DNA of 64,000 nucleotides from positions 2,807,001 to 2,871,000 of the forward strand of contig NC_015422.1 of the NCBI RefSeq assembly GCF_000204645.1, written 5' to 3'. The stretch comes from Alicycliphilus denitrificans K601 (GTDB lineage: Bacteria > Pseudomonadota > Gammaproteobacteria > Burkholderiales > Burkholderiaceae_C). Made by a program: the position numbers and the translations under genes. Positions 1 through 64,000 of the stretch are shown here, in pieces. Position 1 is the stretch's first letter. Every line of letters starts with the position of its first letter. Below the pieces are notes generated by a model, which was not told the origin of the DNA, made no database searches, and was given only the letters and a program-made list of their open reading frames with translations.

Positions 1-2
1 AG

Positions 3-575
3 TGCCTGCCGATTCCGCCGCTGAAGCTGCCCTCCGGCATTCCCGAGCGCGGCTGGAACAAGCTGGCCACCTTTGCCGCCGACCTGTACGGCCTCAAGGG
101 CACGGCCCTGTTCCTGGACGTGGACGTGGTGGTGGTGGGGCCGCTCGACGATTTCTTCACCCAGCCCGGCGAGTTCCTCATCATCCACGACTACAAGCGG
201 CCCTGGCGCATCACCGGCAATTCCTCGGTGTACCGCTTCGAACTGGGGGCGCACCCGGACGTGCTGGAGTACTTCCGCGGCCACTTCGAGGAGATCCGCC
301 ACCGGTTCCGCAACGAGCAGGCCTACCTGTCCGACATGCTGCACAGGCAGGGCAAGCTCGCCTACTGGCCCCAGGACTGGTGCCCCAGCTTCAAGTACCA
401 CTGCATCCCGCGCTGGCCCACGAACTACTGGAAGCAGCCCTTCGTGCCCCAGGGCGCGCGCGTCGTGATTTTCCACGGGGAATGCAATCCGCCCGACGCC
501 CTGGCCGGCCGACGCAACCGGCGCTTTCGCCACATCGAGCCCGCCACCTGGGTGGCCGAGCACTGGCGTGAATGA
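3..575 (+). CDS. Glycosyltransferase-like protein, 5' end missing
   Basis: The reading frame is open from the first bases of the window and ends at TGA 573–575, giving the last 190 residues of a longer protein. A DxD-type motif (FLDVDVVVVG) follows a segment reading KLATFAADLYGLKGTALF, the usual layout of GT-A fold nucleotide-sugar transferases in which the two aspartates hold a divalent metal and the sugar nucleotide. The C-terminal part is rich in Trp, Tyr and His (WPQDWCPSFKYHC). The donor and acceptor cannot be told from this fragment. It converges on the DUF4149 gene, whose stop is the next base. The start lies outside the window. Confidence 0.7.
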   Translation, partial: CLPIPPLKLPSGIPERGWNKLATFAADLYGLKGTALFLDVDVVVVGPLDDFFTQPGEFLIIHDYKRPWRITGNSSVYRFELGAHPDVLEYFRGHFEEIRHRFRNEQAYLSDMLHRQGKLAYWPQDWCPSFKYHCIPRWPTNYWKQPFVPQGARVVIFHGECNPPDALAGRRNRRFRHIEPATWVAEHWRE

Positions 576-983
576 CTAGGAGCGCGCGGTGCTCCACAGC
601 ACGCGCAGCGCGCACAGCCACTGCAGCGCATACATGGCGCTGCCCGCGCCATGCCACAGGCGCAGGTTCTGGCGGGCGACGATGCGCGGCGCCACGCCAT
701 ACTGCACCAGCAGGGCCAGCAGCAGGCCTGCGATCACGAAAACCATAGCTGCCTGCGCCCACTCCTCGGGCTTTTCAGCATGTTTTTTCTTGGAAACGAC
801 CAGCAGCAGCGCGCAGCACGCTATGGAAATGTAAGTCTGCGCCTCGAACAGGCGCGCCGCCACGTTCCCCGCCATCGCCGACGTGGGCAGGTGGGCGAAC
901 AGCAGCGGCACGGCCACGAAGCCAATGGCCGACAGACTGCCCCACCACAGCGCAGCCGCGAGGACCGGCAAGCGCGCGCCCAT
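576..983 (-). CDS. DUF4149 family membrane protein
   Basis: A 135-residue protein with four likely membrane helices: near residues 5–30 (AALWWGSLSAIGFVAVPLL), 50–65, 78–97 and 110–130. The N-terminal WWGSL and FVAVPLLF pattern and the position just downstream of greA match the small DUF4149 membrane proteins that sit beside greA and carAB in Burkholderiales. No enzymatic motif is visible and the function is unknown. It starts 2 nt after the greA stop, so it is probably co-transcribed with greA. Confidence 0.75.
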   Translation of the reverse strand: MGARLPVLAAALWWGSLSAIGFVAVPLLFAHLPTSAMAGNVAARLFEAQTYISIACCALLLVVSKKKHAEKPEEWAQAAMVFVIAGLLLALLVQYGVAPRIVARQNLRLWHGAGSAMYALQWLCALRVLWSTARS

Positions 984-985
984 GA

Positions 986-1462
986 TCAGACGTAGCTCAC
1001 CGACACGACTTCATAGCGGCGCACGCCGCCCGGGGCCTGCACCTCGGCGGTATCGCCCTCCTCCTTGCCGATCAGGGCACGGGCGATGGGGCTGGACACG
1101 TTGATCAGGCCGTGCTTGAGGTCGGCCTCGTCCTCGCCCACGATCTGGTACCTGACGGCCTCGCCCGAGTCCTCGTCCTCCAGCTCCACGGTGGCGCCGA
1201 AGACCACGCGGCCGCCGGCGTCGAGCTCAGAGGGATCGATGATCTGGGCCGCCGACAGCTTGCCCTCGATTTCGAGGATGCGGCCTTCGATGAAGCCCTG
1301 GCGATCCTTGGCGGCCTCGTACTCGGCGTTCTCGCTCAGGTCGCCCTGGGCGCGCGCCTCGGCGATGGCGTTGATCACGGCGGGCCGTTCGACGGTCTTG
1401 AGCCGGTGCAGCTCCTGCTTGAGTTGTTCGGCGCCGCGCTTGGTGATGGGAATGGTGGCCAT
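986..1462 (-). CDS. greA: Transcription elongation factor GreA
   Basis: A 158-residue protein of normal GreA length. The N-terminal half is the coiled coil that enters the RNA polymerase secondary channel ([15 protein letters not shown], then [20 protein letters not shown]), with the acidic [13 protein letters not shown] tip that places Mg2+ for cleavage of backtracked RNA. The C-terminal FKBP-like domain holds [20 protein letters not shown] and [17 protein letters not shown]. It lies downstream of carB behind a strong hairpin terminator (1498–1521), so it is likely to have its own promoter. It is core chromosome, not island DNA. Confidence 0.97.
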
Positions 1463-1485
1463 GGGTCAGTCTCCGGATTCCAGAA

Positions 1486-1521
1486 GCAAAAAGCAAACCG
1501 CCGCGCGTTGCCGCGCGGCGG
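1486..1521 (-). terminator. Rho-independent terminator after carB
   Basis: A perfect 10-bp GC stem (1498–1507 with 1512–1521, 4-nt loop) is followed on the minus strand by TTTGCTTTTTGC. A second, imperfect stem-loop lies at about 1534–1566, directly after the carB stop. Together they separate carAB transcription from greA. Confidence 0.75.
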
Positions 1522-1588
1522 TATTCAGTGATGGATGGATTATGCCGCGTTTGCCGCGGCAATCATCCATCGCAATCCGGCGTGGGGC

Positions 1589-6018
<4,430 letters not shown>

Positions 6019-6137
6019 TGGGTTCTCCGAAATGAGTCGGGTCGCCCGGAATCCGCAAAAAACGTTCTGCGGACTGCTGCTTGGTTGGGGATTTGCTTTG
6101 GATGCGGCCGGGCGACGTTTTTGCGGGAAAGCCTCTT

Positions 6138-6143
6138 ATTATA
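6138..6143 (-). promoter_or_regulatory. Likely carAB -10 box
   Basis: The minus strand reads TATAAT, a perfect -10 hexamer, about 120 nt upstream of the carA start. The expected -35 position is weak and GC-rich, so sigma-70 use with an activator, or control in the long leader, is possible. Confidence 0.55.
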
Positions 6144-6211
6144 GTGCGAGAGCCCGACCCTGCCGGCGCATTCGGCCTTTGCCGCAGGGCCGCCGCAATC
6201 GCCCAAAAAGC

Positions 6212-6244
6212 AAAAAGGGCCACCGCGATGCGATGGCCCTTTTT
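6212..6244 (-). terminator. Hairpin terminator beside the tRNA-Pro half
   Basis: An 11-bp stem (6212–6222 with 6234–6244) is flanked by A and T runs, so it can work in both directions. On the minus strand it follows the CCA end of the tRNA-Pro half, so it is probably the native terminator of the tRNA-Pro gene before the island inserted. Confidence 0.65.
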
Positions 6245-6250
6245 CTCATG

Positions 6251-6297
6251 AATGGTCGGCGTGGCGGGATTCGAACTCGCTACCCCTTGCACCCCAT
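6251..6297 (-). repeat. Attachment site: 3' half of tRNA-Pro(GGG), left copy
   Basis: On the minus strand this reads from the anticodon loop (TGGGGTG, anticodon GGG) through the T arm to the acceptor CACGCCG and ACCA. It is only the 3' half: no matching 5' half follows, and the flanking bases diverge at 6298. The same 47 bp recur exactly at 11271–11317. A tRNA 3' half repeated next to tyrosine integrases marks the att sites of integrative elements. It is the left boundary between core DNA (carA) and the island. Confidence 0.85.
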
Positions 6298-6430
6298 CTA
6301 GGTGATAGTACAATTTCATCACCATGAGCCGAGCACGGCAGACCACCAAATTTACTAGGTTTGTCAAATACTTAGGCGCTTCAAGTGTCTCATTGACTAG
6401 CCAAAGTGTTACGCTGTAGCTCATGAAGGT

Positions 6431-6454
6431 GTTGGGCTATTTGTTGGGCTATTT
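6431..6454 (+). repeat. 12-bp tandem repeat, candidate integrase arm sites (left)
   Basis: Two adjacent exact copies of GTTGGGCTATTT lie between the left att site and int1. The same pair, in the same orientation, occurs at 11195–11218 near the right att site of element 1. Paired short direct repeats inside both ends of an element are typical of arm-type sites bound by the N-terminal domain of tyrosine integrases. Confidence 0.6.
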
Positions 6455-6517
6455 TTCGATAGCCTCAGCCCAACAAGGTACAGCAAGGCCACCAGAAGGC
6501 CGCACAAGGGGCGAACA

Positions 6518-7939
6518 ATGACCGACACCACCCAACCCACCACCGCCACGGCGAAGCCCAAAGGCGACCGCTGGCAACACAAGGAGTTGGAGTCCACCCT
6601 GAAGAGCCCGGCGATCACCCGAGTGACCGAAGCCGGTGGACTGTATGGCGTGGTGAAGCGCCTCAAGGACGGTTCCGCGTCCGTGTGGTTCCGCTGGCGC
6701 TTCCGTCACGGTGGCAAGCTGGTTGACTTCACAGCGGGCTCCTGGCCGGGTGACTCCCTGGCAACCATCCGACAAGCCCATGAGTGGGCACAGTCCGAAG
6801 TCAAGGCAGGCCGCAACCCCAACGCCACCCGGCAACTGTCGAAGGTGCAGGAAGCCCAGACCCAGGCCGAGCAAATCCGCATCCATGAGAAGGAGACCGT
6901 GGAAGCCCTCGCCCTCAAGTGGCAGTCGGTGGAGTTGACGAAGCGCGTGTCTGGCGAACAAGAAACGGGGCGCTTTGATAACGGCGTGGAGTTGATCCGC
7001 AGCTTCACCAAAGACGTGTTTCCCGCCATCGGCTCCAAGCCAGTGCAAGCCGTCACCAAAACCGACTGCCTCCACATCCTGAACAGCGTCAAGGAACGCG
7101 GAGCCCTCCGCATGGCAAACCGCTTGCTGAACGACCTGACCCAGTTCTTCAACTGGTGCCGCGTCATGGGCTACATCACCACCAGCCCATTGGAGGACGT
7201 GCGCCGCAAGCATGTGGGCGGCAAGGCGACTCCACGCGACCGCGTTCTTTGGGACGTGTCGCCCACCACCACCCAGCCAGAAGCCGAGCTACAGGAACTC
7301 CACTCCCGACTGCCATCTGCACGCCTGCAACGAGAAAGCGAACTCACCATTTGGATTCTGTTGTCCACCATGGCCCGCGTGGGCGAAATCGCCAAGGCAC
7401 AGTGGAAGGATGTGGACTTGACCAAGGGCGTGTGGTTCCTGCCCGAGACCAAAAACGGCAAGGCGCACCACATCCACCTGAGCGCCTTCGCACTCCGACA
7501 CTTCCGTGAACTCCACACACTGACCGGCAGCAGCCAATGGGTTCTTCCTGGCAGGAACACACGCAAGGACGGCACGCCAGCCGATCACGTATGCCCGAAG
7601 TCCCTGGCGAAGCAGTTTGGCGACCGACAAGAACGTGACACGCCCATGAGTGGCCGCACCAAGGCGACTGGCACCCTCGCCCTACCCGGTGGTAAATGGA
7701 CACCGCACGACCTCCGCCGCACTGGTGCCACGATCATGGCCCATCTTGGCGTGTCGGTGGACATCATTGAGAAGGCACTGAATCACACCCCGGCGAACTC
7801 GTTGATTGCCGTTTACCAGACTGCCAGCCGCTTCCAAGAGCAGCAAGTCGCATGGGACAAGCTGGGTCAGCATCTGGATTGGGTGCTGAGCGGCAAGCAG
7901 TCCAACGTGGTGGCGCTCCCTCAGAAATTGAGTGCATAA
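6518..7939 (+). CDS. Tyrosine integrase of element 1
   Basis: A 473-residue site-specific recombinase that should insert and excise the first element at the tRNA-Pro site. The N-terminal part (residues about 15–110) has an arm-binding-like layout (GGLYGVVKRLKDGSASVWFRW). A core-binding domain sits at about 140–230. The catalytic domain shows the active-site Arg in LSTMARVGEIAKAQW, the HxxR box as TPHDLRRTGATIM, and the nucleophile region ALNHTPANSLIAVYQ. The start is supported by AAGGGG six bases upstream of the ATG. It lies 220 bp from the att site and points into the element. It resembles int2 in layout but is clearly different in sequence. Confidence 0.92.
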   Translation: MTDTTQPTTATAKPKGDRWQHKELESTLKSPAITRVTEAGGLYGVVKRLKDGSASVWFRWRFRHGGKLVDFTAGSWPGDSLATIRQAHEWAQSEVKAGRNPNATRQLSKVQEAQTQAEQIRIHEKETVEALALKWQSVELTKRVSGEQETGRFDNGVELIRSFTKDVFPAIGSKPVQAVTKTDCLHILNSVKERGALRMANRLLNDLTQFFNWCRVMGYITTSPLEDVRRKHVGGKATPRDRVLWDVSPTTTQPEAELQELHSRLPSARLQRESELTIWILLSTMARVGEIAKAQWKDVDLTKGVWFLPETKNGKAHHIHLSAFALRHFRELHTLTGSSQWVLPGRNTRKDGTPADHVCPKSLAKQFGDRQERDTPMSGRTKATGTLALPGGKWTPHDLRRTGATIMAHLGVSVDIIEKALNHTPANSLIAVYQTASRFQEQQVAWDKLGQHLDWVLSGKQSNVVALPQKLSA

Positions 7940-8020
7940 CACGTTGATCCGTAAGCGCCGCACATGAGATAATGACGGCATCCGACCTGTCCCATTGGTC
8001 GGCAAGTCATGGGCCGCTAA

Positions 8021-8120
8021 GCTGTATACCGAGTACAGCGACGACTTCAAAAGAAGCCGTTGGAAGTGACGCAAGCAACAAGTCTTTGGACTGGCTAGCG
8101 TACCTTCCAACGGCTTTTTT
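8021..8120 (+). ncRNA. Structured intergenic RNA or leader candidate
   Basis: Between int1 and the AlpA-like gene there is an inverted repeat (GCTGTA 8021–8026 with TACAGC 8034–8039). It is followed by a long stem (8055–8066 with 8104–8115, 12 bp perfect) ending in a T run. The 37-nt loop holds a further small hairpin (AGTC 8081–8084 with GACT 8089–8092). This could be a small RNA with its own terminator, or a terminator/regulatory leader before the alpA-like gene. No family was recognised. Confidence 0.4.
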
Positions 8121-8144
8121 GTTTCCGCGCTCAGGACAACGAAA

Positions 8145-8390
8145 ATGGCGATCACCGTCAAATCAAAATCTGCACCCCCAGCGCCTCCCGCTGGTGTTGA
8201 CGAACTTCTATCCCCAAAAGAGATTCAAGGCTGGCTCAAAACGAGCCGCCCCAGCTTTTACCGCTGGATCAAGATGGGGCAGTTTCCAAAGCACGACCTG
8301 ATTGCAGGATGCAAGCCCAGGTGGAAGAAGTCCACCGTTCAGGCGTGGATTGACTCGAAGGGCACCCAGGCCACCCAGGCGAAGGGGTGA
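8145..8390 (+). CDS. AlpA/MerR-fold DNA-binding protein, probable excision regulator
   Basis: An 81-residue protein with a winged-helix pattern: LLSPKEIQGWLKTSRPSFYRW, then IKMGQFPKHD and KSTVQAWIDSKG, as in AlpA-type regulators and excisionases of P4-like and tRNA-targeted elements. Such proteins commonly direct the integrase toward excision or activate it. An AGGA sequence eight bases upstream supports the ATG. It lies between int1 and an IS copy in element 1, which fits a recombination-directionality role; this role is inferred from context. Confidence 0.7.
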   Translation: MAITVKSKSAPPAPPAGVDELLSPKEIQGWLKTSRPSFYRWIKMGQFPKHDLIAGCKPRWKKSTVQAWIDSKGTQATQAKG

Positions 8391-8526
8391 CCCATGGCGA
8401 ACTGAACCGCCCCGGCTTTCAAGGAGGCCGATTGGTTTAAGTTGACACCTCTGTCGAGGTGTCGCTGACGGCGAGTTGAACAGCCCCGGATTTCGAGGAG
8501 GCACCAACTCTTGAGAAGATGGAGCC

Positions 8527-8850
8527 ATGAACAAGTCACCGAAGTTCTCCCCGGAAGTCCGCGAGCGCGCCGTTCGCATGGTGCAGGAGCACCGAGCCGA
8601 CTACCCGTCGCTGTGGGCAGCCATTGAATCGATTGCGCCCAAGATTGGCTGCGTGCCGCAGACCTTGAATGACTGGGTCAAGAAGGCCGAGGTCGACAGC
8701 GGCCAGCGCCCCGGCACCACCACGGCAGACGCCCAGCGCATCAAGGAACTGGAGCGTGAGGTCAAAGAGCTGCGCCGGGCCAACGACATCCTGAAGACGG
8801 CCAGCGCGTTTTTCGCGCAGGCGGAGCTCGACCGCCGATTGAAGTCTTGA
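8527..8850 (+). CDS. IS3-family transposase OrfA
   Basis: A 107-residue OrfA. The N-terminal helix-turn-helix is [20 protein letters not shown] with [14 protein letters not shown], and the C-terminal leucine-zipper-like helix reads [20 protein letters not shown]. The latter normally joins OrfB by programmed frameshift to give OrfAB, which binds the IS ends. Its TGA overlaps a TTG that opens the orfB frame (8847). The gene itself is intact. Confidence 0.9.
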
Positions 8851-9762
8851 AGAACTACATCGACCGCCACCGTGATGACTACGGGGTCGAGCCCATCTGC
8901 CGGGTGCTGCAGATGGCCCCGTCGTGTTACTGGCGCCACGCAGCCCGGCAACGCAACCCGCAACTGCGCAGTCAACGCGTCCAGCGTGACGAGGGTTTGA
9001 AAGCCGACATCCAGCGCGTGTGGCACGCCAACTGGCAGGTCTACGGGGCCGATAAGGTCTGGCTGCAGATGAACCGCGAGGGCATCGCAGTGGCGCGCTG
9101 CACGGTCGAGCGCCTCGATGCGTGCCATGGGCTTGCAAGGAGCACGCCGTGGCAAGACAGTGCGCACCACCACGCCGGACACATCGGCACCGTGCCCGCT
9201 GGACCACGTCAACCGGCAATTCAAGGCCAGCCGGCCCAACGAGCTGTGGGTGTCGGACTTCACCTACGTCTCCACCTGGCAGGGCTGGTTGTACGTGGCC
9301 TTCGTGGTGGACGTGTACGCCCGGCGCATCGTGGGCTGGCGGGTCAGCCGCAGCATGCAAACGGACTTCGTGCTGGATGCGCTGGAGCAGGCGCTGTATG
9401 ACCGCCAGCCAGCAGCCCATGCCTTGACGCACCATTCCGACAGGGGCAGTCAATACGTTTCCATACGCTACACCGAACGCTTGGACCAGGCGGGTATCCA
9501 GCCATCAGTGGGCAGCCGGGGTGACAGCTACGACAACGCACTGGCCGAGACCATCAACGGGCTGTACAAGGCCGAGCTGATTCACCGCCGGGGACCCTGG
9601 AAGACCAGGGAATCCGTGGAGCTGGCCACCCTGCAGTGGGTGCACTGGTTCAATCACGTCCGACTGCTCACGCCGATTGGGGGCATCCCTCCGGCAGAAG
9701 CTGAGGCAAACTACTGGAGGCAACTCGCCGTCAGCGACACCTCGACAGAGGTGTCAACTTAA
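8847..9762 (+). pseudogene. IS3-family transposase OrfB, frameshifted
   Basis: The DDE transposase is split between two frames. The first frame gives the start through VARCTVERL. At about 9114–9117 the sequence CTCG appears to carry one base more than the expected CTG, and the family continues in the next frame as MRAMGLQGARRGKTV. That second frame holds all three catalytic acids: the first Asp in WVSDFTYVSTW, the second in THHSDRGSQY and the Glu in NALAETINGLY. Unless ribosomal slippage rescues it, this copy cannot make transposase. The reading is clean elsewhere, so the mutation is probably recent. Confidence 0.85.
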
Positions 9763-9796
9763 ACCAATCGGCCTCCTTGAAAGCCGGGGCGGTTCA

Positions 9797-11170
9797 CTAC
9801 CGAATCAGCATGTTGCGTATCCAGCGCAATACTGACCAAGTTGAAGGTTCGTTGACCCTCTCATTTGGTTCATCCTGAACCGTAGGCAACTGTTTGGCTT
9901 TGCTAATTGCTGCTAGATGTTGTTCGATCTTCTGAAGCGAACCACGAATATCTTTGATCGTGGTCGAATTGCGCCCCTCTATGGCATCGACTACTGCTTG
10001 TTCCATGCTTTTCATAGTTGCCATACCCCTGAAATGCTCGATAGATAGAACACAGGTGTCAACTACAGTTTTCTTCCGCCACATAGGGGGATTGAACTTG
10101 TAAGTGATGTCCAGCGGAAGCCCCCCTGCACCGAGTTCCTTTGCAAGACCGCCAAACTGCCCACCATGAAATACTAGACGTTGACCCGGCGCAAGCAAAG
10201 GAATGCCTGAAGTCGGTATGTAGCTTCCATGCCCAGATGGAGCTTCAATACCATACCAGCCGATAGGTATCGGTTTAGAGAACTTTATGTCGGTGGCATT
10301 GCCTGTGCCTACATTTTCTATGACCAGCTCTATGATTGATTGTTGCCGTTCACTTGGCTGATAGTACGCAACAATCTGCGGCTGAGAATTTTTGTATACA
10401 GCCACATAAGCAACTAAAGCAGCCAGCGCAGCGGAAGCCGGTGCTAAAAAATCAGTCAGATATTTATTCACATCGACGGGCACTAATAACCCCTTCCATA
10501 AAGGCGTCATCGGAAATGGTATCTGAAGGCCGCTAAGCTCAGGTGCAGCACCACCAAATATAGTGCCGACAAAGAGCAGGACAACGCCTACGGCGGATAT
10601 ATGGACACCACCTGTAGCGGTTGTCTCGATCTTCTTTGAGACATCGGCAAGCAGTCCGGCGAACTGTCTAGCCTGCACATCCAGCGCTTTTTGTGCCTTC
10701 TTCTCAGCTTGAAGAACCGCAATGTGTGTCTTCCCTTGGGCTTCCTCCAACTCTTTGATGATCTTTTCCAAGTGCTTCAAACGACCTTCAACCGTTTGAT
10801 CAGCCGATGGGCCATGAGTTGAGTATCCGTATGCCTCGCCAACCATGCTGGGGAACATCCCATTCATGGAAGCCTCGATGACGCGCGGATGATACGAGGG
10901 GAACTCCTTGATCCATCGTTGGAACTGCGACCTCACGGTCGGCTGTCCAAAGTCAGCCCGCGTCTTCAGGATGCCCCACACCACGGTCAACACACCACCG
11001 AGTTGCAGGAGCATCCCAGTCAGACGGAAAGCCCTCTCCGACCACCCACACAACCATGTGGTGACGACGGACACCACTACCACGGCAACGGCCCACCAGT
11101 AGTACGGCGCGACTGGCATCCTACGCACCCAGAGACCCACGTATCGCAACCAGCGTACGAACCTCTTCAT
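9797..11170 (-). CDS. Unknown membrane protein, cargo of element 1
   Basis: A 457-residue protein I do not recognise. Two likely membrane helices lie near the N-terminus (residues about 23–45, YYWWAVAVVVVSVVTTWL, and 48–68). A helical, charged segment follows (residues about 125–175, HLEKIIKELEEAQGKTHIAV and QAEKKAQKALD). Two more helices lie at about 195–215 (HISAVGVVLLFVGTIFG) and 237–260. The C-terminal half (residues about 265–370) looks beta-rich and globular, with IELVIENVGTGNATDIKFS suggesting an immunoglobulin-like fold. The start is strongly supported by AGGAGGGG four bases upstream. Its TAG stop lies directly against the IS right end, so the natural 3' end may have been cut by the IS. 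Base composition is lower in GC than the core genes. A defence or superinfection role is possible only by position. Confidence 0.6.
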   Translation of the reverse strand: MKRFVRWLRYVGLWVRRMPVAPYYWWAVAVVVVSVVTTWLCGWSERAFRLTGMLLQLGGVLTVVWGILKTRADFGQPTVRSQFQRWIKEFPSYHPRVIEASMNGMFPSMVGEAYGYSTHGPSADQTVEGRLKHLEKIIKELEEAQGKTHIAVLQAEKKAQKALDVQARQFAGLLADVSKKIETTATGGVHISAVGVVLLFVGTIFGGAAPELSGLQIPFPMTPLWKGLLVPVDVNKYLTDFLAPASAALAALVAYVAVYKNSQPQIVAYYQPSERQQSIIELVIENVGTGNATDIKFSKPIPIGWYGIEAPSGHGSYIPTSGIPLLAPGQRLVFHGGQFGGLAKELGAGGLPLDITYKFNPPMWRKKTVVDTCVLSIEHFRGMATMKSMEQAVVDAIEGRNSTTIKDIRGSLQKIEQHLAAISKAKQLPTVQDEPNERVNEPSTWSVLRWIRNMLIR

Positions 11171-11194
11171 GATCCCCTCCTAGCAAATCAAACT

Positions 11195-11218
11195 GTTGGG
11201 CTATTTGTTGGGCTATTT
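11195..11218 (+). repeat. 12-bp tandem repeat, candidate integrase arm sites (right)
   Basis: Two exact copies of GTTGGGCTATTT, identical to 6431–6454, lie just inside the right att copy. The matched pairs at both ends define element 1 as about 6251–11317. Confidence 0.6.
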
Positions 11219-11225
11219 CCACAGA

Positions 11226-11264
11226 AAAGAAAAAGGACTTAGCCCCTTGCGAAGCTAAGTCCTT
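11226..11264 (-). terminator. Hairpin terminator beside the second tRNA-Pro half
   Basis: An 11-bp perfect stem (11233–11243 with 11254–11264) is followed on the minus strand by a T-rich run (TTTTTCTTTT). It sits after the CCA end of the second tRNA-Pro half, in the same relative place as the terminator at 6212–6244 but with unrelated sequence. This suggests that element 1 brought its own terminator for the restored tRNA gene. Confidence 0.6.
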
Positions 11265-11270
11265 GATATA

Positions 11271-11317
11271 AATGGTCGGCGTGGCGGGATTCGAACTCGC
11301 TACCCCTTGCACCCCAT
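11271..11317 (-). repeat. Attachment site: 3' half of tRNA-Pro(GGG), middle copy
   Basis: Identical over 47 bp to 6251–6297. The sequence to its right is not the tRNA-Pro 5' half, so this is the junction between two tandem elements, not the end of the array. The intact tRNA-Pro should lie at the far right end of the second element, beyond position 64000. Confidence 0.85.
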
Positions 11318-11436
11318 TCATTTTTGGGTAGATTTTGGTGGATTTCCGTGGATCAATAAAATCCTTTAAAAACAATAGGTTAAGCGATAAAATTAAAGAA
11401 AAGGAGTCCCAACAAATCCCCTACCATCCCATTTCT

Positions 11437-11460
11437 GGTGGACCCCTGGGTGGACCCCTG
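11437..11460 (+). repeat. 12-bp tandem repeat upstream of int2
   Basis: Two exact adjacent copies of GGTGGACCCCTG lie 15 bp before the chosen int2 start. The arrangement mirrors the 12-bp pairs of element 1 but with different sequence, as expected for arm sites of a different integrase. It could also act as an operator for int2. Confidence 0.45.
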
Positions 11461-11475
11461 GAAGCTGGAGAAACT

Positions 11476-12978
11476 ATGCGCTACCCAAAATCTGGCATTG
11501 GCCGGAAGTGGACGGTCATCGAGCTGAAAGCCATTGGTCCATCCTGGAAGGGCGAGGTCCTGAGCGACGGTGACGGCCTCAGCGGCCAAGTGCTGGCCGC
11601 CGCTGACGGCAGCGTTTCCATCAAGTTCCGCTACGGGTTCAAATGGGATGGCAAGAAAACATGGCACTACTGCGGTGCGTGGCCGACCGCGACGCTGGAC
11701 GAGATCCGGACGAATCGAGACAACGCACGGAAAGCTGTACGGGACGGCATCAATCCCAATGACCAGCGGAAAGCTGTTCGCATCGAGAACCGCCTTCAAG
11801 TAGAACGGGTTATCGCAGAGCAGAAAAAACGGGACGCCGACAACATTACTGTGCAGTCCCTGTTCGACGCCTGGGTAACCGATGGCGTCAAGCGCGAGGA
11901 CAACAACGCGGAAATCAAGCGTTCTTTCAACAAGGACGTTCTGCCCGCCATCGGCACCCTACCTGTGAAGGATGTGACGGAGCACCACATTCGGGCTCTG
12001 CTTCGAGCGATGGTCGATCGAGGAGTCAATCGGCTCGCCGTCATCGCCTCCCATGATCTCAAGCAGATGTTCGTCTGGGCGGAGGAGCGGCAGCCATGGC
12101 GGCGCCTGCTGCAGGAAGGGAATCCGACAGCCCTTGTGGCAGTCGAGAACCTTGTGGATGCCGACTACGATCTTTCCAACGAGGGCACCAGAACCCTTTC
12201 TCCGAAGGAAATCAGGGAGCTGCGTGACATCTTCGCTGCCATGCACCAGGCCTACGAAGCGGCTCCCGACAAGCGCCGGGCCAAGCGGCCTGTCTTGAAG
12301 GAGACGCAGTTGGCCCTCTGGATCAGCCTGTCCACGGCCTGCCGCATCGGCGAACTGCTCATGGCCGAATGGAAGCACGTGAACTTGGAGATCGGGGCGT
12401 GGTTCATCCCCAAAAAGAATGCCAAAGGGAAGCGCGGCAAGAAGCAGGACCAGGTTGTCTATCTCTCCGCTTTTGCGCTGAAGCAGTTCAAGGCACTCCA
12501 CGAGCTGACGAAGGCCTCCAAATGGTGCTTCCCGTGTGCCGACGGGGAAAACCACGTGAACGAAAAGACAGTCAGCAAGCAAGTGGGCGACCGGCAGTGC
12601 CGCTTCAAGGACCGCAAGCCGTTGAAGAACCGGGTTCACGACGATACGCTGGTCCTGTCCGGGGGTGAAAACGGCAAGTGGACACCTCACGACATGCGAA
12701 GGACAGCCGCAACGATGATGCAGCATCTGGAAGTGACACCAGAGGTCATCGACCAATGCCAGAACCATGTGCTGGCGGGAAGCAAAGTGCGACGGCACTA
12801 TCTGCACTACAAATACAGCAAGGAAAAGCGCGAAGCGTGGCGGCTCCTTGGAGAAAGGCTCACGGCAATCTTCGAAGGAAAGGACGAGGATGAATCGACC
12901 CGCGCGCCTGAAGTCGACATCGAGGCGCTTTTCATCCAATCGCTGAAAGAAGAGGCGGCTCTTGAGGCCCCGGCATGA
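11476..12978 (+). CDS. Tyrosine integrase of element 2
   Basis: A 500-residue recombinase. The frame stays open 141 nt further upstream, but the ATG at 11476 is chosen because GGAG lies six bases before it and the extra upstream sequence would translate the 12-bp repeats. The catalytic domain shows the first Arg in LSTACRIGELLMAEW, the HxxR box as TPHDMRRTAATMM and the C-terminal tyrosine region CQNHVLAGSKVRRHYLHY. Residues about 130–210 form the core-binding domain (QSLFDAWVTDGVKREDNNAE). It presumably mobilises the DNA from 11271 to beyond the right edge of the window. Confidence 0.92.
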   Translation: MRYPKSGIGRKWTVIELKAIGPSWKGEVLSDGDGLSGQVLAAADGSVSIKFRYGFKWDGKKTWHYCGAWPTATLDEIRTNRDNARKAVRDGINPNDQRKAVRIENRLQVERVIAEQKKRDADNITVQSLFDAWVTDGVKREDNNAEIKRSFNKDVLPAIGTLPVKDVTEHHIRALLRAMVDRGVNRLAVIASHDLKQMFVWAEERQPWRRLLQEGNPTALVAVENLVDADYDLSNEGTRTLSPKEIRELRDIFAAMHQAYEAAPDKRRAKRPVLKETQLALWISLSTACRIGELLMAEWKHVNLEIGAWFIPKKNAKGKRGKKQDQVVYLSAFALKQFKALHELTKASKWCFPCADGENHVNEKTVSKQVGDRQCRFKDRKPLKNRVHDDTLVLSGGENGKWTPHDMRRTAATMMQHLEVTPEVIDQCQNHVLAGSKVRRHYLHYKYSKEKREAWRLLGERLTAIFEGKDEDESTRAPEVDIEALFIQSLKEEAALEAPA

Positions 12979-13226
12979 TCTCTTAAAAATGTGCGTATTC
13001 CGGCGATGCCGATCAGTCAATCCTGGAACGTGAGCACAGCAGGTCCGGCGAGCAATCGGCAGGATCGCTTCATGTCCCGCGCAAGCTGCCCCGGCAGCAG
13101 CCCGGCATCGAGCCCGCAAAGCGCCCTGACCACTACCTCAATAACCTGGTACGCATGTTGGACAAGGAGATGCGCGCGACGGCGTTGCCGCTGCTTGCTG
13201 CTCGGCGGGTATTTGTATTTGGGAAA
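12979..13226. other. Intergenic stretch with a possible gene remnant
   Basis: No complete gene is seen. One + frame (about 12990–13243) is open and reads like degraded coding DNA (RPDHYLNNLVRMLDKEMRAT), without a convincing start or known motif. It marks the boundary between int2 and the minus-strand graspetide locus. Confidence 0.3.
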
Positions 13227-13997
13227 CTATTGGGCCGGTAACTGCAGAGTCATTCGCAAGAGAAGCTCAGAGGTTTCATCTTTCGGTTCAGTCTTGCCCA
13301 CTTGGGAATTGTTTGCACGAACGCTGGACACCACTTTCAAGTAGCTCGCCCCCGCAGCGAGCTGACTTTTTGCCGCGTCGATCAGGCCAAGCCTTGATGC
13401 AGGATCAAACATCAGCAACAACCCCAGGATCACAAGACCATTGAAAAAGCGCCGCTGCGCCACCTTGATGAAGGTGAGCTTCAGGTTAATGGTGTCGCGG
13501 TTGCGCCTGCCTTGCAGTAGCGACTGTTGGATCAGAATCTTTTGAAGGTTCTTTTTCTGCTCCTTGACTTGGACAATGTCCTCCACGCCTATGACGTGAT
13601 AATTGGCGACTGCGAGGGTTTTGAGGGCCCAGTGGGCCGCGGTAATGAAGTAGATGACCGCCAGGATAAAGATGCCTGTCCACGCGAAACATCCCCAACC
13701 CGGAGAACAAGTCAACGAGGGCCCGGCGTTGCCGATAGCCCATGTCATCAATGGAATCAACGCGGCGACGGCAGCAAGGTAGGTCGTCGCCCGGGCTTCG
13801 GCTCCAGCTTTTCGTTTGTCTTCTTCATCCGTGATGCGCCTCGCCGCCTCGAGATACAAGGAGGCCTCGGCGTCACCTATGCCCTGCAGGTCCTGGATAC
13901 GCGCATCCAGTTCGCGGCCGTCCTGCTGAAGCTTAGCGAGCTCCGCAGGAGAGCACATTTCAGGCCGTGGCCAAATCGCCTGCAGTAGCTTGTTCAT
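13227..13997 (-). CDS. Membrane protein coupled to the graspetide ligase
   Basis: A 256-residue protein of unknown family. Residues 15–65 are charged and helical (AELAKLQQDGRELDARIQDL). Three likely membrane helices follow at about 71–88 (YLAAVAALIPLMTWAIG), 104–126 (FAWTGIFILAVIYFITAAHW) and 184–200 (FFNGLVILGLLLMF), with a basic helical stretch between the last two. The ATG overlaps the ATP-grasp gene by 38 nt, so the two are translationally linked. A possible internal start at 13958 has no clear ribosome site. In a peptide locus with no ABC transporter, this protein could anchor the ligase, help export the product or give self-immunity; none of these is shown by sequence. Confidence 0.65.
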   Translation of the reverse strand: MNKLLQAIWPRPEMCSPAELAKLQQDGRELDARIQDLQGIGDAEASLYLEAARRITDEEDKRKAGAEARATTYLAAVAALIPLMTWAIGNAGPSLTCSPGWGCFAWTGIFILAVIYFITAAHWALKTLAVANYHVIGVEDIVQVKEQKKNLQKILIQQSLLQGRRNRDTINLKLTFIKVAQRRFFNGLVILGLLLMFDPASRLGLIDAAKSQLAAGASYLKVVSSVRANNSQVGKTEPKDETSELLLRMTLQLPAQ

Positions 13998-14943
13998 TCG
14001 CGATCTGCGCCAGCTCGGCCACGATGGCGGCGGCGATGGGATGCCCCGTCCGGGTCTCTATCCATGCCCACTGGCCATTCGGATTGATCTCAAGAAACCA
14101 CAACTGCCCTTCAGGGTCCAAGACGAAATCCAGCGCTCCGAAGCGCAGGCCCAGGCTACGCGTCATAGCTATGCATTTCCGGGCGATCTCGGACGGAAGG
14201 ACGTAAACGGAGTGCGCCAGGTCCGGCGCCGAAGTCTTGCGCCAGTCCACCTCCGTTTCAGGGTGGCCTTGGGAGTCAATAGTTACGGCAAACACCCGAT
14301 CCCCAACAACCGTGGCGCGCACGTCATATCGTTTCTTGATTTCCCGTTGAAGTATCAGTGGGCAGACCCTGATGGAGAGAGGGTCGGTTTGCGCATCGAT
14401 GTGGACGCGGGAGGTGAAGACGACCCTGTCGGTACGTTGCCCCTTCACGACAGCGTTTCTCAGCGGTTTGCCGACAACCCTTCTTTCCGCGGCAAACGCC
14501 TGTGCAGCAACCGGAGAATTGCCGATCAGCGTCTCGGGTATCAGAAACCCGAGCCTCCGGGCAACAGTTAACTGCCTGATCTTGTCCTCAGCAAGCGCTA
14601 TCGCGTGAGGGGCATTGAGCCAGCGATCCCCGACCGCCCAATAGAGCGATTGCAATGTCGCTTGCCACTCTACGGCAGCGTAAGCCTGTTCGGCCTCGTG
14701 AATGTCCGAAAGCGGCTCGGGGGTGCCTGGCCTCCGAAAGTACGCAGCCTTGACACGAGACAGGTCGAAAGACACCCCTTGGAGATCGAAATGCCAAGCA
14801 TCGTCTACTTCTGGCCGACAGTAGAAGGCACCTTTCGGGAGTTCTTCCGTATTGAGCCTCAGGTAGGCGAGCCCCTTGCGTTGAAGCTCAAGTACGATGA
14901 AATCGCTCGTTAGGTCCCTTTGGCTGGTGACGATGAGAATCAT
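13960..14943 (-). CDS. MvdD-type ATP-grasp ligase (graspetide synthetase)
   Basis: A 327-residue ATP-grasp enzyme of the microviridin/graspetide family. These enzymes use ATP to join Thr/Ser or Lys side chains of a precursor peptide to Asp/Glu side chains, forming macrocyclic esters or amides. Diagnostic features are the N-terminal YFRRPGTPEP (about 68–77), an ATP-binding lysine in VVGKPL (157–161), the family signature KKRYDVRATVVGDRVFA (about 203–219) and the metal-binding end FLEINPNGQWAWIE (283–296). Length is normal for the family. It starts 8 nt after the stop of the precursor gene and overlaps the membrane-protein gene downstream. The precursor carries matching Thr/Lys and Glu/Asp repeats, which makes the assignment strong. 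The ring pattern is not predictable from sequence. Confidence 0.9.
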   Translation of the reverse strand: MILIVTSQRDLTSDFIVLELQRKGLAYLRLNTEELPKGAFYCRPEVDDAWHFDLQGVSFDLSRVKAAYFRRPGTPEPLSDIHEAEQAYAAVEWQATLQSLYWAVGDRWLNAPHAIALAEDKIRQLTVARRLGFLIPETLIGNSPVAAQAFAAERRVVGKPLRNAVVKGQRTDRVVFTSRVHIDAQTDPLSIRVCPLILQREIKKRYDVRATVVGDRVFAVTIDSQGHPETEVDWRKTSAPDLAHSVYVLPSEIARKCIAMTRSLGLRFGALDFVLDPEGQLWFLEINPNGQWAWIETRTGHPIAAAIVAELAQIANEQATAGDLATA

Positions 14944-14951
14944 GGCCTAAT

Positions 14952-15296
14952 TCAGTCGTCGCGTTCCATGTTGGCAAACGTCTTCGTAGTGAGCCCCAGC
15001 AGGTGCGCATTCCAGTCCTGGTCATCCTGCTCCGCCTCGGCCTTTGTTTTAGTTTGCAGTTCCAGCAAGGAGGGCTCGGAACTGTCGTCCCGCTCCAACT
15101 GTGCCTCGGTTTTCGTGGTCAGCTCAGCCAAATTCGCCAGCGCTTCGACGATTGGCGCCCCCTCCATAAGCCATACATGCCGTTGTCCACAATAGGCCCC
15201 CGGCAACTGGGCGTTACCGGTGCGCTCAATGGACGCTGCGGTGAGCAGCGGGCTAATCCGCCCCCTTGGCGGCGGTTGCAATTGGGGCTCTGTCAT
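14952..15296 (-). CDS. Graspetide precursor peptide with three core repeats
   Basis: A 114-residue precursor. The first half (residues 1–55) is a leader-like region (PRGRISPLLTAASIERTGN) with a single Cys. The second half holds three copies of the pattern L-[TQ]-T-K-T-x-A-x-x-E-x-D-D: residues 59–71 (LTTKTEAQLERDD), 80–92 (LQTKTKAEAEQDD) and 102–114 (LTTKTFANMERDD), spaced 21 and 22 residues apart. The last repeat ends exactly at the stop codon. Thr and Lys side chains facing a Glu/Asp cluster are what graspetide ligases join. The ATG at 15296 is chosen because GGGAAG lies close upstream. A TTG start 36 nt earlier would add 12 residues but has less support. It sits 8 nt before the ligase gene. 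Confidence 0.85.
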   Translation of the reverse strand: MTEPQLQPPPRGRISPLLTAASIERTGNAQLPGAYCGQRHVWLMEGAPIVEALANLAELTTKTEAQLERDDSSEPSLLELQTKTKAEAEQDDQDWNAHLLGLTTKTFANMERDD

Positions 15297-15466
15297 GTTT
15301 TCTTCCCGGAAACGATGCAGCAAAAGGCTCAAGCCTCTATCTTATTCGTAGCAGGGAGAAACATCGACCGGATCGTTTCCTCTGTCTCCCACGCCCATCG
15401 GGCGGTCACTTATGCGATGCCATCCACTCCTGCCGCACGGGTGCTACGCGCGGACAGTGGCAACGC

Positions 15467-15940
15467 TCAGTCCGCTGCTGCGGTCGCCAGGGACCAGGCC
15501 CAATCCGGCTTCCCAGGATACTGGCTGCTGTCGCTAGGCACCGCGCCAAGGCGCTTGAAAAAGCGTTCATGCGCCTCGGAGTACGCGCGCTCGCTGAACA
15601 CAATGGTCTCGGTTTCAAACTCATCCCTCAGGGCACTTGCGAGGCCGCGCGCAATTGCAAGACCAAAACCCTTCCCCACAAATTCGGTTTCAACCGCGAA
15701 GTGCTCCACCACTGCGGTCTTGCTGTCGCGCAAGCGCCACTGATGAACATAGGCACCCTGCCTCCCGTTGATCCTTATGTACAGATCCGGGGTGGAAGCT
15801 CTGGCGCTCTGCAGTAACCCGATTCCCTCGTGCTGCTGATAGAGGCAGGCGTATCGGACAAACCGGTGCTCCAACGCTTGCCTTATCACGTCGTCGTCCA
15901 GCATGGGATCTAGCTTTGCAGATCGGCGCGACCATGGCAT
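15467..15940 (-). CDS. GNAT-family N-acetyltransferase of the graspetide locus
   Basis: A protein of about 157 residues (ATG at 15940; an in-frame GTG at 15952 would add four). The acetyl-CoA binding motif A of GNAT enzymes appears as VEHFAVETEFVGKGFG followed by LAIARGLASAL, and motif B includes ERAYSEAHERFFKRLGAV. It lies upstream of the precursor on the same strand with a gap of about 170 nt. Microviridin loci also carry a GNAT enzyme (MdnD) that acetylates the peptide N-terminus, so the same tailoring step is plausible here. A role outside the pathway cannot be excluded. Confidence 0.7.
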   Translation of the reverse strand: MPWSRRSAKLDPMLDDDVIRQALEHRFVRYACLYQQHEGIGLLQSARASTPDLYIRINGRQGAYVHQWRLRDSKTAVVEHFAVETEFVGKGFGLAIARGLASALRDEFETETIVFSERAYSEAHERFFKRLGAVPSDSSQYPGKPDWAWSLATAAAD

Positions 15941-16024
15941 GTTCCAGCCCACAGCGTTTCCTTCGTGGTTTGCGGATTCCGATCATTCCATCCAGCGGCG
16001 CGGCCCCACGGCTCGGCCGCAGGG

Positions 16025-17521
16025 CTAGATCACTGGACGGTTCTGATCGATCTGCCATTCATAGATCCCGGCCGCCTCGACGACCCGGACCTTGTCCGAA
16101 GCCTTTAACGTGCCCCCCAACTGGCTCCCGATGTCGTGCTGCATGGCTAGGCTGTGCTCGGCCTGCTTGAGCAGAACCCCGCCTTTCACCACGCCGATGT
16201 TTGTGACCTTGATGAAGAACTTCTCCGCAGCCCGCGAGCCATGTAGACTCACTGGCACTACATCAGTCGGCTTCAGTTGCCCATACTGGCTGCCAAGCCC
16301 ATACAGCGTGACCTCCCGGCGTCCGTGCTGAAGCCGCGCATGCGTGGCCGCATCAAGGGTAAGGGCAGGGCCACTGTGGACCGTGCCAAAACTGGGCGCG
16401 GAAAATCTGTCGGGAAAGACGGCCTTGCGGGTCAGCCCCTCCAGCGGGACCTGCGTGTGCTCATTGATTTCCAGGTATTCGTGGAAACCGGCGAAGGGGC
16501 CGTGCTTCGCCTCGTACGGCACATAGAGATGGGGCATATCGAACACGCTGTCGCCCTTGTCATCGATGTACGCGATCGCGTCAAAGCGAAGCAGCGCACG
16601 GCGCACCAAGATCGCGCGGCGGGCCCTGGGTAGCAGTTCCCAGAAGCCCTTGACCGCGAGGCATTGCGCTTGTTGCTGTTCCTCCTGCTGGTCTCCGAGG
16701 GACACGTCTTCGTCCACCAACTCCGTGCTGTCCCATTCGCCGCCTTCGCGGTCGAGGTAGGCGAAGTGCCTGGCCTCCGTCACGACCAGGCCACATGGAT
16801 CGAAGGAGTGCGCTTTGTACTCTTTCCACCGGGGATTTTTGTCGAAGTCCGGGTAGTCGCCCTCGTAGGGATAGCTTTCGTCGTCCAGATCGCGGACCAG
16901 CACGCGCTGGACAGGGCGGTCGCCCAACACCCGCATCAGCTTGTTCTTGGCCAGCACCGTGGAACGAACGGAGGCGGCCCGGGACCGCCGCCTGGTCGCC
17001 AGTGACAGGCCGAAAAAGGCGAACAGGATGTGGTCGTTCTTGGGCTGAAAGAGCATGTCCTCCAGCTCGCCGGCGCCCCACAGATAGAACTCCATGACTC
17101 CGCGGGACCTGAGCTCCTCGCGGAAGCGGTCGTGCGCGGCCTTGGAGAAATGCACTGGCGCCGCCAGGATGTAGCCGTAGGGCGGCGCCTGCGCCGCCAC
17201 CCCATCCGAAATGATGGTGGCCACCTTCTTGGGCCCGACCTCCTTCTCGCGCTTGCACTGGATCATCCAGAGGTTGCCCTCCATCGGGTGCGGGATGTCC
17301 TCGGCGTCCGCCTCGTCGTCCATCACGGTCGCCGGCACCCTCGCCTCCTCGAAAGCGCGGACATCGAAACCGTCGTCGGCGCCGCCGCGCCCCGTGGACT
17401 CGATGGACTTCCACGGCCGGAAGTCATAGGCCAACTGGCGGACTAGGTCCTCGAACCGGTGAGGATCAAGGTCTTCGAAGTGAATCGGTCCGACCGTTCG
17501 CGTGATGTGTGGTTTAGCCAT
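16025..17521 (-). CDS. Mrr-like restriction endonuclease, probable anti-phage nuclease
   Basis: A 498-residue protein whose first 110 residues match the Mrr_cat endonuclease pattern of the PD-(D/E)XK fold: RFEDLVRQLAYDF (23–35), GRGGADDGFDVRAF (45–57) and WMIQCKREKEVGPKKV (85–100). The Asp and the QxK pair would hold the catalytic metal. Residues about 104–175 continue the fold (AAQAPPYGYILAAPVHFSK). The C-terminal two thirds are not recognised and may sense modified DNA or invading elements. Such nuclease plus unknown sensor proteins are common in defence islands, and Gabija lies 1.2 kb away. The recognition signal is unknown. Confidence 0.75.
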   Translation of the reverse strand: MAKPHITRTVGPIHFEDLDPHRFEDLVRQLAYDFRPWKSIESTGRGGADDGFDVRAFEEARVPATVMDDEADAEDIPHPMEGNLWMIQCKREKEVGPKKVATIISDGVAAQAPPYGYILAAPVHFSKAAHDRFREELRSRGVMEFYLWGAGELEDMLFQPKNDHILFAFFGLSLATRRRSRAASVRSTVLAKNKLMRVLGDRPVQRVLVRDLDDESYPYEGDYPDFDKNPRWKEYKAHSFDPCGLVVTEARHFAYLDREGGEWDSTELVDEDVSLGDQQEEQQQAQCLAVKGFWELLPRARRAILVRRALLRFDAIAYIDDKGDSVFDMPHLYVPYEAKHGPFAGFHEYLEINEHTQVPLEGLTRKAVFPDRFSAPSFGTVHSGPALTLDAATHARLQHGRREVTLYGLGSQYGQLKPTDVVPVSLHGSRAAEKFFIKVTNIGVVKGGVLLKQAEHSLAMQHDIGSQLGGTLKASDKVRVVEAAGIYEWQIDQNRPVI

Positions 17522-17729
17522 AGACCTCTGCCTCCCATGTTGTTGGACGAGACGGACCCGCTGCCGCTGGCCCGCGATGGCCCGAACGCTGCGCCGACCT
17601 TGCCAGCGAGCATACGCATGATGCCAGTGCGGTCGGCCGTCGTTCCAGCGATACGCACGGCTGCTGAATGGGCCGCCCCATAATCGAACGAAACGCCACA
17701 GGCAACACCATTTACTTCATCGTGGGAGG
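17522..17729. other. Spacer with no recognised gene
   Basis: I see no convincing coding sequence or structure. It separates the Mrr-like gene from an IS remnant and probably marks a junction between separately acquired segments. Confidence 0.4.
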
Positions 17730-17813
17730 GACACCGCGCTCATAGGCCCATTTGTCCATCACCTTGGAGATGAACTCGCTGCCGTTGTCGGTCTTGATCG
17801 TGCGCGGCAGGCG
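17730..17813 (-). pseudogene. IS3-family transposase fragment
   Basis: About 28 residues in one minus-strand frame match the second catalytic region of IS3-family OrfB: LPRTIKTDNGSEFISKVMDK followed by WAYERGV. The flanking residues are unrelated, and neither the first Asp region nor the Glu region is present. It is a remnant of an IS that once sat between the Mrr-like gene and the AlpA gene. Confidence 0.75.
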
Positions 17814-17948
17814 GCAATCAATGCGGCGCTCGATGCTGTAAAAGAATCGGTGAATACCGCTATGGGATTCACGCTGCTTTGATTTGATATCCAGCACGCC
17901 CTCCGGAGAAGGTCGATCACGCAATGGGTTGGTCCTTGAGGAAACTTT

Positions 17949-18182
17949 TTATCTCTTGCTTTGGTGCGACCGATGGGAACTGCCCGATAGCGTTCGTACC
18001 CTGGCCACCACCCATTGTTCGACCTCAGAAGCCGGCCAGGCAACGGCGCGGCGGGTTAATTTTCTAGGTGCAGGGAACTCACCAGCCGCAATGAGCTTGT
18101 AGATCGTCGAGCGGGCAAGACCGGTAAGTCGCATGACGTTTGGCAGACGTAGCAATGTAAAAGAGGAGAACTGTTGCTCCAT
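17949..18182 (-). CDS. AlpA-family phage/island regulator
   Basis: A 77-residue helix-turn-helix protein: LLRLPNVMRLTGLARSTIYK, then LIAAGEFPAPRKLTRRAVAW and ASEVEQWVVARVRTL, the classic AlpA layout. AlpA proteins act on the integrases of P4-like islands. The start at 18182 has GAGG five bases upstream and is preferred to an upstream in-frame start at 18224. It is the second AlpA-type gene in the window and may serve element 2, although it lies 5 kb from int2. Confidence 0.85.
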   Translation of the reverse strand: MEQQFSSFTLLRLPNVMRLTGLARSTIYKLIAAGEFPAPRKLTRRAVAWPASEVEQWVVARVRTLSGSSHRSHQSKR

Positions 18183-18224
18183 AAGAACCTCGGTGCTGAA
18201 GATGTGAAGGGCCAGTTGGCTCAC

Positions 18225-18745
18225 GCGTGTGCATGGGCTGAACTGGAGAGGGGGCTGGACTCTATGCCAGCGTGGGGAGGTAATCTGCGCCGCAAGAATT
18301 TGGCGCGATGGTGCCGAGCACCGTCACAGTCGGACGGCTACACCGCATGTCCTGTCCGGCCAGATCATTGCCAGGGCAACCGAACCACTTCAGTTATACA
18401 GGCGGGTAACGACCGCGACGCCACCGATAATCGGTGGAAACATGACATGCGCCTTGGGACTGGCAGCACATTGGAAGACTAACAGGTAGTTCCCCCTGCC
18501 GCATCCGCAACCGAAAGCGCTCCCGCGGAAAAGGGAGGCGTCTACCGGTAGATTTCGGTGGCATTCAAGTGACCACCTAAGCCGACATCGTGATCGGCTG
18601 GAATCGACCCGAAGCCGTCCCACGATTGGCCTGCTTGCAAGTCCGCAACGCAGCGATTGCTGCCCTCCGCGTCTTGAAGCCGGATTCACGCACTGGGACC
18701 TGAAGCAGTCATCGGGTCACGGGTCGAAGATTCAACCGCCGAAGG
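18225..18745. other. 520-bp spacer with no recognised gene
   Basis: Only short overlapping open frames without recognisable domains are present. It lies between the gajB stop and the alpA start, and may hold the alpA promoter and decayed DNA. Confidence 0.4.
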
Positions 18746-20503
18746 CTACACCTCAAAGCAACGATCAGCGCCGAACAGCGCCTGCATCCGCGCAGTTTTC
18801 GCCGCGGATGCTTTGCCCATGTCGATCACAGCGAGCCTCTGTCTCGCCCTAGAGCAGCAGACGTAGAAGACATTGCGAGAGCGGTTCGCACGTTCTGGGT
18901 TCGCCGCGTCGTCGGCTCCGGACAGGTACTTGTCGAATGAGTAGAAGTTCCACGCAGCGCCGGAATCGTCCAGCACCACCAACACGGTCTCGAACTCGTC
19001 ACCCTTCACCCCATGCTTCGTTGCGAAAGGCGTGTTGGTCATGAAGAACCGAGCGAATGCAGCGACCTGCGCGTAGGGAAGCGCCAAGAGTGCCGCGTAC
19101 AGCTTCGCGTCCGCCTGCTCTCGCTCTTGCGCGGCTTCATCCATCTCCGCGGTGAGGATGGGTTGGTTGTTCTCGAGGCGGATGCTCAGGTCATCGGTCA
19201 GCGGGAAGAGCTGACGATCTCGAATCGTCTCCAGCACCTCCCTGACAGTGCCCGCGCCGCGCTTGTCGATCAGCGTGTTCAGCGCGTCGCGGACGCCTGA
19301 CTTCGCGGCGCGACTGGCAAGCCGGTGACCCGCGCCATGAAGCCTGCCGAGCGTCTCGCCGATTTGTCCCTTCTCCCAAGCCTGCGCCAGCGGCTCCACC
19401 TTCTCCAGAAAGAAGGCGATCCGCCGATCGGAACCATCGGTGAGGGCATCTTTGGCGAAGCCGCCTCGATCCGCAAAAGCCTGCAAAAGGTCAGCGAAAC
19501 CGGCCTTGCGGGCAATCAGCCTGTGGGTGAGGTAGAGCTCACGCTTGCCGTGGCCAACCAGGTTCCAGGCCAAGGTGCCAGTCAGCAGCTCTCGTGCGCG
19601 CTGAAGGCCAGCTTCATCCGCCGCACCCCCGACTCGGATGTACGCGGCATCGCCTTGTACGTTCATGTTGCCCGGGATCTGTGTGATGTCGGTCCGGATC
19701 TTGTTCAGTACGTTGATGACGCTGAGGGAGCAGCGGCGGTTCTCACGCTTGACGATCACTTCCAGCGGCGCGGCGAGATCCGCCGGCAAGGTGCCGATCC
19801 CCTTGTGCTCACCGTGGTGATAAATGTTCTGCATCTTGTCGCCGAAGAATCCCAGCACGACCTTGCCACCGACCAAGGGCAGGATTCGGCGAAGCAGGAT
19901 GTCGACAACCGCCGCGCTGGTGTCCTGGTACTCATCGACGAAGATGTAGGGGTAGCGGCTCGCCACGATCCGCACCAACTTGTCGTACCTGGCATAGGCA
20001 ATACAGGCGATCGACAGCAGGTCGTCATGAAAGATCCGACCGTCGAGGAACTTGGAGCCTCGGTCCGAATACTTCACCTCGAGCCGGCCATCCACCTTCG
20101 CCCGCAGTTCAGCCTGATCGACTCGACGCGCGCTTGCCGGCGGTAGCGCCCCGTTGAAATCGAGCAGCGCTTGTCGGAGTGCCTGCTGATGGGGCTGCAG
20201 CGTGCTCCAGAGGAAGTCGTGGATGGTCGAGACCCGCACCAGGCTGTTGCCTTGAATCCGCTCGATCACTTGGTCCTTGGCTACGTTGGTATAGGTGATG
20301 CAGGCGATCTGCTGCCCGTCCCGTTTCAGCCTGTCCGCGATGGGTGGTGCGCACAGCTTCTTGAGGCCCTCGACCAGAGAGTAAGTCTTGCCCGCCCCAG
20401 CACCGGCGTCCAGCACGAAGCTTCGGCCGTTGGTGAGGCAATCGGCGATGCGCTCGTCCGCCGTCTTCTCCGGCTGTGCCGCGGTTACTGCTTCGCCAAC
20501 CAT
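18746..20503 (-). CDS. gajB: Gabija protein GajB, UvrD-like helicase
   Basis: A 585-residue superfamily 1 helicase. Walker A is GAGAGKT (34–40), followed by motif Ia near ACITYTNVAKDQ. Walker B is IFVDEYQDTSA. Later motifs are TKHGVKGDEFETVLV (motif V) and NVFYVCCSRARQRLAV (motif VI). Length and motif set match GajB, the helicase partner that works with the GajA nuclease in anti-phage defence. The start overlaps the gajA stop by 19 nt, so both are made from one message. Taken alone it could be any UvrD-like protein; the pairing with an OLD-type nuclease decides the call. Confidence 0.85.
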   Translation of the reverse strand: MVGEAVTAAQPEKTADERIADCLTNGRSFVLDAGAGAGKTYSLVEGLKKLCAPPIADRLKRDGQQIACITYTNVAKDQVIERIQGNSLVRVSTIHDFLWSTLQPHQQALRQALLDFNGALPPASARRVDQAELRAKVDGRLEVKYSDRGSKFLDGRIFHDDLLSIACIAYARYDKLVRIVASRYPYIFVDEYQDTSAAVVDILLRRILPLVGGKVVLGFFGDKMQNIYHHGEHKGIGTLPADLAAPLEVIVKRENRRCSLSVINVLNKIRTDITQIPGNMNVQGDAAYIRVGGAADEAGLQRARELLTGTLAWNLVGHGKRELYLTHRLIARKAGFADLLQAFADRGGFAKDALTDGSDRRIAFFLEKVEPLAQAWEKGQIGETLGRLHGAGHRLASRAAKSGVRDALNTLIDKRGAGTVREVLETIRDRQLFPLTDDLSIRLENNQPILTAEMDEAAQEREQADAKLYAALLALPYAQVAAFARFFMTNTPFATKHGVKGDEFETVLVVLDDSGAAWNFYSFDKYLSGADDAANPERANRSRNVFYVCCSRARQRLAVIDMGKASAAKTARMQALFGADRCFEV

Positions 20504-22509
20504 TCGAGCCCCTCTCGGATGTACTTAGGTGTTGCCCAGCCGCTGTTGGCCAGAAGATCAAGCGCGAAGTCGACCTTCGGCAGGCTGATCGCATAGGCGT
20601 CAGCGGTCAGAGCCGCGGCGTCCGCATGGGTGAAGGTGTCGCCGGTGGCGAGCAGCTTGGCCTTGTTAGCGAGCAGCCATGCCGAATTCGCATACACGAA
20701 GGCTTCCTCGAAGCTCCGTGCACAAGGTTGACCAGCGGCCTCCGCGACTTGGTAGGCGACTCGAACGCGGCCGGAGGTCTTCTCTGCTTCACCAGCTGCC
20801 ATCAGCTTGGGCAGGTCGGCACTGCCCGGCAGCCACTTCGACAGGGTCGCATTGCTGCTCGCGTGGCCGCTGGCGACAGGTGTCTTCTTCTTGGTGGTGC
20901 CGTCGATCGAGTCCAGATCGGTGATCACGAGCGCTGGCAGCTGCAGGAACTCGATCAGCTTTCGGAAGAGATGCGCATACGCGCCACCCACCTCCACCGT
21001 ACAGACATAGGTCGAAGTGAGCTTGTCGCGAAGTGCGGCTTCTAGTGCCGCGATCAGCCGAGGCAAGAGCATGCGCTCGACCTGTCCTTCGATGAACACG
21101 AGCTTGTCGGCAAAGAACATGTCGCATCGCGTCGTCGTGAGGTACTTCCGAAGGAACTCCATCGCGGTCTTCTCAGGGTCAGTCTTCGCCGAAGCCTCGA
21201 AGGACAGCAAGTCCTTGATCTCGACCGTGCCCTTATTGCGCCGGAAGTAGCGAATCGGCGCGAAGCCGCAGTTGGCCGCCATGTGCGACGAGTGCGTGGT
21301 GAGCAGCAGCTGCACGCCAGTCTCGCCGGCCGCGGGTGCAAGGAACTCGCTGACCTTCTGGACGAACACCGCCTGCATCTGGGGATGCATGTGGACTTCC
21401 GGCTCCTCGACGACCACCAGGTGCACGCGCGGACGGTGCTCAGGGTCTGACTCGACGTCCTCACGGAACGACTTCAAACACAGGACGATGTAGATCAGGT
21501 TCTTGAACCCGAGACCGTTGTAGCGTTCAGGCAGCTCGAAGGCTTGATCGATCGCCGCCGCGGCACCGTCGGCCGGCAATCCCGCAGCGGCGATGGCGGC
21601 GTAGTAGACGCGCGTCGTGTCCTTGAAGAGCCCATCGGCGCTGAGCTCGGCGCGGACCGTCAGTTTGGGGGACTCGGGGTGGCCGAACTTCGCGAGGCCC
21701 TTCATGAGGCCATCAAAGGCCTTGACGTACTGGGGACCGAGCGCTGTGGACTGCTCTCGCAGCGTCTTCTCAAGCGCCTTGAAGTCGCTGGGCGCGTCGA
21801 CCTTGTACCGACGCTCGTAGTGGGCGTGGAGCAGCGTAGACAACCGCGTGGCCTTACTGCCCTCCTCACGATCGTCAATGTGGCGCTGTGCACTGACGAC
21901 ATCGATTCGAATCAGCCGCTGCAGGATGCCGCGGTCGGGCAGCCTCTCGGCTTGGGTGCCGTCCGGGCTCAGCTTGAACTGATCGAGCTTGTAGTGGTCG
22001 TGCAGCGTGACGGCAAGGTAGTCGGCGAAGGACTGGTCATCGTCACGATCTTTCATGTACGCCTCCGCCAGTTGCTGGGGGTTTGCAGGCCCGAATCGGA
22101 TCTCGACGGTGACGGTCGTGGACGCATCCTCCAGGTCCATCAGCAGTTCGCCTGCGAGTGCCAGATCCGGACCGGTGTCGTCGTAGTCGAACTTCAGTTG
22201 CAGCGACAGGACCGGCAGCGCAGGCAATGGCGGCGGCTCAGTCGCTGGAGCACCCGCGGCTGCCGCTGCTGGTGGCGTCAGGACGTGTGTCTCGAACTTC
22301 TTGAAGGCGTCACGGCAGCCAAGGGAGAAGTCGTTGATCGACAGCTGCTTTATCGGCCTTTGTAGGAACGCCAGCATGGCCTCGATGGTCGAGGTCTTGC
22401 CGCTGTTGTTGGGGCCCACCAGGATCGTCGTGATGCCCGTCGTGTCCAGCCGCATGCGCGCGTCCTGCAGCAGACGGAAGTTTTTGATGCCTATCTCGCA
22501 CAGCTTCAT
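20485..22509 (-). CDS. gajA: Gabija protein GajA, OLD-family ATPase/TOPRIM nuclease
   Basis: A 674-residue protein with an N-terminal ABC-type ATPase and a C-terminal TOPRIM domain, the OLD nuclease layout. Walker A is VGPNNSGKTS (31–40), the signature region includes YNGLGFKNLI, and Walker B is VHLVVVEEPEVHMHPQ. The TOPRIM acids appear in LVFIEGQVERMLLP and LVITDLDSIDG. GajA cuts DNA when nucleotides are depleted during phage infection. It is longer than the roughly 580-residue founding GajA, partly because of a Pro/Ala-rich loop at about residues 78–97. Its ATG overlaps the stop of the HU remnant upstream (ATGA). Confidence 0.85.
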   Translation of the reverse strand: MKLCEIGIKNFRLLQDARMRLDTTGITTILVGPNNSGKTSTIEAMLAFLQRPIKQLSINDFSLGCRDAFKKFETHVLTPPAAAAAGAPATEPPPLPALPVLSLQLKFDYDDTGPDLALAGELLMDLEDASTTVTVEIRFGPANPQQLAEAYMKDRDDDQSFADYLAVTLHDHYKLDQFKLSPDGTQAERLPDRGILQRLIRIDVVSAQRHIDDREEGSKATRLSTLLHAHYERRYKVDAPSDFKALEKTLREQSTALGPQYVKAFDGLMKGLAKFGHPESPKLTVRAELSADGLFKDTTRVYYAAIAAAGLPADGAAAAIDQAFELPERYNGLGFKNLIYIVLCLKSFREDVESDPEHRPRVHLVVVEEPEVHMHPQMQAVFVQKVSEFLAPAAGETGVQLLLTTHSSHMAANCGFAPIRYFRRNKGTVEIKDLLSFEASAKTDPEKTAMEFLRKYLTTTRCDMFFADKLVFIEGQVERMLLPRLIAALEAALRDKLTSTYVCTVEVGGAYAHLFRKLIEFLQLPALVITDLDSIDGTTKKKTPVASGHASSNATLSKWLPGSADLPKLMAAGEAEKTSGRVRVAYQVAEAAGQPCARSFEEAFVYANSAWLLANKAKLLATGDTFTHADAAALTADAYAISLPKVDFALDLLANSGWATPKYIREGLEWLAKQ

Positions 22510-22718
22510 GTCCGTTCTCGCTTTCTCTGATCGTCGCGGGCGCTGCGCCCCCCTGCACGAGTAAGCCTTGATTGGCGGGTGCGCGCCGTACGCTTGGCAT
22601 CGCCCTTCTTGACGGCGGTCTTGATGGTGTCGATCAGCGTTTCCAGCACCGCATTGGCTGCAGTCTTGGACAGGTCATTCCTGGAAGCTAGGATTTCAAC
22701 AAGTTCTGCGCGGTTCAT
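22506..22718 (-). pseudogene. Truncated HU-type DNA-binding protein coupled to gajA
   Basis: A 70-residue frame. The first 41 residues (MNRAELVEILASRNDLSKTA to KKGDA) match the N-terminal helical half of HU. The next motif resembles KRTART of the HU C-terminus, so the DNA-binding beta arms appear to be lost by an internal deletion between two GCC codons. The remainder is a basic tail (DDQRKRERT). The stop overlaps the gajA ATG as ATGA. It may be a decayed hupB-like gene whose expression signals now drive Gabija, or a small basic protein that is still made. Confidence 0.65.
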
Positions 22719-22788
22719 GGATGCTCACGTGTTGACGTTGGAAAGGGCCGATTTATAACCCCGCCGCTGACACGGCCCTTGCTGCGAC

Positions 22789-22968
22789 TCAATGCTGCAG
22801 TGCACTTGCTGGCGAAAACTCCACTCCCGTGCGTTCGACCAGTTCCTGGTAGCTGATCGGCCGACCCACCGTCTCCCCCTCGCGGTTCTCTTGCCAATGC
22901 GCCCAAGCTCTTTGAGTGGTCGCGTCGTGCACGAGCTCGTACAGATAGGTCGGTACCTTTACCCCGTT
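22789..22968 (-). pseudogene. 3' part of an EndoG-like DNA/RNA non-specific nuclease, split by an IS
   Basis: The minus-strand frame reads VKVPTYLYELVHD, RAWAHW, ISYQELVERTG and a short tail to the TGA at 22789–22791. These are the C-terminal motifs of DNA/RNA non-specific (EndoG/NUC1-type) endonucleases. Removing the IS (22969–24219) and one copy of its CGTT duplication extends the same frame upstream by about ten residues ending GANG before VKVP. The catalytic DRGH region is not found further upstream, so the gene was truncated as well as interrupted. Confidence 0.6.
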
Positions 22969-23031
22969 TGACCTGCAACCCGCCACCCGTACCAAGGCAA
23001 TAGAGAATCCGCGCAACCGAGAGGAAGCGCG

Positions 23032-23298
23032 ATGCGCAAGAGCAGGTACACGGACGAACAGATCATTGGGTTCATCAAGCAGGCCGACGCTGGCATGAGC
23101 GTTGCGGACCTGTGCCGCCGAGAGGGTTTCAGCTCGGCCACGTTCTACAAGTGGCGAGCCAAGTTCGGCGGCATGGAAGCCAGCGACGCCAAACGGCTGC
23201 GCGACCTCGAAGCCGAGAACAACCGGCTCAAGAAGCTACTGGCCGAAGCGGTGTTGGACAACGAGGCGCTGAAGGTGGCCTTCGGCGTAAAGCGCTGA
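23032..23298 (+). CDS. IS3-family transposase OrfA
   Basis: An 88-residue protein with an N-terminal helix-turn-helix (YTDEQIIGFIKQADAGMSVA, then LCRREGFSSATFYKWRAKFG) and a C-terminal coiled segment (RLRDLEAENNRLKKLLAEA). It binds the IS ends and is normally joined to OrfB by frameshift. It overlaps the orfB frame by a few codons. Confidence 0.93.
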   Translation: MRKSRYTDEQIIGFIKQADAGMSVADLCRREGFSSATFYKWRAKFGGMEASDAKRLRDLEAENNRLKKLLAEAVLDNEALKVAFGVKR

Positions 23299-24161
23299 GC
23301 CCACCGGCGAAGCGACGCGCGGTGGGCAAGATGTTGGAAGAGACCTCGATCAGTGAACGGCGCGCCTGCGCTTTGGTGGGACTGTCGCGCGACAGCTGGC
23401 GGCACCCGCCCCAGCGCGCACAGCACGACCAGGCCACGAGTCAGCGCATCGTCGAGCTCGCGCACGAGCGGCGTCGCTTCGGCTACCGGCGCATTGCCGA
23501 CCTGCTGCGGGCTGAAGGCACGAAGGTCAACGACAAACGCGTCTATAGGCTCTACAGGCTGGCTGAGCTGTCGGTGCGCAAGCGCCGCGGCAAGCAGCGC
23601 CTGAAGCTCGAACGCGTGCCGCTGCACCAATGCCAGAGCGTCAACGAGGTCTGGAGCATGGATTTCGTCAGCGACAGCTTGGCCAGTGGCCGGCGCATCA
23701 AGTGCCTGACCATCACCGATGACTTCAGCCACGAGTGCGTGGATATCGCCGTCGACCACGGCATCGGCGGCGAGTACGTAGTGCGCGTGCTGGAGCAGGT
23801 GGCGCGGTTTCGCGGTTACCCGCAGGCCGTGCGCACAGACCAGGGGCCCGAATTCACCAGCCGAGCCTTCATGGCGTGGGCGCAGGCCAGGGGCGTGCGC
23901 CATATCCTCAACCAGCCCGGCAAGCCCACGCAGAATGCCTACATCGAGAGCTTCAACGGCAAGTTCCGCGACGAGTGTCTGAACGAGCACTGGTTCCAGA
24001 GCCTGAAACAGGCCCGTGCCGAGATTGCGCGCTGGCGGGCTGACTACAACGAGATCAGACCGCACAGCAGCTGCGGCCGGATTCCCCCAGCAAAGTTCGC
24101 AGCGCGACATCGACAATCAACTGGCGGCGCCGTAACGGCGCCGCTTCAAACCCAGGAGTAA
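23292..24161 (+). CDS. IS3-family transposase OrfB (DDE)
   Basis: About 290 residues in the frame after orfA, probably translated by -1 frameshifting near 23286–23298 or from the ATG at 23331. The N-terminal HTH_21-like region is GKMLEETSISERRACALVGL, followed by FGYRRIADLLRAEG. The catalytic acids are in VWSMDFVSDSL, VRTDQGPEFTS and QNAYIESFNGKFRDE. No disruption is visible, so this IS should be able to move. Confidence 0.92.
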   Translation, partial: ALSPPAKRRAVGKMLEETSISERRACALVGLSRDSWRHPPQRAQHDQATSQRIVELAHERRRFGYRRIADLLRAEGTKVNDKRVYRLYRLAELSVRKRRGKQRLKLERVPLHQCQSVNEVWSMDFVSDSLASGRRIKCLTITDDFSHECVDIAVDHGIGGEYVVRVLEQVARFRGYPQAVRTDQGPEFTSRAFMAWAQARGVRHILNQPGKPTQNAYIESFNGKFRDECLNEHWFQSLKQARAEIARWRADYNEIRPHSSCGRIPPAKFAARHRQSTGGAVTAPLQTQE

Positions 24162-24282
24162 TCTCCTTTAACCAGCGGATTTTCTCAAAACGACTGGTAC
24201 GGGTATTGGGGGCAGGTCACGTTGGCGCCAACGTGCGGCACCGCATGTTTGAAAAGAAAACACCGCTCGGGCAGCTTCGATA

Positions 24283-24546
24283 TCAATCGATTTCCGCTGC
24301 AGTGAGAACATCCTGAGGAGACGCCAAACGCGTGAATGCTGGATAGAAATCTAGATGGTTTTGAATAACTGAGGCATTGAACGTTGCCTCAGTTTTCCGT
24401 CGCATGTCTTGTTCAAGAGTGCGTAGGAATTTTGGTATCCGGCAAGCGGCGGCTTCACGGGCAAAGCTGCCACGCTGTTCATTCCGGCGATTGACTGTAA
24501 CCAGCCTGATTCGGGCTTTGACTTGACTCGGGTAGAACCAATGCAT
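24283..24546 (-). CDS. Small hypothetical protein
   Basis: An 87-residue frame beginning MHWFYPSQVKARIRLVTVNR, with AGGGGG six bases upstream of the ATG. It has no signal peptide, membrane helix or known motif (RIPKFLRTLEQDMRRKTEA). It lies in lower-GC DNA between the EndoG-like remnant and a czcA fragment. It may be a real small gene or a chance frame. Confidence 0.35.
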   Translation of the reverse strand: MHWFYPSQVKARIRLVTVNRRNEQRGSFAREAAACRIPKFLRTLEQDMRRKTEATFNASVIQNHLDFYPAFTRLASPQDVLTAAEID

Positions 24547-24873
24547 GGCAGCCCCCTACATGCCTGCCTGATACGTGCCAGTCGAGTGCGCCCAATCTCA
24601 TAGGCAATTGAACGGATTTGTGGCAAGTTTGCCGGGCTCAATGATCAGCCAAGCCCCCTACCACCTGAAGATGGCAGTACGAACAGCATGCGACCTAGCG
24701 CACTTCTGTTCTGCAAGGTAGCTTTGTGGGGATCTGATGTTTGTCGGCGGGGGAGTCGCTCCTACGCCGAGCAACTCAGATTGGCACGGGGCCCTGGTCC
24801 GGTCGGTCATGTAGATGTGGCGCGTGTGGTCACGTTGCAGTGGACTCGGTGGTCAAGTGCATCTGGTTTTCGC
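24547..24873. other. Spacer with no recognised gene
   Basis: Nothing convincing is visible on either strand. It lies between a doubtful small gene and the czcA fragment and is probably decayed accessory DNA. Confidence 0.35.
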
Positions 24874-25119
24874 AAATACACCCCCATGGATCTGAGGGAG
24901 ATCCAGGACTGGATCATCAAACCGCAACTGCGCACCGTTCCGGGTGTCACCGAAATCAACACCATCGGCGGGTATGCCAAGGAGTTCCAGGTGGCACCGT
25001 GGCCAGACAAGCTGGTGGCTCACGGACTGACGATCGCAGACCTGGTCACTGCATTGGAGCGCAACAACGCCAACGTGGGCGCAGGCTATATCGAGCGCAG
25101 TGGCGAGCAATACCTGATA
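24874..25119 (+). pseudogene. Internal fragment of a CzcA/CusA-type RND efflux pump gene
   Basis: About 82 residues match the periplasmic porter region of heavy-metal RND pumps: YTPMDLREIQDWIIKPQLRT, PGVTEINTIGGYAKEFQVAP and ALERNNANVGAGYIERSGEQ. Both flanks are unrelated, and the rest of the roughly 1040-residue protein is absent. It is not a direct copy of the pump at the right end of the window. Confidence 0.8.
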
Positions 25120-25196
25120 TCCGGGGCAATATCAAGTGACATGAGGACGATCAAATGGGGCGCGGGATGCGTGACGATCTCAGGGCCTGATGGCGC

Positions 25197-25817
25197 CTAC
25201 TGCGCGTGGTGGCGGCAAAAGCAGTAGACAAACTGCTGCGGTGCGCCCCAAGGGGTGGTGTGGATCTCGGTATGGCTTTCGATCAGCTCGAATGGTGCTC
25301 CGAACTTGCCGTGCAGTTCCTCGGGCGCATAACGGGAAACGGCCAGGCCGCTACACTTTTCAGGCCCCTGTGGCCCGAAGGTGCCGACAATGGCAAAGCC
25401 ACCAGGCCTCAGGGCATGAACCACCTGCGCCATGTAGCGCTCACGCTGCTCGTCAGTGGTCAGAAAGTGGAACACCGCACGGTCGTGCCACACATCCACC
25501 GAAGCCGCAGGCAACTCCACCTCCAGAATGTCCGCCACCAGCCAAGCTACATCGGCGGCCTTGGGCCCCAGGCGTTGTTGCGTGACCTCCAGCGCCGTGT
25601 GGGACAGATCCAGCACCGTGATGTCCTCGTAGCCATCGGCCAGGAGGTCATCGACCAGCGTGGACTCGCCTCCGCCCACGTCGATGATGGACGCCTGCTT
25701 GGAGCCCGCAGCCGTGCGGACATACTGCAGGGACTGCAGGAGATGCGGTGCGTACCAACTCACCGTTTCCGGCGATTTGGTTTCGTAGACCGATTCCCAA
25801 TGGGTTTGAGTGCTCAT
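25197..25817 (-). CDS. Class I SAM-dependent methyltransferase
   Basis: A 206-residue protein. The SAM-binding motif I is ASIIDVGGGESTLVDDLLAD (42–61), and the acidic loop follows in DITVLDLSHTALE. Motif II is AADVAWLVADILEVELP, and the post-motif reads VHALRPGGFAIVGTFG. The N-terminal HWESVYETKSPETVSWYAPH matches small methyltransferases of the thiopurine/tellurite type. Several Cys and His residues near the C-terminus (CFCRHHAQ) might bind metal. The substrate is unknown. It stands alone between gene fragments. Confidence 0.8.
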   Translation of the reverse strand: MSTQTHWESVYETKSPETVSWYAPHLLQSLQYVRTAAGSKQASIIDVGGGESTLVDDLLADGYEDITVLDLSHTALEVTQQRLGPKAADVAWLVADILEVELPAASVDVWHDRAVFHFLTTDEQRERYMAQVVHALRPGGFAIVGTFGPQGPEKCSGLAVSRYAPEELHGKFGAPFELIESHTEIHTTPWGAPQQFVYCFCRHHAQ

Positions 25818-26117
25818 GATGGGCTGCTCTCCGACAAGGTAGTGAAACTACGAACGGCATTGATTGCCATGGGTCAGGAGGCGAAGCTTACCTCGCGAGG
25901 CGAGAAAAGCTTGCATGCCTTGGGATGTCGATACTTTTCTCTCGCAGGCGTGCGAGCAATCTGTGAAGTCCGCCACCGGGGTTGTCAAAAAGGCGTGGTC
26001 AAACTTCGCACGAAATCACTTGGTAATGAAGAATTTTTCCCTCCAGAGGACAAACCAGGATACGGCCAGTCTTGATTCATAAGCCTTTTCTTATTAAGAA
26101 TAATTCCTTAATTTCAG
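25818..26117. other. AT-richer spacer with no recognised gene
   Basis: No supported gene. The last 100 bp are unusually AT-rich for this window (TTTTCTTATTAAGAATAATT near 26090), which suggests foreign DNA or a promoter region. Confidence 0.4.
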
Positions 26118-26173
26118 AATGACGCTAAGCGCCAAGACCTGCGTAGCGTCATCAACTGTCACTGGCTTGGCGC
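26118..26173 (-). other. Interleaved inverted repeats with pseudoknot topology
   Basis: Two perfect 9-bp inverted repeats are interlaced: ATGACGCTA (26118–26126) with TAGCGTCAT (26143–26151), and AGCGCCAAG (26127–26135) with CTTGGCGCT (26165–26173). Paired together in RNA they would form an H-type pseudoknot. In DNA this could be a recombination or replication site. It starts just after the stop codon of the chimeric minus-strand frame at 26177. Confidence 0.55.
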
Positions 26174-26176
26174 TAT

Positions 26177-26543
26177 TCATTGACCTTCTGATGCCTCGTT
26201 GGCCCGCTTTCGGCGAGCGGACTTCTGCGGTGGCCTGAACTGCGCGATCAACGTGCGCAGAGTTTCCGCTTCAGCCTTGTGCTGCGCAACCGCCTGAAGG
26301 GCTTGCTGCAGCTCAACACGTTGCGCCTGGTTGACCCTGGCGCTTTCGGCCATAGCGGCGCGTGCGCTGTCCCGCTCCGCCGCCAACCGTGTCTGGGCGG
26401 CATTGGCTTCCAGGAGCTTGGCGTGGTGACCCCTTTCGGTTTCAGCAAGCCTGGTCCTTGTGCTCGTCGGAACCGTGCGCCAGCACGCCCACGGAGGCGG
26501 CGGCGACACAGAGGCCGATCAGGGTATGGCGAATGTGAAACAT
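26177..26543 (-). pseudogene. Chimeric remnant: exported-protein start joined to a KfrA-like coiled-coil end
   Basis: From ATG 26543 a signal peptide is read (MFHIRHTLIGLCVAAASVGV) followed by LAHGSDEHKDQAC and a stop near 26442. In another frame, the DNA from about 26480 to 26177 encodes a long Ala/Glu-rich helix (RLAAERDSARAAMAESARVN, then QALQAVAQHKAEAETLRTLI) ending RKRANEASEGQ. This resembles the C-terminal coiled coil of plasmid KfrA-type DNA-binding proteins. It looks like two unrelated gene ends joined. The exported part may belong to the copper operon next door. Confidence 0.5.
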
Positions 26544-26617
26544 GATGCATCCTCCTTTTGGTGGAGGGGCTGACTAGGGCTGCCGCGCCCGACGAGATGC
26601 CGCGGTTGTGAATTTTC

Positions 26618-26965
26618 TCAGCGCACGGGCTGGATGTCGGTGACGATCATCTTCCCGCCTTCCTGGACGACCATGAATTGCACCTTGTCGCCGGGCTTGA
26701 GGTTGGTGAGTTGGCCCTTGTCGCGGACGGCAAAGACCATAGTCATTCCGGGCATGTCCAGGTTCTTGATGTCCCCATGCTTGAGGGTGATCTTGCCGTT
26801 GTCCAGATCTACCTTCTTGACCTCGCCATCGGTCATGGATGCGGGTGCGGGCGCGGGCGCCGAAGTCTGGCCTGAATTGGGACTGACCTGGGCATGGCCC
26901 GCCAGCGGCAGGGCAGCGCCCATGGCCAGAGCGGAGATGGTGAGCAGACGTTGGATGGTGTTCAT
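26618..26965 (-). CDS. CusF-like periplasmic copper-binding protein
   Basis: A 115-residue exported protein with a signal peptide (LLTISALAMGAALPLAGHAQ). It has the CusF fold pattern: DGEVKKVDLDNGKITLKHGD, then IKNLDMPGMTMVFAV and KPGDKVQFMVVQEGG. The His and the two Met residues in the HGDIKNLDMPGMTM stretch match the CusF His/Met Cu(I) or Ag(I) site. It is the last gene of the copper operon reading leftward from 30767 and would carry copper in the periplasm. Confidence 0.9.
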   Translation of the reverse strand: MNTIQRLLTISALAMGAALPLAGHAQVSPNSGQTSAPAPAPASMTDGEVKKVDLDNGKITLKHGDIKNLDMPGMTMVFAVRDKGQLTNLKPGDKVQFMVVQEGGKMIVTDIQPVR

Positions 26966-27044
26966 GGTGACCTCTGGGTAAATGGATGGATCTATGGTCA
27001 GGCCCGGCCATGGCTCGGCCAGCTGTGGTGGGCGCTTCAGACCA

Positions 27045-27536
27045 TCACTTGCGGCCTACCTGGATGGCGCCCTTCATGCCGGCCTCATAGTGGCCAGGCA
27101 TCAGGCAGGCAAAGTTCACGGCGCCCGCCTTGGTGAACTGCCAGACGATTTCACCCTGCTTGCCCGGTGCGAGCGTGACCTTGCCGGGTTCGTCGTGCTC
27201 CATGTCCGGGAACTTCTTCATCTGCTCCAGATGCTCGAGCAATTCCTTCTCGGTGCCCAGGCTGAGTTCGTGCTTGACCTGGCCGACGTTCTTGACAACG
27301 AAGCGCACGGTTTCGCCCTGTTTGACCTGAATGTTCGACGGCGTGTAACGCATGTTGTCGCTCATTTCGATGGTAACGATGCGACCGGCCTTGGCGTCAA
27401 CGCCGGGTTTGCCAATGGCTGTTTCACCCCCGTCACCGTGACCACCTGCATGGGTGCCGCTAGCGAAGGCTACCCCCGACGTGGCCAGTGCAGCCATAGC
27501 GAAGAATTGAGAAATAGTGGATCGCGTGAATTTCAT
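27045..27536 (-). CDS. Exported cupredoxin, CopI-like
   Basis: A 163-residue protein with a signal peptide (FFAMAALATSGVAFASG) and a plastocyanin-like fold. The type 1 copper ligands are visible as the His in VKHELSLGT and the C-terminal set in NFACLMPGHYEAGMKG (Cys, His, Met). A His/Gly-rich N-terminal stretch (THAGGHGDGG) may add metal sites. Cupredoxins of this type accompany multicopper oxidases in betaproteobacterial copper-resistance loci and bind or oxidise periplasmic Cu(I). It lies between copA and the cusF-like gene on the same strand. Confidence 0.9.
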   Translation of the reverse strand: MKFTRSTISQFFAMAALATSGVAFASGTHAGGHGDGGETAIGKPGVDAKAGRIVTIEMSDNMRYTPSNIQVKQGETVRFVVKNVGQVKHELSLGTEKELLEHLEQMKKFPDMEHDEPGKVTLAPGKQGEIVWQFTKAGAVNFACLMPGHYEAGMKGAIQVGRK

Positions 27537-27569
27537 GGATGGACTCTCGTTGATAACTGAAGGGAAACC

Positions 27570-28982
27570 TCAATGCTCGCCATGCGAAGTGGGCTTGCGC
27601 ACCTTGACTTCGGTCGGCGTTGCTGGCTTGCGCACACGCGGCATGGACTGGCCGCCCTCGGCGCTGAAGCGTGCGGGCTCGGCCATGGGGCCGGTGTACT
27701 CATGCGCCACCGTGCCTGCGGGATGCTTGTACCAGCCCGGATCCTTGTAGTCGCCCGGCTTCTGGTCGCGGCGCACCTTGAGCACGCTGAACATGCCACC
27801 CATCTCCACCGAGCCGAACGGCCCCTGCCCGGTCATCATCGGGATGGTGTTGTCGGGAATCGGCATTTCCATCTCCGTCATGTCGGCCATGCCGCGCTCG
27901 CCCATGACCATGTAGTCCGGGATCAGCTTGTTGACTTTCTTGGCAAGGCCGCTGTGATCCACGCCAATCATGGTGGGAATGTCGTGCCCCATTGCGTTCA
28001 TGGTGTGGTGGCTCTTGTGGCAGTGGAAGGCCCAGTCGCCCTCCTCGTCGGCGACGAATTCGATCTGGCGCATTTGCCCCACGGCCACGTCGGTGGTTAC
28101 TTCATGCCAGCGCGTGCTTTTGGGCGTCGGGCCGCCATCGGTGCCAGTGACCACGAATTCGTGGCCATGCACGTGCATCGGGTGATTGGTCATGGTGAGG
28201 TTGCCCATGCGGATGCGCACCTTGTCGTTGAGACGCACGTTCAGAGAGTCGATACCAGGAAAGACACGGCTGTTCCAGGTCCACAGGTTGAAGTTCGTCA
28301 TCTCCGCGACCTTGGGTGTAGCGGCCCCGGGCTCAATGTCATATGCACTGAGCAGGAAGCAAAAGTCCCGTTGCACCTCGTCGATCAGCGGGTGCCTAGC
28401 TTTCGGGTGCGTGACCCAGAAGCCCATCATGCCCATGGCCATTTGCACCATCTCGTCGCCGTGCGGGTGGTACATGAAGGTGCCCGGGCGGCGCGCCACG
28501 AACTCGTAGACAAAGGTCTTGCCGGACGGAATCGCCGGCTGCGTCAGACCGGTCACTCCATCCATGCCGCTGGGCAGGCGCTGGCCGTGCCAGTGAACAC
28601 TGGTGTGCTCGGGCAGCCTATTGGTCACGAAGATGCGCACACGGTCGCCCTCGACGACCTCGATGGTCGGGCCGGGGCTCTGTCCGTTGTAGCCCCACAG
28701 GTGGGCCTTCATCCCTGGTGCCACTTCGCGAACCACCGGTTCGGCGACCAGGTGGAACTCCTTGATGCCCTGATTCATGCGCCAGGGCAGCGTCCAGCCG
28801 TTGAGCGTCACCACTGGGTTGTACGGTCGTCCCGAATTGGGCATCAGCGGGGCCATGGTGTTCGGGCTGGTCTGAATGACGGGCTCGGGCAAGGCCGCCA
28901 TGGCGACACGGCTCACCGCGCCGGCCGCAACGGCGCCGCCAGCAATACCGGCGAACTTGAAAAAATCTCTTCTGGATGTCAT
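27570..28982 (-). CDS. copA: Multicopper oxidase of copper resistance
   Basis: About 470 residues from an ATG at 28982 (an upstream start would overlap the efflux gene). A twin-arginine signal (SRRDFFKFAGIAGGAVAAGA) sends it folded to the periplasm. Four copper motifs are present: HWHGQRLPSGMDG and GTFMYHPHGDEM near the middle, HPMHVHGHEFVV, and the type 1 site DWAFHCHKSHHTMNAMGHD. It oxidises Cu(I) to the less toxic Cu(II). A Met/His-rich region (MTEMEMPIPDNTIPMMTGQG) is typical of copper oxidases. The last residues are also His-rich. Confidence 0.93.
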   Translation of the reverse strand: MTSRRDFFKFAGIAGGAVAAGAVSRVAMAALPEPVIQTSPNTMAPLMPNSGRPYNPVVTLNGWTLPWRMNQGIKEFHLVAEPVVREVAPGMKAHLWGYNGQSPGPTIEVVEGDRVRIFVTNRLPEHTSVHWHGQRLPSGMDGVTGLTQPAIPSGKTFVYEFVARRPGTFMYHPHGDEMVQMAMGMMGFWVTHPKARHPLIDEVQRDFCFLLSAYDIEPGAATPKVAEMTNFNLWTWNSRVFPGIDSLNVRLNDKVRIRMGNLTMTNHPMHVHGHEFVVTGTDGGPTPKSTRWHEVTTDVAVGQMRQIEFVADEEGDWAFHCHKSHHTMNAMGHDIPTMIGVDHSGLAKKVNKLIPDYMVMGERGMADMTEMEMPIPDNTIPMMTGQGPFGSVEMGGMFSVLKVRRDQKPGDYKDPGWYKHPAGTVAHEYTGPMAEPARFSAEGGQSMPRVRKPATPTEVKVRKPTSHGEH

Positions 28983-28998
28983 GGCAATCGTCTCTGGA

Positions 28999-30429
28999 TC
29001 AGTGACCGGCACCCGCGTCGCTGGAAGCGCTGGTGGTGACCGACAAGGTGGTGTTGGTGGGGCGTCCGATTACGGATGCCTGCAATGCGGCATCGGCCAG
29101 CCAGAACTGCTGCTGTGAGTCCAAGGCCGCCGTGACGGCACCGACCTGGTCGCGCGCATCGGCCAGCAGTTCGAACGCGCTGATCAGCATGCCGTTGTAG
29201 CGAAGCTGGTTCTCCTCCGCGATCACCTTGCGCACCGGAACCACTTCGTCGCGGTAGTGCCGCGCCACGTCGTAGGCCGTTCGATAGGCCGAATAGCTTT
29301 CGCGCAGGCTGGAGCCCGCGGAACGCACCGTGCCTTCAAGCTGGTTGGCGGCCGCCAGCGTTCGAGCGTTCATCGCATCGCGCTGCATTCCGCCCCAGTC
29401 AAAGAGGGGTAGGCGCACATCGATTTCCCAGCCGCGTGCGGTGGAGCGGGTGCCCTCGGCATTGTCAAATGTCGTGTTGCGACGCCCAGTGAGCTCGATA
29501 TCGGTGAAGCTGCTCACCATGTTCAGGCCTTGGGCCTTGGCCGCGCCATCCAGCGCGGTCTGCGCCAGGCGGATGTCCAGGCGTGCCTTGGTAGCGAGCG
29601 AGCCAACCGCCTGCGGATCCAGTGCTTGCTTGGGGAGATCGGGTAGACGTTCCGGAAGCTTGAGCGCCTGCGCCTGGCTTTCATCCAGCCCCAGCAAACG
29701 TACCAGTTCTTCCCGGCTGGCCGTGACCTGGTGCTGGGCCGTGCTCAGGCGGGTGGCGGCATCGGCATAAAAAGCCTGCTCGCGTGCGCGGGTGATGCGG
29801 TTGAAGTTCCCCACGCTCTGCATGCGTTTGGCCAGTTCGGCTCCGGCCTCTGCACTGTCATAGACCTGCTTGGCATACTGGAGCGATTGCTGCGCCGCCA
29901 CGGCGCGCACCCAGGCCTGGCGCACGCGCGTGACCTGGTCCACCACGTCGCTGGTCAAACGCAGCTGAGACTGCTCGATTCTCCGGGTGGCAACGCCGTA
30001 GCGGGACGGCAAGGTCAGCAGATCCAACAGGCCAAAGGAGAGCGCACGCCCCAAGTCCAGCTCGGTGCCGGCCGTCATGCGCTCAAAACTGAAGATGGGA
30101 TTGGCAATCCGGCCTACCTGCGCGGCGTCCGCTGACTCTCCCCAACCCTGTGCCAGCAGGGTCTGCAGGGACGGACTGTTCACCAAGGCCAACTGGACGG
30201 CATCTTTCTGATTTAGGGTCTCCGCCAGCAAGGTTTGAGCGGCCTGCGCTCGCTGGTCGCGCTCCTCCTGGGTACGAGCCAGGGCGAGTTTCCCATCGGT
30301 GAAGCTACCAGCTTCTTCGTTGACACGGCCGATGTTCTGCTCCAGGCTGACGCTGGCACAGCCGGTCAGCACCGCCAGTCCGAGTGCAGATAGAGCGAGT
30401 TTGGCGTGAGTGGCACGCAAACGCATCAT
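28999..30429 (-). CDS. TolC-family outer-membrane efflux protein
   Basis: A 476-residue lipoprotein: the signal ends in LAVLTGC, so the Cys is lipidated. The body is long helices typical of TolC/CusC-like channels (QVTRVRQAWVRAVAAQQSLQ, ARLDIRLAQTALDGAAKAQG, YRDEVVPVRKVIAEENQLRY). It would form the outer-membrane exit for periplasmic metal. It lies between a small exported protein (4-nt overlap) and copA, without an RND pump in the same operon; the CusA-type pump at the right edge is 30 kb away. Confidence 0.88.
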   Translation of the reverse strand: MMRLRATHAKLALSALGLAVLTGCASVSLEQNIGRVNEEAGSFTDGKLALARTQEERDQRAQAAQTLLAETLNQKDAVQLALVNSPSLQTLLAQGWGESADAAQVGRIANPIFSFERMTAGTELDLGRALSFGLLDLLTLPSRYGVATRRIEQSQLRLTSDVVDQVTRVRQAWVRAVAAQQSLQYAKQVYDSAEAGAELAKRMQSVGNFNRITRAREQAFYADAATRLSTAQHQVTASREELVRLLGLDESQAQALKLPERLPDLPKQALDPQAVGSLATKARLDIRLAQTALDGAAKAQGLNMVSSFTDIELTGRRNTTFDNAEGTRSTARGWEIDVRLPLFDWGGMQRDAMNARTLAAANQLEGTVRSAGSSLRESYSAYRTAYDVARHYRDEVVPVRKVIAEENQLRYNGMLISAFELLADARDQVGAVTAALDSQQQFWLADAALQASVIGRPTNTTLSVTTSASSDAGAGH

Positions 30430-30767
30430 GGTTTTTCTCCCCCGTGATGGCCAGAATGCGGATCGCTGACGGGAGCAGCGTCCTTGGCGGACCCGGGCTC
30501 GCCGGACTTGATTTCTTTCGCATAGGCGCGCCAGCCGCCGATTTCACCCACCTTGTCGTTCGCCGCCTTCCAGGGCTGGACGGACTGCTCCTTGTAGGCC
30601 TCGTAACCCGAGAGGGCTGATCGGTACGAGAGCAGGTAGCCCACCTTCGCGGTTTCGACCTCTGGCATCTGTGCAAATGCCAGGGATGGCACCATTAGTG
30701 CGGCGCCCAGCCAGAGGCTTGAGGTAGGTCGTGAAAGCCAGAGATTGTTCATGGATTTGTGATGCAT
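30426..30767 (-). CDS. Small exported protein, first gene of the copper operon
   Basis: Up to 113 residues (ATG 30767, or ATG 30752 giving 108). A signal peptide is clear (LWLGAALMVPSLAFAQ). The mature part reads YLLSYRSALSGYEAYKEQSV, then PWKAANDKVGEIGGWRAYAK, and ends in a His-rich tail (DPHSGHHGGEKP). Similar small proteins precede outer-membrane channels in copper and silver loci. It may bind metal through the tail. It overlaps the channel gene by 4 nt. Confidence 0.75.
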   Translation of the reverse strand: MHHKSMNNLWLSRPTSSLWLGAALMVPSLAFAQMPEVETAKVGYLLSYRSALSGYEAYKEQSVQPWKAANDKVGEIGGWRAYAKEIKSGEPGSAKDAAPVSDPHSGHHGGEKP

Positions 30768-30770
30768 TTT

Positions 30771-30835
30771 TGACTTATGTCATTGTGCAAACGACTAGCT
30801 GTCAAAGGCATAACGGCTTCATTACATCTTTGTCA
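30771..30835 (-). promoter_or_regulatory. Candidate copper operator upstream of the copper operon
   Basis: A palindrome TGAC-TTAT-GTCA lies at 30771–30782. A second near-palindrome at 30822–30835 reads TGACAAAGATGTAA on the minus strand, resembling CopR/CusR boxes. The pair sits just upstream of the first gene. No copRS-type genes are in the window, so the regulator would be encoded elsewhere. Confidence 0.4.
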
Positions 30836-30844
30836 TGATCGAGC

Positions 30845-31070
30845 GGGGTGAGGGGTAACCCCTCACCCCTCTTACACCACCGTACGTGCGGTTCCGCCTA
30901 CGGCGGTTCAAGTGAAACGCTGGAGGTGTTGGTGGATGGTCAACTACCGATACAAGCCCCACGCCTGTGAAGTATTTGGGCGGCAGTGCGGCGACCATGT
31001 GCCTGGCGCCGAGGTTCAACAAGGGGCCGCGCCAGTTGACGCTGGAGCGCCATGCGCGCAGGGCATCAAG
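30845..31070 (-). mobile_element. Group II intron 3' end (maturase tail, domains V and VI)
   Basis: Reading on the minus strand, a frame with SSVNWRGPLLNLGARHMVAA and LPPKYFTGVGLVS resembles the C-terminus of group II intron reverse transcriptases. It is followed at 30908–30876 by a domain V-like hairpin (ACCGCCGTA paired around GGCGGAACCGCA with CGTACGGTGGT). After it come an 11-bp hairpin with a 3-nt loop (30845–30855 with 30859–30869), in the place of domain VI. The rest of the intron is missing. Confidence 0.55.
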
Positions 31071-31091
31071 CCCGTAGCGTCGCATCTGCGC

Positions 31092-31244
31092 TTCTCGCGT
31101 CCGTGGCCGCTTCCACTGCGCTCCCGGTTGTCAGAGCTGCCGATCCGTTATCTGCCCGACAGCCAACTGGAGCAGAACCACGCGTCCATGAGCCGCTATG
31201 GCTCCAGCACCAAACTGGTGTTCGAGATTTCGCAACTGCCGTAG
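31092..31244 (+). pseudogene. C-terminal remnant related to the HhH/nuclease-like gene at 38695
   Basis: About 50 codons ending at TAG 31242–31244 read LSELPIRYLPDSQLEQNHAS, then MSRYGSSTKLVFEISQLP. They align with the C-terminus of the protein at 38695–39957 (VAELGIRYLPYSELG and RFGSGLKPLNEISHLL), sharing IRYLP, the RxGS core and the EIS ending. Only this tail remains. It directly abuts the group II intron remnant. Confidence 0.6.
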
Positions 31245-31500
31245 ACCACGCTCCCTTTGCGTGGTTCCTGCCAACCTTCATGCTTTGCGGTGCACACCAC
31301 TGCGCGTACCGGCAACTCACGGCAATGTCGGCAAGATGACGTTTCTGTTATCCATAGCCGTGCAATTGAACGGCTTACGCACCAGTTGCAGGGCTTCTTG
31401 ATCGGCTGGCGAAACTTACTATTTCGTATCGATCGCTGGTCTATTTCTCCCGCAAAAAAGGGCCCCTCATAACCTCCGTCAGTTCGACAATGGACACACC
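31245..31500. other. Spacer upstream of the FliE-like gene
   Basis: No gene recognised. It begins the + strand block of the metabolic region and should hold its promoter; I see no strong sigma-70 hexamers. Confidence 0.35.
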
Positions 31501-31809
31501 ATGAACGTCATCACAAACCCGCTTGGCGCACTACTGCCAGTCATTCCGGTGGGCAAGTTGGTGTCCAAAGCACCCATAGTTCAGGACGGTGGATTTTTGG
31601 ACGCGATGAAGCAAGCGTTAGCGACCACGAGCCAATTGCAAAGTGAATCTGGGCGCCTGAGCCGCGAGGTCACGTTCGGCAACCCTACTGTCAGTCTTGA
31701 AGAAACGATGCTTGCAGGAGTCAAGTCGAACATTGCATTTCAGGCCACGCTGCAGAGCCGAAACCGAATTGTTCAGGCTTACACCGATGTAATGAACATG
31801 CAGGTCTGA
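31501..31809 (+). CDS. FliE-like protein, orphan
   Basis: A 102-residue protein whose C-terminal half fits FliE, the flagellar MS-ring to rod junction protein: GNPTVSLEETMLAGVKSNIA, then FQATLQSRNRIVQAYTDVMN and a final MQV. The N-terminal part is flexible (NPLGALLPVIPVGKLVSKAP). No other flagellar or type III secretion gene is nearby, so it may be a stray copy, part of another export device or a domesticated helical protein. The related inner-rod family of type III secretion is an alternative. Confidence 0.6.
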   Translation: MNVITNPLGALLPVIPVGKLVSKAPIVQDGGFLDAMKQALATTSQLQSESGRLSREVTFGNPTVSLEETMLAGVKSNIAFQATLQSRNRIVQAYTDVMNMQV

Positions 31810-31833
31810 TGCGCCGAAGGCGAAGCAGTAAAA

Positions 31834-32091
31834 ATGCAGGTAATGAGCGCACTCGCTGCTGAAATCGCCGGCTCACGTGGCGAACAAGCTGGAGTTGGAG
31901 CCTTTTTGACAAAGGCCCCTCCAGCTTTAACTGCTGACCGCCTGAAGAGCCGTTTTAGTACCGGGGTGTTGGAGCACCGAGCCCATGAACTGGGCTGGTG
32001 GCTCCATGCGCTGCTCGCACTGTGTGTTGTCCTGTTGTACTGGCTGGCTCATACTGCCGAGGCCGGAAGTCGCGACGTCGATGTGCACTGA
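31834..32091 (+). CDS. Small single-helix membrane protein
   Basis: An 85-residue frame (an ATG at 31843 is also possible). One membrane helix lies near residues 55–71 (GWWLHALLALCVVLLYWL), with an N-terminal cytoplasmic stretch ending RFSTGVLEHRAHEL. It stands 24 nt after the FliE-like gene and 13 nt before acetate kinase. No family recognised. Confidence 0.45.
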   Translation: MQVMSALAAEIAGSRGEQAGVGAFLTKAPPALTADRLKSRFSTGVLEHRAHELGWWLHALLALCVVLLYWLAHTAEAGSRDVDVH

Positions 32092-32104
32092 CGGCGACCA
32101 AGAC

Positions 32105-33250
32105 ATGCACATCCTAGCCATCAACGCCGGCAGTGCGACCCTCAAGTTCGGGGTTTTCGACCCGGCATCGGCCATGCCCGTGATCGAGTCGACGATCGAC
32201 CATCCCGCAGTTGATGCCGCGGCGTTTGACGAGATCAAGCAGCAAGTACGAAGTTCCGGCGTGACGTCGCTCAATGCCATCGGCCACCGTGTCGCACACG
32301 GTGGCCCCTTCTTGCGCGAGGCGGCTTTCGTGGACGCGAAAGTCGAGCACGAGATCGACCAGGCTGCTGCGCTGGCGCCGCAGCACAACCCCGTTGCACT
32401 GGCCGGCATCCGCATCGCGCGCGAGCGTTGGCCAGGCGTGCGCCAGGTGGCGGTCTTCGACACCGCTTTTCATGCCGGCATGCCAGAACACGCCTCATGC
32501 TATGCCGTTCCGCAGTCATGGCGCGCAGTTGGGGTGCGGCGATACGGGTTTCATGGCCTGTCGCACCAGAGCGTGCTGGCGGCTGTCAGTTCCGCGTTGA
32601 TGCGGCCTCCATCCGAACTGCGCATCGTGAGCTGCCACATCGGCAATGGGGCAAGTGTCTGCGCGATCGACCGTGGCCGCTCTGTCGACACCTCGATGGG
32701 GATGACGGCCCTGGAAGGTCTGGTGATGGGCACACGCAGCGGGGACCTCGACCCCGGCGTGCCAGGCTATGTCGCGCGTACCCTGGGCTTGTCACTGGTG
32801 CAAATCGAAGCGGCGCTTTACAGCGACAGTGGACTGAAGGCGTTGTCGGGTTTGGGCTCGGACCTGCGCGAGATCGAGAGTCGCGCGCGGGATGGTCATG
32901 CTGCTGCCCAAATGGCGTTGCAGGTCCATGCCTACCGCGTGCGCAAGTACATCGGTGCCTACGCCGCGGCGATGGGCGGATGCGATGCTGTGGCTTTCAC
33001 GGGCGGAGCTGGGGAAAACTCCCCGACGCTGCGTTGCCGCATTCTGGACGGCCTGGAATTCCTTGGCCTGCATCTGGACGAGGAGCGCAATCGTGCCTTC
33101 AGTCCGGCATCCGAAGTCGCCCAGCTTCAGGCGTCACGGTCCTCGGTCGCGGTGCTGGCCGTGCGTGCGCGCGAACAGTGGGTGATCGCGCACGAGACTG
33201 CCAGGGTTTTGAATGGTGCGCTAAGTGCCGAACACGAAATCGATGAATAG
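32105..33250 (+). CDS. ackA: Acetate kinase
   Basis: A 381-residue enzyme that converts acetyl phosphate plus ADP to acetate plus ATP. The frame is open further upstream but the ATG at 32105 gives the standard start MHILAINAGSATLKFGVFD, whose NxGS motif binds phosphate. Other signatures are IGHRVAHGGP, VFDTAFHAGMP, RYGFHGLSHQ, SCHIGNGASVCAI, MGMTALEGLVMGTRSGDLDP and FTGGAGENS. It is shorter than the usual 400 residues. With phosphoketolase 3 kb downstream it forms an ATP-yielding acetyl-phosphate route. Confidence 0.95.
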   Translation: MHILAINAGSATLKFGVFDPASAMPVIESTIDHPAVDAAAFDEIKQQVRSSGVTSLNAIGHRVAHGGPFLREAAFVDAKVEHEIDQAAALAPQHNPVALAGIRIARERWPGVRQVAVFDTAFHAGMPEHASCYAVPQSWRAVGVRRYGFHGLSHQSVLAAVSSALMRPPSELRIVSCHIGNGASVCAIDRGRSVDTSMGMTALEGLVMGTRSGDLDPGVPGYVARTLGLSLVQIEAALYSDSGLKALSGLGSDLREIESRARDGHAAAQMALQVHAYRVRKYIGAYAAAMGGCDAVAFTGGAGENSPTLRCRILDGLEFLGLHLDEERNRAFSPASEVAQLQASRSSVAVLAVRAREQWVIAHETARVLNGALSAEHEIDE

Positions 33251-33387
33251 GGAGAGCACCGTGGTCAGCAACAGCCCCGCTCTCAGCGTCGCCCACAAGC
33301 CGGTCAACCCCTGTCACCGTGTTCTGCCGGTTGTACTTCCGAAAGCGCACGGACAATGGGATCACAGCCGCTCAAACACCCACGCTC

Positions 33388-33418
33388 TTGACCTATGTGC
33401 GGCACCTGGGTTCAAACT
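33388..33418 (+). promoter_or_regulatory. Candidate MerR-type promoter/operator
   Basis: TTGACC (33388–33393) is followed after exactly 19 bp by CAAACT, a weak -10. The overlapping sequence is a dyad with outer arms TTGA and TCAA and inner GTG-CGG-CAC. Long 19-bp spacers spanning a dyad are the mark of MerR-controlled promoters. It lies 46 bp before the merR-type gene, which suggests autoregulation. Confidence 0.45.
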
Positions 33419-33463
33419 CTTGCCATGCGTTTCGACGCGAGACTACCCCGCTGGAGAACGGTG

Positions 33464-33916
33464 ATGCAACTCATTGAATGCGCCCGGGAGGCAGGTGTGA
33501 CCCCAGACACGCTGCGCCATTACCTGCGGGTTGGCCTCCTGGTGCCGGATGGTCGCGGCGCGAACGGCTATCGCGCGTTCTCCGAGCGCAGCGTGGCGCG
33601 GGTGCGGTTCATCCGCAACGCATTGGCGCTCGGCTTCACGCTCAAGGACGCCGCGGAGTTCGTTGAGATGAGTCAACGCGGAACATCTCCTTGTCCGCGC
33701 GCTCGGGCGCTGCTGAGCGAGCGGCTTGACGAACAGGCTCGACGACTGAAGGAAGCGACGGAGCTGCATCTGCGCATGCAGCAGGCAGACCGCGACTGGA
33801 CGCGACTCCCTGACGGAGTACCGGATGGCCATTCCGTCTGCAGTCTGATCGAAGGAGCGGCAGCGGACGTTCAGCGCAAATCTGTGCGAGCGAAGTCTAG
33901 TCGTGTACGCGCATGA
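33464..33916 (+). CDS. MerR-family regulator, likely metal-responsive
   Basis: A 150-residue protein. The N-terminal winged helix reads LIECAREAGVTPDTLRHYLR, then VGLLVPDGRGANGYRAFSER, followed by the dimer helix (RVRFIRNALALGFTLKDAAE). Cys residues in SPCPRARALL and GHSVCSLIEG lie where ZntR/CadR-type proteins bind metal. The frame is open from 33395, but the ATG at 33464 gives the usual MerR start. It sits between acetate kinase and cyclopropane synthase, so it may control this block as well as itself. Confidence 0.85.
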   Translation: MQLIECAREAGVTPDTLRHYLRVGLLVPDGRGANGYRAFSERSVARVRFIRNALALGFTLKDAAEFVEMSQRGTSPCPRARALLSERLDEQARRLKEATELHLRMQQADRDWTRLPDGVPDGHSVCSLIEGAAADVQRKSVRAKSSRVRA

Positions 33917-34068
33917 CCGACTTTGATCGATTTTGATAGTCCCAGACATCATGAGGCTCTACGGACATGCAAAAAAGTGGCGTTGGTCATGTCGATCGTG
34001 CCGGCGCGAAAAAGAGTCGTCTGCTACATCGCAGCTTGCGCTGCACGCGAGCAACTGAGGTGCCCCAG

Positions 34069-35424
34069 ATGAACCATTCCAAGACACTTGCGCAATCCCC
34101 GTCACCAGACATGAATGCCGCCGCGCTGCGCATCCTGCGCCGGTTGCTGGCCGGCATCGAGCGCCAGCCGGCGTTGCGTCTGGGCGATGTGCTCCTGCAC
34201 GAGTTCGAGGCGCATCCAGAGTACACCCTGATCATCCGCGACCCGGGTCTGCTTCGACGCCTTGTCCTGCGGCCGGATCCTCTGCTGCTGGCGGAGGCCT
34301 ACTTCCGCGGCACCATCGACATCGAAGGGGACCTGTACACCGCGCTTGGGCTCAAGGCGCACTTCGAGAAGTTCTCGCTCTCCTGGCGCGACAAGCTGGC
34401 CCTGTTGCGCGACGCTCTGATACTGCGCGTGTCTGACCAGGATGGTTTGAAACCATCGCGTAGTCTGGCCTCGCGCGTTGCGCGCCGCTTCTCCCATCGA
34501 CATTCGCGCCAAACCGACCGAGCAGCAATTTCATTCCACTACGACGTTTCAAACGTGTTCTATGGTCTCTGGCTCGATGCCGAGAGAGTCTATTCCTGCG
34601 CCTACTTCGAGACGCCGGACGACACGCTGGACCAGGCGCAGCGCAACAAGCTGGAGCACATCTGCCGCAAGCTGCGGCTGCAGCCGGGCGAACGTCTGCT
34701 CGACATCGGCTGCGGCTGGGGCGCACTCGTGTGCTGGGCGGCACGAGAACATGGCGTGCGCGCGTACGGCATCACTCTCAGCCAGCAGCAGCTCGAATAC
34801 GCGCGCGAGCGCATCCGATCAGAAGGCTTGCAGGACCTCGTCACGGTTGAGCTGCGCGACTACCGCGACCTCGATGGCACTGCCGTATTCGACAAGGTGT
34901 CCAGCATCGGCATGTTCGAGCATGTGGGCCTCGCTCATCTGCCGGCCTACTACGCCGTGGTGCAGCGTGTTTTGCGGCCGGGCGGGCTCTTTCTCAACCA
35001 TGGAATCACCCATGACGAAGAGGGCTGGAACCGAACTGTCGCGACCGATTTCATCAACCGCTATGTCTTCCCTGACGGCGAATTGGACTGCGTCAGCAAC
35101 ATCCAGCTCGGGATGGAGCGGTCCGGCTTCGAAATCCATGATGTCGAAGGTCTTCGATCACACTACGCGCTGACGTTGCGTCATTGGGTTCAGCGACTCG
35201 AAGCGCGCCGAGAGGAGGCCCTGCAGGAAGTCGATGAGGTGACCTTCCGCGTCTGGCGCCTGTACATGGCGGCTTGCGCGCTGGAATTCGAGGCGGGCGG
35301 CACAGGGATCTACCAGATCGTAGCGTCCAAACGAGACGACGGAAGATGGCCCGTTCCTTTGACGCGCCGCGATCTTTACTCGGGTACTACCCCATCAAAG
35401 CCAATGACGGTGCGCGAAAAATGA
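34069..35424 (+). CDS. cfa: Cyclopropane-fatty-acyl-phospholipid synthase
   Basis: A 451-residue SAM-dependent enzyme that adds a methylene bridge to unsaturated membrane lipids, which makes them more resistant to acid and stress. The ATG at 34069 has GAGG seven bases upstream, so the longer open frame is not used. Key features are YDVSNVFYGLWLDAERVYSC, the SAM site LLDIGCGWGALVCWAAREHG, the active-site loop SIGMFEHVG, GITLSQQQ, and the conserved C-terminal FEAGGTGIYQIVASK. Length is slightly above E. coli Cfa. Confidence 0.93.
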   Translation: MNHSKTLAQSPSPDMNAAALRILRRLLAGIERQPALRLGDVLLHEFEAHPEYTLIIRDPGLLRRLVLRPDPLLLAEAYFRGTIDIEGDLYTALGLKAHFEKFSLSWRDKLALLRDALILRVSDQDGLKPSRSLASRVARRFSHRHSRQTDRAAISFHYDVSNVFYGLWLDAERVYSCAYFETPDDTLDQAQRNKLEHICRKLRLQPGERLLDIGCGWGALVCWAAREHGVRAYGITLSQQQLEYARERIRSEGLQDLVTVELRDYRDLDGTAVFDKVSSIGMFEHVGLAHLPAYYAVVQRVLRPGGLFLNHGITHDEEGWNRTVATDFINRYVFPDGELDCVSNIQLGMERSGFEIHDVEGLRSHYALTLRHWVQRLEARREEALQEVDEVTFRVWRLYMAACALEFEAGGTGIYQIVASKRDDGRWPVPLTRRDLYSGTTPSKPMTVREK

Positions 35425-35663
35425 GCAGGCCCGCTGACCGGGTTGCGCGAGTTGTATTCTTCTGTCCGATGCAGGTCAATGTGAGGGCGTGGAGGTGGAC
35501 GGTCAGCAGACCCGCGTTCGCCCTATCCGCAGTTCGGCTTCGCGTGGTCGCAGTGAAGCGGTCGCCGCAGCGATGGTACGCCGTGAGCCGCCGACAAGCA
35601 CGCCGAGACGCCCGCCGACACAGCGCCGTGGCGCCTCTGCGCACGCAGGCGCCGCGCACCTCC

Positions 35664-36062
35664 ATGTCGCTGTTCATGGCCTGCGGCGTCTGGCTCGTCG
35701 GGCTGGGCGCCTACTTCGTGTTCCTGCGGCCGGCGCTGCTGCCCGAGGATCCGCGCTTCATCAGCGTGCCGCTGGATCGGCTTCGTGGATTGGCACCCGG
35801 TCTGGAGGCATGGCGGCGAATCGTGTTCACGGTGATGGGCGGCTTCATGACGGGCGCGTGCGTACTGATCGTCCACCTGGCGCGCATGGCCATGCGCGAG
35901 CGGCAAGGCGGTACCGGCTGGGCCGTCGCGTTCTCCGGGCTTGTGACGGTCGGGCTGATGAGTGCGATGGACTTCGTCCTCCACTCGGACTTCCGCTGGG
36001 TGCTATTGCTGCCTGCCTTGCTGTGGGCCGTGGCCGCGGTGCTATATGCGAGGCAGGTCTGA
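35664..36062 (+). CDS. Small membrane protein
   Basis: About 132 residues from the ATG at 35664; longer starts upstream would add a basic, non-membrane stretch. Four membrane helices are likely: FMACGVWLVGLGAYFVFLRP, IVFTVMGGFMTGACVLIV, GWAVAFSGLVTVGLMSAM and WVLLLPALLWAVAAVLYA. No family recognised. It is placed between cfa and phosphoketolase on the same strand. Confidence 0.55.
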   Translation: MSLFMACGVWLVGLGAYFVFLRPALLPEDPRFISVPLDRLRGLAPGLEAWRRIVFTVMGGFMTGACVLIVHLARMAMRERQGGTGWAVAFSGLVTVGLMSAMDFVLHSDFRWVLLLPALLWAVAAVLYARQV

Positions 36063-36168
36063 CGTGCCCAGCGCCATGCCATTCGTTTCTGCGCCGGCGA
36101 TCCGAGACGCCGGCGTTCCCAACCCCACCGACGCTCGTCATTGCGGGTCGGTTCCAAGGACCTTCAAA

Positions 36169-38589
36169 ATGAATCACAACCTCCCCTGGGTCGCCGAGCG
36201 GGTGCGACTGTTCCGCGAATTCGATCCCGAGTTCGCGCGCTGGGCGCGCGGGCATGGCCCCATCGCCCACAACGACCTCACGCAGCTGCGAATCCACGAC
36301 CTCGCACAGGTGCTGGTCGCCGAAGGCAAGGCGAGCGACACATCCGCGATCTACCGCACGCTGTGGGCCGCAGACCGATTGGCCGTGGCCGGGATGTGGC
36401 TAACGGTTCACATGACCTATGCCGATCGGGTCTATACCGACGGCCGGGAAATGGCGGCCGAGGACTTCAAGGAGACGCCTGAAGGCCACACCGGCGGATC
36501 ACTGAACATCGTGCCGGCCTATGTCGGCTACCTTGCCGCGAACGCGCTCAGCGGCCTGACACGCGGCTGGCTGATGGGTCAAGGCCATTGCGTGGCGGGC
36601 ATCGACGCCTGCAACCTGCTTGTTGGCAACATGACGCCGCGCCACGCCGAGCGGTACGACCGAAGCGAGAACGGCCTTACGCGCTTCGCTCGGGACTTCT
36701 ACAGCTACGCGATCGACGCGCAGGGGCGCCCGGCCTCGCCGCTGGGCAGCCACGTCGGCCCGAACACGGCAGGCGGCCTGTCCGAGGGGGGCTATCTCGG
36801 CTTTGCCGAACTGCAGTACGTGCACATGCCCCTGCCCGGCGAACGGCTGGTGGTGTTCCTCAGCGACGGTGCATTCGAGGAGCAGCGCGGCAGCGACTGG
36901 GCGCCGCGCTGGTGGCGCGCCGAGGACAGTGGATTCGTGGCTCCGTTCATGATCCTCAACGGCCGTCGCATTGAGCAGCGCAGCACCATGCAGCAGCAGG
37001 GCGGCCTCGAATGGTTCCAGCAGCATCTGCGCCTGAACGGCTTCGACCCTATGGAGATCGACGGCACCGACCCCGCCGCATTCGCCTGGGCCATCCACGC
37101 GATGGAGGAACGGCTGGCGGCCTGCGCTACGGGGGTTTCGCGTGGAACCGTTCAGTACCCGGTGCCACTTCACTACACCATCGCCGAAGCGCCCAAAGGA
37201 TTCGGTTTTCCCGGTGCCGGAACCAACGCCGCGCACAACCTGCCGCTGGCGGGCAATCCCCGTCTCGACCCGTCAGCACGGCAGCAGTTCAACGAGGGCG
37301 CGCGCGCGTTGTTTGTACCGCCGGGTGAAATCGACCAAGCGGTGGCCCTGCTCTGCAGGCATGAGGTGCAGCGCCGTCCCCTTGAGCGGGACCATGCCCT
37401 AGCGCATCGCCAGGTCGCAGCGCCGAGGCTTCCGGAGCCGCAGTGGCACGACAACGATGTCTCGCCGATGGGCGCGCTCGACGGGGCCTTCGCCGCAATC
37501 ATCAAGGCCAATACTCAACTGCGCCCGCGCGTCGGCAATCCCGACGAGCTGCGCAGCAACCGCATGGGCCAGACCTTGGACCTGCTCAAACACCGCGTCT
37601 TCACGCCCGAACCGGGCTTGGCTGAAGCCGTGGATGGTGCCGTGATCACGGCCCTCAACGAAGAGGCTGTGGTCAGTGCGGCGCTGGGTAACAAGGGCGG
37701 CATCAACCTCGTTGTTTCTTACGAGGCCTTTGCCGTGAAGATGCTGGGTGCACTGCGGCAGGAAATCCTGTTCGCGCGCCACCAGGCGGAGGCCGGCATG
37801 CCTCCGGGCTGGCTGTCGGTAGTGACGGTGGCGACATCCCACACCTGGGAGAACGGCAAAAACGAGCAGTCCCATCAGGACCCGACACTGGCCGAAGCGC
37901 TGCTGGGCGAGATGTCCGACACCGCACGTGTGTTGTTCCCGGTGGATGCCAACAGTGCCGTCGCGGCGCTGCGAGCCGCCTACACCTCGCATGGCCAGTT
38001 CTGGACACTGGTCGTTCCAAAGCGGGCCATGGCCAGCCAACTGAGCGGCGAACAGGCCCAGCGTCTGGCCGATGAGGGTGCCTGCGTGGTGAAGCCCTGC
38101 GACGCACCCGATGTCTTGCTGGTCGCCATCGGTGCGTACCAGCTACAGCAGGCGCTGCTCGCGGCGCGGCGGCTGGACGACGCCGGGCATCGGACGGCAG
38201 TCACCTGCGTCATCGAGCCGGGCCGCTTCCGGCTGCCACGCGACGAGCGCGAGCGGGCTTTCGTGGCGGGCGACGCGGCATTGCGCTCGCTGTTCCCGGA
38301 CACCGCTGCGGTGCGCGTCATCGTCTCGCACATGCGGCCGGAGCCGACGCTGGGCCTGTTGCGCCGCATCGATACAGGGCCTCGGCAGACCCGTGCACTG
38401 GGCTACCAGGCGCGCGGTGGGACGCTCGACGTTGCCGGCATGCTGTTCGCGAACCGCTGCACGTGGGCGCACGTCGCGACCGAGGCAGCGCAGGCGCTCG
38501 GCGTCGATCCCGCGAGCATATTGACCGCCGAGGAGTTGGCCGCGGTGGGAGGCCACGGCGACCCGCGGGCGGTGATGGTCTCGGCATGA
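36169..38589 (+). CDS. xfp: Phosphoketolase (xylulose 5-phosphate/fructose 6-phosphate)
   Basis: An 806-residue thiamine diphosphate enzyme of full family length. It splits xylulose 5-phosphate (and often fructose 6-phosphate) with phosphate to acetyl phosphate and a sugar phosphate. The ATG at 36169 has AAGGA ten bases upstream. Signatures include ETPEGHTGGSLNIVPAYVGY, MGQGHCVAGIDACNLLVGN, GLSEGGYLGFAELQYVH, FLSDGAFEEQRGSDWAPRWW, and in the second half SYEAFAVKMLGALRQEI and HTWENGKNEQSHQDP. With acetate kinase it turns pentose phosphates into ATP without oxygen. Confidence 0.95.
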   Translation: MNHNLPWVAERVRLFREFDPEFARWARGHGPIAHNDLTQLRIHDLAQVLVAEGKASDTSAIYRTLWAADRLAVAGMWLTVHMTYADRVYTDGREMAAEDFKETPEGHTGGSLNIVPAYVGYLAANALSGLTRGWLMGQGHCVAGIDACNLLVGNMTPRHAERYDRSENGLTRFARDFYSYAIDAQGRPASPLGSHVGPNTAGGLSEGGYLGFAELQYVHMPLPGERLVVFLSDGAFEEQRGSDWAPRWWRAEDSGFVAPFMILNGRRIEQRSTMQQQGGLEWFQQHLRLNGFDPMEIDGTDPAAFAWAIHAMEERLAACATGVSRGTVQYPVPLHYTIAEAPKGFGFPGAGTNAAHNLPLAGNPRLDPSARQQFNEGARALFVPPGEIDQAVALLCRHEVQRRPLERDHALAHRQVAAPRLPEPQWHDNDVSPMGALDGAFAAIIKANTQLRPRVGNPDELRSNRMGQTLDLLKHRVFTPEPGLAEAVDGAVITALNEEAVVSAALGNKGGINLVVSYEAFAVKMLGALRQEILFARHQAEAGMPPGWLSVVTVATSHTWENGKNEQSHQDPTLAEALLGEMSDTARVLFPVDANSAVAALRAAYTSHGQFWTLVVPKRAMASQLSGEQAQRLADEGACVVKPCDAPDVLLVAIGAYQLQQALLAARRLDDAGHRTAVTCVIEPGRFRLPRDERERAFVAGDAALRSLFPDTAAVRVIVSHMRPEPTLGLLRRIDTGPRQTRALGYQARGGTLDVAGMLFANRCTWAHVATEAAQALGVDPASILTAEELAAVGGHGDPRAVMVSA

Positions 38590-38694
38590 TTCCCCTGTTC
38601 TCCCCATAGGGACAAGAATAACGTCGTTTCCGGCGCCGATCGGTACGAGGCCGTGGTCCAATTGGAACCCTGTGCCCGCCCATTTATCGAGACC

Positions 38695-39957
38695 ATGTCC
38701 CACGCGCTTGAAACTCTCATCGGTCACTGGAAAGCCGATCCGCTGAGCACCTACAACACCTGGTTCCTTTGGGAAGAACGGCTGAAGAACTTCCGCTCGA
38801 TTCGCCGCGGCCTGGCGCAGGTGGTCAAGGACATCGATGCGGGCACCTTCGGTAGCGCATTCCGCGGTTCCTCGCTCGAAACGGTGGTCGGCTCGGTGGC
38901 AGAGCAGCGCCAGATCTTCAAGGGGGCAGACCATGCATTCCTGTGGAAGCCCAAGCTGCGCATTCCCGACATCTACGAGAACGCGACCAACCAACAGGCC
39001 TTTGCCCGGTTGTTGCACACCTGCGACTGCTGCAACAGCGCAGAGGAAGTGATCGAAGCAATACGGCGGATCGACGCTCGTCAGATCAAGGGTCTGGGCC
39101 CCGCCGTGGCGAATCTCCTGTACTTCGTTCACCCCACGATCGTGATGCCGTTCAACACCGCGATCGTGAAGGGCTACAACGCGGTCACGGGCAGCAGCGT
39201 CAAGCTCGGCAAGTGGGAGCACTACCTCTCGATGCGCGAAGGCGGCCTTCGCCTCAATGCCCAGCACCGCAACGCGTTGTCGAACGACATGGGGGCACTG
39301 GCTGGGCTGCTGTTCGACATCGGCTCGGGCCGGTACGCGGCGCCACCGCGCGATGACGATGCGGCCGCCCTCCAGGGCTGGGAGGCCGATCTCGAAAAGG
39401 TGCGCGAGGAATCGGCCGCGGCCCACAAACGCTGGGCCGCGGAGCGCGAGAGCGACGCGACCCACACCGAAATTCAGGGATGGCTGCGCGACCTGGGCAA
39501 GTCGCTCGGCTACGGTGTCTGGATTGCGTCCAACGATCAGGGGCGCAGTTATCAGGGAGGTCGCCTTGGAGACGGCTGTCTGACGCAGCTCCCCGCGCAG
39601 GCCCGGGCCGGTCTGGACTCTGTTCGCCTGATCGACGTCATTTGGGTGGAGGCCGACGGCTCGAAGGTCGCCGCTGCCTTCGAGGTCGAGCACTCGACCT
39701 CGATCTATTCCGGCATCGTGCGCATGCTCGACCTGGCCTTGGGAACGGAACTGGGAGCGGGCGTATCGATGTTCCTGGTGGCGCCGGACGCTCGCCGCGA
39801 GGATGTCCGCAGCCAGTTGCGTCGGCCGGCATTCACGCGGGTGGCGGAGCTGGGAATTCGCTACCTCCCCTACAGCGAGCTTGGCGCGCATCGCGATGCG
39901 ATCGGCAGATTCGGCTCAGGCCTAAAGCCGTTGAACGAGATATCGCACCTGCTGTGA
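38695..39957 (+). CDS. HhH-domain protein with a putative PD-(D/E)XK nuclease domain
   Basis: About 420 residues from the ATG at 38695 (a GTG at 38653 is possible). Residues about 120–175 hold a helix-hairpin-helix-like segment (IKGLGPAVANLLYFVHPTIV, MPFNTAIVKGYN) recalling DNA-glycosylase folds. The C-terminal third reads VRLIDVIWVEADGSKVAAAF, then EVEHSTSIYSGIVRM, a pattern of PD-(D/E)XK nucleases (Asp, then ExE). A coiled segment (QGWEADLEKVREESAAAHKR) lies between. It may be a restriction or repair nuclease. It does not resemble its metabolic neighbours. A remnant of a relative lies at 31092–31244. Confidence 0.5.
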   Translation: MSHALETLIGHWKADPLSTYNTWFLWEERLKNFRSIRRGLAQVVKDIDAGTFGSAFRGSSLETVVGSVAEQRQIFKGADHAFLWKPKLRIPDIYENATNQQAFARLLHTCDCCNSAEEVIEAIRRIDARQIKGLGPAVANLLYFVHPTIVMPFNTAIVKGYNAVTGSSVKLGKWEHYLSMREGGLRLNAQHRNALSNDMGALAGLLFDIGSGRYAAPPRDDDAAALQGWEADLEKVREESAAAHKRWAAERESDATHTEIQGWLRDLGKSLGYGVWIASNDQGRSYQGGRLGDGCLTQLPAQARAGLDSVRLIDVIWVEADGSKVAAAFEVEHSTSIYSGIVRMLDLALGTELGAGVSMFLVAPDARREDVRSQLRRPAFTRVAELGIRYLPYSELGAHRDAIGRFGSGLKPLNEISHLL

Positions 39958-40022
39958 TGCACGGTCGTCGAGGCACCAGCGGCACCAGCGGCAGAATGTA
40001 CCGCCCAAGCGTGAATCGACGC

Positions 40023-41066
40023 CTAGTCGCGGTCGTGGATGAAGTCGTGCCGCAAGCCGAGTGCGGCATCCGTCCGAGCGATTGACGCTGACGGATCGGA
40101 CTCGATGCCGCTCAGCGCGCGGATCGCATCGATGGTTTCGGGAATCACGATCGCCTGGTTGAAGACCTGGTAGGTGTAGTACGCTTGGTCGCCATCTACC
40201 GCGAGGACGTCCTCCCACAGGGCGACCTCCCACATGTCGCCGCGCGGGCGGCCAAGATCGGACATCAGCTCCACCGTACTGTTGAGTGCCACGAGGCCAT
40301 CCGAGGAACGCACGAACGCGATCCGTGGTGCCGCACGGAAGGCCGCCAGCACCTCGTCGCGCGTTGCCGGCCTCGTCAGTTCGACCCACCAGGTGTGCAG
40401 GTGACTGCTGTTGTGGGACGCCTTGACCGCGATCGTTACCACATCCAGGTCCGGGATCACGGTCCTCGCGTCCGGTCCCTGGTGGCTGGGGATCGCCTTC
40501 TCCGGCACGAGGGTGTTAATGATGCCCTCAGCATGCGCTTCCCAGGGGTCGGATGCGCGGCGGATGAGCGTGCCGCGTGCACGCTTGAGCAGGCCGGCCG
40601 TCCGCAGCGCCCCCAGCGTTCGCACGATGGACGTGGTGTTGCAGGAGACCACGCGAGTGGACTCGCGGCCGATGGCCGACGCATAGTTCGCTTGCGCGAC
40701 GAATGAGTGCCCCGTCAGCGCATGAGACTCACCACCGTGGAAGATCGACTTCACGCCGGCCGCGGCGTACACCTCTTTGTTGACCGCAGCGACTTTCTTG
40801 GGCGTGCAGTCGACCACGACATCGGCCTTCGCGAGCAGTTCTGCCAGATTGCCCGCCAAAGCAAGACCTGCGGCGCGCATCGCTCCTTCAGCTTCAAAGG
40901 TTGCCGCGTGGATGGCGAAGCCGCGCTGCGCGGCGACCTGTAGTCGATAGTCGTGCACCACGTCTGCGACGCCGGCAAGTGCCATGTCCTCCTGGAGCGC
41001 GACCGCGTCTGCCACCCGCTTGCCGATCACACCGTACCCGTTCACCGCCACTCTGACCTTGTTCAT
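40023..41066 (-). CDS. Type II (archaeal-type) glyceraldehyde-3-phosphate dehydrogenase
   Basis: A 347-residue enzyme of the type II GAPDH family, usual in archaea and rare in bacteria. The Rossmann start is VRVAVNGYGVIGKRVADAVA. The catalytic Cys is in RVVSCNTTSIVRTLGAL, and typical family segments are VVDCTPKKVAAVNKEVY and HGGESHALTGHSFVAQANYA. It probably uses NADP or NAD to oxidise glyceraldehyde 3-phosphate, the product of phosphoketolase, linking both enzymes. It is the last gene of the long minus-strand run. Confidence 0.85.
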   Translation of the reverse strand: MNKVRVAVNGYGVIGKRVADAVALQEDMALAGVADVVHDYRLQVAAQRGFAIHAATFEAEGAMRAAGLALAGNLAELLAKADVVVDCTPKKVAAVNKEVYAAAGVKSIFHGGESHALTGHSFVAQANYASAIGRESTRVVSCNTTSIVRTLGALRTAGLLKRARGTLIRRASDPWEAHAEGIINTLVPEKAIPSHQGPDARTVIPDLDVVTIAVKASHNSSHLHTWWVELTRPATRDEVLAAFRAAPRIAFVRSSDGLVALNSTVELMSDLGRPRGDMWEVALWEDVLAVDGDQAYYTYQVFNQAIVIPETIDAIRALSGIESDPSASIARTDAALGLRHDFIHDRD

Positions 41067-41093
41067 TCCTTGCTCCTGACTTGATGAGACGCG

Positions 41094-42716
41094 TCAGCCA
41101 CGGCTGCGCGCAATGAAAAACGTGAGCCGGATCGCCAGCGCATAGCCCAGCAGCGCGAGCACCGGCATGTCACCCCAGCGAGGGCCTACGGCGTGCTGCA
41201 TCAGCAAGCTTGACGCGATGTACAGGCCCAGCGTCACGAGCGCGAGGGCGATGCGGCGGCCGAGGCGGTCGATACCGCTCAGCATCCGGACGTCGGGCTT
41301 GATCGACAGTTGCAGCAACTCACGCTGCCGCAGTACGCTGTGCAGGCGCCGCGCCAGCAGCGTGGGCAGCGCGTTGGCTGCATTTCCCAGCTCGTAGGGC
41401 AGACGTTGTGACGCCGCGGATTTGCGCTCATCGAATATGCCGGTTGCCGTGTGGCGCGAGATGGCCTCGATGATGGAGAAGTCCGGCGCGAGCAGGCGTA
41501 CCGTCCCTTCGAGCAGCAGCAGTGTGCGGGTGAGTACCAGCAGGTCTCTGGGAAGCCGGACATCCTGGGTCCGGCCGGCCGCCACGAGCTGCGCGAGCGC
41601 ATCGGAAAGCGACCAGTCTTTCAGCGGGTGCTCTGCGCAGTCCGCGACCAGCGTGCGCACCACGGGCACGAAGACGGCCCTATCCGTGCCCTCGCCGACC
41701 AGTCCCAAGTCCAGCCAGGCGTCGACCACCCAGTCGGCATCCTGCTCGACGAAGGCCAGCGCGAACGCCACCAAAGCGCGCCGCATGCTGCGGTCGACCC
41801 GGCCCACGATGCCGAAATCGTGCAGGCAAATGCGGCCATCGTCCATCACGAAGACGTTGCCGGGGTGTGGATCGCCATGGAAGAAGCCATCGCGGAAGAT
41901 CTGCACGATGTAGCTGTCCACGAGCTTGCCCGCAGCGGCCGCGCCCATGGCAGGCGGCAGACCGTGCAGGTGGGCCCCGCGGCTGAACTGCTGGACCATC
42001 ACCGTCGATGTGCACAGCCCGTCCACCACGTCGGGCAGCACGATGTCGGGAGAATCTCGCCAGGCGTCGGCGAAACGTCGCACGGAACTCGCCTCCCGGG
42101 ACAGGTCCATTTCGTAGCGGAAGTTCGCCGCAACCTCGTCCACGATGGCCGCCAGACCCCAGCGGCGCAGCGAGGGGACGAACCACTGGATGGTCAGGAC
42201 CAGCCGGCGCAGGATGCGCATGTCGGTCTCGGCTTGCTCGGCCGCACCAGGGCGGCGGATCTTCACCACGACCTCCGTCCCGTCGGGTAGCGCCGCACGA
42301 TGGATCTGCGCGATCGAGGCCGCGGCCAGCGCCTGCATGTCGAAGCGTGCGAAGACCTCTTGCCAAGGGCGGCCCAGGGCCGCCTCGACCTCCTGGACAG
42401 CCTGTTCCGAAGAAAACGGGGCCACATGCGCCTGCAGGCTGGCCAGGGCCCGTTGCGCATCGGGAGGCAGGACGTCCGCGCGCAGGCTGAGGTGCTGGCC
42501 CAGCTTCACGAAGGTCGTTCCCAATCGCTGCAGCACTTGGGCAAAGCGCTCGGCCGCCCGGTGCGTGTCGCAGCGCATGAGTCCCCGGTGCCAGGCCACC
42601 CAGAGCAGGAACCCGGTCAGCGCCATTGCGATCTGCGTCGCCCGGCGCAGCGCCGAGCGTTGCGGTGGACGGTCCGGAAGGCGCGCGGCAGAAACGGAGC
42701 GGTCAGGGCGCATCAC
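41094..42716 (-). CDS. ABC1/AarF/UbiB-family atypical kinase
   Basis: A 540-residue membrane-associated protein. Family motifs are FVKLGQHLSLRADVLPPDA (the KxGQ motif), ALAAASIAQIHRA, VVVKIRRPG, the catalytic FFHGDPHPGNVFVMDDG and CLHDFGIVG. Two C-terminal helices (LALVTLGLYIASSLLM and VLALLGYALAIRLTFFIA) anchor it. UbiB relatives act in ubiquinone or lipid metabolism; its substrate here is unknown. Its ATG overlaps the 2-hydroxyacid dehydrogenase stop by 4 nt. Confidence 0.88.
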   Translation of the reverse strand: MMRPDRSVSAARLPDRPPQRSALRRATQIAMALTGFLLWVAWHRGLMRCDTHRAAERFAQVLQRLGTTFVKLGQHLSLRADVLPPDAQRALASLQAHVAPFSSEQAVQEVEAALGRPWQEVFARFDMQALAAASIAQIHRAALPDGTEVVVKIRRPGAAEQAETDMRILRRLVLTIQWFVPSLRRWGLAAIVDEVAANFRYEMDLSREASSVRRFADAWRDSPDIVLPDVVDGLCTSTVMVQQFSRGAHLHGLPPAMGAAAAGKLVDSYIVQIFRDGFFHGDPHPGNVFVMDDGRICLHDFGIVGRVDRSMRRALVAFALAFVEQDADWVVDAWLDLGLVGEGTDRAVFVPVVRTLVADCAEHPLKDWSLSDALAQLVAAGRTQDVRLPRDLLVLTRTLLLLEGTVRLLAPDFSIIEAISRHTATGIFDERKSAASQRLPYELGNAANALPTLLARRLHSVLRQRELLQLSIKPDVRMLSGIDRLGRRIALALVTLGLYIASSLLMQHAVGPRWGDMPVLALLGYALAIRLTFFIARSRG

Positions 42717-43732
42717 GGCTCATCCACCCTGTTGCGCAGCCGGCCCGCATGCCAGGCTGCGATGTTCGAGATGGTCTCGTCGAAGATGCGCGCGATCGCC
42801 TCTGTCGTGTTGAAACCGACGTGGGGAGTCACGAGCACGCGCGGATGGGTCAGCAGCGGGCTGGACGCCATCCAGCCGGTATCGCAACCGAGCCCCCCGC
42901 AGCCCGTGGGCACCTCGGGAGACAGCGCGCCTTCTTGCTCCAGCACGTCCAGGCCGGCGGCTGCGACACTGCCGTCGTCCAGCGCGCGCAGCAAGGCGGC
43001 CTCGTCGATCAGCGCTCCACGTGCCGTATTGATCACTACCACGCCAGGCTTCATGCGCGCGAAGGCCCGGGCGTCGATGAGGTGGCGCGTGGCCTCGGTG
43101 GCCGGAACATGCAGGCTCAGGATGTCGCTGCCTTGCAGGACCTGCTCCCATGTCACGAGGGACACGCCAGCTGGGCGCGCAGCCGAAGCAGCGAAGGCGG
43201 GGTCGTAGGCGAGAACGTCCATGCCGAACCCCACGGCGATACGCGCCACGTGGCGTCCGATGCGGCCCAGGCCGACGATGCCCAGCGTCCTGCCTTCCAG
43301 CTCGAAGCCGGTGAGTCCGCGGTAGGCGAACGAGCCCTGGCGCGCCCGCTCGTGGGCCTGCGTCAGATGGCGTGTCACGCCCAGCAACAGTGCAAAGGCA
43401 TGCTCTGCGACGCTGGCCGACCCGTAGTCCGGCACATGGCAGACGGCAATGCCTCGTTTTCGACACGCCTCCAGGTCAATGTGGTCGAAGCCCGCGGAGC
43501 GGGTGGCGACGAGCCGCAAGCGCGGCAGCATGCGAAGCACCGATTCGTCCACCCGCGTGCGCACGAACACGCAAAGGACCTCGATCGCCCCATCTTCGGT
43601 GTCGGACGCCACCAGGTGCTCGCGCTGGACGAAGTGCGCGTGCCAGTGGGCCGGAAGCCGTTGCTGCATCGCCGCTTGGTCCGTTGGTGCGAAGTCGGTG
43701 AACAGAACGGTGAGACGATGGTCCTCGGTCAT
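42713..43732 (-). CDS. D-isomer-specific 2-hydroxyacid dehydrogenase
   Basis: A 339-residue NAD-dependent dehydrogenase of the D-lactate/glycerate type. It starts at MTEDHRLTVLFTDF; the frame is open further upstream but that part overlaps the methyltransferase. Motifs are RSAGFDHIDLEACRKRGIAV, the dinucleotide site LGIVGLGRIGRHVARIAVGF, INTARGALIDEAALL and the C-terminal catalytic His in LVTPHVGFNTTEA. It may reoxidise NADH by reducing pyruvate, useful with a fermentative acetyl-phosphate route; the substrate is inferred. It overlaps genes on both sides by 4 nt. Confidence 0.9.
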   Translation of the reverse strand: MTEDHRLTVLFTDFAPTDQAAMQQRLPAHWHAHFVQREHLVASDTEDGAIEVLCVFVRTRVDESVLRMLPRLRLVATRSAGFDHIDLEACRKRGIAVCHVPDYGSASVAEHAFALLLGVTRHLTQAHERARQGSFAYRGLTGFELEGRTLGIVGLGRIGRHVARIAVGFGMDVLAYDPAFAASAARPAGVSLVTWEQVLQGSDILSLHVPATEATRHLIDARAFARMKPGVVVINTARGALIDEAALLRALDDGSVAAAGLDVLEQEGALSPEVPTGCGGLGCDTGWMASSPLLTHPRVLVTPHVGFNTTEAIARIFDETISNIAAWHAGRLRNRVDEP

Positions 43733-44391
43733 GGCGCAACCTTGATGGCGCTGTACAGGGACAGGATGTGGAAGATGGCAACGAATTGCCGTGTCTCGGC
43801 AACCTGCGCAAACCCTGCTTGCGCGAGCACCGACGGCAAGTGACCGGCGACCGCGTCGCGCGTGGTCTCGAAGCCATCGAGCAGTTGAACGGCGAAGAAC
43901 GCCGTACGGCTGATCGGTCGGCGCGAGCGCTCCCGGTCCGCGAAGTGCAGTTGAACGCCAACGCGCAGAACGCGATGCATCTGGCGGGCCGTTTTCAGTT
44001 TGTCCGCGTGCGCCAGGTGACGGAAGAAGACGCTCGACACGACCCGATCGAACGAGCCATCGCCGTAAGGCAGGTCTGTCGACAGGCCTTCGTCGAATCG
44101 GATCGGCGCCGCCACGCTCGCCGCCTTCCGGCGGGCCAGCGACAGGATGGCGGGGTCGGCATCCACCCCGGTGACACGGGCCTGCGGGCATGCGGTGGCC
44201 GCAAGGAGGGCGAGCGTCCCCGTTCCGCATCCGGCGTCCGATACGTCGTGGCCATGCTGGATCGACGCCTGCGCCACGAGGGCCGGCTTGAACGCTTGCT
44301 CGCGCGTGGTCAGCACCACCACCCGGTCGTACAGAGGCGTGAGCACGTGGTGGGCAAGTGCGGGCCTGAAGCCGGCCGGACGATCCGTCAT
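43729..44391 (-). CDS. SAM-dependent methyltransferase
   Basis: A 220-residue class I methyltransferase: HDVSDAGCGTGTLALLAATA (motif I; the usual first Asp is present as DAGCG), ARVTGVDADPAILSLARRK, and LPYGDGSFDRVVSSVFFRHL as motif II. It resembles UbiE-like enzymes. Substrate unknown; the nearby UbiB-family kinase hints at quinone or lipid chemistry, which is inference only. It overlaps both neighbours by 4 nt. Confidence 0.85.
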   Translation of the reverse strand: MTDRPAGFRPALAHHVLTPLYDRVVVLTTREQAFKPALVAQASIQHGHDVSDAGCGTGTLALLAATACPQARVTGVDADPAILSLARRKAASVAAPIRFDEGLSTDLPYGDGSFDRVVSSVFFRHLAHADKLKTARQMHRVLRVGVQLHFADRERSRRPISRTAFFAVQLLDGFETTRDAVAGHLPSVLAQAGFAQVAETRQFVAIFHILSLYSAIKVAP

Positions 44392-45041
44392 TGCACGGCG
44401 AGCCTCGCTCGGGGTTCACGGAACTGCCACAGCACGATGATGCTGAGGACGCCGGCGAAGAAGCACCACACCGAGATGAACCAGGTCGCATAAAAAAAAT
44501 AGGCGGCGACCGCGGACACGAAGGCCGCATTTCCGAAAGCCGCTACGCGCCGGTGGCTGGAGACCATTAGACCTGCGCAGGTGCCGATCAGGTACAAGGC
44601 CATCGTGGTCAGGACGTAGAAGTGCGGGGAGTCGTAGAAGATGTGCTGGCCGACCACGCGCGCGGTGATGGGCAGTCGCACCAGCATCACCAAAAGGTAC
44701 ACCCCGACGAGCGCGCCTGCGAGCGCGATGCCCGCGAGAACCCGACGGCGCCACGGAACGGTCTCCAGCGCCAGGGCGGCCAGCGGCACGTAGATCGGCC
44801 ACAGGACGTGCGAGAAGAACGAATAAAGATGCGTCAGCACCACCTTCAGCAAGGGCGCGCGGTCGGGGAATGTCAGCCACAACATGCCTTCGAGTAGCTG
44901 CTGAATCCCAAAGAGCAACGGGATGGCCGCGTAAGGCACTTCGCGCCACGCGCGGACCCGGCGCACGGTGACGATCCCCGTCCCCAGAAGTACCGCGGCT
45001 GCCGTGAAACTGGCTGGTGCAGAAAAACACATCGCTGTCAT
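44388..45041 (-). CDS. DUF6629 family membrane protein
   Basis: A 217-residue protein with about six membrane helices. The start MCFSAPASFTAAAVLLGTGI and the PYAAIPLLFGIQQLLEGMLW block are typical of the DUF6629 family. Several aromatic residues (YFFYATWFISVWCFF) are near the C-terminus. Function unknown. It is translationally coupled to the methyltransferase. Confidence 0.75.
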   Translation of the reverse strand: MTAMCFSAPASFTAAAVLLGTGIVTVRRVRAWREVPYAAIPLLFGIQQLLEGMLWLTFPDRAPLLKVVLTHLYSFFSHVLWPIYVPLAALALETVPWRRRVLAGIALAGALVGVYLLVMLVRLPITARVVGQHIFYDSPHFYVLTTMALYLIGTCAGLMVSSHRRVAAFGNAAFVSAVAAYFFYATWFISVWCFFAGVLSIIVLWQFREPRARLAVQ

Positions 45042-45069
45042 TTCCTCTTGAATGTGGGTGTCATGGCGT

Positions 45070-45732
45070 TCATGGCTGTGGCCGATCTGTCGGTCCTGGC
45101 GGAGATGTTCCCGGTGCGGCTCGATGCTGCGAACCCGGATCGAGCGCCTGGGCGCGGCTCAGCGCGGCGTGCAGGGTCGCCGTCCGGTCCTGGACCCTGC
45201 GGATCCAGGGCGATGGGAAAGCAGATGCAAGCCACGCATAGAGCGTGTACTTCACCAGCTTGCCCAACCAGAGCGCCAGAAGAACCTCGGCCACCGGCAG
45301 CCGGGAGATTGCCGCGAACATGAGAGCAGGCGTCAGCGGTACCGGGAGCGCTGCAATGACCAGCAGCGCGGGCACGCCGTACCCGCCGAGCCAGGACGTG
45401 GCGTCACGCCAGGCCGTTGATCGCACCACGTCGGGGTAGGCGACGAAGAAACGGTTCCAGCCCAAGTGATGAAACACGAGATAGAGGACCAGTGCGCCGA
45501 TGGCCGCGCCGATGCTGGAGGTTGCGGCGATGCTCCGCCAGCGCCGCGGGGCGAGTAGCACGGCAGCGACGAGCAACGTTCCGAACGGAATCGTCATCGA
45601 CAGCGTGGTGGCCATGGCCACGGCCGCCACGATGAGGGGAAAGGCACGCGTCTCCGCCCCGCGGGTCAGCGCGCGCAGCAGGCCGGTCTCGACGGTTTCG
45701 GCGGTTTCGACGGTTTCGTGCAGCATCGTCAT
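45070..45732 (-). CDS. VTT-domain (DedA/YqaA-like) membrane protein
   Basis: A 220-residue integral membrane protein with helices at about 30–65 and 75–95, the conserved STAWRDATSWLGGYGVPALL reentrant-like region, then PLTPALMFAAISRLPVAEVL and LWLGKLVKYTLYAWLAS. This is the SNARE-associated/VTT layout of YqaA-type DedA relatives, linked to lipid handling in membranes. The C-terminal tail is Pro-rich and soluble. It follows the protease gene by 6 nt. Confidence 0.75.
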   Translation of the reverse strand: MTMLHETVETAETVETGLLRALTRGAETRAFPLIVAAVAMATTLSMTIPFGTLLVAAVLLAPRRWRSIAATSSIGAAIGALVLYLVFHHLGWNRFFVAYPDVVRSTAWRDATSWLGGYGVPALLVIAALPVPLTPALMFAAISRLPVAEVLLALWLGKLVKYTLYAWLASAFPSPWIRRVQDRTATLHAALSRAQALDPGSQHRAAPGTSPPGPTDRPQP

Positions 45733-45738
45733 CGGCGC

Positions 45739-46914
45739 TCAGGGCTTGCGGACCGCGGGCCGCTGCCCGAGTTCGACTTGTACGGTCACCGTCTCGCGGC
45801 CGCGCAGGATCTTGAATTGGGCGTTGCTGCCCGGTGCGACCGCGGCTGTTTCGCCGATCAGGCCGGCGGTGTCCGGGATCTCCTTGCCGTTGATCGCAAG
45901 CACCGTGTCACCGGGCCTCAGCCCGGCGCGATCGGCAGGCCCGCCGCGCTGCACCGCCACCAGTGCGGCGCCCCCGGTGGCACCGGTGGCCTCGTGGATC
46001 ACGTCGCGGGCGCTCACCCCCAGCCAGCCCCGGCGCACGCGGCCGGTGGCAATGATCTGCTCCATCACCTGCCGTGCCAAGCTGACCGGGATCGCGAAGC
46101 CGATCCCCTGGGAGCCGCCGCTGCGCGAGTAGATGGCGGTGTTGATGCCGACGAGATGGCCGTTTCCATCGACGAGCGCGCCGCCCGAATTGCCGGGGTT
46201 GATCGCCGCGTCGGTCTGGATGAAGTTCTCGAAGGTGTTGATGCCCAGGCGGTTGCGCCCCGTGGCACTCACAATGCCTTGCGTGACGGTCTGGCCGACC
46301 CCGAACGGATCGCCGACGGCCAACACGATGTCGCCGACCTGCACCGATGCTGGATCAGCGAAGGTGATGGGCTGCAGCCCCGTGGCCTCGACGCGCAGCA
46401 CGGCAAGGTCCGACTCCGGATCGATACCGACGACGCGCGCCGTGGCAACCTTCTCGCCTGGCAGCATCACGGCGATCTCGTCGGCGCCCTCCACGACATG
46501 GTTGTTCGTGAGGATATAGCCCTGGGCCGCGACGATGACGCCTGACCCAAGACTCGACGCGCCTTGGGCGGCGTCCTCATCGCCGCCATCGGGCCGCAAC
46601 CAGTTCTGCATCCTGCGCGGAGGTGTCTTGCGGGTGTAGATGTTCACAACCGAAGCGGACGCCTTGGCGGCGGCGGCGCGAAACCCCGCCTCCAGGCGGG
46701 CTGTGGTCGCGCTCGGTGTGGTAGGCGCCGAGCCGGTAGCGGCGCCCGCATGCGGCGCCTCCTGTACCGCCACGACGTCGGGCGTCACAGGGAAAGGCGC
46801 CGGCCCGAAGGCCCGCCAGGCGATGATGACCCCCGCGCCGATCGCGATTGCCTGGGCCAGCAGGAGCCAGAGCCGCCGCAGCGCGGAGGGGCGGCGTACA
46901 AGGTCGTCGCTCAT
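45739..46914 (-). CDS. DegP/DegS-like serine protease with PDZ domain
   Basis: A 391-residue membrane-anchored periplasmic protease. A single N-terminal helix (LWLLLAQAIAIGAGVIIAW) anchors it. The trypsin-like triad is visible: His in LTNNHVVEGADE, Asp in PESDLAVLRV and Ser in INPGNSGGALVDGNG. One PDZ domain follows (ALVAVQRGGPADRAGLRPGD), as in DegS. It probably degrades or senses misfolded envelope proteins. It overlaps prs by 4 nt, which is unusual for a protease. Confidence 0.92.
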   Translation of the reverse strand: MSDDLVRRPSALRRLWLLLAQAIAIGAGVIIAWRAFGPAPFPVTPDVVAVQEAPHAGAATGSAPTTPSATTARLEAGFRAAAAKASASVVNIYTRKTPPRRMQNWLRPDGGDEDAAQGASSLGSGVIVAAQGYILTNNHVVEGADEIAVMLPGEKVATARVVGIDPESDLAVLRVEATGLQPITFADPASVQVGDIVLAVGDPFGVGQTVTQGIVSATGRNRLGINTFENFIQTDAAINPGNSGGALVDGNGHLVGINTAIYSRSGGSQGIGFAIPVSLARQVMEQIIATGRVRRGWLGVSARDVIHEATGATGGAALVAVQRGGPADRAGLRPGDTVLAINGKEIPDTAGLIGETAAVAPGSNAQFKILRGRETVTVQVELGQRPAVRKP

Positions 46915-47810
46915 GTGGCGCTGGCCTCGATCAGGTCCTGAACCGCGGCCGCCAGCGGTGCCACCACGCTGATGCCATTGGAGGCATGCGGCACGGTGTC
47001 GCAGGTCAGCACCCGCAGGGGGCCCGCCGCGAGGAGCGCGTCATAGGCATCGGCGGCAAAGAGCGCATGCACACCGATGCACACCGGCGGCGGCAATCCG
47101 ACGCGGCGCACGCTCGCGATGGCCTGGATCATCGTGCGCGCGCTGGACACGATGTCGTCGATGAGCACGGGCTGGCGGCCTGCCAAGGCCGAGGTGTCGG
47201 GCAGGCTGACCTCCACGTCCTTGTCGCCCCGGCGAATCTTCTGCAGCACGGTAAACGGTGCATCGGCCCCCCGCGCGACTTCCTGGACCCATTGCTCGCT
47301 TTCGGCGTCGGGGCCGATCAGCACTGGGCGATCCACGTTCGCCGCGACCCAGGCCGCGATGACGGGCGCGGACTGCACGGCGCGCGTGGGCACCCGGTAA
47401 ATCTCGCCAAGCGAGTGGTAGCGGTGCAGATGGGGGTCGACGGTGACGACACCATCGAACACCGTCGATACCAGCGCAGCGAACGTTCGGGACGTGATCG
47501 CTTCGCCCGTGTTGAAGCGCCGGTCCTGGCGCAGGTACGCCAGGTAGGGCGCTGCCAGCAGTACGCGTGTGGCACCGAGGTCGCGTGCAGCGTCTGCCGC
47601 GAACAGCAGGGGCAGCGCCTTGGCGTCGGGCTGTGCCAGGCTGGCCACGAGCACGACGGTGCGGCCCGTCACGTCGGCGTCCAGCCGCACCAGCGACTCG
47701 CCGTCCGGAAACCGGTGTAATTGAAGGGTGGCCCGCTCCGCACGCAACGCGCGGACGAGGCCGTCGGCGAAGGCCTCGTCGCCTGGCAGGTGAAAAATGA
47801 GTGGTTTCAT
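46911..47810 (-). CDS. prs: Ribose-phosphate pyrophosphokinase (PRPP synthetase)
   Basis: A 299-residue enzyme that makes PRPP from ribose 5-phosphate and ATP. The two phosphoribosyltransferase-like halves are recognisable: RFPDGESLVRLDADV and PYLAYLRQDRRFNTGEAITS (the flexible ATP loop), then the PRPP motif PVLIDDIVSSARTMIQAI. It differs from housekeeping PrsA (about 315 residues) and resembles the shorter class found in archaea and accessory loci. It overlaps the phosphorylase and protease genes by 4 nt each, so it works with the pentose-phosphate and nucleoside genes nearby. Confidence 0.88.
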   Translation of the reverse strand: MKPLIFHLPGDEAFADGLVRALRAERATLQLHRFPDGESLVRLDADVTGRTVVLVASLAQPDAKALPLLFAADAARDLGATRVLLAAPYLAYLRQDRRFNTGEAITSRTFAALVSTVFDGVVTVDPHLHRYHSLGEIYRVPTRAVQSAPVIAAWVAANVDRPVLIGPDAESEQWVQEVARGADAPFTVLQKIRRGDKDVEVSLPDTSALAGRQPVLIDDIVSSARTMIQAIASVRRVGLPPPVCIGVHALFAADAYDALLAAGPLRVLTCDTVPHASNGISVVAPLAAAVQDLIEASAT

Positions 47811-49348
47811 GCGTGCTCTGAAATCTGGAAGATCGGTGGGCGCGCGCGGACGAACTCCAGGGCATAGGCCAGTTCGCCTGGTGCCTGGGCATGCAGCGTG
47901 AACAGCGGCTGTCCGGCTTCGACGCGATCGCCAAGGCGCGCGTGCACATCGATGCCGGCGGCCGGGGCGGTCGGCGCACCGGCGAGCTTGGCCGCCCGCG
48001 CGAGCAGGCGGTTGTCGATGCGGGTGACACGGCCCGTGGCCGGCGATTCGACGGTGTGCAGATGCGCCGCCATCGGGAGGCTTCGAAGGCCGCCCTGCTC
48101 AGAGCAGATTGCCTGGAACTTGGCCCAGGCCCGGCCATCGGCCAGCACCTCGGTGGCGAGCTTCAGGCCGCCGCCGGCCGGCGCCGCGCCGCCCATTTCG
48201 AGAATGTCCGCCGCCAGCCGCAGCGCCCGCTCCCGCAGGTCGGCCGGGGCCTCGGGTTTACCCTGCAGGACGGCCAGCACGTCGCGTGCTTCCAGTGCGG
48301 GGCCGATCCCGCGGCCGACCGGCTGTTCGCCGTCGGTGACGCGCAAGAACACCTGCAGGCCTATGGCGCCCCCCACCTCCTGCAGGCGCCGGCCGAGCGA
48401 CGCCGCGGCGTGTGCGCTGCGCACTTTCGCGGTGGCGCCCACGGGCAGATCGATCAGCACATGGGTCGAACCCGCAGCGGCCTTCTTGGACAGGACCGAG
48501 GCCACGAGCTGCCCTTCGCTGTCGAGATCGAGTGGCCGCTCGACGCGGATAAGGATGTCGTCGGCGGGGCTGAGCCGGACCGAGCCGCCCCACACGATGC
48601 AGCCGCCCGTGCGCTCGACCACGCGTCGCATGCTCGGCACATCCAGGTTGACCGGTGCCAGCACCTCCATCGTGTCGGCCGTCCCGGCCGGTGAGGTGAT
48701 GGCGCGCGAGGAGGTCTTGGGCATCATGAGGCCGCAGGCGGTCACGATGGGCACCACGAGCAGGGTCGTGCGATTCCCAGGCAGGCCGCCGACGCAGTGC
48801 TTGTCCACGACCAGCGGACGGCCCCAATCGATGCGGTCGCCGACGGCGATCATGGCTTTCGTGAGCGAGACCGTCTCCGCCAGGTCGAGGCGATCGCCCG
48901 CGCAGGCGGTGATGAAGGTGGCGAGGTGCAGGTCCGAGTAACGGCCCGCCGCGACGTCGGAGATGATCGCGCCGAACTCGGCGTCGCCAAGGGAGTTGCC
49001 GTAGACCTTGGCCCGGACATGGCTGAGCGAATCCAGCGGTGGCGCATGGGTGACCGCTACCGGCTCACCCGGCTGCGCACCCAGCGATGCCCATGCGGAC
49101 TCGGACAGACCGGCAACGTTCTCGGCCAGCCAATCACCGTCGACGACACTGAGCGTCGCCACGATGCTTCGGCCGCCGGCCGTCAATTGCACGCGCGCCT
49201 GGGTCGTGAAGCCCTCCGATCGACAGACCGGGCAATCGCGCCGCATGTAGACCACAGGCTCCTGATAGGTGTCGATGCCCGTGCGCCACGCCTGCAGCCT
49301 GTTCCCGGCCTCCTTGGCGCGGCCGGCTTCATGCATTTGCGCTGTCAT
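47807..49348 (-). CDS. AMP/thymidine phosphorylase of the archaeal-like family
   Basis: A 513-residue protein longer than E. coli DeoA (440), with an extra N-terminal domain (residues about 1–90) as in archaeal AMP phosphorylases. Core motifs are VVDKHCVGGLPGNRTTLLVV, TSSRAITSPAGTADTMEVLA, the phosphate region VLSKKAAAGSTHVLIDLPVG and a C-terminal beta domain (HTVESPATGRVTRIDNRL). It should release pentose phosphate from a nucleotide or nucleoside: AMP to ribose 1,5-bisphosphate, or thymidine to deoxyribose 1-phosphate. The choice cannot be read from sequence. An N-terminal CPVC pair might bind metal. Confidence 0.85.
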   Translation of the reverse strand: MTAQMHEAGRAKEAGNRLQAWRTGIDTYQEPVVYMRRDCPVCRSEGFTTQARVQLTAGGRSIVATLSVVDGDWLAENVAGLSESAWASLGAQPGEPVAVTHAPPLDSLSHVRAKVYGNSLGDAEFGAIISDVAAGRYSDLHLATFITACAGDRLDLAETVSLTKAMIAVGDRIDWGRPLVVDKHCVGGLPGNRTTLLVVPIVTACGLMMPKTSSRAITSPAGTADTMEVLAPVNLDVPSMRRVVERTGGCIVWGGSVRLSPADDILIRVERPLDLDSEGQLVASVLSKKAAAGSTHVLIDLPVGATAKVRSAHAAASLGRRLQEVGGAIGLQVFLRVTDGEQPVGRGIGPALEARDVLAVLQGKPEAPADLRERALRLAADILEMGGAAPAGGGLKLATEVLADGRAWAKFQAICSEQGGLRSLPMAAHLHTVESPATGRVTRIDNRLLARAAKLAGAPTAPAAGIDVHARLGDRVEAGQPLFTLHAQAPGELAYALEFVRARPPIFQISEHA

Positions 49349-50703
49349 GCAAGCTCCACGGTCTGCAGGTAGTCGGGCACCGAGACCGCCCAGCCGAGTT
49401 CATGGTCGATCCGCGAGCGCAGCGCATCGGCCGCTTCGGGCTCGCCGTGCGTCACGAACGTGCGGCGCGGCGTCTGCGTGAAGCCGCGCAGCCACGTGAT
49501 GATCTCGTCGGCATCGGCATGGGCGGAGAGGTTGTCGAGCGAGGCCACCTCGGCGCGAATCGGCACGTCTTCGCCATGGATGCGAACGGTGGACGCACCG
49601 TGCAGGATCGCCGCACCGCGGGTTCCACCCGCCTGGTAACCGGCAAACAGGATCGTGTTGCGCCGATCGGGTGCGAAGGACTTCAGGTGGTGAACCACCC
49701 GGCCACCCGTGGCCATGCCGCTGGCGGAGATGATCACCATCGGCCCGCGGCCGGCACTGAGCGCCTTGGACTCCTCGACCTTGTTGACGATCTTCGCGGC
49801 GTGGCACATGCCCTCGCACTCCTCGGGCGAGAGTCGATGCTCGTCACGGTGGGCGTGGTACAGCCGCGTGGCATCGATGGCCATCGGGCTGTCCAGGTAC
49901 ACCGGCAGGTGGTGGATGCGGCCCTGCTTCTTGAGCTGGTAGATGCCATACATCAGGCTTTGGGCGCGGCCTACCGCGAACGCGGGGATGACCACGACGC
50001 CGCCGCGGGCGGCGGTCCGATTGATCACAGTCTCCAGTTTTTCCAGCGCGCCAGTCTCTTCATGCTTGCGGTTGCCGTAGGTGGACTCCACCAGCAGGTA
50101 GTCCGCGCCCGGGACCTGCACCGGCGGGCGCAGCACCGGGTCGTTCGGGCGGCCGATGTCGCCGGAGAAGAGCACCGAGCGCTGCCCATCGCTGAGGTGC
50201 ACGAAGGCGGAGCCGAGCATGTGCCCCGAGGGCTCCAGCCGGGCTGTGAGTCCGGGCAGAGCCTCGAAGGCCTCGGCGAACGGACGCGGGGAGAAAAGCT
50301 TCAGGCAGCGCTCGGCATCCTCCCGCGTGTACAGCGGCAGCGCGGGCTTATGCTTGGAGAAGCCGTAGCGGTTGGCGAACTTCGCCTCTTCTTCCTGCAA
50401 ATGACCACTGTCGGTGAGCAGGATCTTGCATAGCTCATGCGTCGCGGACGTGCAATAGACCCGCCCGCGAAAACCCTGCCGCGCCAGCAGCGGCAGGTAG
50501 CCGCTGTGATCGATGTGGGCGTGGGTGAGCACGACAGCATCGATCGTCTTGGGCGCGACCGGCAGCGGCTCCCAATTGCGCAGCCGCAGCTGCTTAAAGC
50601 CCTGGAACAGGCCGCTGTCCACCAGGATGGTCGCGTCGCCATGGCGCAGGAGGTATTTCGAACCGGTCACGGTGCCCGTGGCACCCAGAAACTGAAGTTG
50701 CAT
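49345..50703 (-). CDS. Beta-CASP metallo-beta-lactamase RNase-like protein
   Basis: A 452-residue enzyme of the CPSF/beta-CASP family, which cuts or trims RNA. Zinc motifs are LTHAHIDHSGYLPLLARQG, the later His in LEPSGHMLGSAFVHL, FSGDIGRPND, and the C-terminal FVTHGEPEAADALRSRI. The beta-CASP insert includes VVIPAFAVGRAQSLMYGIYQ. RNA decay to nucleotides would supply the phosphorylase whose gene it overlaps by 4 nt; this link is inference. Confidence 0.92.
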   Translation of the reverse strand: MQLQFLGATGTVTGSKYLLRHGDATILVDSGLFQGFKQLRLRNWEPLPVAPKTIDAVVLTHAHIDHSGYLPLLARQGFRGRVYCTSATHELCKILLTDSGHLQEEEAKFANRYGFSKHKPALPLYTREDAERCLKLFSPRPFAEAFEALPGLTARLEPSGHMLGSAFVHLSDGQRSVLFSGDIGRPNDPVLRPPVQVPGADYLLVESTYGNRKHEETGALEKLETVINRTAARGGVVVIPAFAVGRAQSLMYGIYQLKKQGRIHHLPVYLDSPMAIDATRLYHAHRDEHRLSPEECEGMCHAAKIVNKVEESKALSAGRGPMVIISASGMATGGRVVHHLKSFAPDRRNTILFAGYQAGGTRGAAILHGASTVRIHGEDVPIRAEVASLDNLSAHADADEIITWLRGFTQTPRRTFVTHGEPEAADALRSRIDHELGWAVSVPDYLQTVELA

Positions 50704-50728
50704 GGAAAGTCTCCAAGGATGTTGTCGT

Positions 50729-51226
50729 TCAAAAAATGACTGGCCGATCGGGCAACTCGTTGCCGTCGCCCGCGCCCCGCGGAAAGTGCTGCATCAACAG
50801 ATGGCTGACGGCGGCGATGCCTTCCATGGAACCGGCCTCAAAGCGCCCCTGCGCGAACTGGGCTTCCATGCGCTGGCACACACCTGACCACATGTCGGCA
50901 CCGCAACAGGCATGGATGCCGCGATCGGCCACGACCTCCACCGCCCGATCGGCCAGCAGCACGTAGATGAGCACGCCGCTGTTATGCGCCGTGTCCCATA
51001 CGCCCATACGGGCGAACAGATCCAGCGCTCGCTCGCGCGGCGACTGGTCTCGCCACAGCGGCGATCCGTCCAGCGCGCCCTCGACCACGAAGCGCAACTG
51101 GCCGCCATGCTGGGACTCTCCCGCACGGATGGCTTGCTCGATGGCGTCCAGAGTGCGCGGCGGGAAGGCGCGGCGTACCGCGCGGCCGGTGGTGGCGAGG
51201 TGGCGAAGAAGTCGTTGAATGTTCAT
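50729..51226 (-). CDS. TPM-domain protein without signal peptide
   Basis: A 165-residue protein with the TPM fold of YgcG/Psb32 proteins: AIEQAIRAGESQHGGQLRFV, ARMGVWDTAHNSGVLIYVLL and VEVVADRGIHACCGADMW. The start at 51226, one base after the TPM gene upstream, fits better than the longer frame. It lacks an obvious signal peptide or membrane helix, so it may act at the inner face or be a partner of the larger TPM protein next to it. Confidence 0.8.
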   Translation of the reverse strand: MNIQRLLRHLATTGRAVRRAFPPRTLDAIEQAIRAGESQHGGQLRFVVEGALDGSPLWRDQSPRERALDLFARMGVWDTAHNSGVLIYVLLADRAVEVVADRGIHACCGADMWSGVCQRMEAQFAQGRFEAGSMEGIAAVSHLLMQHFPRGAGDGNELPDRPVIF

Positions 51227-51227
51227 C

Positions 51228-52133
51228 TCACCACCGTCCTGAGGCGCCACCGCCACCAAAGCCGCCGCCACCGCCGCGGAATCCTCCTCCGCCGCCGCCG
51301 AATCCGCCACCAGGCCCCCCACCACCCCGATGGCTCCCATGCATGCCGCTGTGGCCGCCCATGCCGATGCCTAGCAGCGTGACGAAGAATCCCGCCAATC
51401 CGGCCATCGCGGCTACCGCGAGGGTGCCCACCACCAGCCACGCCGCAGCACCCAATACCCCGGCTGTGACCACGGCGCCAGGGACCCGGCCGAGCGCGTT
51501 GCGCAGCAATCCGCCCAGCATCAAAGCCACGATGAACAGGAAGGGCCAGGCCTGGCCGATGTCGTTGGTCCGGCCTTGCCGCCGTGGATCCGCCGCAGGC
51601 AGGGCTTCGCCGTCGACGACGCGCATGATCTGTTCGGCGCCTGCCGCGATGCCACCGCCGAAATCGCCCTGGCGAAAGCGCGGCGTGATTACTTCGTCGA
51701 TGATGCGCCGCGCCACCAGGTCGCTCAGCGCGCCCTCGATGCCGTAGCCAACCTCGATGCGCACGGCGCGATCTTCCTTGGCAACCAGCAGCAGTGCGCC
51801 ATCGTCCACCTTGCGGCGGCCGAGCTTCCACTGCTCGACCACCCGCATGGCGTACTGCTCGACCGGTTCAGGCCGCGTGGAGCCGACCATCAGCACCGCG
51901 ATCTGCACGCCCTTGCGTTCCTCGAAGGCACGAAGCTGCGCATCCAGCGAGGCGACCCGATCGGCGGCGAGCGTCCCCGTGAGGTCGGTGACACGCGCCT
52001 GCAGCGGCGGAATAGCGACCAGCTCCTGCGCGGACGCGACCACCAGGAACAGGCTCAGCAACAGCCAGACCAACATGCGGGCCAGGCGCAGGTGGGCGGC
52101 CGGGTACGGCACCGCTGTTCTCAGCGTGCTCAT
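51228..52133 (-). CDS. TPM-domain membrane protein (YgcG-like)
   Basis: A 301-residue protein. An N-terminal signal (ARMLVWLLLSLFLVVASAQE) is followed by the TPM domain (LAADRVASLDAQLRAFEERK, VQIAVLMVGSTRPEPVEQYA, ALLLVAKEDRAVRIEVGYGI). Two or three membrane helices lie at about 198–250. The C-terminal tail is Gly-rich (GGGGGFRGGGGGFGGG). YgcG proteins often occur beside LemA, as here. Confidence 0.9.
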   Translation of the reverse strand: MSTLRTAVPYPAAHLRLARMLVWLLLSLFLVVASAQELVAIPPLQARVTDLTGTLAADRVASLDAQLRAFEERKGVQIAVLMVGSTRPEPVEQYAMRVVEQWKLGRRKVDDGALLLVAKEDRAVRIEVGYGIEGALSDLVARRIIDEVITPRFRQGDFGGGIAAGAEQIMRVVDGEALPAADPRRQGRTNDIGQAWPFLFIVALMLGGLLRNALGRVPGAVVTAGVLGAAAWLVVGTLAVAAMAGLAGFFVTLLGIGMGGHSGMHGSHRGGGGPGGGFGGGGGGFRGGGGGFGGGGASGRW

Positions 52134-52134
52134 A

Positions 52135-52746
52135 TCAGGGGCGCGCCGCCGGTGCCGAGGCGCCGAAGTTGACCTGGGGCGGCGTGGCCATCGCCTTCTC
52201 GTCGGCGACGGAGAAGTTCGGCTTGACGTCGTAGCTGAACACCTTGGCCGTGATGTTGGTCGGGAAGCTGCGCGTGAGGACGTTGTAGTCCTGCACCACC
52301 TTCACATAGCGCCCGCGGGCCACGGTGATGCGGTTCTCGGTGCCTTCAAGCTGCGCGCGCAGTTCCTGGAAGGCCTGGTTGGCTTTGAGCTGCGGGTAGT
52401 TCTCGCTCACGACCAGCAGCCTGCTCAGCGCGCCGGACAGCTCGCCCTGCACCGCCTGGAACTTCTGGAACGCCTCGGGGTTGTTGACGAGTTCCGGAGT
52501 AGCCTGAATCGAGGTGGCCTTGGCGCGCGCTTCGACGACCCGGGTCAGCGTCTCTTGTTCGAAGTTGGTCTCTCCTTTCACCGTCGCGACGATGTTCGGT
52601 ATCAGATCTGCGCGCCGCTGGTACTGGTTCAGCACCTCGGACCAGGCAGACTTGGTCTGTTCGTCCAACCGCTGGAAGTCGTTGTAGCCGCATCCGCTCA
52701 GCGACAGGGCAAGCGCTGCGAGCAGGGTCGTCAGGATAAGTCTCAT
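52135..52746 (-). CDS. lemA: LemA family protein
   Basis: A 203-residue lipoprotein. The start at 52746 begins a signal with lipobox (LALSLSGCGYNDFQ); the longer upstream frame is a shadow of the MFS gene. The LemA helices are clear: DEQTKSAWSEVLNQYQRRAD, LIPNIVATVKGETNFEQETL and VVSENYPQLKANQAFQELRA, with the conserved YNxFQ and FPTN. It faces the periplasm. LemA plus TPM pairs are common but their function is unclear. The 5' end overlaps the MFS stop by 4 nt. Confidence 0.9.
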   Translation of the reverse strand: MRLILTTLLAALALSLSGCGYNDFQRLDEQTKSAWSEVLNQYQRRADLIPNIVATVKGETNFEQETLTRVVEARAKATSIQATPELVNNPEAFQKFQAVQGELSGALSRLLVVSENYPQLKANQAFQELRAQLEGTENRITVARGRYVKVVQDYNVLTRSFPTNITAKVFSYDVKPNFSVADEKAMATPPQVNFGASAPAARP

Positions 52747-54071
52747 GGTTCGGTCTCCGTGGAGGAAGGTGAAGCTGTCAGCAGGGCCGGGTTCGCTGGC
52801 CACCACTGCCGGGGAATCAGCAAGAATGCGAGGGTGGCCACGAGCGGGATGGAGAGCCATGCGAAGCTGCTCTGCATGACGGTGCCGAACAGCCAGCCGG
52901 CGACTGCCGATCCAAGCGTCTGCCCGAAGCCGGCTGCTGCCGCTAGGCCGCCCATCGCGGTTCCGAGCCGCCGACGTGCGGAGCCTGCGGCGAGGTAGGC
53001 AACGGTCGGCAGCACGATACCGGTGCCCGCCGCTGTGAAACTGACGCCAACGTACATCCAGGTCTCGCTGCCATGGCGAGCCAGCACCGCGAGTCCCGCG
53101 ATACCCAGGACCATGCCGGCAGCCAACATGCGACGGGGATCAGCGCGCTCAAGCAAGCCGGTGAAAAACAGGACCGCGTTGACGCCCAACATCACCAGGC
53201 TGCATGCGGCGAACATCCACGACACCTCGCGCGACGTGAGTTCGGGATGACGCTGGCCCTGCAGCACGATGCCGAGTTCAAAGCCGGCGAGCACGAACAT
53301 GACCACGCCATTGAGCAGCCAGAGCGTGAAGGACCGGCTCTCGGGCGGGCCGTCGTCATCGCTCGGGCCCGCATCCAGAGTGCTGGACGGCGCGGGAAGC
53401 GTGGCGGCCAGGCCCAGCATCATCAACGCACCCAGCGCGGCCGAGAGTCCGATCACGAGCTTGGTCGATGACCCCTGCACGAGGGCGGCGAAGACGCCCA
53501 AGCCGGCAAGGCGATCCGCGACGGCGTTGAGGCCGGGTCCGAACAGGAACCCGAGCAGCGACATCGCGCCCAACCATGCGAAGCGCTTGGCGCGTATCGC
53601 CTGCGGCGTGTACTGCGCGACGAGCGCCGGCACCACGGGCACGACTGCGGCGACAAAGAAGCCCGCAGCGCCGCGCAGCGCATAGATGCCGACCACGCCC
53701 ACAGATTCGGGGCGCAGCAGCGGAAGCAGGCTCGCCACATAGCCGACCAGCCCGACCAACAGCACGCGGGCGCGTCCCAGCCTGTCCGCCAGCACGCCCC
53801 ACAGTGGCGCCCCCACAAGTATCCCGGCCGTGTAGATGCCGCTGAGGTAGCCGACATGGCGCGCGAGCACCGTTGGATCCGCGTCGCCCATCAGAGGGCG
53901 CAGCCAGTCGGGAATCAAGGGCATCAACGCGCCATACCCGGCCGAGACAACGAACACGGCCGCCGCCAGCCAGCCCAGCTGAACGACGCCCAGATCGTCC
54001 TGACGGGCCAGCCTGGCTTTGGACGGCGGCGATCTCATCGGGCGGCTCTCGACCATGGTGGCTCGCAGCAC
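52743..54071 (-). CDS. MFS transporter
   Basis: A 442-residue protein with about 12 membrane helices. The conserved MFS loop 2–3 motif reads APLWGVLADRLGRARVLL. A central hydrophilic loop (GPSDDDGPPESRS) divides the two halves. It resembles drug/proton antiporters, but the substrate cannot be read. The start (54071, or ATG 54056) lies 4 nt after the P-type ATPase stop. Confidence 0.88.
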   Translation of the reverse strand: MLRATMVESRPMRSPPSKARLARQDDLGVVQLGWLAAAVFVVSAGYGALMPLIPDWLRPLMGDADPTVLARHVGYLSGIYTAGILVGAPLWGVLADRLGRARVLLVGLVGYVASLLPLLRPESVGVVGIYALRGAAGFFVAAVVPVVPALVAQYTPQAIRAKRFAWLGAMSLLGFLFGPGLNAVADRLAGLGVFAALVQGSSTKLVIGLSAALGALMMLGLAATLPAPSSTLDAGPSDDDGPPESRSFTLWLLNGVVMFVLAGFELGIVLQGQRHPELTSREVSWMFAACSLVMLGVNAVLFFTGLLERADPRRMLAAGMVLGIAGLAVLARHGSETWMYVGVSFTAAGTGIVLPTVAYLAAGSARRRLGTAMGGLAAAAGFGQTLGSAVAGWLFGTVMQSSFAWLSIPLVATLAFLLIPRQWWPANPALLTASPSSTETEP

Positions 54072-54075
54072 GGGC

Positions 54076-56523
54076 TCACGCGACCGCTTGAGCGGAGGCG
54101 CGCGACGTGACGCGCTTGATGCCCGGTAGACGCGTGCGTTTGAGCATCAGCGCATTGATGGCCACGATCGCGGAACTGCCAGACATCGACAACGCGGCAA
54201 CCTCGGGCGACAGCGTGAAGGGGTACAACACCCCAGCCGCAAGCGGGAAGGCGACCACGTTGTAGCCCACGGCCCACCATAGGTTCTGGTGCATCTTGCG
54301 CAGCGTTGCGCGAGAGAGCTCGATGGCCCCGACGACGTCGTACGGGTCGCTTTTCATCAACACCACCTGGGCGCTTTCCATGGCGACATCCGTCCCGGCG
54401 CCGATCGCAAAACCGACGTCGGCCTGGGTCAGCGCTGGAGCGTCGTTGATGCCGTCGCCGACCATGCCCACCTTGTGGCCCTGCTGCTGCAACTCCTTGA
54501 TCTTGGATGCCTTCTGGCCGGGCAGCACGTCCGCAAGGACGATGTCGATGCCCAGTTCCTTGCCGATGCGCTCGGCGGTCGCCTGGTTGTCGCCGGTCAG
54601 CATCGCGACCTTCACGCCCCGCGCCTGCAACTTGGAGATCGTCTCGCGCGAGGTCGGCCGGACGGCGTCCGCGATTGCGATGAGGCCGATCAGCCGGCCG
54701 CCGCGCGCGACATAGACCACCGTGCGCCCGCCGCCTTGCAGCCGCGTTGCCTCGCTGGCGAGGACGGTCAGGTCTACCTGCTCCGACTGCATCAGCAGCC
54801 GGTTCCCGAGCAGCACCCTCTCGCCCCCGATGGTGGCCCGTGCACCTTGCCCATCGATGTTGGTGAAGTTCTCGGTGACCTCCGTCGGCATGTCCCCCGC
54901 ACGCTTGAGCACTGCGAGTGCAAGGGGGTGCTCGGAGAACTTCTCCACCGCGGCGGCCGTCGCCAGAAGCCGCGCCTCTTCGACACCGGGCGCGGCCACG
55001 ATCTCGACGACATCGGGCTGCCCGAGTGTCAAGGTGCCGGTTTTGTCGAACACCACCACTGTCAGCTTGGTAGCGTTCTCCAGCGCGGCCGCGTTCTTGA
55101 AGAGGATGCCGTTCATCGCACCCAGGCCGGTCCCGACCATGATGGCCATCGGCGTGGCCAGGCCCAGCGCATCAGGGCATGCGATCACGAATACCGTGAT
55201 GGTCAAGGTGAGTGCGAATAGCAGCGTCTGGCCCATCACCCAGTACCAGACGCTGAAGGTCAACAGGCCAATCACGATCGCCGCCAGCACCAGCCACTGC
55301 GACGCCTGGTCGGCCAGCAGCTGGCCGGGTGCCTTCGAGTTCTGGGCCTCCTGGACCAGCTTGACGATCTGGGCCAATGCCGTGTCCGCACCGACCTTCG
55401 TGGCCTTGTAGCGGAAGCTCCCGCTCTTGTTGATGCTGGCGCCCACGACGGTGCTGCCTACCACCTTCTTGACCGGCATCGACTCGCCGGTCAGCATCGA
55501 CTCGTCTACCTGCGAGGCTCCTTCGACGATCTCGCCATCCACCGGGATTTTGTCGCCGGGCTTGATCACCACCAGTTCACCGGCCACGACCTCGGCGGTT
55601 GGCACCTTGGTCTCGACACCGTTGCGCACGACGGTGGCCATCGGTGGCGCGAGATCCATCAGCGCGCGAATCGCGTCGGACGCACCCGCGCGGGCGCGCA
55701 TCTCTAACCAGTGGCCCAGCAGGATGAAAACCAGCAGCACTGACGCCGCTTCATAGAACACCTCACCCTCGTAGAAGAAGGTCGCTCCGACGCTGAACAG
55801 GTATCCCACGCCCACCGACAGCACGACCAGCGTGGCCATGTTGGCGACACCGTTGCGCAAAGCGCGCCACGCAGCGATGCAGAAAGGCCACCCGGGATAG
55901 AGGATTGCCGCGCTCGCAAAGATGAAAAGAAAGAGCTTGTTGTCCAGCCCGAACGGCGTCTGGAAGTCGCCGAACATCTTCCCCATCGGCGAATAGAGAA
56001 ACACCGGAATCGAAAAGATCAGGGACACGAAGAACCGATTGCGCATGTCCCGGGCCATGTCCTGCATCGACCCAGACCCGTGCCCCATGTCGTGCATCAT
56101 GTCGGCCATGGCGGGCTCGCCTGCGTGGCCCTGGTGCCCGACATGGGAGGCCGGCGAGGCGGCCGTCGTCGCAGTCGCTCCGGCTGCATGGGCGTGCCCC
56201 GAATGCACCGCGTGATCCTCCTGCTTCGCAGACACGGCGTGATCGGCGTGTCCGTCATGGCTCTGGCCCGCCGTACTGCCCGTGGCGGGATCACACACAT
56301 GCTTAGGCGTCTGCTCGCCACTGCAGTGATAGCCGCACTCCACGATCCGGCGGCGCAGATCCTCGACACTGAGCTGCCGTTCGTCGAGATGGACCGTTGC
56401 GCTTCCCGCAACGTAGTTGACATCCGCGTGATGGACGCCGGGAAGCTGCAGCAACTTGCGACGTACTCCCTCCGCGCTCAGGCTCGATATGAGCCCTCCG
56501 ACTTCAACGTTGATTGCCTTCAT
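54076..56523 (-). CDS. Heavy-metal P-type ATPase with a CPD motif
   Basis: An 815-residue P1B-type ATPase. An N-terminal HMA-like domain (residues 1–65) lacks the usual CxxC. A His/Asp-rich linker (75–150, [13 protein letters not shown]) may bind metal. The actuator TGES is at 345–348, the phosphorylation site DKTGTLT at 493–499 and the SEHPLA His-Pro motif follows. The transmembrane motif is CPD (449–451) instead of the CPC of Cu(I) pumps. Copper or a related metal is likely but unproven. Confidence 0.88.
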
Positions 56524-56556
56524 GGATGGTTCTTACTGTTGGTTCTGTTCGATGTG

Positions 56557-57420
56557 TCAACGTGCGAGTCGGCCGGAATCCAGGCAGTCCTGCGAGAACT
56601 CGAAGACGATCTCCCGGTCGGGCGCGATGAGCTTGTGCTTCTTGCCCGCGTAGTGGAGCCGCGAGAGGACGTCCCTGATCAGGTTGAGCCTGGCGACTCG
56701 CTTGTTGTCGGCGAGCACGACGGACCAGGGAGCGGCAGCGGTGTGCGTGCGTATGAACATCTCGTCGCGCGCACGCGTGTAGCCGTCCCAGTGCTTCAGC
56801 GCCACGGCGTCGACCGGACTTGATTTCCATTGCTTGAGCGGGTCTCGGCGGCGTTCACCGAGCCGGCGGGTCTGCTCTTTCTTCCCGATGTCGAGGTAAT
56901 ACTTCAGCAGCTTGATGCCGGAGTTGACCAGCATCTCCTCGAACTTCGGCACTGAGTTCATGAACTCCTCGTGCTGCTCAGCCGTGCAGAAACCCATCAC
57001 CGGCTCCACGCCGGCGCGGTTGTACCAGCTACGGTTGAACACAACGAGTTCTTCGCCGACCGGTAGGTGCGGCACGTAGCGCTGGAAGTACCAACTGGTG
57101 CGGTCCCGATCGGAGGGTTTGCCGAGCGCGACGACCCGGGTTTCCCGCGGACTCAGGTGTTCGACGAGCCGCTTGATGCTGCCATCCTTGCCCGCACTGT
57201 CCCGTCCCTCCAAGAGGATGAGGATCCGGTCGCTGCACTTGATGAAATGGCGCTGCAGCTTCACGAGTTCTATCTGCAGCATGTGCAACTGCGCCTCATA
57301 GTCCTCGCGGCCGATCGAGCGTTCCGTTGCCTCGTCGCGCGACGGGTTGTGCGCGACATCGGTCACGTCCGCATGAGCCTTTTTCGTCGCGCCTGTCGCG
57401 GCCTTCTTGTTCTTTGCCAT
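56557..57420 (-). CDS. ppk2: Polyphosphate kinase 2
   Basis: A 287-residue PPK2 enzyme that moves phosphate between polyphosphate and nucleotides, usually making ATP or GTP. The ATG at 57420 has GGAG six bases upstream, so the longer frame is not used. Walker A is EGRDSAGKDG (71–80), then SPRETRVVALGKPSDRDRTS, WYFQRYVPHLPVGEELVVFN with the Walker B Asn-Arg-Ser, and RDPLKQWKSSPVDAVALKHW. It suits a stress locus built around ATP supply. Confidence 0.93.
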   Translation of the reverse strand: MAKNKKAATGATKKAHADVTDVAHNPSRDEATERSIGREDYEAQLHMLQIELVKLQRHFIKCSDRILILLEGRDSAGKDGSIKRLVEHLSPRETRVVALGKPSDRDRTSWYFQRYVPHLPVGEELVVFNRSWYNRAGVEPVMGFCTAEQHEEFMNSVPKFEEMLVNSGIKLLKYYLDIGKKEQTRRLGERRRDPLKQWKSSPVDAVALKHWDGYTRARDEMFIRTHTAAAPWSVVLADNKRVARLNLIRDVLSRLHYAGKKHKLIAPDREIVFEFSQDCLDSGRLAR

Positions 57421-57431
57421 GGGGTTCTCCG

Positions 57432-57626
57432 TTACGCCTGCTCGTTCCAGGCAGCATTGATCCGCGAGTGCTCCGGCATGCCCTCGAAGCTCGGCGCCAC
57501 TAGAGCCGAAGTCCCAGGGGCGCTCGAACCCGCAGGATGATGGGCCTGATGGTCGTCTTGCGCGAATGAAAACAAACTGACGAGGGCGGCGCCGAAGACG
57601 ACCGCGATGGAGCGCACGAATGTCAT
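57432..57626 (-). CDS. Small exported His-rich protein
   Basis: A 64-residue protein with a strong ribosome site (AAAGGAG) and a signal peptide (SIAVVFGAALVSLFSFAQ). The mature part begins DDHQAHHPAGS, a possible metal-binding stretch. It lies 11 nt before ppk2 on the same strand and is probably the first gene of the long minus-strand run. Confidence 0.65.
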   Translation of the reverse strand: MTFVRSIAVVFGAALVSLFSFAQDDHQAHHPAGSSAPGTSALVAPSFEGMPEHSRINAAWNEQA

Positions 57627-57780
57627 TTCTTTCTCCTTTAGCCGCTGGCTTTTGTCGTCTGGTCGAGCCAAGTGGCGCTTCCAGAAGACAAATCCCATAT
57701 GAGAACTCCGTAGCCGGGTACAGAGTCAAGGCGTACGAGACGCGTGCGGGACATAGCCGGCACAGCGCTCACAGGAGGGG

Positions 57781-58215
57781 CTATAACGCGAGACGTGCAA
57801 ACAGCAGCCAAGCAGGCGGCTGTGGGTGAGCCCGCTGGGGGCTCCTCAATAGGATGGCTCGCAGAGCCAGCGCCGGGGCCGGTTCCCAGGCAGTATAGGA
57901 AGGGGGCGGAAGCCCAATAAGGTCGAACGCAAAGGTCGGCGTCTTCTGAATTGCCGACTGGTTGACCTCTCCGCAAAGTTTCAGGCAAGGTGCCTTCGAC
58001 GGGTCCTGGCTCCCCTCTTCATGCTTTTCGTGGGCGCCCTCATGACCCCCATGGGAGTGGCCATTGCCGTGTTCATACCCTGACGCATAGTGGTGCGGCT
58101 CCGGGGACTCCAACAGGCAGGCATTCGCCATCCCGGCCGCAAGCGCAAACAACCATACCCCCAGCACCATCCACGCGATGGCACGAATCCTACGAGGGTT
58201 GAGATGTGTGCGCAT
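57781..58215 (-). CDS. His-rich periplasmic or membrane protein, probable metal-response gene
   Basis: A 144-residue protein with an N-terminal signal or membrane segment (MVLGVWLFALAAGMANACLL). A His/Glu-rich stretch follows (HHYASGYEHGNGHSHGGHEG), then a Cys pair (CLKLCGEVNQ). It is divergent from a MerR gene with a dyad operator between, so metal induction is likely. Family not recognised. Confidence 0.65.
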   Translation of the reverse strand: MRTHLNPRRIRAIAWMVLGVWLFALAAGMANACLLESPEPHHYASGYEHGNGHSHGGHEGAHEKHEEGSQDPSKAPCLKLCGEVNQSAIQKTPTFAFDLIGLPPPSYTAWEPAPALALRAILLRSPQRAHPQPPAWLLFARLAL

Positions 58216-58238
58216 GTGCGGCCTATATAGCCAATAAC

Positions 58239-58262
58239 AGCAATCCTATGCTTAGGCAAGCT
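58239..58262. promoter_or_regulatory. Dyad operator between the His-rich gene and merR
   Basis: A 24-bp dyad with arms AGC and GCT and inner CCTA-TGCT-TAGG lies in the 70-bp divergent gap. A TTGCCT on the minus strand overlaps it and could be the -35 of the His-rich gene. This fits a MerR-type operator. Confidence 0.5.
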
Positions 58263-58284
58263 GCTAGATCTTGATCTTAATCAA

Positions 58285-58800
58285 ATGGAGACAGGGGTCA
58301 ACTACGCGGTACAGCGTTATCCTGCCATGGCTATGAAGAAAACGGTAGATCCCTCGATGAACGAAGGCCCGGGCGATTGGATGACGGTCGGCAGACTGGC
58401 CAAAGTCGCTGGCGTCGGTGTAGAGACGATTCGCTACTACCAGGGTCGCGGGCTTTTGCCGGTCCCGAAAGCCGCAGGCAGTTTCCGGCGTTACCCCGCT
58501 TCAATGGTTCAGCGGATCGGCTTTATCAAGCGGGCGCAGAGCCTGGGCTTCTCGTTGGATGAGGTGGGATCGCTGCTAGACCTGGAGGACGGACGGAATC
58601 GCCGGGCCATCCAGACGGTGACGCAGCGACGCCTTGAGCAAATCGATGAGAAGGTCGGGGATCTGGAGCGCATGCGAGGTGCACTGCGTGACATGCTCGC
58701 GCGGTGCGAGGAGACGGGGCAGGCGTTTCCCTGCCCCATCATCGCTGCACTTGTTGGCACGCCTGCGGACCCACAACCACCTATCAATCGCTTGCGATAG
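58285..58800 (+). CDS. MerR-family regulator lacking the first mercury cysteine
   Basis: Up to 171 residues; ATGs at 58327, 58333, 58357 and 58381 are alternative starts without clear ribosome sites. The winged helix is MTVGRLAKVAGVGVETIRYY followed by QGRGLLPVPKAAGSFRRYP. The long helix ends with C-x8-C (CEETGQAFPC) followed by PII, as in mercury MerR. The third mercury Cys expected earlier in the helix (LEDGRNRRAI) is absent, so another metal is likely. Confidence 0.85.
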   Translation: METGVNYAVQRYPAMAMKKTVDPSMNEGPGDWMTVGRLAKVAGVGVETIRYYQGRGLLPVPKAAGSFRRYPASMVQRIGFIKRAQSLGFSLDEVGSLLDLEDGRNRRAIQTVTQRRLEQIDEKVGDLERMRGALRDMLARCEETGQAFPCPIIAALVGTPADPQPPINRLR

Positions 58801-59092
58801 CTCGCTGGAGCCACATCGCTGGAGGGTGCGCGTAAGCCAGGGGCTGCCCAATGGCACCCGGACTGCTGCCGTGATAGGCGCGTATCCTTGAGGTAGATTC
58901 TCCGTCCTCCGTGTTTACCCCCCGCGCAGGTCCACCAACTTGCGCTCCAGTTCGCGCCGCTCCCTGATAAAAATGTCATCGGGCTGTCTAGATTCTGTTG
59001 GGGTGCGCTCCCTACGATGAACACATCTCCTCAACGCCCAAGCAAGGCATGAGAGATGCAAGCTTTATTCACCATCGCTAGGAGCTTCAACC
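58801..59092. other. Spacer with a possible minus-strand gene tail
   Basis: No full gene. On the minus strand about 30 codons ending near 58918 read ESRQPDDIFIRERRELERK, plausible coding DNA without a start. The + strand should contain the promoter of the gene at 59093. Confidence 0.35.
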
Positions 59093-59443
59093 ATGATCCA
59101 AAAACGCCTCTCCCTTTCTTCCATGATTGCCGCCGCGGCCGCAGTGGTTACCCTGGGCCTTCCAGGGATTGCTTCGGCAGCGTACGAGCATCCCGCCAAC
59201 AACGAAAAGGGCGTCATCGTTCACCCGGAACACTTCAAGAGCGAGAAGACGCGAGAGCAAGTCATCGCCGAAACTAAGGCTGCTATGCAGCAAGGACGAC
59301 TTTCTTACGGCCAAAGCAACTTCCCGATCCGCACTCCTGATGCGGCAGGTCCAGGCAAGACGCGTGAGCAAGTAATCAACGAATTGCGGAGCGAGTCCCC
59401 TGAAGAACGCGACGCGCGTCTGCGTCTCTACTACCGGGGTTGA
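59093..59443 (+). CDS. DUF4148-like exported protein
   Basis: A 116-residue protein with a signal peptide (MIAAAAAVVTLGLPGIASAA). The mature part has two related motifs, KTREQVIAETKAAMQQGRLS and KTREQVINELRSESPEERDA, as in DUF4148-type proteins of Burkholderiales. Function unknown. It begins after AGGAG at about 59081. Confidence 0.75.
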   Translation: MIQKRLSLSSMIAAAAAVVTLGLPGIASAAYEHPANNEKGVIVHPEHFKSEKTREQVIAETKAAMQQGRLSYGQSNFPIRTPDAAGPGKTREQVINELRSESPEERDARLRLYYRG

Positions 59444-59668
59444 TTGCCAGTTGGGGTTGCAGCGGGTTTCCGGGGAGGCCGAGGAATCTAAACAGGCGGC
59501 GTGGCAACTGCGGAAAAAACCTTCGACGTTGGCACAGAAACCCCGGGATCTGTCAAAAACAGAAAAAAGCGTGCCCTTGCGCTTCGCGTACCGCTGTTGG
59601 CGCAGTCAGCCGGCAGCCCTGTGCCTCGCTGATTCATACGTTCGGTTTTCCTATCCAAGGAGTTCATC

Positions 59669-59908
59669 ATGAAATACTTGCTCATCGCTCTCGTTGGCGC
59701 CACGACCCTTGGCTTCAGTCTCTCGGCCAGTGCCGCTCCAGACCAAGAAAAGGTCTGCCCTCCCAAGAAACTCGTATTGCAGCTCGACCATGGCCCGCGC
59801 GCACAGACGACGCCATACCTGAACCAATTGCGCAAGGCGCGTTATGAGGCCGAAGTCAAGGCCTGCAAAGATGGCGCAAAAGCCGCCAAAGAAACCTGTG
59901 CCCCGTAA
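59669..59908 (+). CDS. Small exported protein
   Basis: A 79-residue protein with a signal peptide (LLIALVGATTLGFSLSASAA) and an AAGGAG ribosome site. The mature part has three Cys (VCPPKKL, ACKDGAK, ETCAP) and charged helices (LRKARYEAEVKACKDGAKAA). It follows the DUF4148-like gene after a 225-bp spacer in which I see no gene. No family recognised. Confidence 0.65.
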   Translation: MKYLLIALVGATTLGFSLSASAAPDQEKVCPPKKLVLQLDHGPRAQTTPYLNQLRKARYEAEVKACKDGAKAAKETCAP

Positions 59909-60083
59909 CTTTTGAGATGGGATTGGTCGCTGCGTGCATCTGGTGGGAGTTGGTCCTCGCCCATGCGACGTGACCATCTGCATTTTGCCAGGCCAGAAGC
60001 CACGCATCATCGTCTGACCATTCTTGCAGCAACCCAAATGATTCACTTCGTTGGGCGGCCCACCCTCCTACCGGCTCCTATGA

Positions 60084-61733
60084 TCAGGCGCCGTTGGGCT
60101 CCAAGTCTATGGAGAATAGCAGCTCCTGCATCCGTCGGCGCTCCTCAGGAGTAGGCCATGCTGCATCTCCTGGCGCAGCCTCCAATTTGAACCGCCCCTC
60201 TCGGTCGAAGCGAACAAACCCATAGGTCTCGTTGACCACAGCACCCGGCACCCCATCGGCCCGAAGCCGTACATACCAGTCCGCTAGGCGCAGAGTTTGG
60301 TCCGCAAATATCGGTGCCAAGGCCTGGCCCCTGGCAAGCGCCACATACAGCACATGCGGCAACGCGTGCACCTCGCCCGCCTCGTCGAGCAGGAACACAT
60401 AGGACGCGTGTTCACCATCCGAGTCGCACATTCCGCGGCCGGAGCCATCCACGGTGGTGTAGACGGGGGCAAAGCCACTGCCCGGCTGGCGGAAGTTCGT
60501 GGTTTGTCCCTGATACACGCGTGCAGCAACCCACTGAACGTCGCCGGCATAGGCGTAGGCGCGCAAATCGAATTTCATGGACTGCAGTCCCTCCGTATTC
60601 GCAATGACGCGTTCGCCCGGAGGCACGAGGGCCTGTGCTACATAGGCTCCCGTCATGATCTCCTGCCAGACCCGGCGCGTGAGTTTGTCACCTCGGTACG
60701 CGGCGCGGCTACCGAAGCCCGCCGCGGGTTTGAAGAACAGGCTACGACGAGCCGCCCACAGCCGGTCACCATGTGCCTCATCGACCACTTCGGTGCGCGG
60801 CACGTTCGCCAGCAGCACCTTCCTGTCGTCGTCAGCAACGCCCAGCTCCCGCAGCGCACCATCGTCACTGAACAAGGCCAGTCGCCGCTTGTCGGCGTAT
60901 AGCGCGTGCGCCGTCGGATGGGGCGTGAGAACCGCTGCCTGTTCCAGCCAAGCCTGTCGCAGCACGGCGTTGGCAGGCAGATCCAGATAAAAATCTGTGA
61001 CACGGTTGTAAACCACGTCGATGGCGAGTTCGCCGTGCCAGAGCCTGCCGTGACGGCACGCCAGCTCGGAGGGATCGACAATGATGGCCTGCAGTCCATG
61101 GCGCTCAAACAGCTGCCGGAACAGCAGGAACTCTGGATACAGGTATTGCTGCTGCGGCGCTTCGTCCACGATAGCGATCGAGACCAACGGCCGTGAGTGA
61201 CCGGCCAGCCGCCACTCACGGCGGAACATGTCCACCAGCCGCTGCTCGAACGTTGTGACGCCTGCTCGGCCGGGCACCATTGCATGCACAGCCTGACAGC
61301 AGCTGCGCTGAGCACGGGCCAGCACCGCATTCAGCATCGCACCACCAGCGTTCGTGTTGATTTCGATCAAACCGAGACGGTCTTGGTCCAGATGGAAGTC
61401 ATAGCCGAAGAACACGCCCTGGGAGCCACCGGTGCCGTCCCGCGCAATGGCGGGGGCATCCGCCAAGACCTGCTCCCGGTAGGCCGGGAGTGCCACCACT
61501 GCCTCGATGGCTTGCACGACGCGGGCCATTCGTTCGAGAGGAGGCCGCGCCACGAAGACCGGCTGCGCAGCAAACAGGTAGGGGCATCGGTCGCGCACTA
61601 GCTGCGACAAGCTCGGAGAGCCCAACTCGGCATCGAGCGCAGCCGCCAGCGCCGCAGGATCCAGGCTCAGACAGAAGCAGTCGCGGTTGAGCCGCTCAAA
61701 GGAGGTCAACTCGCAGTTTGATGTGTTGTGCAT
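60084..61733 (-). CDS. ATP-grasp-like protein of unknown function
   Basis: A 549-residue protein from the ATG at 61733. Features recall ATP-grasp enzymes: RLGLIEINTNAGGAMLNAVL, FFKPAAGFGSRAAYRGDKLT with the candidate ATP-binding Lys, QALVPPGERVIANTEGLQSM and KFDLRAYAYAGDVQWVAARV. The order differs from usual ATP-grasp ligases and recalls glutathionylspermidine-synthase-like or circularly permuted members. An N-terminal part (DRCPYLFAAQPVFVARPPLE) is not recognised. No obvious partner gene is present. Confidence 0.55.
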   Translation of the reverse strand: MHNTSNCELTSFERLNRDCFCLSLDPAALAAALDAELGSPSLSQLVRDRCPYLFAAQPVFVARPPLERMARVVQAIEAVVALPAYREQVLADAPAIARDGTGGSQGVFFGYDFHLDQDRLGLIEINTNAGGAMLNAVLARAQRSCCQAVHAMVPGRAGVTTFEQRLVDMFRREWRLAGHSRPLVSIAIVDEAPQQQYLYPEFLLFRQLFERHGLQAIIVDPSELACRHGRLWHGELAIDVVYNRVTDFYLDLPANAVLRQAWLEQAAVLTPHPTAHALYADKRRLALFSDDGALRELGVADDDRKVLLANVPRTEVVDEAHGDRLWAARRSLFFKPAAGFGSRAAYRGDKLTRRVWQEIMTGAYVAQALVPPGERVIANTEGLQSMKFDLRAYAYAGDVQWVAARVYQGQTTNFRQPGSGFAPVYTTVDGSGRGMCDSDGEHASYVFLLDEAGEVHALPHVLYVALARGQALAPIFADQTLRLADWYVRLRADGVPGAVVNETYGFVRFDREGRFKLEAAPGDAAWPTPEERRRMQELLFSIDLEPNGA

Positions 61734-61831
61734 TGAGAGAGGGGTCAGAGCAGTTGGTGAAACAAGTAAAGCGCCTCCTTTTAGACCCTGTCCCACGCTC
61801 CGCGTCGACGCCAAGGGCCAGCGTCCATGGC

Positions 61832-64000
61832 TCAAACTTCACGGCTCCAGACTGGGTCGGATGGATGCGAATCCGTTCCCGAAGCACGCTGCCTTCGAAG
61901 TTCAAACTGTTTGACCAGCGCGTAGAGCGCCGGAATCACAGCCAGCGTGAGCACGGTCGAAGAAATCATGCCACCGACCATCGGTGCGGCAATGCGACTC
62001 ATCACTTCCGAGCCGGTGCCGGTCCCCCACATGATGGGCAGCAGGCCCGCCATGATGGCAACGACTGTCATCATTTTGGGACGAACCCGCTCGACGGCGC
62101 CCTCCATGACGGCCTCGTAAAGGTCACCAACTCCTGGCTCTTTCCCTTCAGAGCGGCGTTTTTCCTTGATCTCTTCCCAGGCGTGGTCCAGGTAGATCAG
62201 CATGACAACCCCGGTTTCAGCGGCCACACCAGCCAGGGCAATGAAGCCCACAGCAACTGCGACAGAGAGGTTGTAGCCAAGCCACCACATCAGCCAGACG
62301 CCGCCAACCAACGCGAACGGCACCGACAGCATGACGATCAAAGTCTCCGTCAGTCGCCTGAAGTTCAGGTACAGCAGCAGGAAAATGAGCAACAGCGTTA
62401 CTGGCACAACGAGTTTCATTTTCTCGATGGCACGCTCCATAGACTCAAACTGACCGCTCCATGTGGCGTAGTAGCCGGGCGGGAACTTGACCTGGTCATT
62501 CACTGCTTTGCGCGCCTCGGCGACGTAGCCACCGATGTCACGCTCACGGATGTCCACAAAAATGTAGGCAGATAGCAACGCATTTTCGGTACGGATGCCA
62601 GGGGCGCCCTTGGCCACCTCCACGCGGGCAACCTGGCCCAGCGGAATCATGGCTCCATCCATGGTCGGCACCAGCACTTCGCGGGCGATCTGCTGCGGGT
62701 CAGACCGCAATTCGCGTGGGTAGCGAACCGTAACGCCAAAACGCTCTCGCCCTTCCACCGTGGTGGTCACCATGTCACCGCCGAGCGCCGTACCAATGAC
62801 CTCCTGCAGATCACCCACCGCCAGACCGTAGCGTGCCAGTTGGGCGCGGTCGGGCTCGATGTTCAGGTAGAAGCCGCCTGTGATCCGCTCCGCGAATGCC
62901 GAGGCGGTGCCGGGCACGGATTTCACTACGGTCTCGATCTCCCGCGCCAGGCGTTCCATTTCGTTCAAGTCCTTGCCAAAGACCTTGATACCAATGGGTG
63001 TGCGGATACCGGTGGACAGCATGTCGATGCGCGCCTTGATGGGCATGGTCCAGGCATTGGAGACGCCAGGAAACTGCAGCGCCTTGTCCATCTCGGCGAT
63101 CAATTTGTCGATGGTCATGCCAGATCGCCACGCTGACTCCGGCTTGAGGTTGATGACCGTCTCGAACATCTCGGTCGGTGCTGGGTCGGTGGCCGTGTTG
63201 GCCCGTCCTGCCTTACCGTAGACCGATTCAACCTCCGGAAAACTCTTGATGATCTTGTTTTGCGTCTGAAGCAACTCGGCGGCCTTGGTTATCGACATGC
63301 CCGGCAGCGAAGCAGGCATGTAGAGCAAAGTGCCTTCATTGAGAGTCGGCATGAACTCGGACCCCAGCTTGCTGGCCGGATAGAACGACACCCCAAGCAC
63401 GACCAGGGCAATGGCAATGGTCACCTTCTTCCAGCGCATCACGCCAGCGATGATGGGTCGGTAGACCCAGATCAGGAACCGGTTCACCGGGTTACGGGAC
63501 TCCGGCATGATGCGTCCGCGAATGAAAATCATCATGAGCACCGGCACCAGCGTCACCGACAACAGCGCCGCTCCTGCCATAGAAAACGTCTTAGTGAACG
63601 CCAGCGGTGAGAACAAGCGCCCCTCCTGTGATTCGAGCGTGAACACGGGCAGAAACGACACGGTGATGATCAGCAGCGAGAAGAACAGTGCCGGGCCAAC
63701 CTCTTTGCAGGCGGCGATCATGGCCTCGACCCGCTGCTTGCTGTTGTGCTCGGGTGGGAGCCGCTCCAGGTGTTTATGGGCGTTCTCGATCATGACGATG
63801 GCCGCATCCACCATGGCACCGATCGCAATGGCGATACCGCCTAGACTCATCAGGTTGGAATTCATACCCAGCAAGCGCATCGCGATGAATGAGATCAGCA
63901 CCCCTACGGGCAACATCAAGATAGCCACGAGGGCTGAACGGATGTGCATGAGAAAGACCATGCAGACCAAGGCAACGATCAGGCTCTCCTCAATCAGCGT
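61832..64000 (-). CDS. CusA/CzcA-type heavy-metal RND efflux pump, 5' end outside window
   Basis: About 720 C-terminal residues of a roughly 1050-residue inner-membrane pump. Visible are the TM4 region LGGIAIAIGAMVDAAIVMIE (with the proton-relay Asp), porter-domain motifs SVYGKAGRANTATDPAP and WTMPIKARIDMLSTGIRTPI, then LLLIFLLLYLNFRRLTETLI and the TM10–12 block. Met residues (MPIKARIDM) match the CusA copper/silver class. The frame is open to the window edge. It could supply the RND pump missing from the copper operon at 26.6–30.8 kb. Confidence 0.92.
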   Translation of the reverse strand, partial: TLIEESLIVALVCMVFLMHIRSALVAILMLPVGVLISFIAMRLLGMNSNLMSLGGIAIAIGAMVDAAIVMIENAHKHLERLPPEHNSKQRVEAMIAACKEVGPALFFSLLIITVSFLPVFTLESQEGRLFSPLAFTKTFSMAGAALLSVTLVPVLMMIFIRGRIMPESRNPVNRFLIWVYRPIIAGVMRWKKVTIAIALVVLGVSFYPASKLGSEFMPTLNEGTLLYMPASLPGMSITKAAELLQTQNKIIKSFPEVESVYGKAGRANTATDPAPTEMFETVINLKPESAWRSGMTIDKLIAEMDKALQFPGVSNAWTMPIKARIDMLSTGIRTPIGIKVFGKDLNEMERLAREIETVVKSVPGTASAFAERITGGFYLNIEPDRAQLARYGLAVGDLQEVIGTALGGDMVTTTVEGRERFGVTVRYPRELRSDPQQIAREVLVPTMDGAMIPLGQVARVEVAKGAPGIRTENALLSAYIFVDIRERDIGGYVAEARKAVNDQVKFPPGYYATWSGQFESMERAIEKMKLVVPVTLLLIFLLLYLNFRRLTETLIVMLSVPFALVGGVWLMWWLGYNLSVAVAVGFIALAGVAAETGVVMLIYLDHAWEEIKEKRRSEGKEPGVGDLYEAVMEGAVERVRPKMMTVVAIMAGLLPIMWGTGTGSEVMSRIAAPMVGGMISSTVLTLAVIPALYALVKQFELRRQRASGTDSHPSDPVWSREV

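Follow-up and report, generated by a model that had tools for sequence, protein, structure and literature searches.

A three-gene module of a graspetide-type precursor, a synthetase and a PycTM-like membrane protein in a tRNA-Pro island of Alicycliphilus denitrificans K601

The window analyzed here, the whole stretch of 64,000 nucleotides, carries three genes on its minus strand which, as read directly from the sequence, follow each other in the order precursor, ligase and membrane protein, the last two overlapping. The locus comprises the following features (window positions):

15467..15952, minus strand: GNAT-like ORF, a neighbour outside the conserved unit
14952..15296, minus strand: graspetide precursor gene, 114 aa, with ATG at 15296 and the stop included; relatives number 25, including an entry at 99%
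15084..15122, minus strand: core 1, LTTKTEAQLERDD, residues 59-71; T61, K62, T63, E68, D70 and D71 invariant in 25 aligned sequences
15021..15059, minus strand: core 2, LQTKTKAEAEQDD, residues 80-92; T82, K83, T84, E89 and D92 invariant, D91 conserved in at least 90%
14955..14993, minus strand: core 3, LTTKTFANMERDD, residues 102-114; some relatives have a degenerate copy or have lost it
13960..14943, minus strand: graspetide synthetase (ATP-grasp ligase), 327 aa
13227..13997, minus strand: PycTM-like membrane protein, 256 aa, with three hydrophobic segments, overlapping the 3' end of the ligase gene

A precursor with repeated Thr/Lys and Glu/Asp motifs had been described at this locus, and the 114-aa open frame on the minus strand indeed carries T-K-T-x4-E-x-D-D three times. 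In residue shuffles of the precursor, two or more core copies arose in none of 200,000 trials and a single copy in 5 of 200,000. Differences from the orthologue at locus L004 numbered 26, 18 and 67 at codon positions 1, 2 and 3, and those from the more distant L005 numbered 42, 35 and 73, a weaker third-position bias. The shuffle test and the third-position excess, clear against L004 and less sharp against L005, therefore show that this is a real gene under selection. Across the alignment of the query with 24 relatives (n = 25), P16 and L18 of the leader were nearly invariant; in line with a graspetide precursor, the protein combines a leader motif with Thr/Ser/Lys donors placed ahead of Asp/Glu acceptors, and its gene adjoins that of the ligase. 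A search of PDB sequences with the precursor gave no match at E ≤ 1.

The ligase gene starts 8 nt past the precursor stop, as the preliminary description had stated, and by sequence its product belongs to the graspetide synthetase family. Within NCBIfam, the best model was TIGR04187 ('ATP-grasp ribosomal peptide maturase', 259 bits against a cutoff of 350, E 6e-77), followed by the MvdC and MvdD models, all three scoring below cutoff; TIGR04185 (E 2e-54) also remained under its curated cutoff. The PDB relatives were 'ATP grasp ligase' 5ig8 (E 3.5e-41), presumably a microviridin ligase, AMdnB (7.5e-36) and CdnC (9e-29), and the protein could be aligned over its length with synthetases of known structure; it is predicted to tie the peptide into rings. 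The sole other ligase match in the host genome lies 1.85 Mb away and shows 33% identity.

Using 241 distinct cores, we determined which donors and acids vary together. K2 was coupled to acid 10 (185/186 versus 28/55, p 2e-19) and an extra Thr at position -1 to acid 13 (p 1e-16), and these two led the 35 donor-acid pairs, with phi values of 0.69 and 0.55, the next pair reaching 0.18. On the basis of this covariation we predict nested rings, in which the synthetase would tie each core as a stem by an ester T3-E8, an amide K2-D10 and a further ester T1-D11; where a core has no Lys, the link between K2 and acid 10 would give way to one between T(-1) and acid 13. With three links per core, the precursor of the window would undergo up to nine dehydrations. 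An alternative hairpin register ('sum 11', with T1-D10 and T3-E8) was considered, and the data favour K2-D10 and T1-D11. In this way, covariation converts conserved residues into a specific and testable ring connectivity without chemistry.

The core pattern, TKT-x4-E-x-DD instead of TxKxPSD, is unlike that of microviridin, as had been noted before, and the unit holds a single ligase rather than the two paralogous ones of microviridins (group 1). A new graspetide subtype had been suggested on the grounds of the core; this is right only in part, as Pseudomonas, sphingomonads, Vibrio, Rhizobiales, Bacteroidetes and other groups share both this core and the gene order, and the pattern is therefore not a one-off subtype. 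According to the available text of two reports (PMC8939145, PMC12291112), plesiocin and thuringinin, which are single-synthetase, multi-core systems, likewise combine one ATP-grasp synthetase with repeated cores. This type resembles the present locus also in that donors precede acceptors and in the P-hydrophobic-hydrophobic motif of the leader, and the present locus differs from it by a Lys-bearing TKT-x4-E-x-DD core, three predicted nested links per core and a conserved PycTM-like membrane gene. OEP6-1, described in the available text of PMC12291112 as a stem-loop with a nested triple cross-link, is similar to the three nested links predicted here in link layout alone.

Gene clusters of group 7 graspetides (marinomonasin, Gra-3) often include an acetyltransferase, and Gra-3 relatives have four contiguous donors, as stated in the available portions of PMC13097080 and PMC9576775, respectively. 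Membership in this group by way of the upstream acetyltransferase was rejected on the core as described there, compared with TKT in the window, and on the poor conservation of the GNAT-like ORF: using tblastn across 103 related loci, it was found only in L003, a record with the same ligase. Every Pfam match of this ORF stayed under cutoff. On the same result it was rejected as a tailoring enzyme, and the GNAT enzyme that had been counted as part of the locus does not belong to the conserved unit.

The true third gene is the downstream one for the membrane protein. It follows the ligase in 73 of 80 related loci, mostly overlapping the ligase gene as the last of three; of the seven ligases without it, two sit where a contig ends and another two are borderline cases. 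It is absent from all 13 other ATP-grasp loci examined, those of the host's family. Among 398 genomes, the three strong membrane-protein matches fell in precisely the three genomes with a ligase match at E ≤ 1e-60, and a weak fourth match followed a distinct ATP-grasp ligase, which shares 33% identity with that of the window and is accompanied by another repeat precursor. This conserved gene, at 13227-13997, had been overlooked in the preliminary description.

By profile comparison, the membrane protein appears to have a remote relative in PycTM, which serves Pycsar anti-phage systems as membrane effector. The PADLOC PycTM model (PDLC02364) matched 24 of 39 family members (best E 1.8e-7), the window's own protein not being among them, and the seven PADLOC models matching the family at E ≤ 0.01 were all PycTM or '2TM Effector'. 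In a profile-profile alignment with hhalign, the family and PycTM gave E 8.3e-7 and a score of 47, compared to 18 +/- 4 for shuffles (n = 60, maximum 33.9); the family profile left out L128 (incomplete), L132 and L136, and L134 and L137 were not included. A purpose-built PycTM HMM matched 3 of 39 members, and the Pfam PycTM model matched none of the membrane proteins. SLATT/DUF4231 was rejected as nearest family, as DUF4231 reached just E 0.38 in one member. PDB sequences gave nothing better than E 0.73 with the membrane profile, BFVD gave no match at E ≤ 1e-3, and in VIA-align of the membrane model against the PDB, NINJ1 and Orai came out on top within the chance range for helical bundles; no listed match exceeded the level common for such bundles, and no PycTM entry was among the matches listed. 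The remote profile likeness extends to the 2TM effectors of CBASS, with, by eye, the same layout of a helix, TM1, TM2, a cytosolic part and TM3.

Pycsar pairs PycTM with the pyrimidine cyclase PycC; in the unit of the window, a peptide-cross-linking pair stands there instead. No gene family other than ligase, membrane protein and precursor recurred beside the unit in more than five loci, hence no recurrent cyclase. Likewise, peptidase or ABC transporter families were each found in fewer than 2 of 125 neighbour ORFs and in none of the neighbour clusters of four or more loci, so that 'compact RiPP locus', as the term is normally used, is not supported. Since such families do not recur and inspection of the precursor alignment by eye revealed no GG site, the peptide may stay in the cytoplasm. 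The distant likeness of the membrane protein to pore-forming antiviral proteins suggests that the peptide may have its role there, in phage defence, instead of being secreted.

These observations bear on a different reading, in which a secreted graspetide, protease inhibitor or bacteriocin, loses its leader to a housekeeping protease and the membrane gene encodes a dedicated exporter or immunity protein. Protease inhibition is the activity described for characterized graspetides, and where known transporters are missing, a membrane protein of unexplained role has been taken as a likely peptide transporter (PMC8939145); moreover, multi-core precursors resemble plesiocin, in which more repeats are more potent (PMC13097080). 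The lack of recurrent peptidases and exporters and of a visible GG site counts against secretion, as do the PADLOC families matched by the membrane proteins, which are membrane effectors only, and we regard this reading as rather unlikely. To our knowledge, a three-helix protein of 256 aa is no known kind of exporter.

The surroundings of the unit are consistent with a mobile, defence-related setting, as indicated by the following features:

6253..6295, plus strand: tRNA-Pro attachment repeat, second copy
11273..11315, plus strand: attachment-site repeat, a tRNA-Pro 3' fragment
11335..12978, plus strand: tyrosine integrase of the island (PF00589 E 8e-12, PF13356 E 1.7e-10)
16025..17521, minus strand: Mrr-like nuclease, defence-island context (PF04471 E 6e-4, just under cutoff; PADLOC PDC-M58A E 1.3e-4)
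18746..20503, minus strand: GajB helicase of a Gabija system (PADLOC E 6.7e-155)
20485..22509, minus strand: GajA of the Gabija system (PADLOC E 9.3e-172)

ARAGORN found no tRNA inside the window; an intact tRNA-Pro(ggg) at genome position 2952152, ~81 kb past the right end of the window, matches both fragments with 0-1 mismatches, which bears out the proposed tRNA-Pro island. The module is patchily distributed (3 of 398 genomes), and the cases seen are on mobile DNA, with this island, a P. aeruginosa plasmid, Leptospira phage LE1 and IMG/VR contigs as carriers. Matches at E ≤ 1e-10 occurred in 2 of 50,697 phage records; phages therefore carry the module occasionally, and the idea of a phage gene was rejected. 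By these comparisons, the locus is an instance of a three-gene module of precursor, graspetide synthetase and PycTM-like membrane protein that is widespread and moves horizontally. At other loci, Gabija, JetA, Tmn and MkoC-like defence genes lie beside it, and PADLOC families numbered 150 in 125 neighbours versus 37 in 121 controls, near-duplicate loci being excluded from the neighbour sets.

From this context we infer a defence role and suggest a model in which the cross-linked peptide, a nested stem, would remain in the cytoplasm and control the PycTM-like membrane protein; phage infection would disturb this control, and the membrane protein would then permeabilize the inner membrane, the mobile module thus acting by abortive infection. 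We hold this model tentatively, with somewhat less than even confidence. The macrocyclic peptide would take the position of Pycsar's cyclic nucleotide; a defence class in which a macrocyclic ribosomal peptide signals to, or holds back, an anti-phage effector that ruptures the membrane from within the cell, with a graspetide replacing the nucleotide second messenger of Pycsar and CBASS, is possible but doubtful. The gene order, with the regulator first and the effector last, fits a restraining peptide slightly better than a triggering one, the sign itself being a guess. If true, graspetides would gain a role besides secreted protease inhibition, and peptide-controlled membrane effectors, as a testable alternative to it, would join RiPP chemistry and bacterial immunity.

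The restraining version of this model is inseparable here from an addiction module, toxin-antitoxin-like, in which the cross-linked peptide restrains a membrane toxin and the unit is kept for plasmid or island stability and not for defence. Tight coupling of the three genes, mobile carriers, patchy presence and the final position of the membrane gene, which in most cases overlaps that of the ligase, would all agree with addiction, which alone does not explain the defence-gene neighbours, though such modules can double as defence; we consider it improbable. Finally, the membrane protein could be a scaffold or partner for cyclization at the membrane, with a product acting elsewhere, as graspetide synthetases dependent on a partner protein exist (rosaritide, in the available text of PMC13097080) and the title of the microviridin paper of Weiz 2011 names a membrane protein scaffold. 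Given effectors as the PADLOC matches of the membrane proteins and a ligase alignable over its length to synthetases of known structure, this appears very unlikely. Compared by description only, the membrane protein of the preferred abortive-infection model may be of the same family as clusters 18 and 40 of Makarova 2022, uncharacterized membrane proteins beside ATP-grasp loci; that study makes no mention of an effector or phage and proposes transport for cluster 18, which occurs in thuringinin loci.

The window spans 2807001-2871000 on the larger of the two contigs of the 5.07 Mb host genome, and the ligase considered here is identical in a record of Acidovorax sp. GW101-3H11. Three genes form the unit, a graspetide module whose partner protein resembles membrane effectors:

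15296-14952, minus strand, precursor of 114 aa, first in transcription order
14943-13960, minus strand, ATP-grasp ligase, second
13997-13227, minus strand, membrane protein of 256 aa, third, with its start within the ligase gene

These coordinates bear out the preliminary description, which had placed the ligase 8 nt downstream of the precursor.

The ligase has matches both to models of graspetide maturases (TIGR04187, E 6e-77, under the curated cutoff) and to solved ligases of graspetide type. The precursor carries three TKT-x4-E-x-DD cores, and none of 200,000 precursor shuffles contained two. Codons differ among the three core copies, and third codon positions were the commonest site of change relative to two precursor orthologues (67/111 and 73/150 differences). 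Among predicted proteins, we detected 25 precursor relatives at E <= 0.01, 24 of which were aligned with the query (a 99% one being omitted), and 1601 ligase relatives at E <= 1e-3. From a reference-genome scan we retained the best 80 loci among the matches listed, with identity down to 35%. In nearly all of 65 scripted loci drawn from these 80, the ligase is preceded by an ORF that contains one or more cores of the same or a closely variant pattern. A wider count of 99 ligase-match loci gave an upstream candidate in 92, and a loosely defined pattern detected core-like motifs in 85. Because core-bearing ORFs or motifs recur upstream of most related ligases, the core pattern is widespread, although the ligase module itself is sporadic across sampled genomes. 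At E <= 1e-60 the ligase was found in 3 of 398 genomes of a phylum sample and 1 of 369 of a class sample, the own genome included in each; in the family sample, 10 of 299 genomes had matches at E <= 1e-30, all of them distant (best 2.1e-42) apart from the own genome.

Using another pattern, which required Thr/Ser at positions 1 and 3, Glu at 8 and an acidic residue at any of 10-12, and left positions 2, -1 and 13 free (T1, K2, T3, E8, D10 and D11 in the core, Thr(-1) being an extra upstream donor), we collected 281 cores, 241 of them distinct, from 84 loci (79 from the best 80 listed and five others). Among the distinct cores, acid 10 was present in 185 of 186 with Lys2 versus 28 of 55 without (p 2e-19), and acid 13 in 42 of 50 with Thr/Ser(-1) versus 39 of 191 without (p 1e-16), p values which, like those below, overstate independence because core sequences are related. 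Thr/Ser(-1) was itself commoner without Lys2 (34/55 versus 16/186). Only two of 35 donor-acid position pairs, K2/10 (phi 0.69) and T(-1)/13 (0.55), were positive outliers, the next reaching 0.18, and both fall in one common register (sum 12). Negative association was strongest for 2/13 (-0.48) and -1/10 (-0.39), consistent with the swapping of one ring for the other. Within 22 precursors carrying both core types (70 distinct cores), acid 10 occurred in 33 of 34 Lys2 cores versus 25 of 36 Lys2-free cores (p 0.003) and acid 13 in 12 of 34 versus 30 of 36 (p 7e-5); since the trend holds within these mixed precursors, the covariation does not reflect lineage alone. From these sequence patterns we infer that the cores would carry the nested links T3-E8, K2-D10 and T1-D11, or T3-E8, T1-D11 and T(-1)-D13, where T3-E8 and T1-D11 are based on conservation and fit, and covariation backs only the other links. 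Three nested links, as predicted here, are described for OEP6-1 in a figure legend of PMC12291112.

ORF clustering around the loci yielded one merged cluster of the ligases and the gene just downstream (86 loci) and a precursor cluster (71 loci); the largest remaining clusters, which overlap the ligase in antisense or surround it, covered nine loci, and the others at most five. A membrane-protein profile matched downstream of 73 of the 80 ligases; because 38 of these loci and the window had built it, the 35 others are the real test, many of them being close kin of profile members and one, L003, being the record with the window's own ligase. The seven misses comprise two loci at contig ends (L041, L066), two borderline matches (L079, 3e-5; L082, 2e-5), one weaker match (L069, 1.5e-3) and two loci with no profile match behind the ligase (L060, L075). 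The membrane protein was found behind none of 13 other ATP-grasp loci in nine genomes of the host's family (375-1506 downstream bases visible), and was not found behind 16 of 20 IMG/VR ligases, where two contigs end at the ligase and one locus, L161, is borderline; several other IMG/VR ligases are followed by an apparent PIMT-type gene (by eye). Searched alone against the 398 genomes, with at most seven candidates scored per genome, the profile gave five matches: three strong, located in precisely those three genomes that carry the ligase, a weak one (L184) directly 3' of a different ATP-grasp ligase (33% identical to the window's, E 4e-54), and a fifth cut by a contig end. Within this sample, the membrane protein is a dedicated partner of graspetide-type ligases.

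In the L184 operon (L184:2623-4963), a precursor with four repeats of GETxxTxTSEGxDQSE type is accompanied by an ATP-grasp ligase and by a distant member of the membrane-protein family; this operon may represent a second core type organized along the same lines. On its IMG/VR contig, L161 (near 6001-6969) pairs a related ligase with a different type of precursor, which has a single core, and its membrane protein (E 1.3e-4 to the family profile) contains a PycTM-like ADNRxNIL stretch.

The PADLOC model PDLC02364 for PycTM, the membrane effector of Pycsar anti-phage systems, was matched by 24 of 39 membrane-protein members (best E 1.8e-7), the window's own not among them. Seven PADLOC models were matched at E <= 0.01, all of them PycTM or 'Effector, 2TM', the latter presumably CBASS effectors. 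Profile comparison with 11 PycTM-like proteins, collected from genomes by means of PycTM models, scored 47.1 over 127 columns (probability 92%, E 8.3e-7). In 60 shuffles that preserved local composition along the profile, the mean score was 18.0 (sd 4.3) and the highest 33.9, and the reversed profile scored 13.4; a cruder comparison with eight PycTM-like proteins scored 39 versus at most 18 in three controls. By contrast, the Pfam PycTM model matched no member, and a PycTM HMM of our own matched 3 of 39 and, when reversed, none. The AlphaFold2 model of the membrane protein is all-helical and confident (mean pLDDT 87, pTM 0.74), but its PDB matches stay within the range of common helical bundles. 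PMC11224242 describes PycTM as a receptor forming membrane pores upon infection.

Two tRNA-Pro 3' repeats, at 6253 and 11273, lie to the left of the unit, and an intact tRNA-Pro(ggg) follows ~134 kb beyond the second one, on its right; we read the stretch from repeat to intact gene as a putative integrated island. Further features are:

11335-12978, tyrosine integrase
16025-17521, minus strand, Mrr-like gene, just under the Pfam cutoff, a weak PADLOC candidate (PDC-M58A)
18746-22509, minus strand, complete Gabija pair of the island, GajA (PADLOC E 9e-172) and GajB (7e-155)

The Mrr-like gene and the Gabija pair adjoin the unit. Elsewhere, Gabija genes lie near it in two related Pseudomonas loci, GajA in a Sphingomonas locus, and JetA, Tmn and a MkoC-like gene in other loci; these defence neighbours represent six of ten hand-picked proteins, the other four being without a match. 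At E <= 1e-15, 125 neighbour ORFs (44 of 57 eligible loci up to L050, the window's included) matched 150 PADLOC families versus 37 for 121 control ORFs (19 arbitrarily chosen regions in other genomes), an indication only, since families and not proteins were counted. The 25 families listed for each include GajA, GajB, JetA, SduA, QatC and QatD with two members each among neighbours; among controls they include one NDT model and models of reverse-transcriptase type, the latter with one member each. Fifteen Pfam families have at least two neighbour members, and no peptidase or ABC transporter is among them; an MbnB-type RiPP enzyme and a zincin-like peptidase occurred once each. Further copies of the unit occur in Leptospira phage LE1, on plasmid RW109 of P. 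aeruginosa and on five other contigs, four from IMG/VR and one, 16 kb long, an unverified 'Bacteriophage sp.' record.

Given this mobility, the defence neighbours and the PycTM likeness, a role inside the cell, in defence or addiction, seems likelier to us than that of a secreted inhibitor. Makarova et al. 2022, in the text available, note uncharacterized membrane proteins adjoining ATP-grasp loci and propose transport for one cluster; that text never mentions effector, phage or defense. A graspetide-defence link was likewise not found in passages of PMC11118758, PMC9503650 and PMC7824862, nor was any paper linking graspetides or ATP-grasp to anti-phage, SLATT or Pycsar/PycTM in a search that covered mainly open-access papers, in their main text.

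The tRNA-Pro attachment fragments (6253-6295 and 11273-11315) lie 5 kb apart, and their pairing suggests two tandem elements or a stepwise island. Between them are ORFs resembling, by eye, an IS3-type transposase (8847-9762, plus strand), together with the gene of a 457-aa membrane protein with no informative family match (9797-11170, minus strand).
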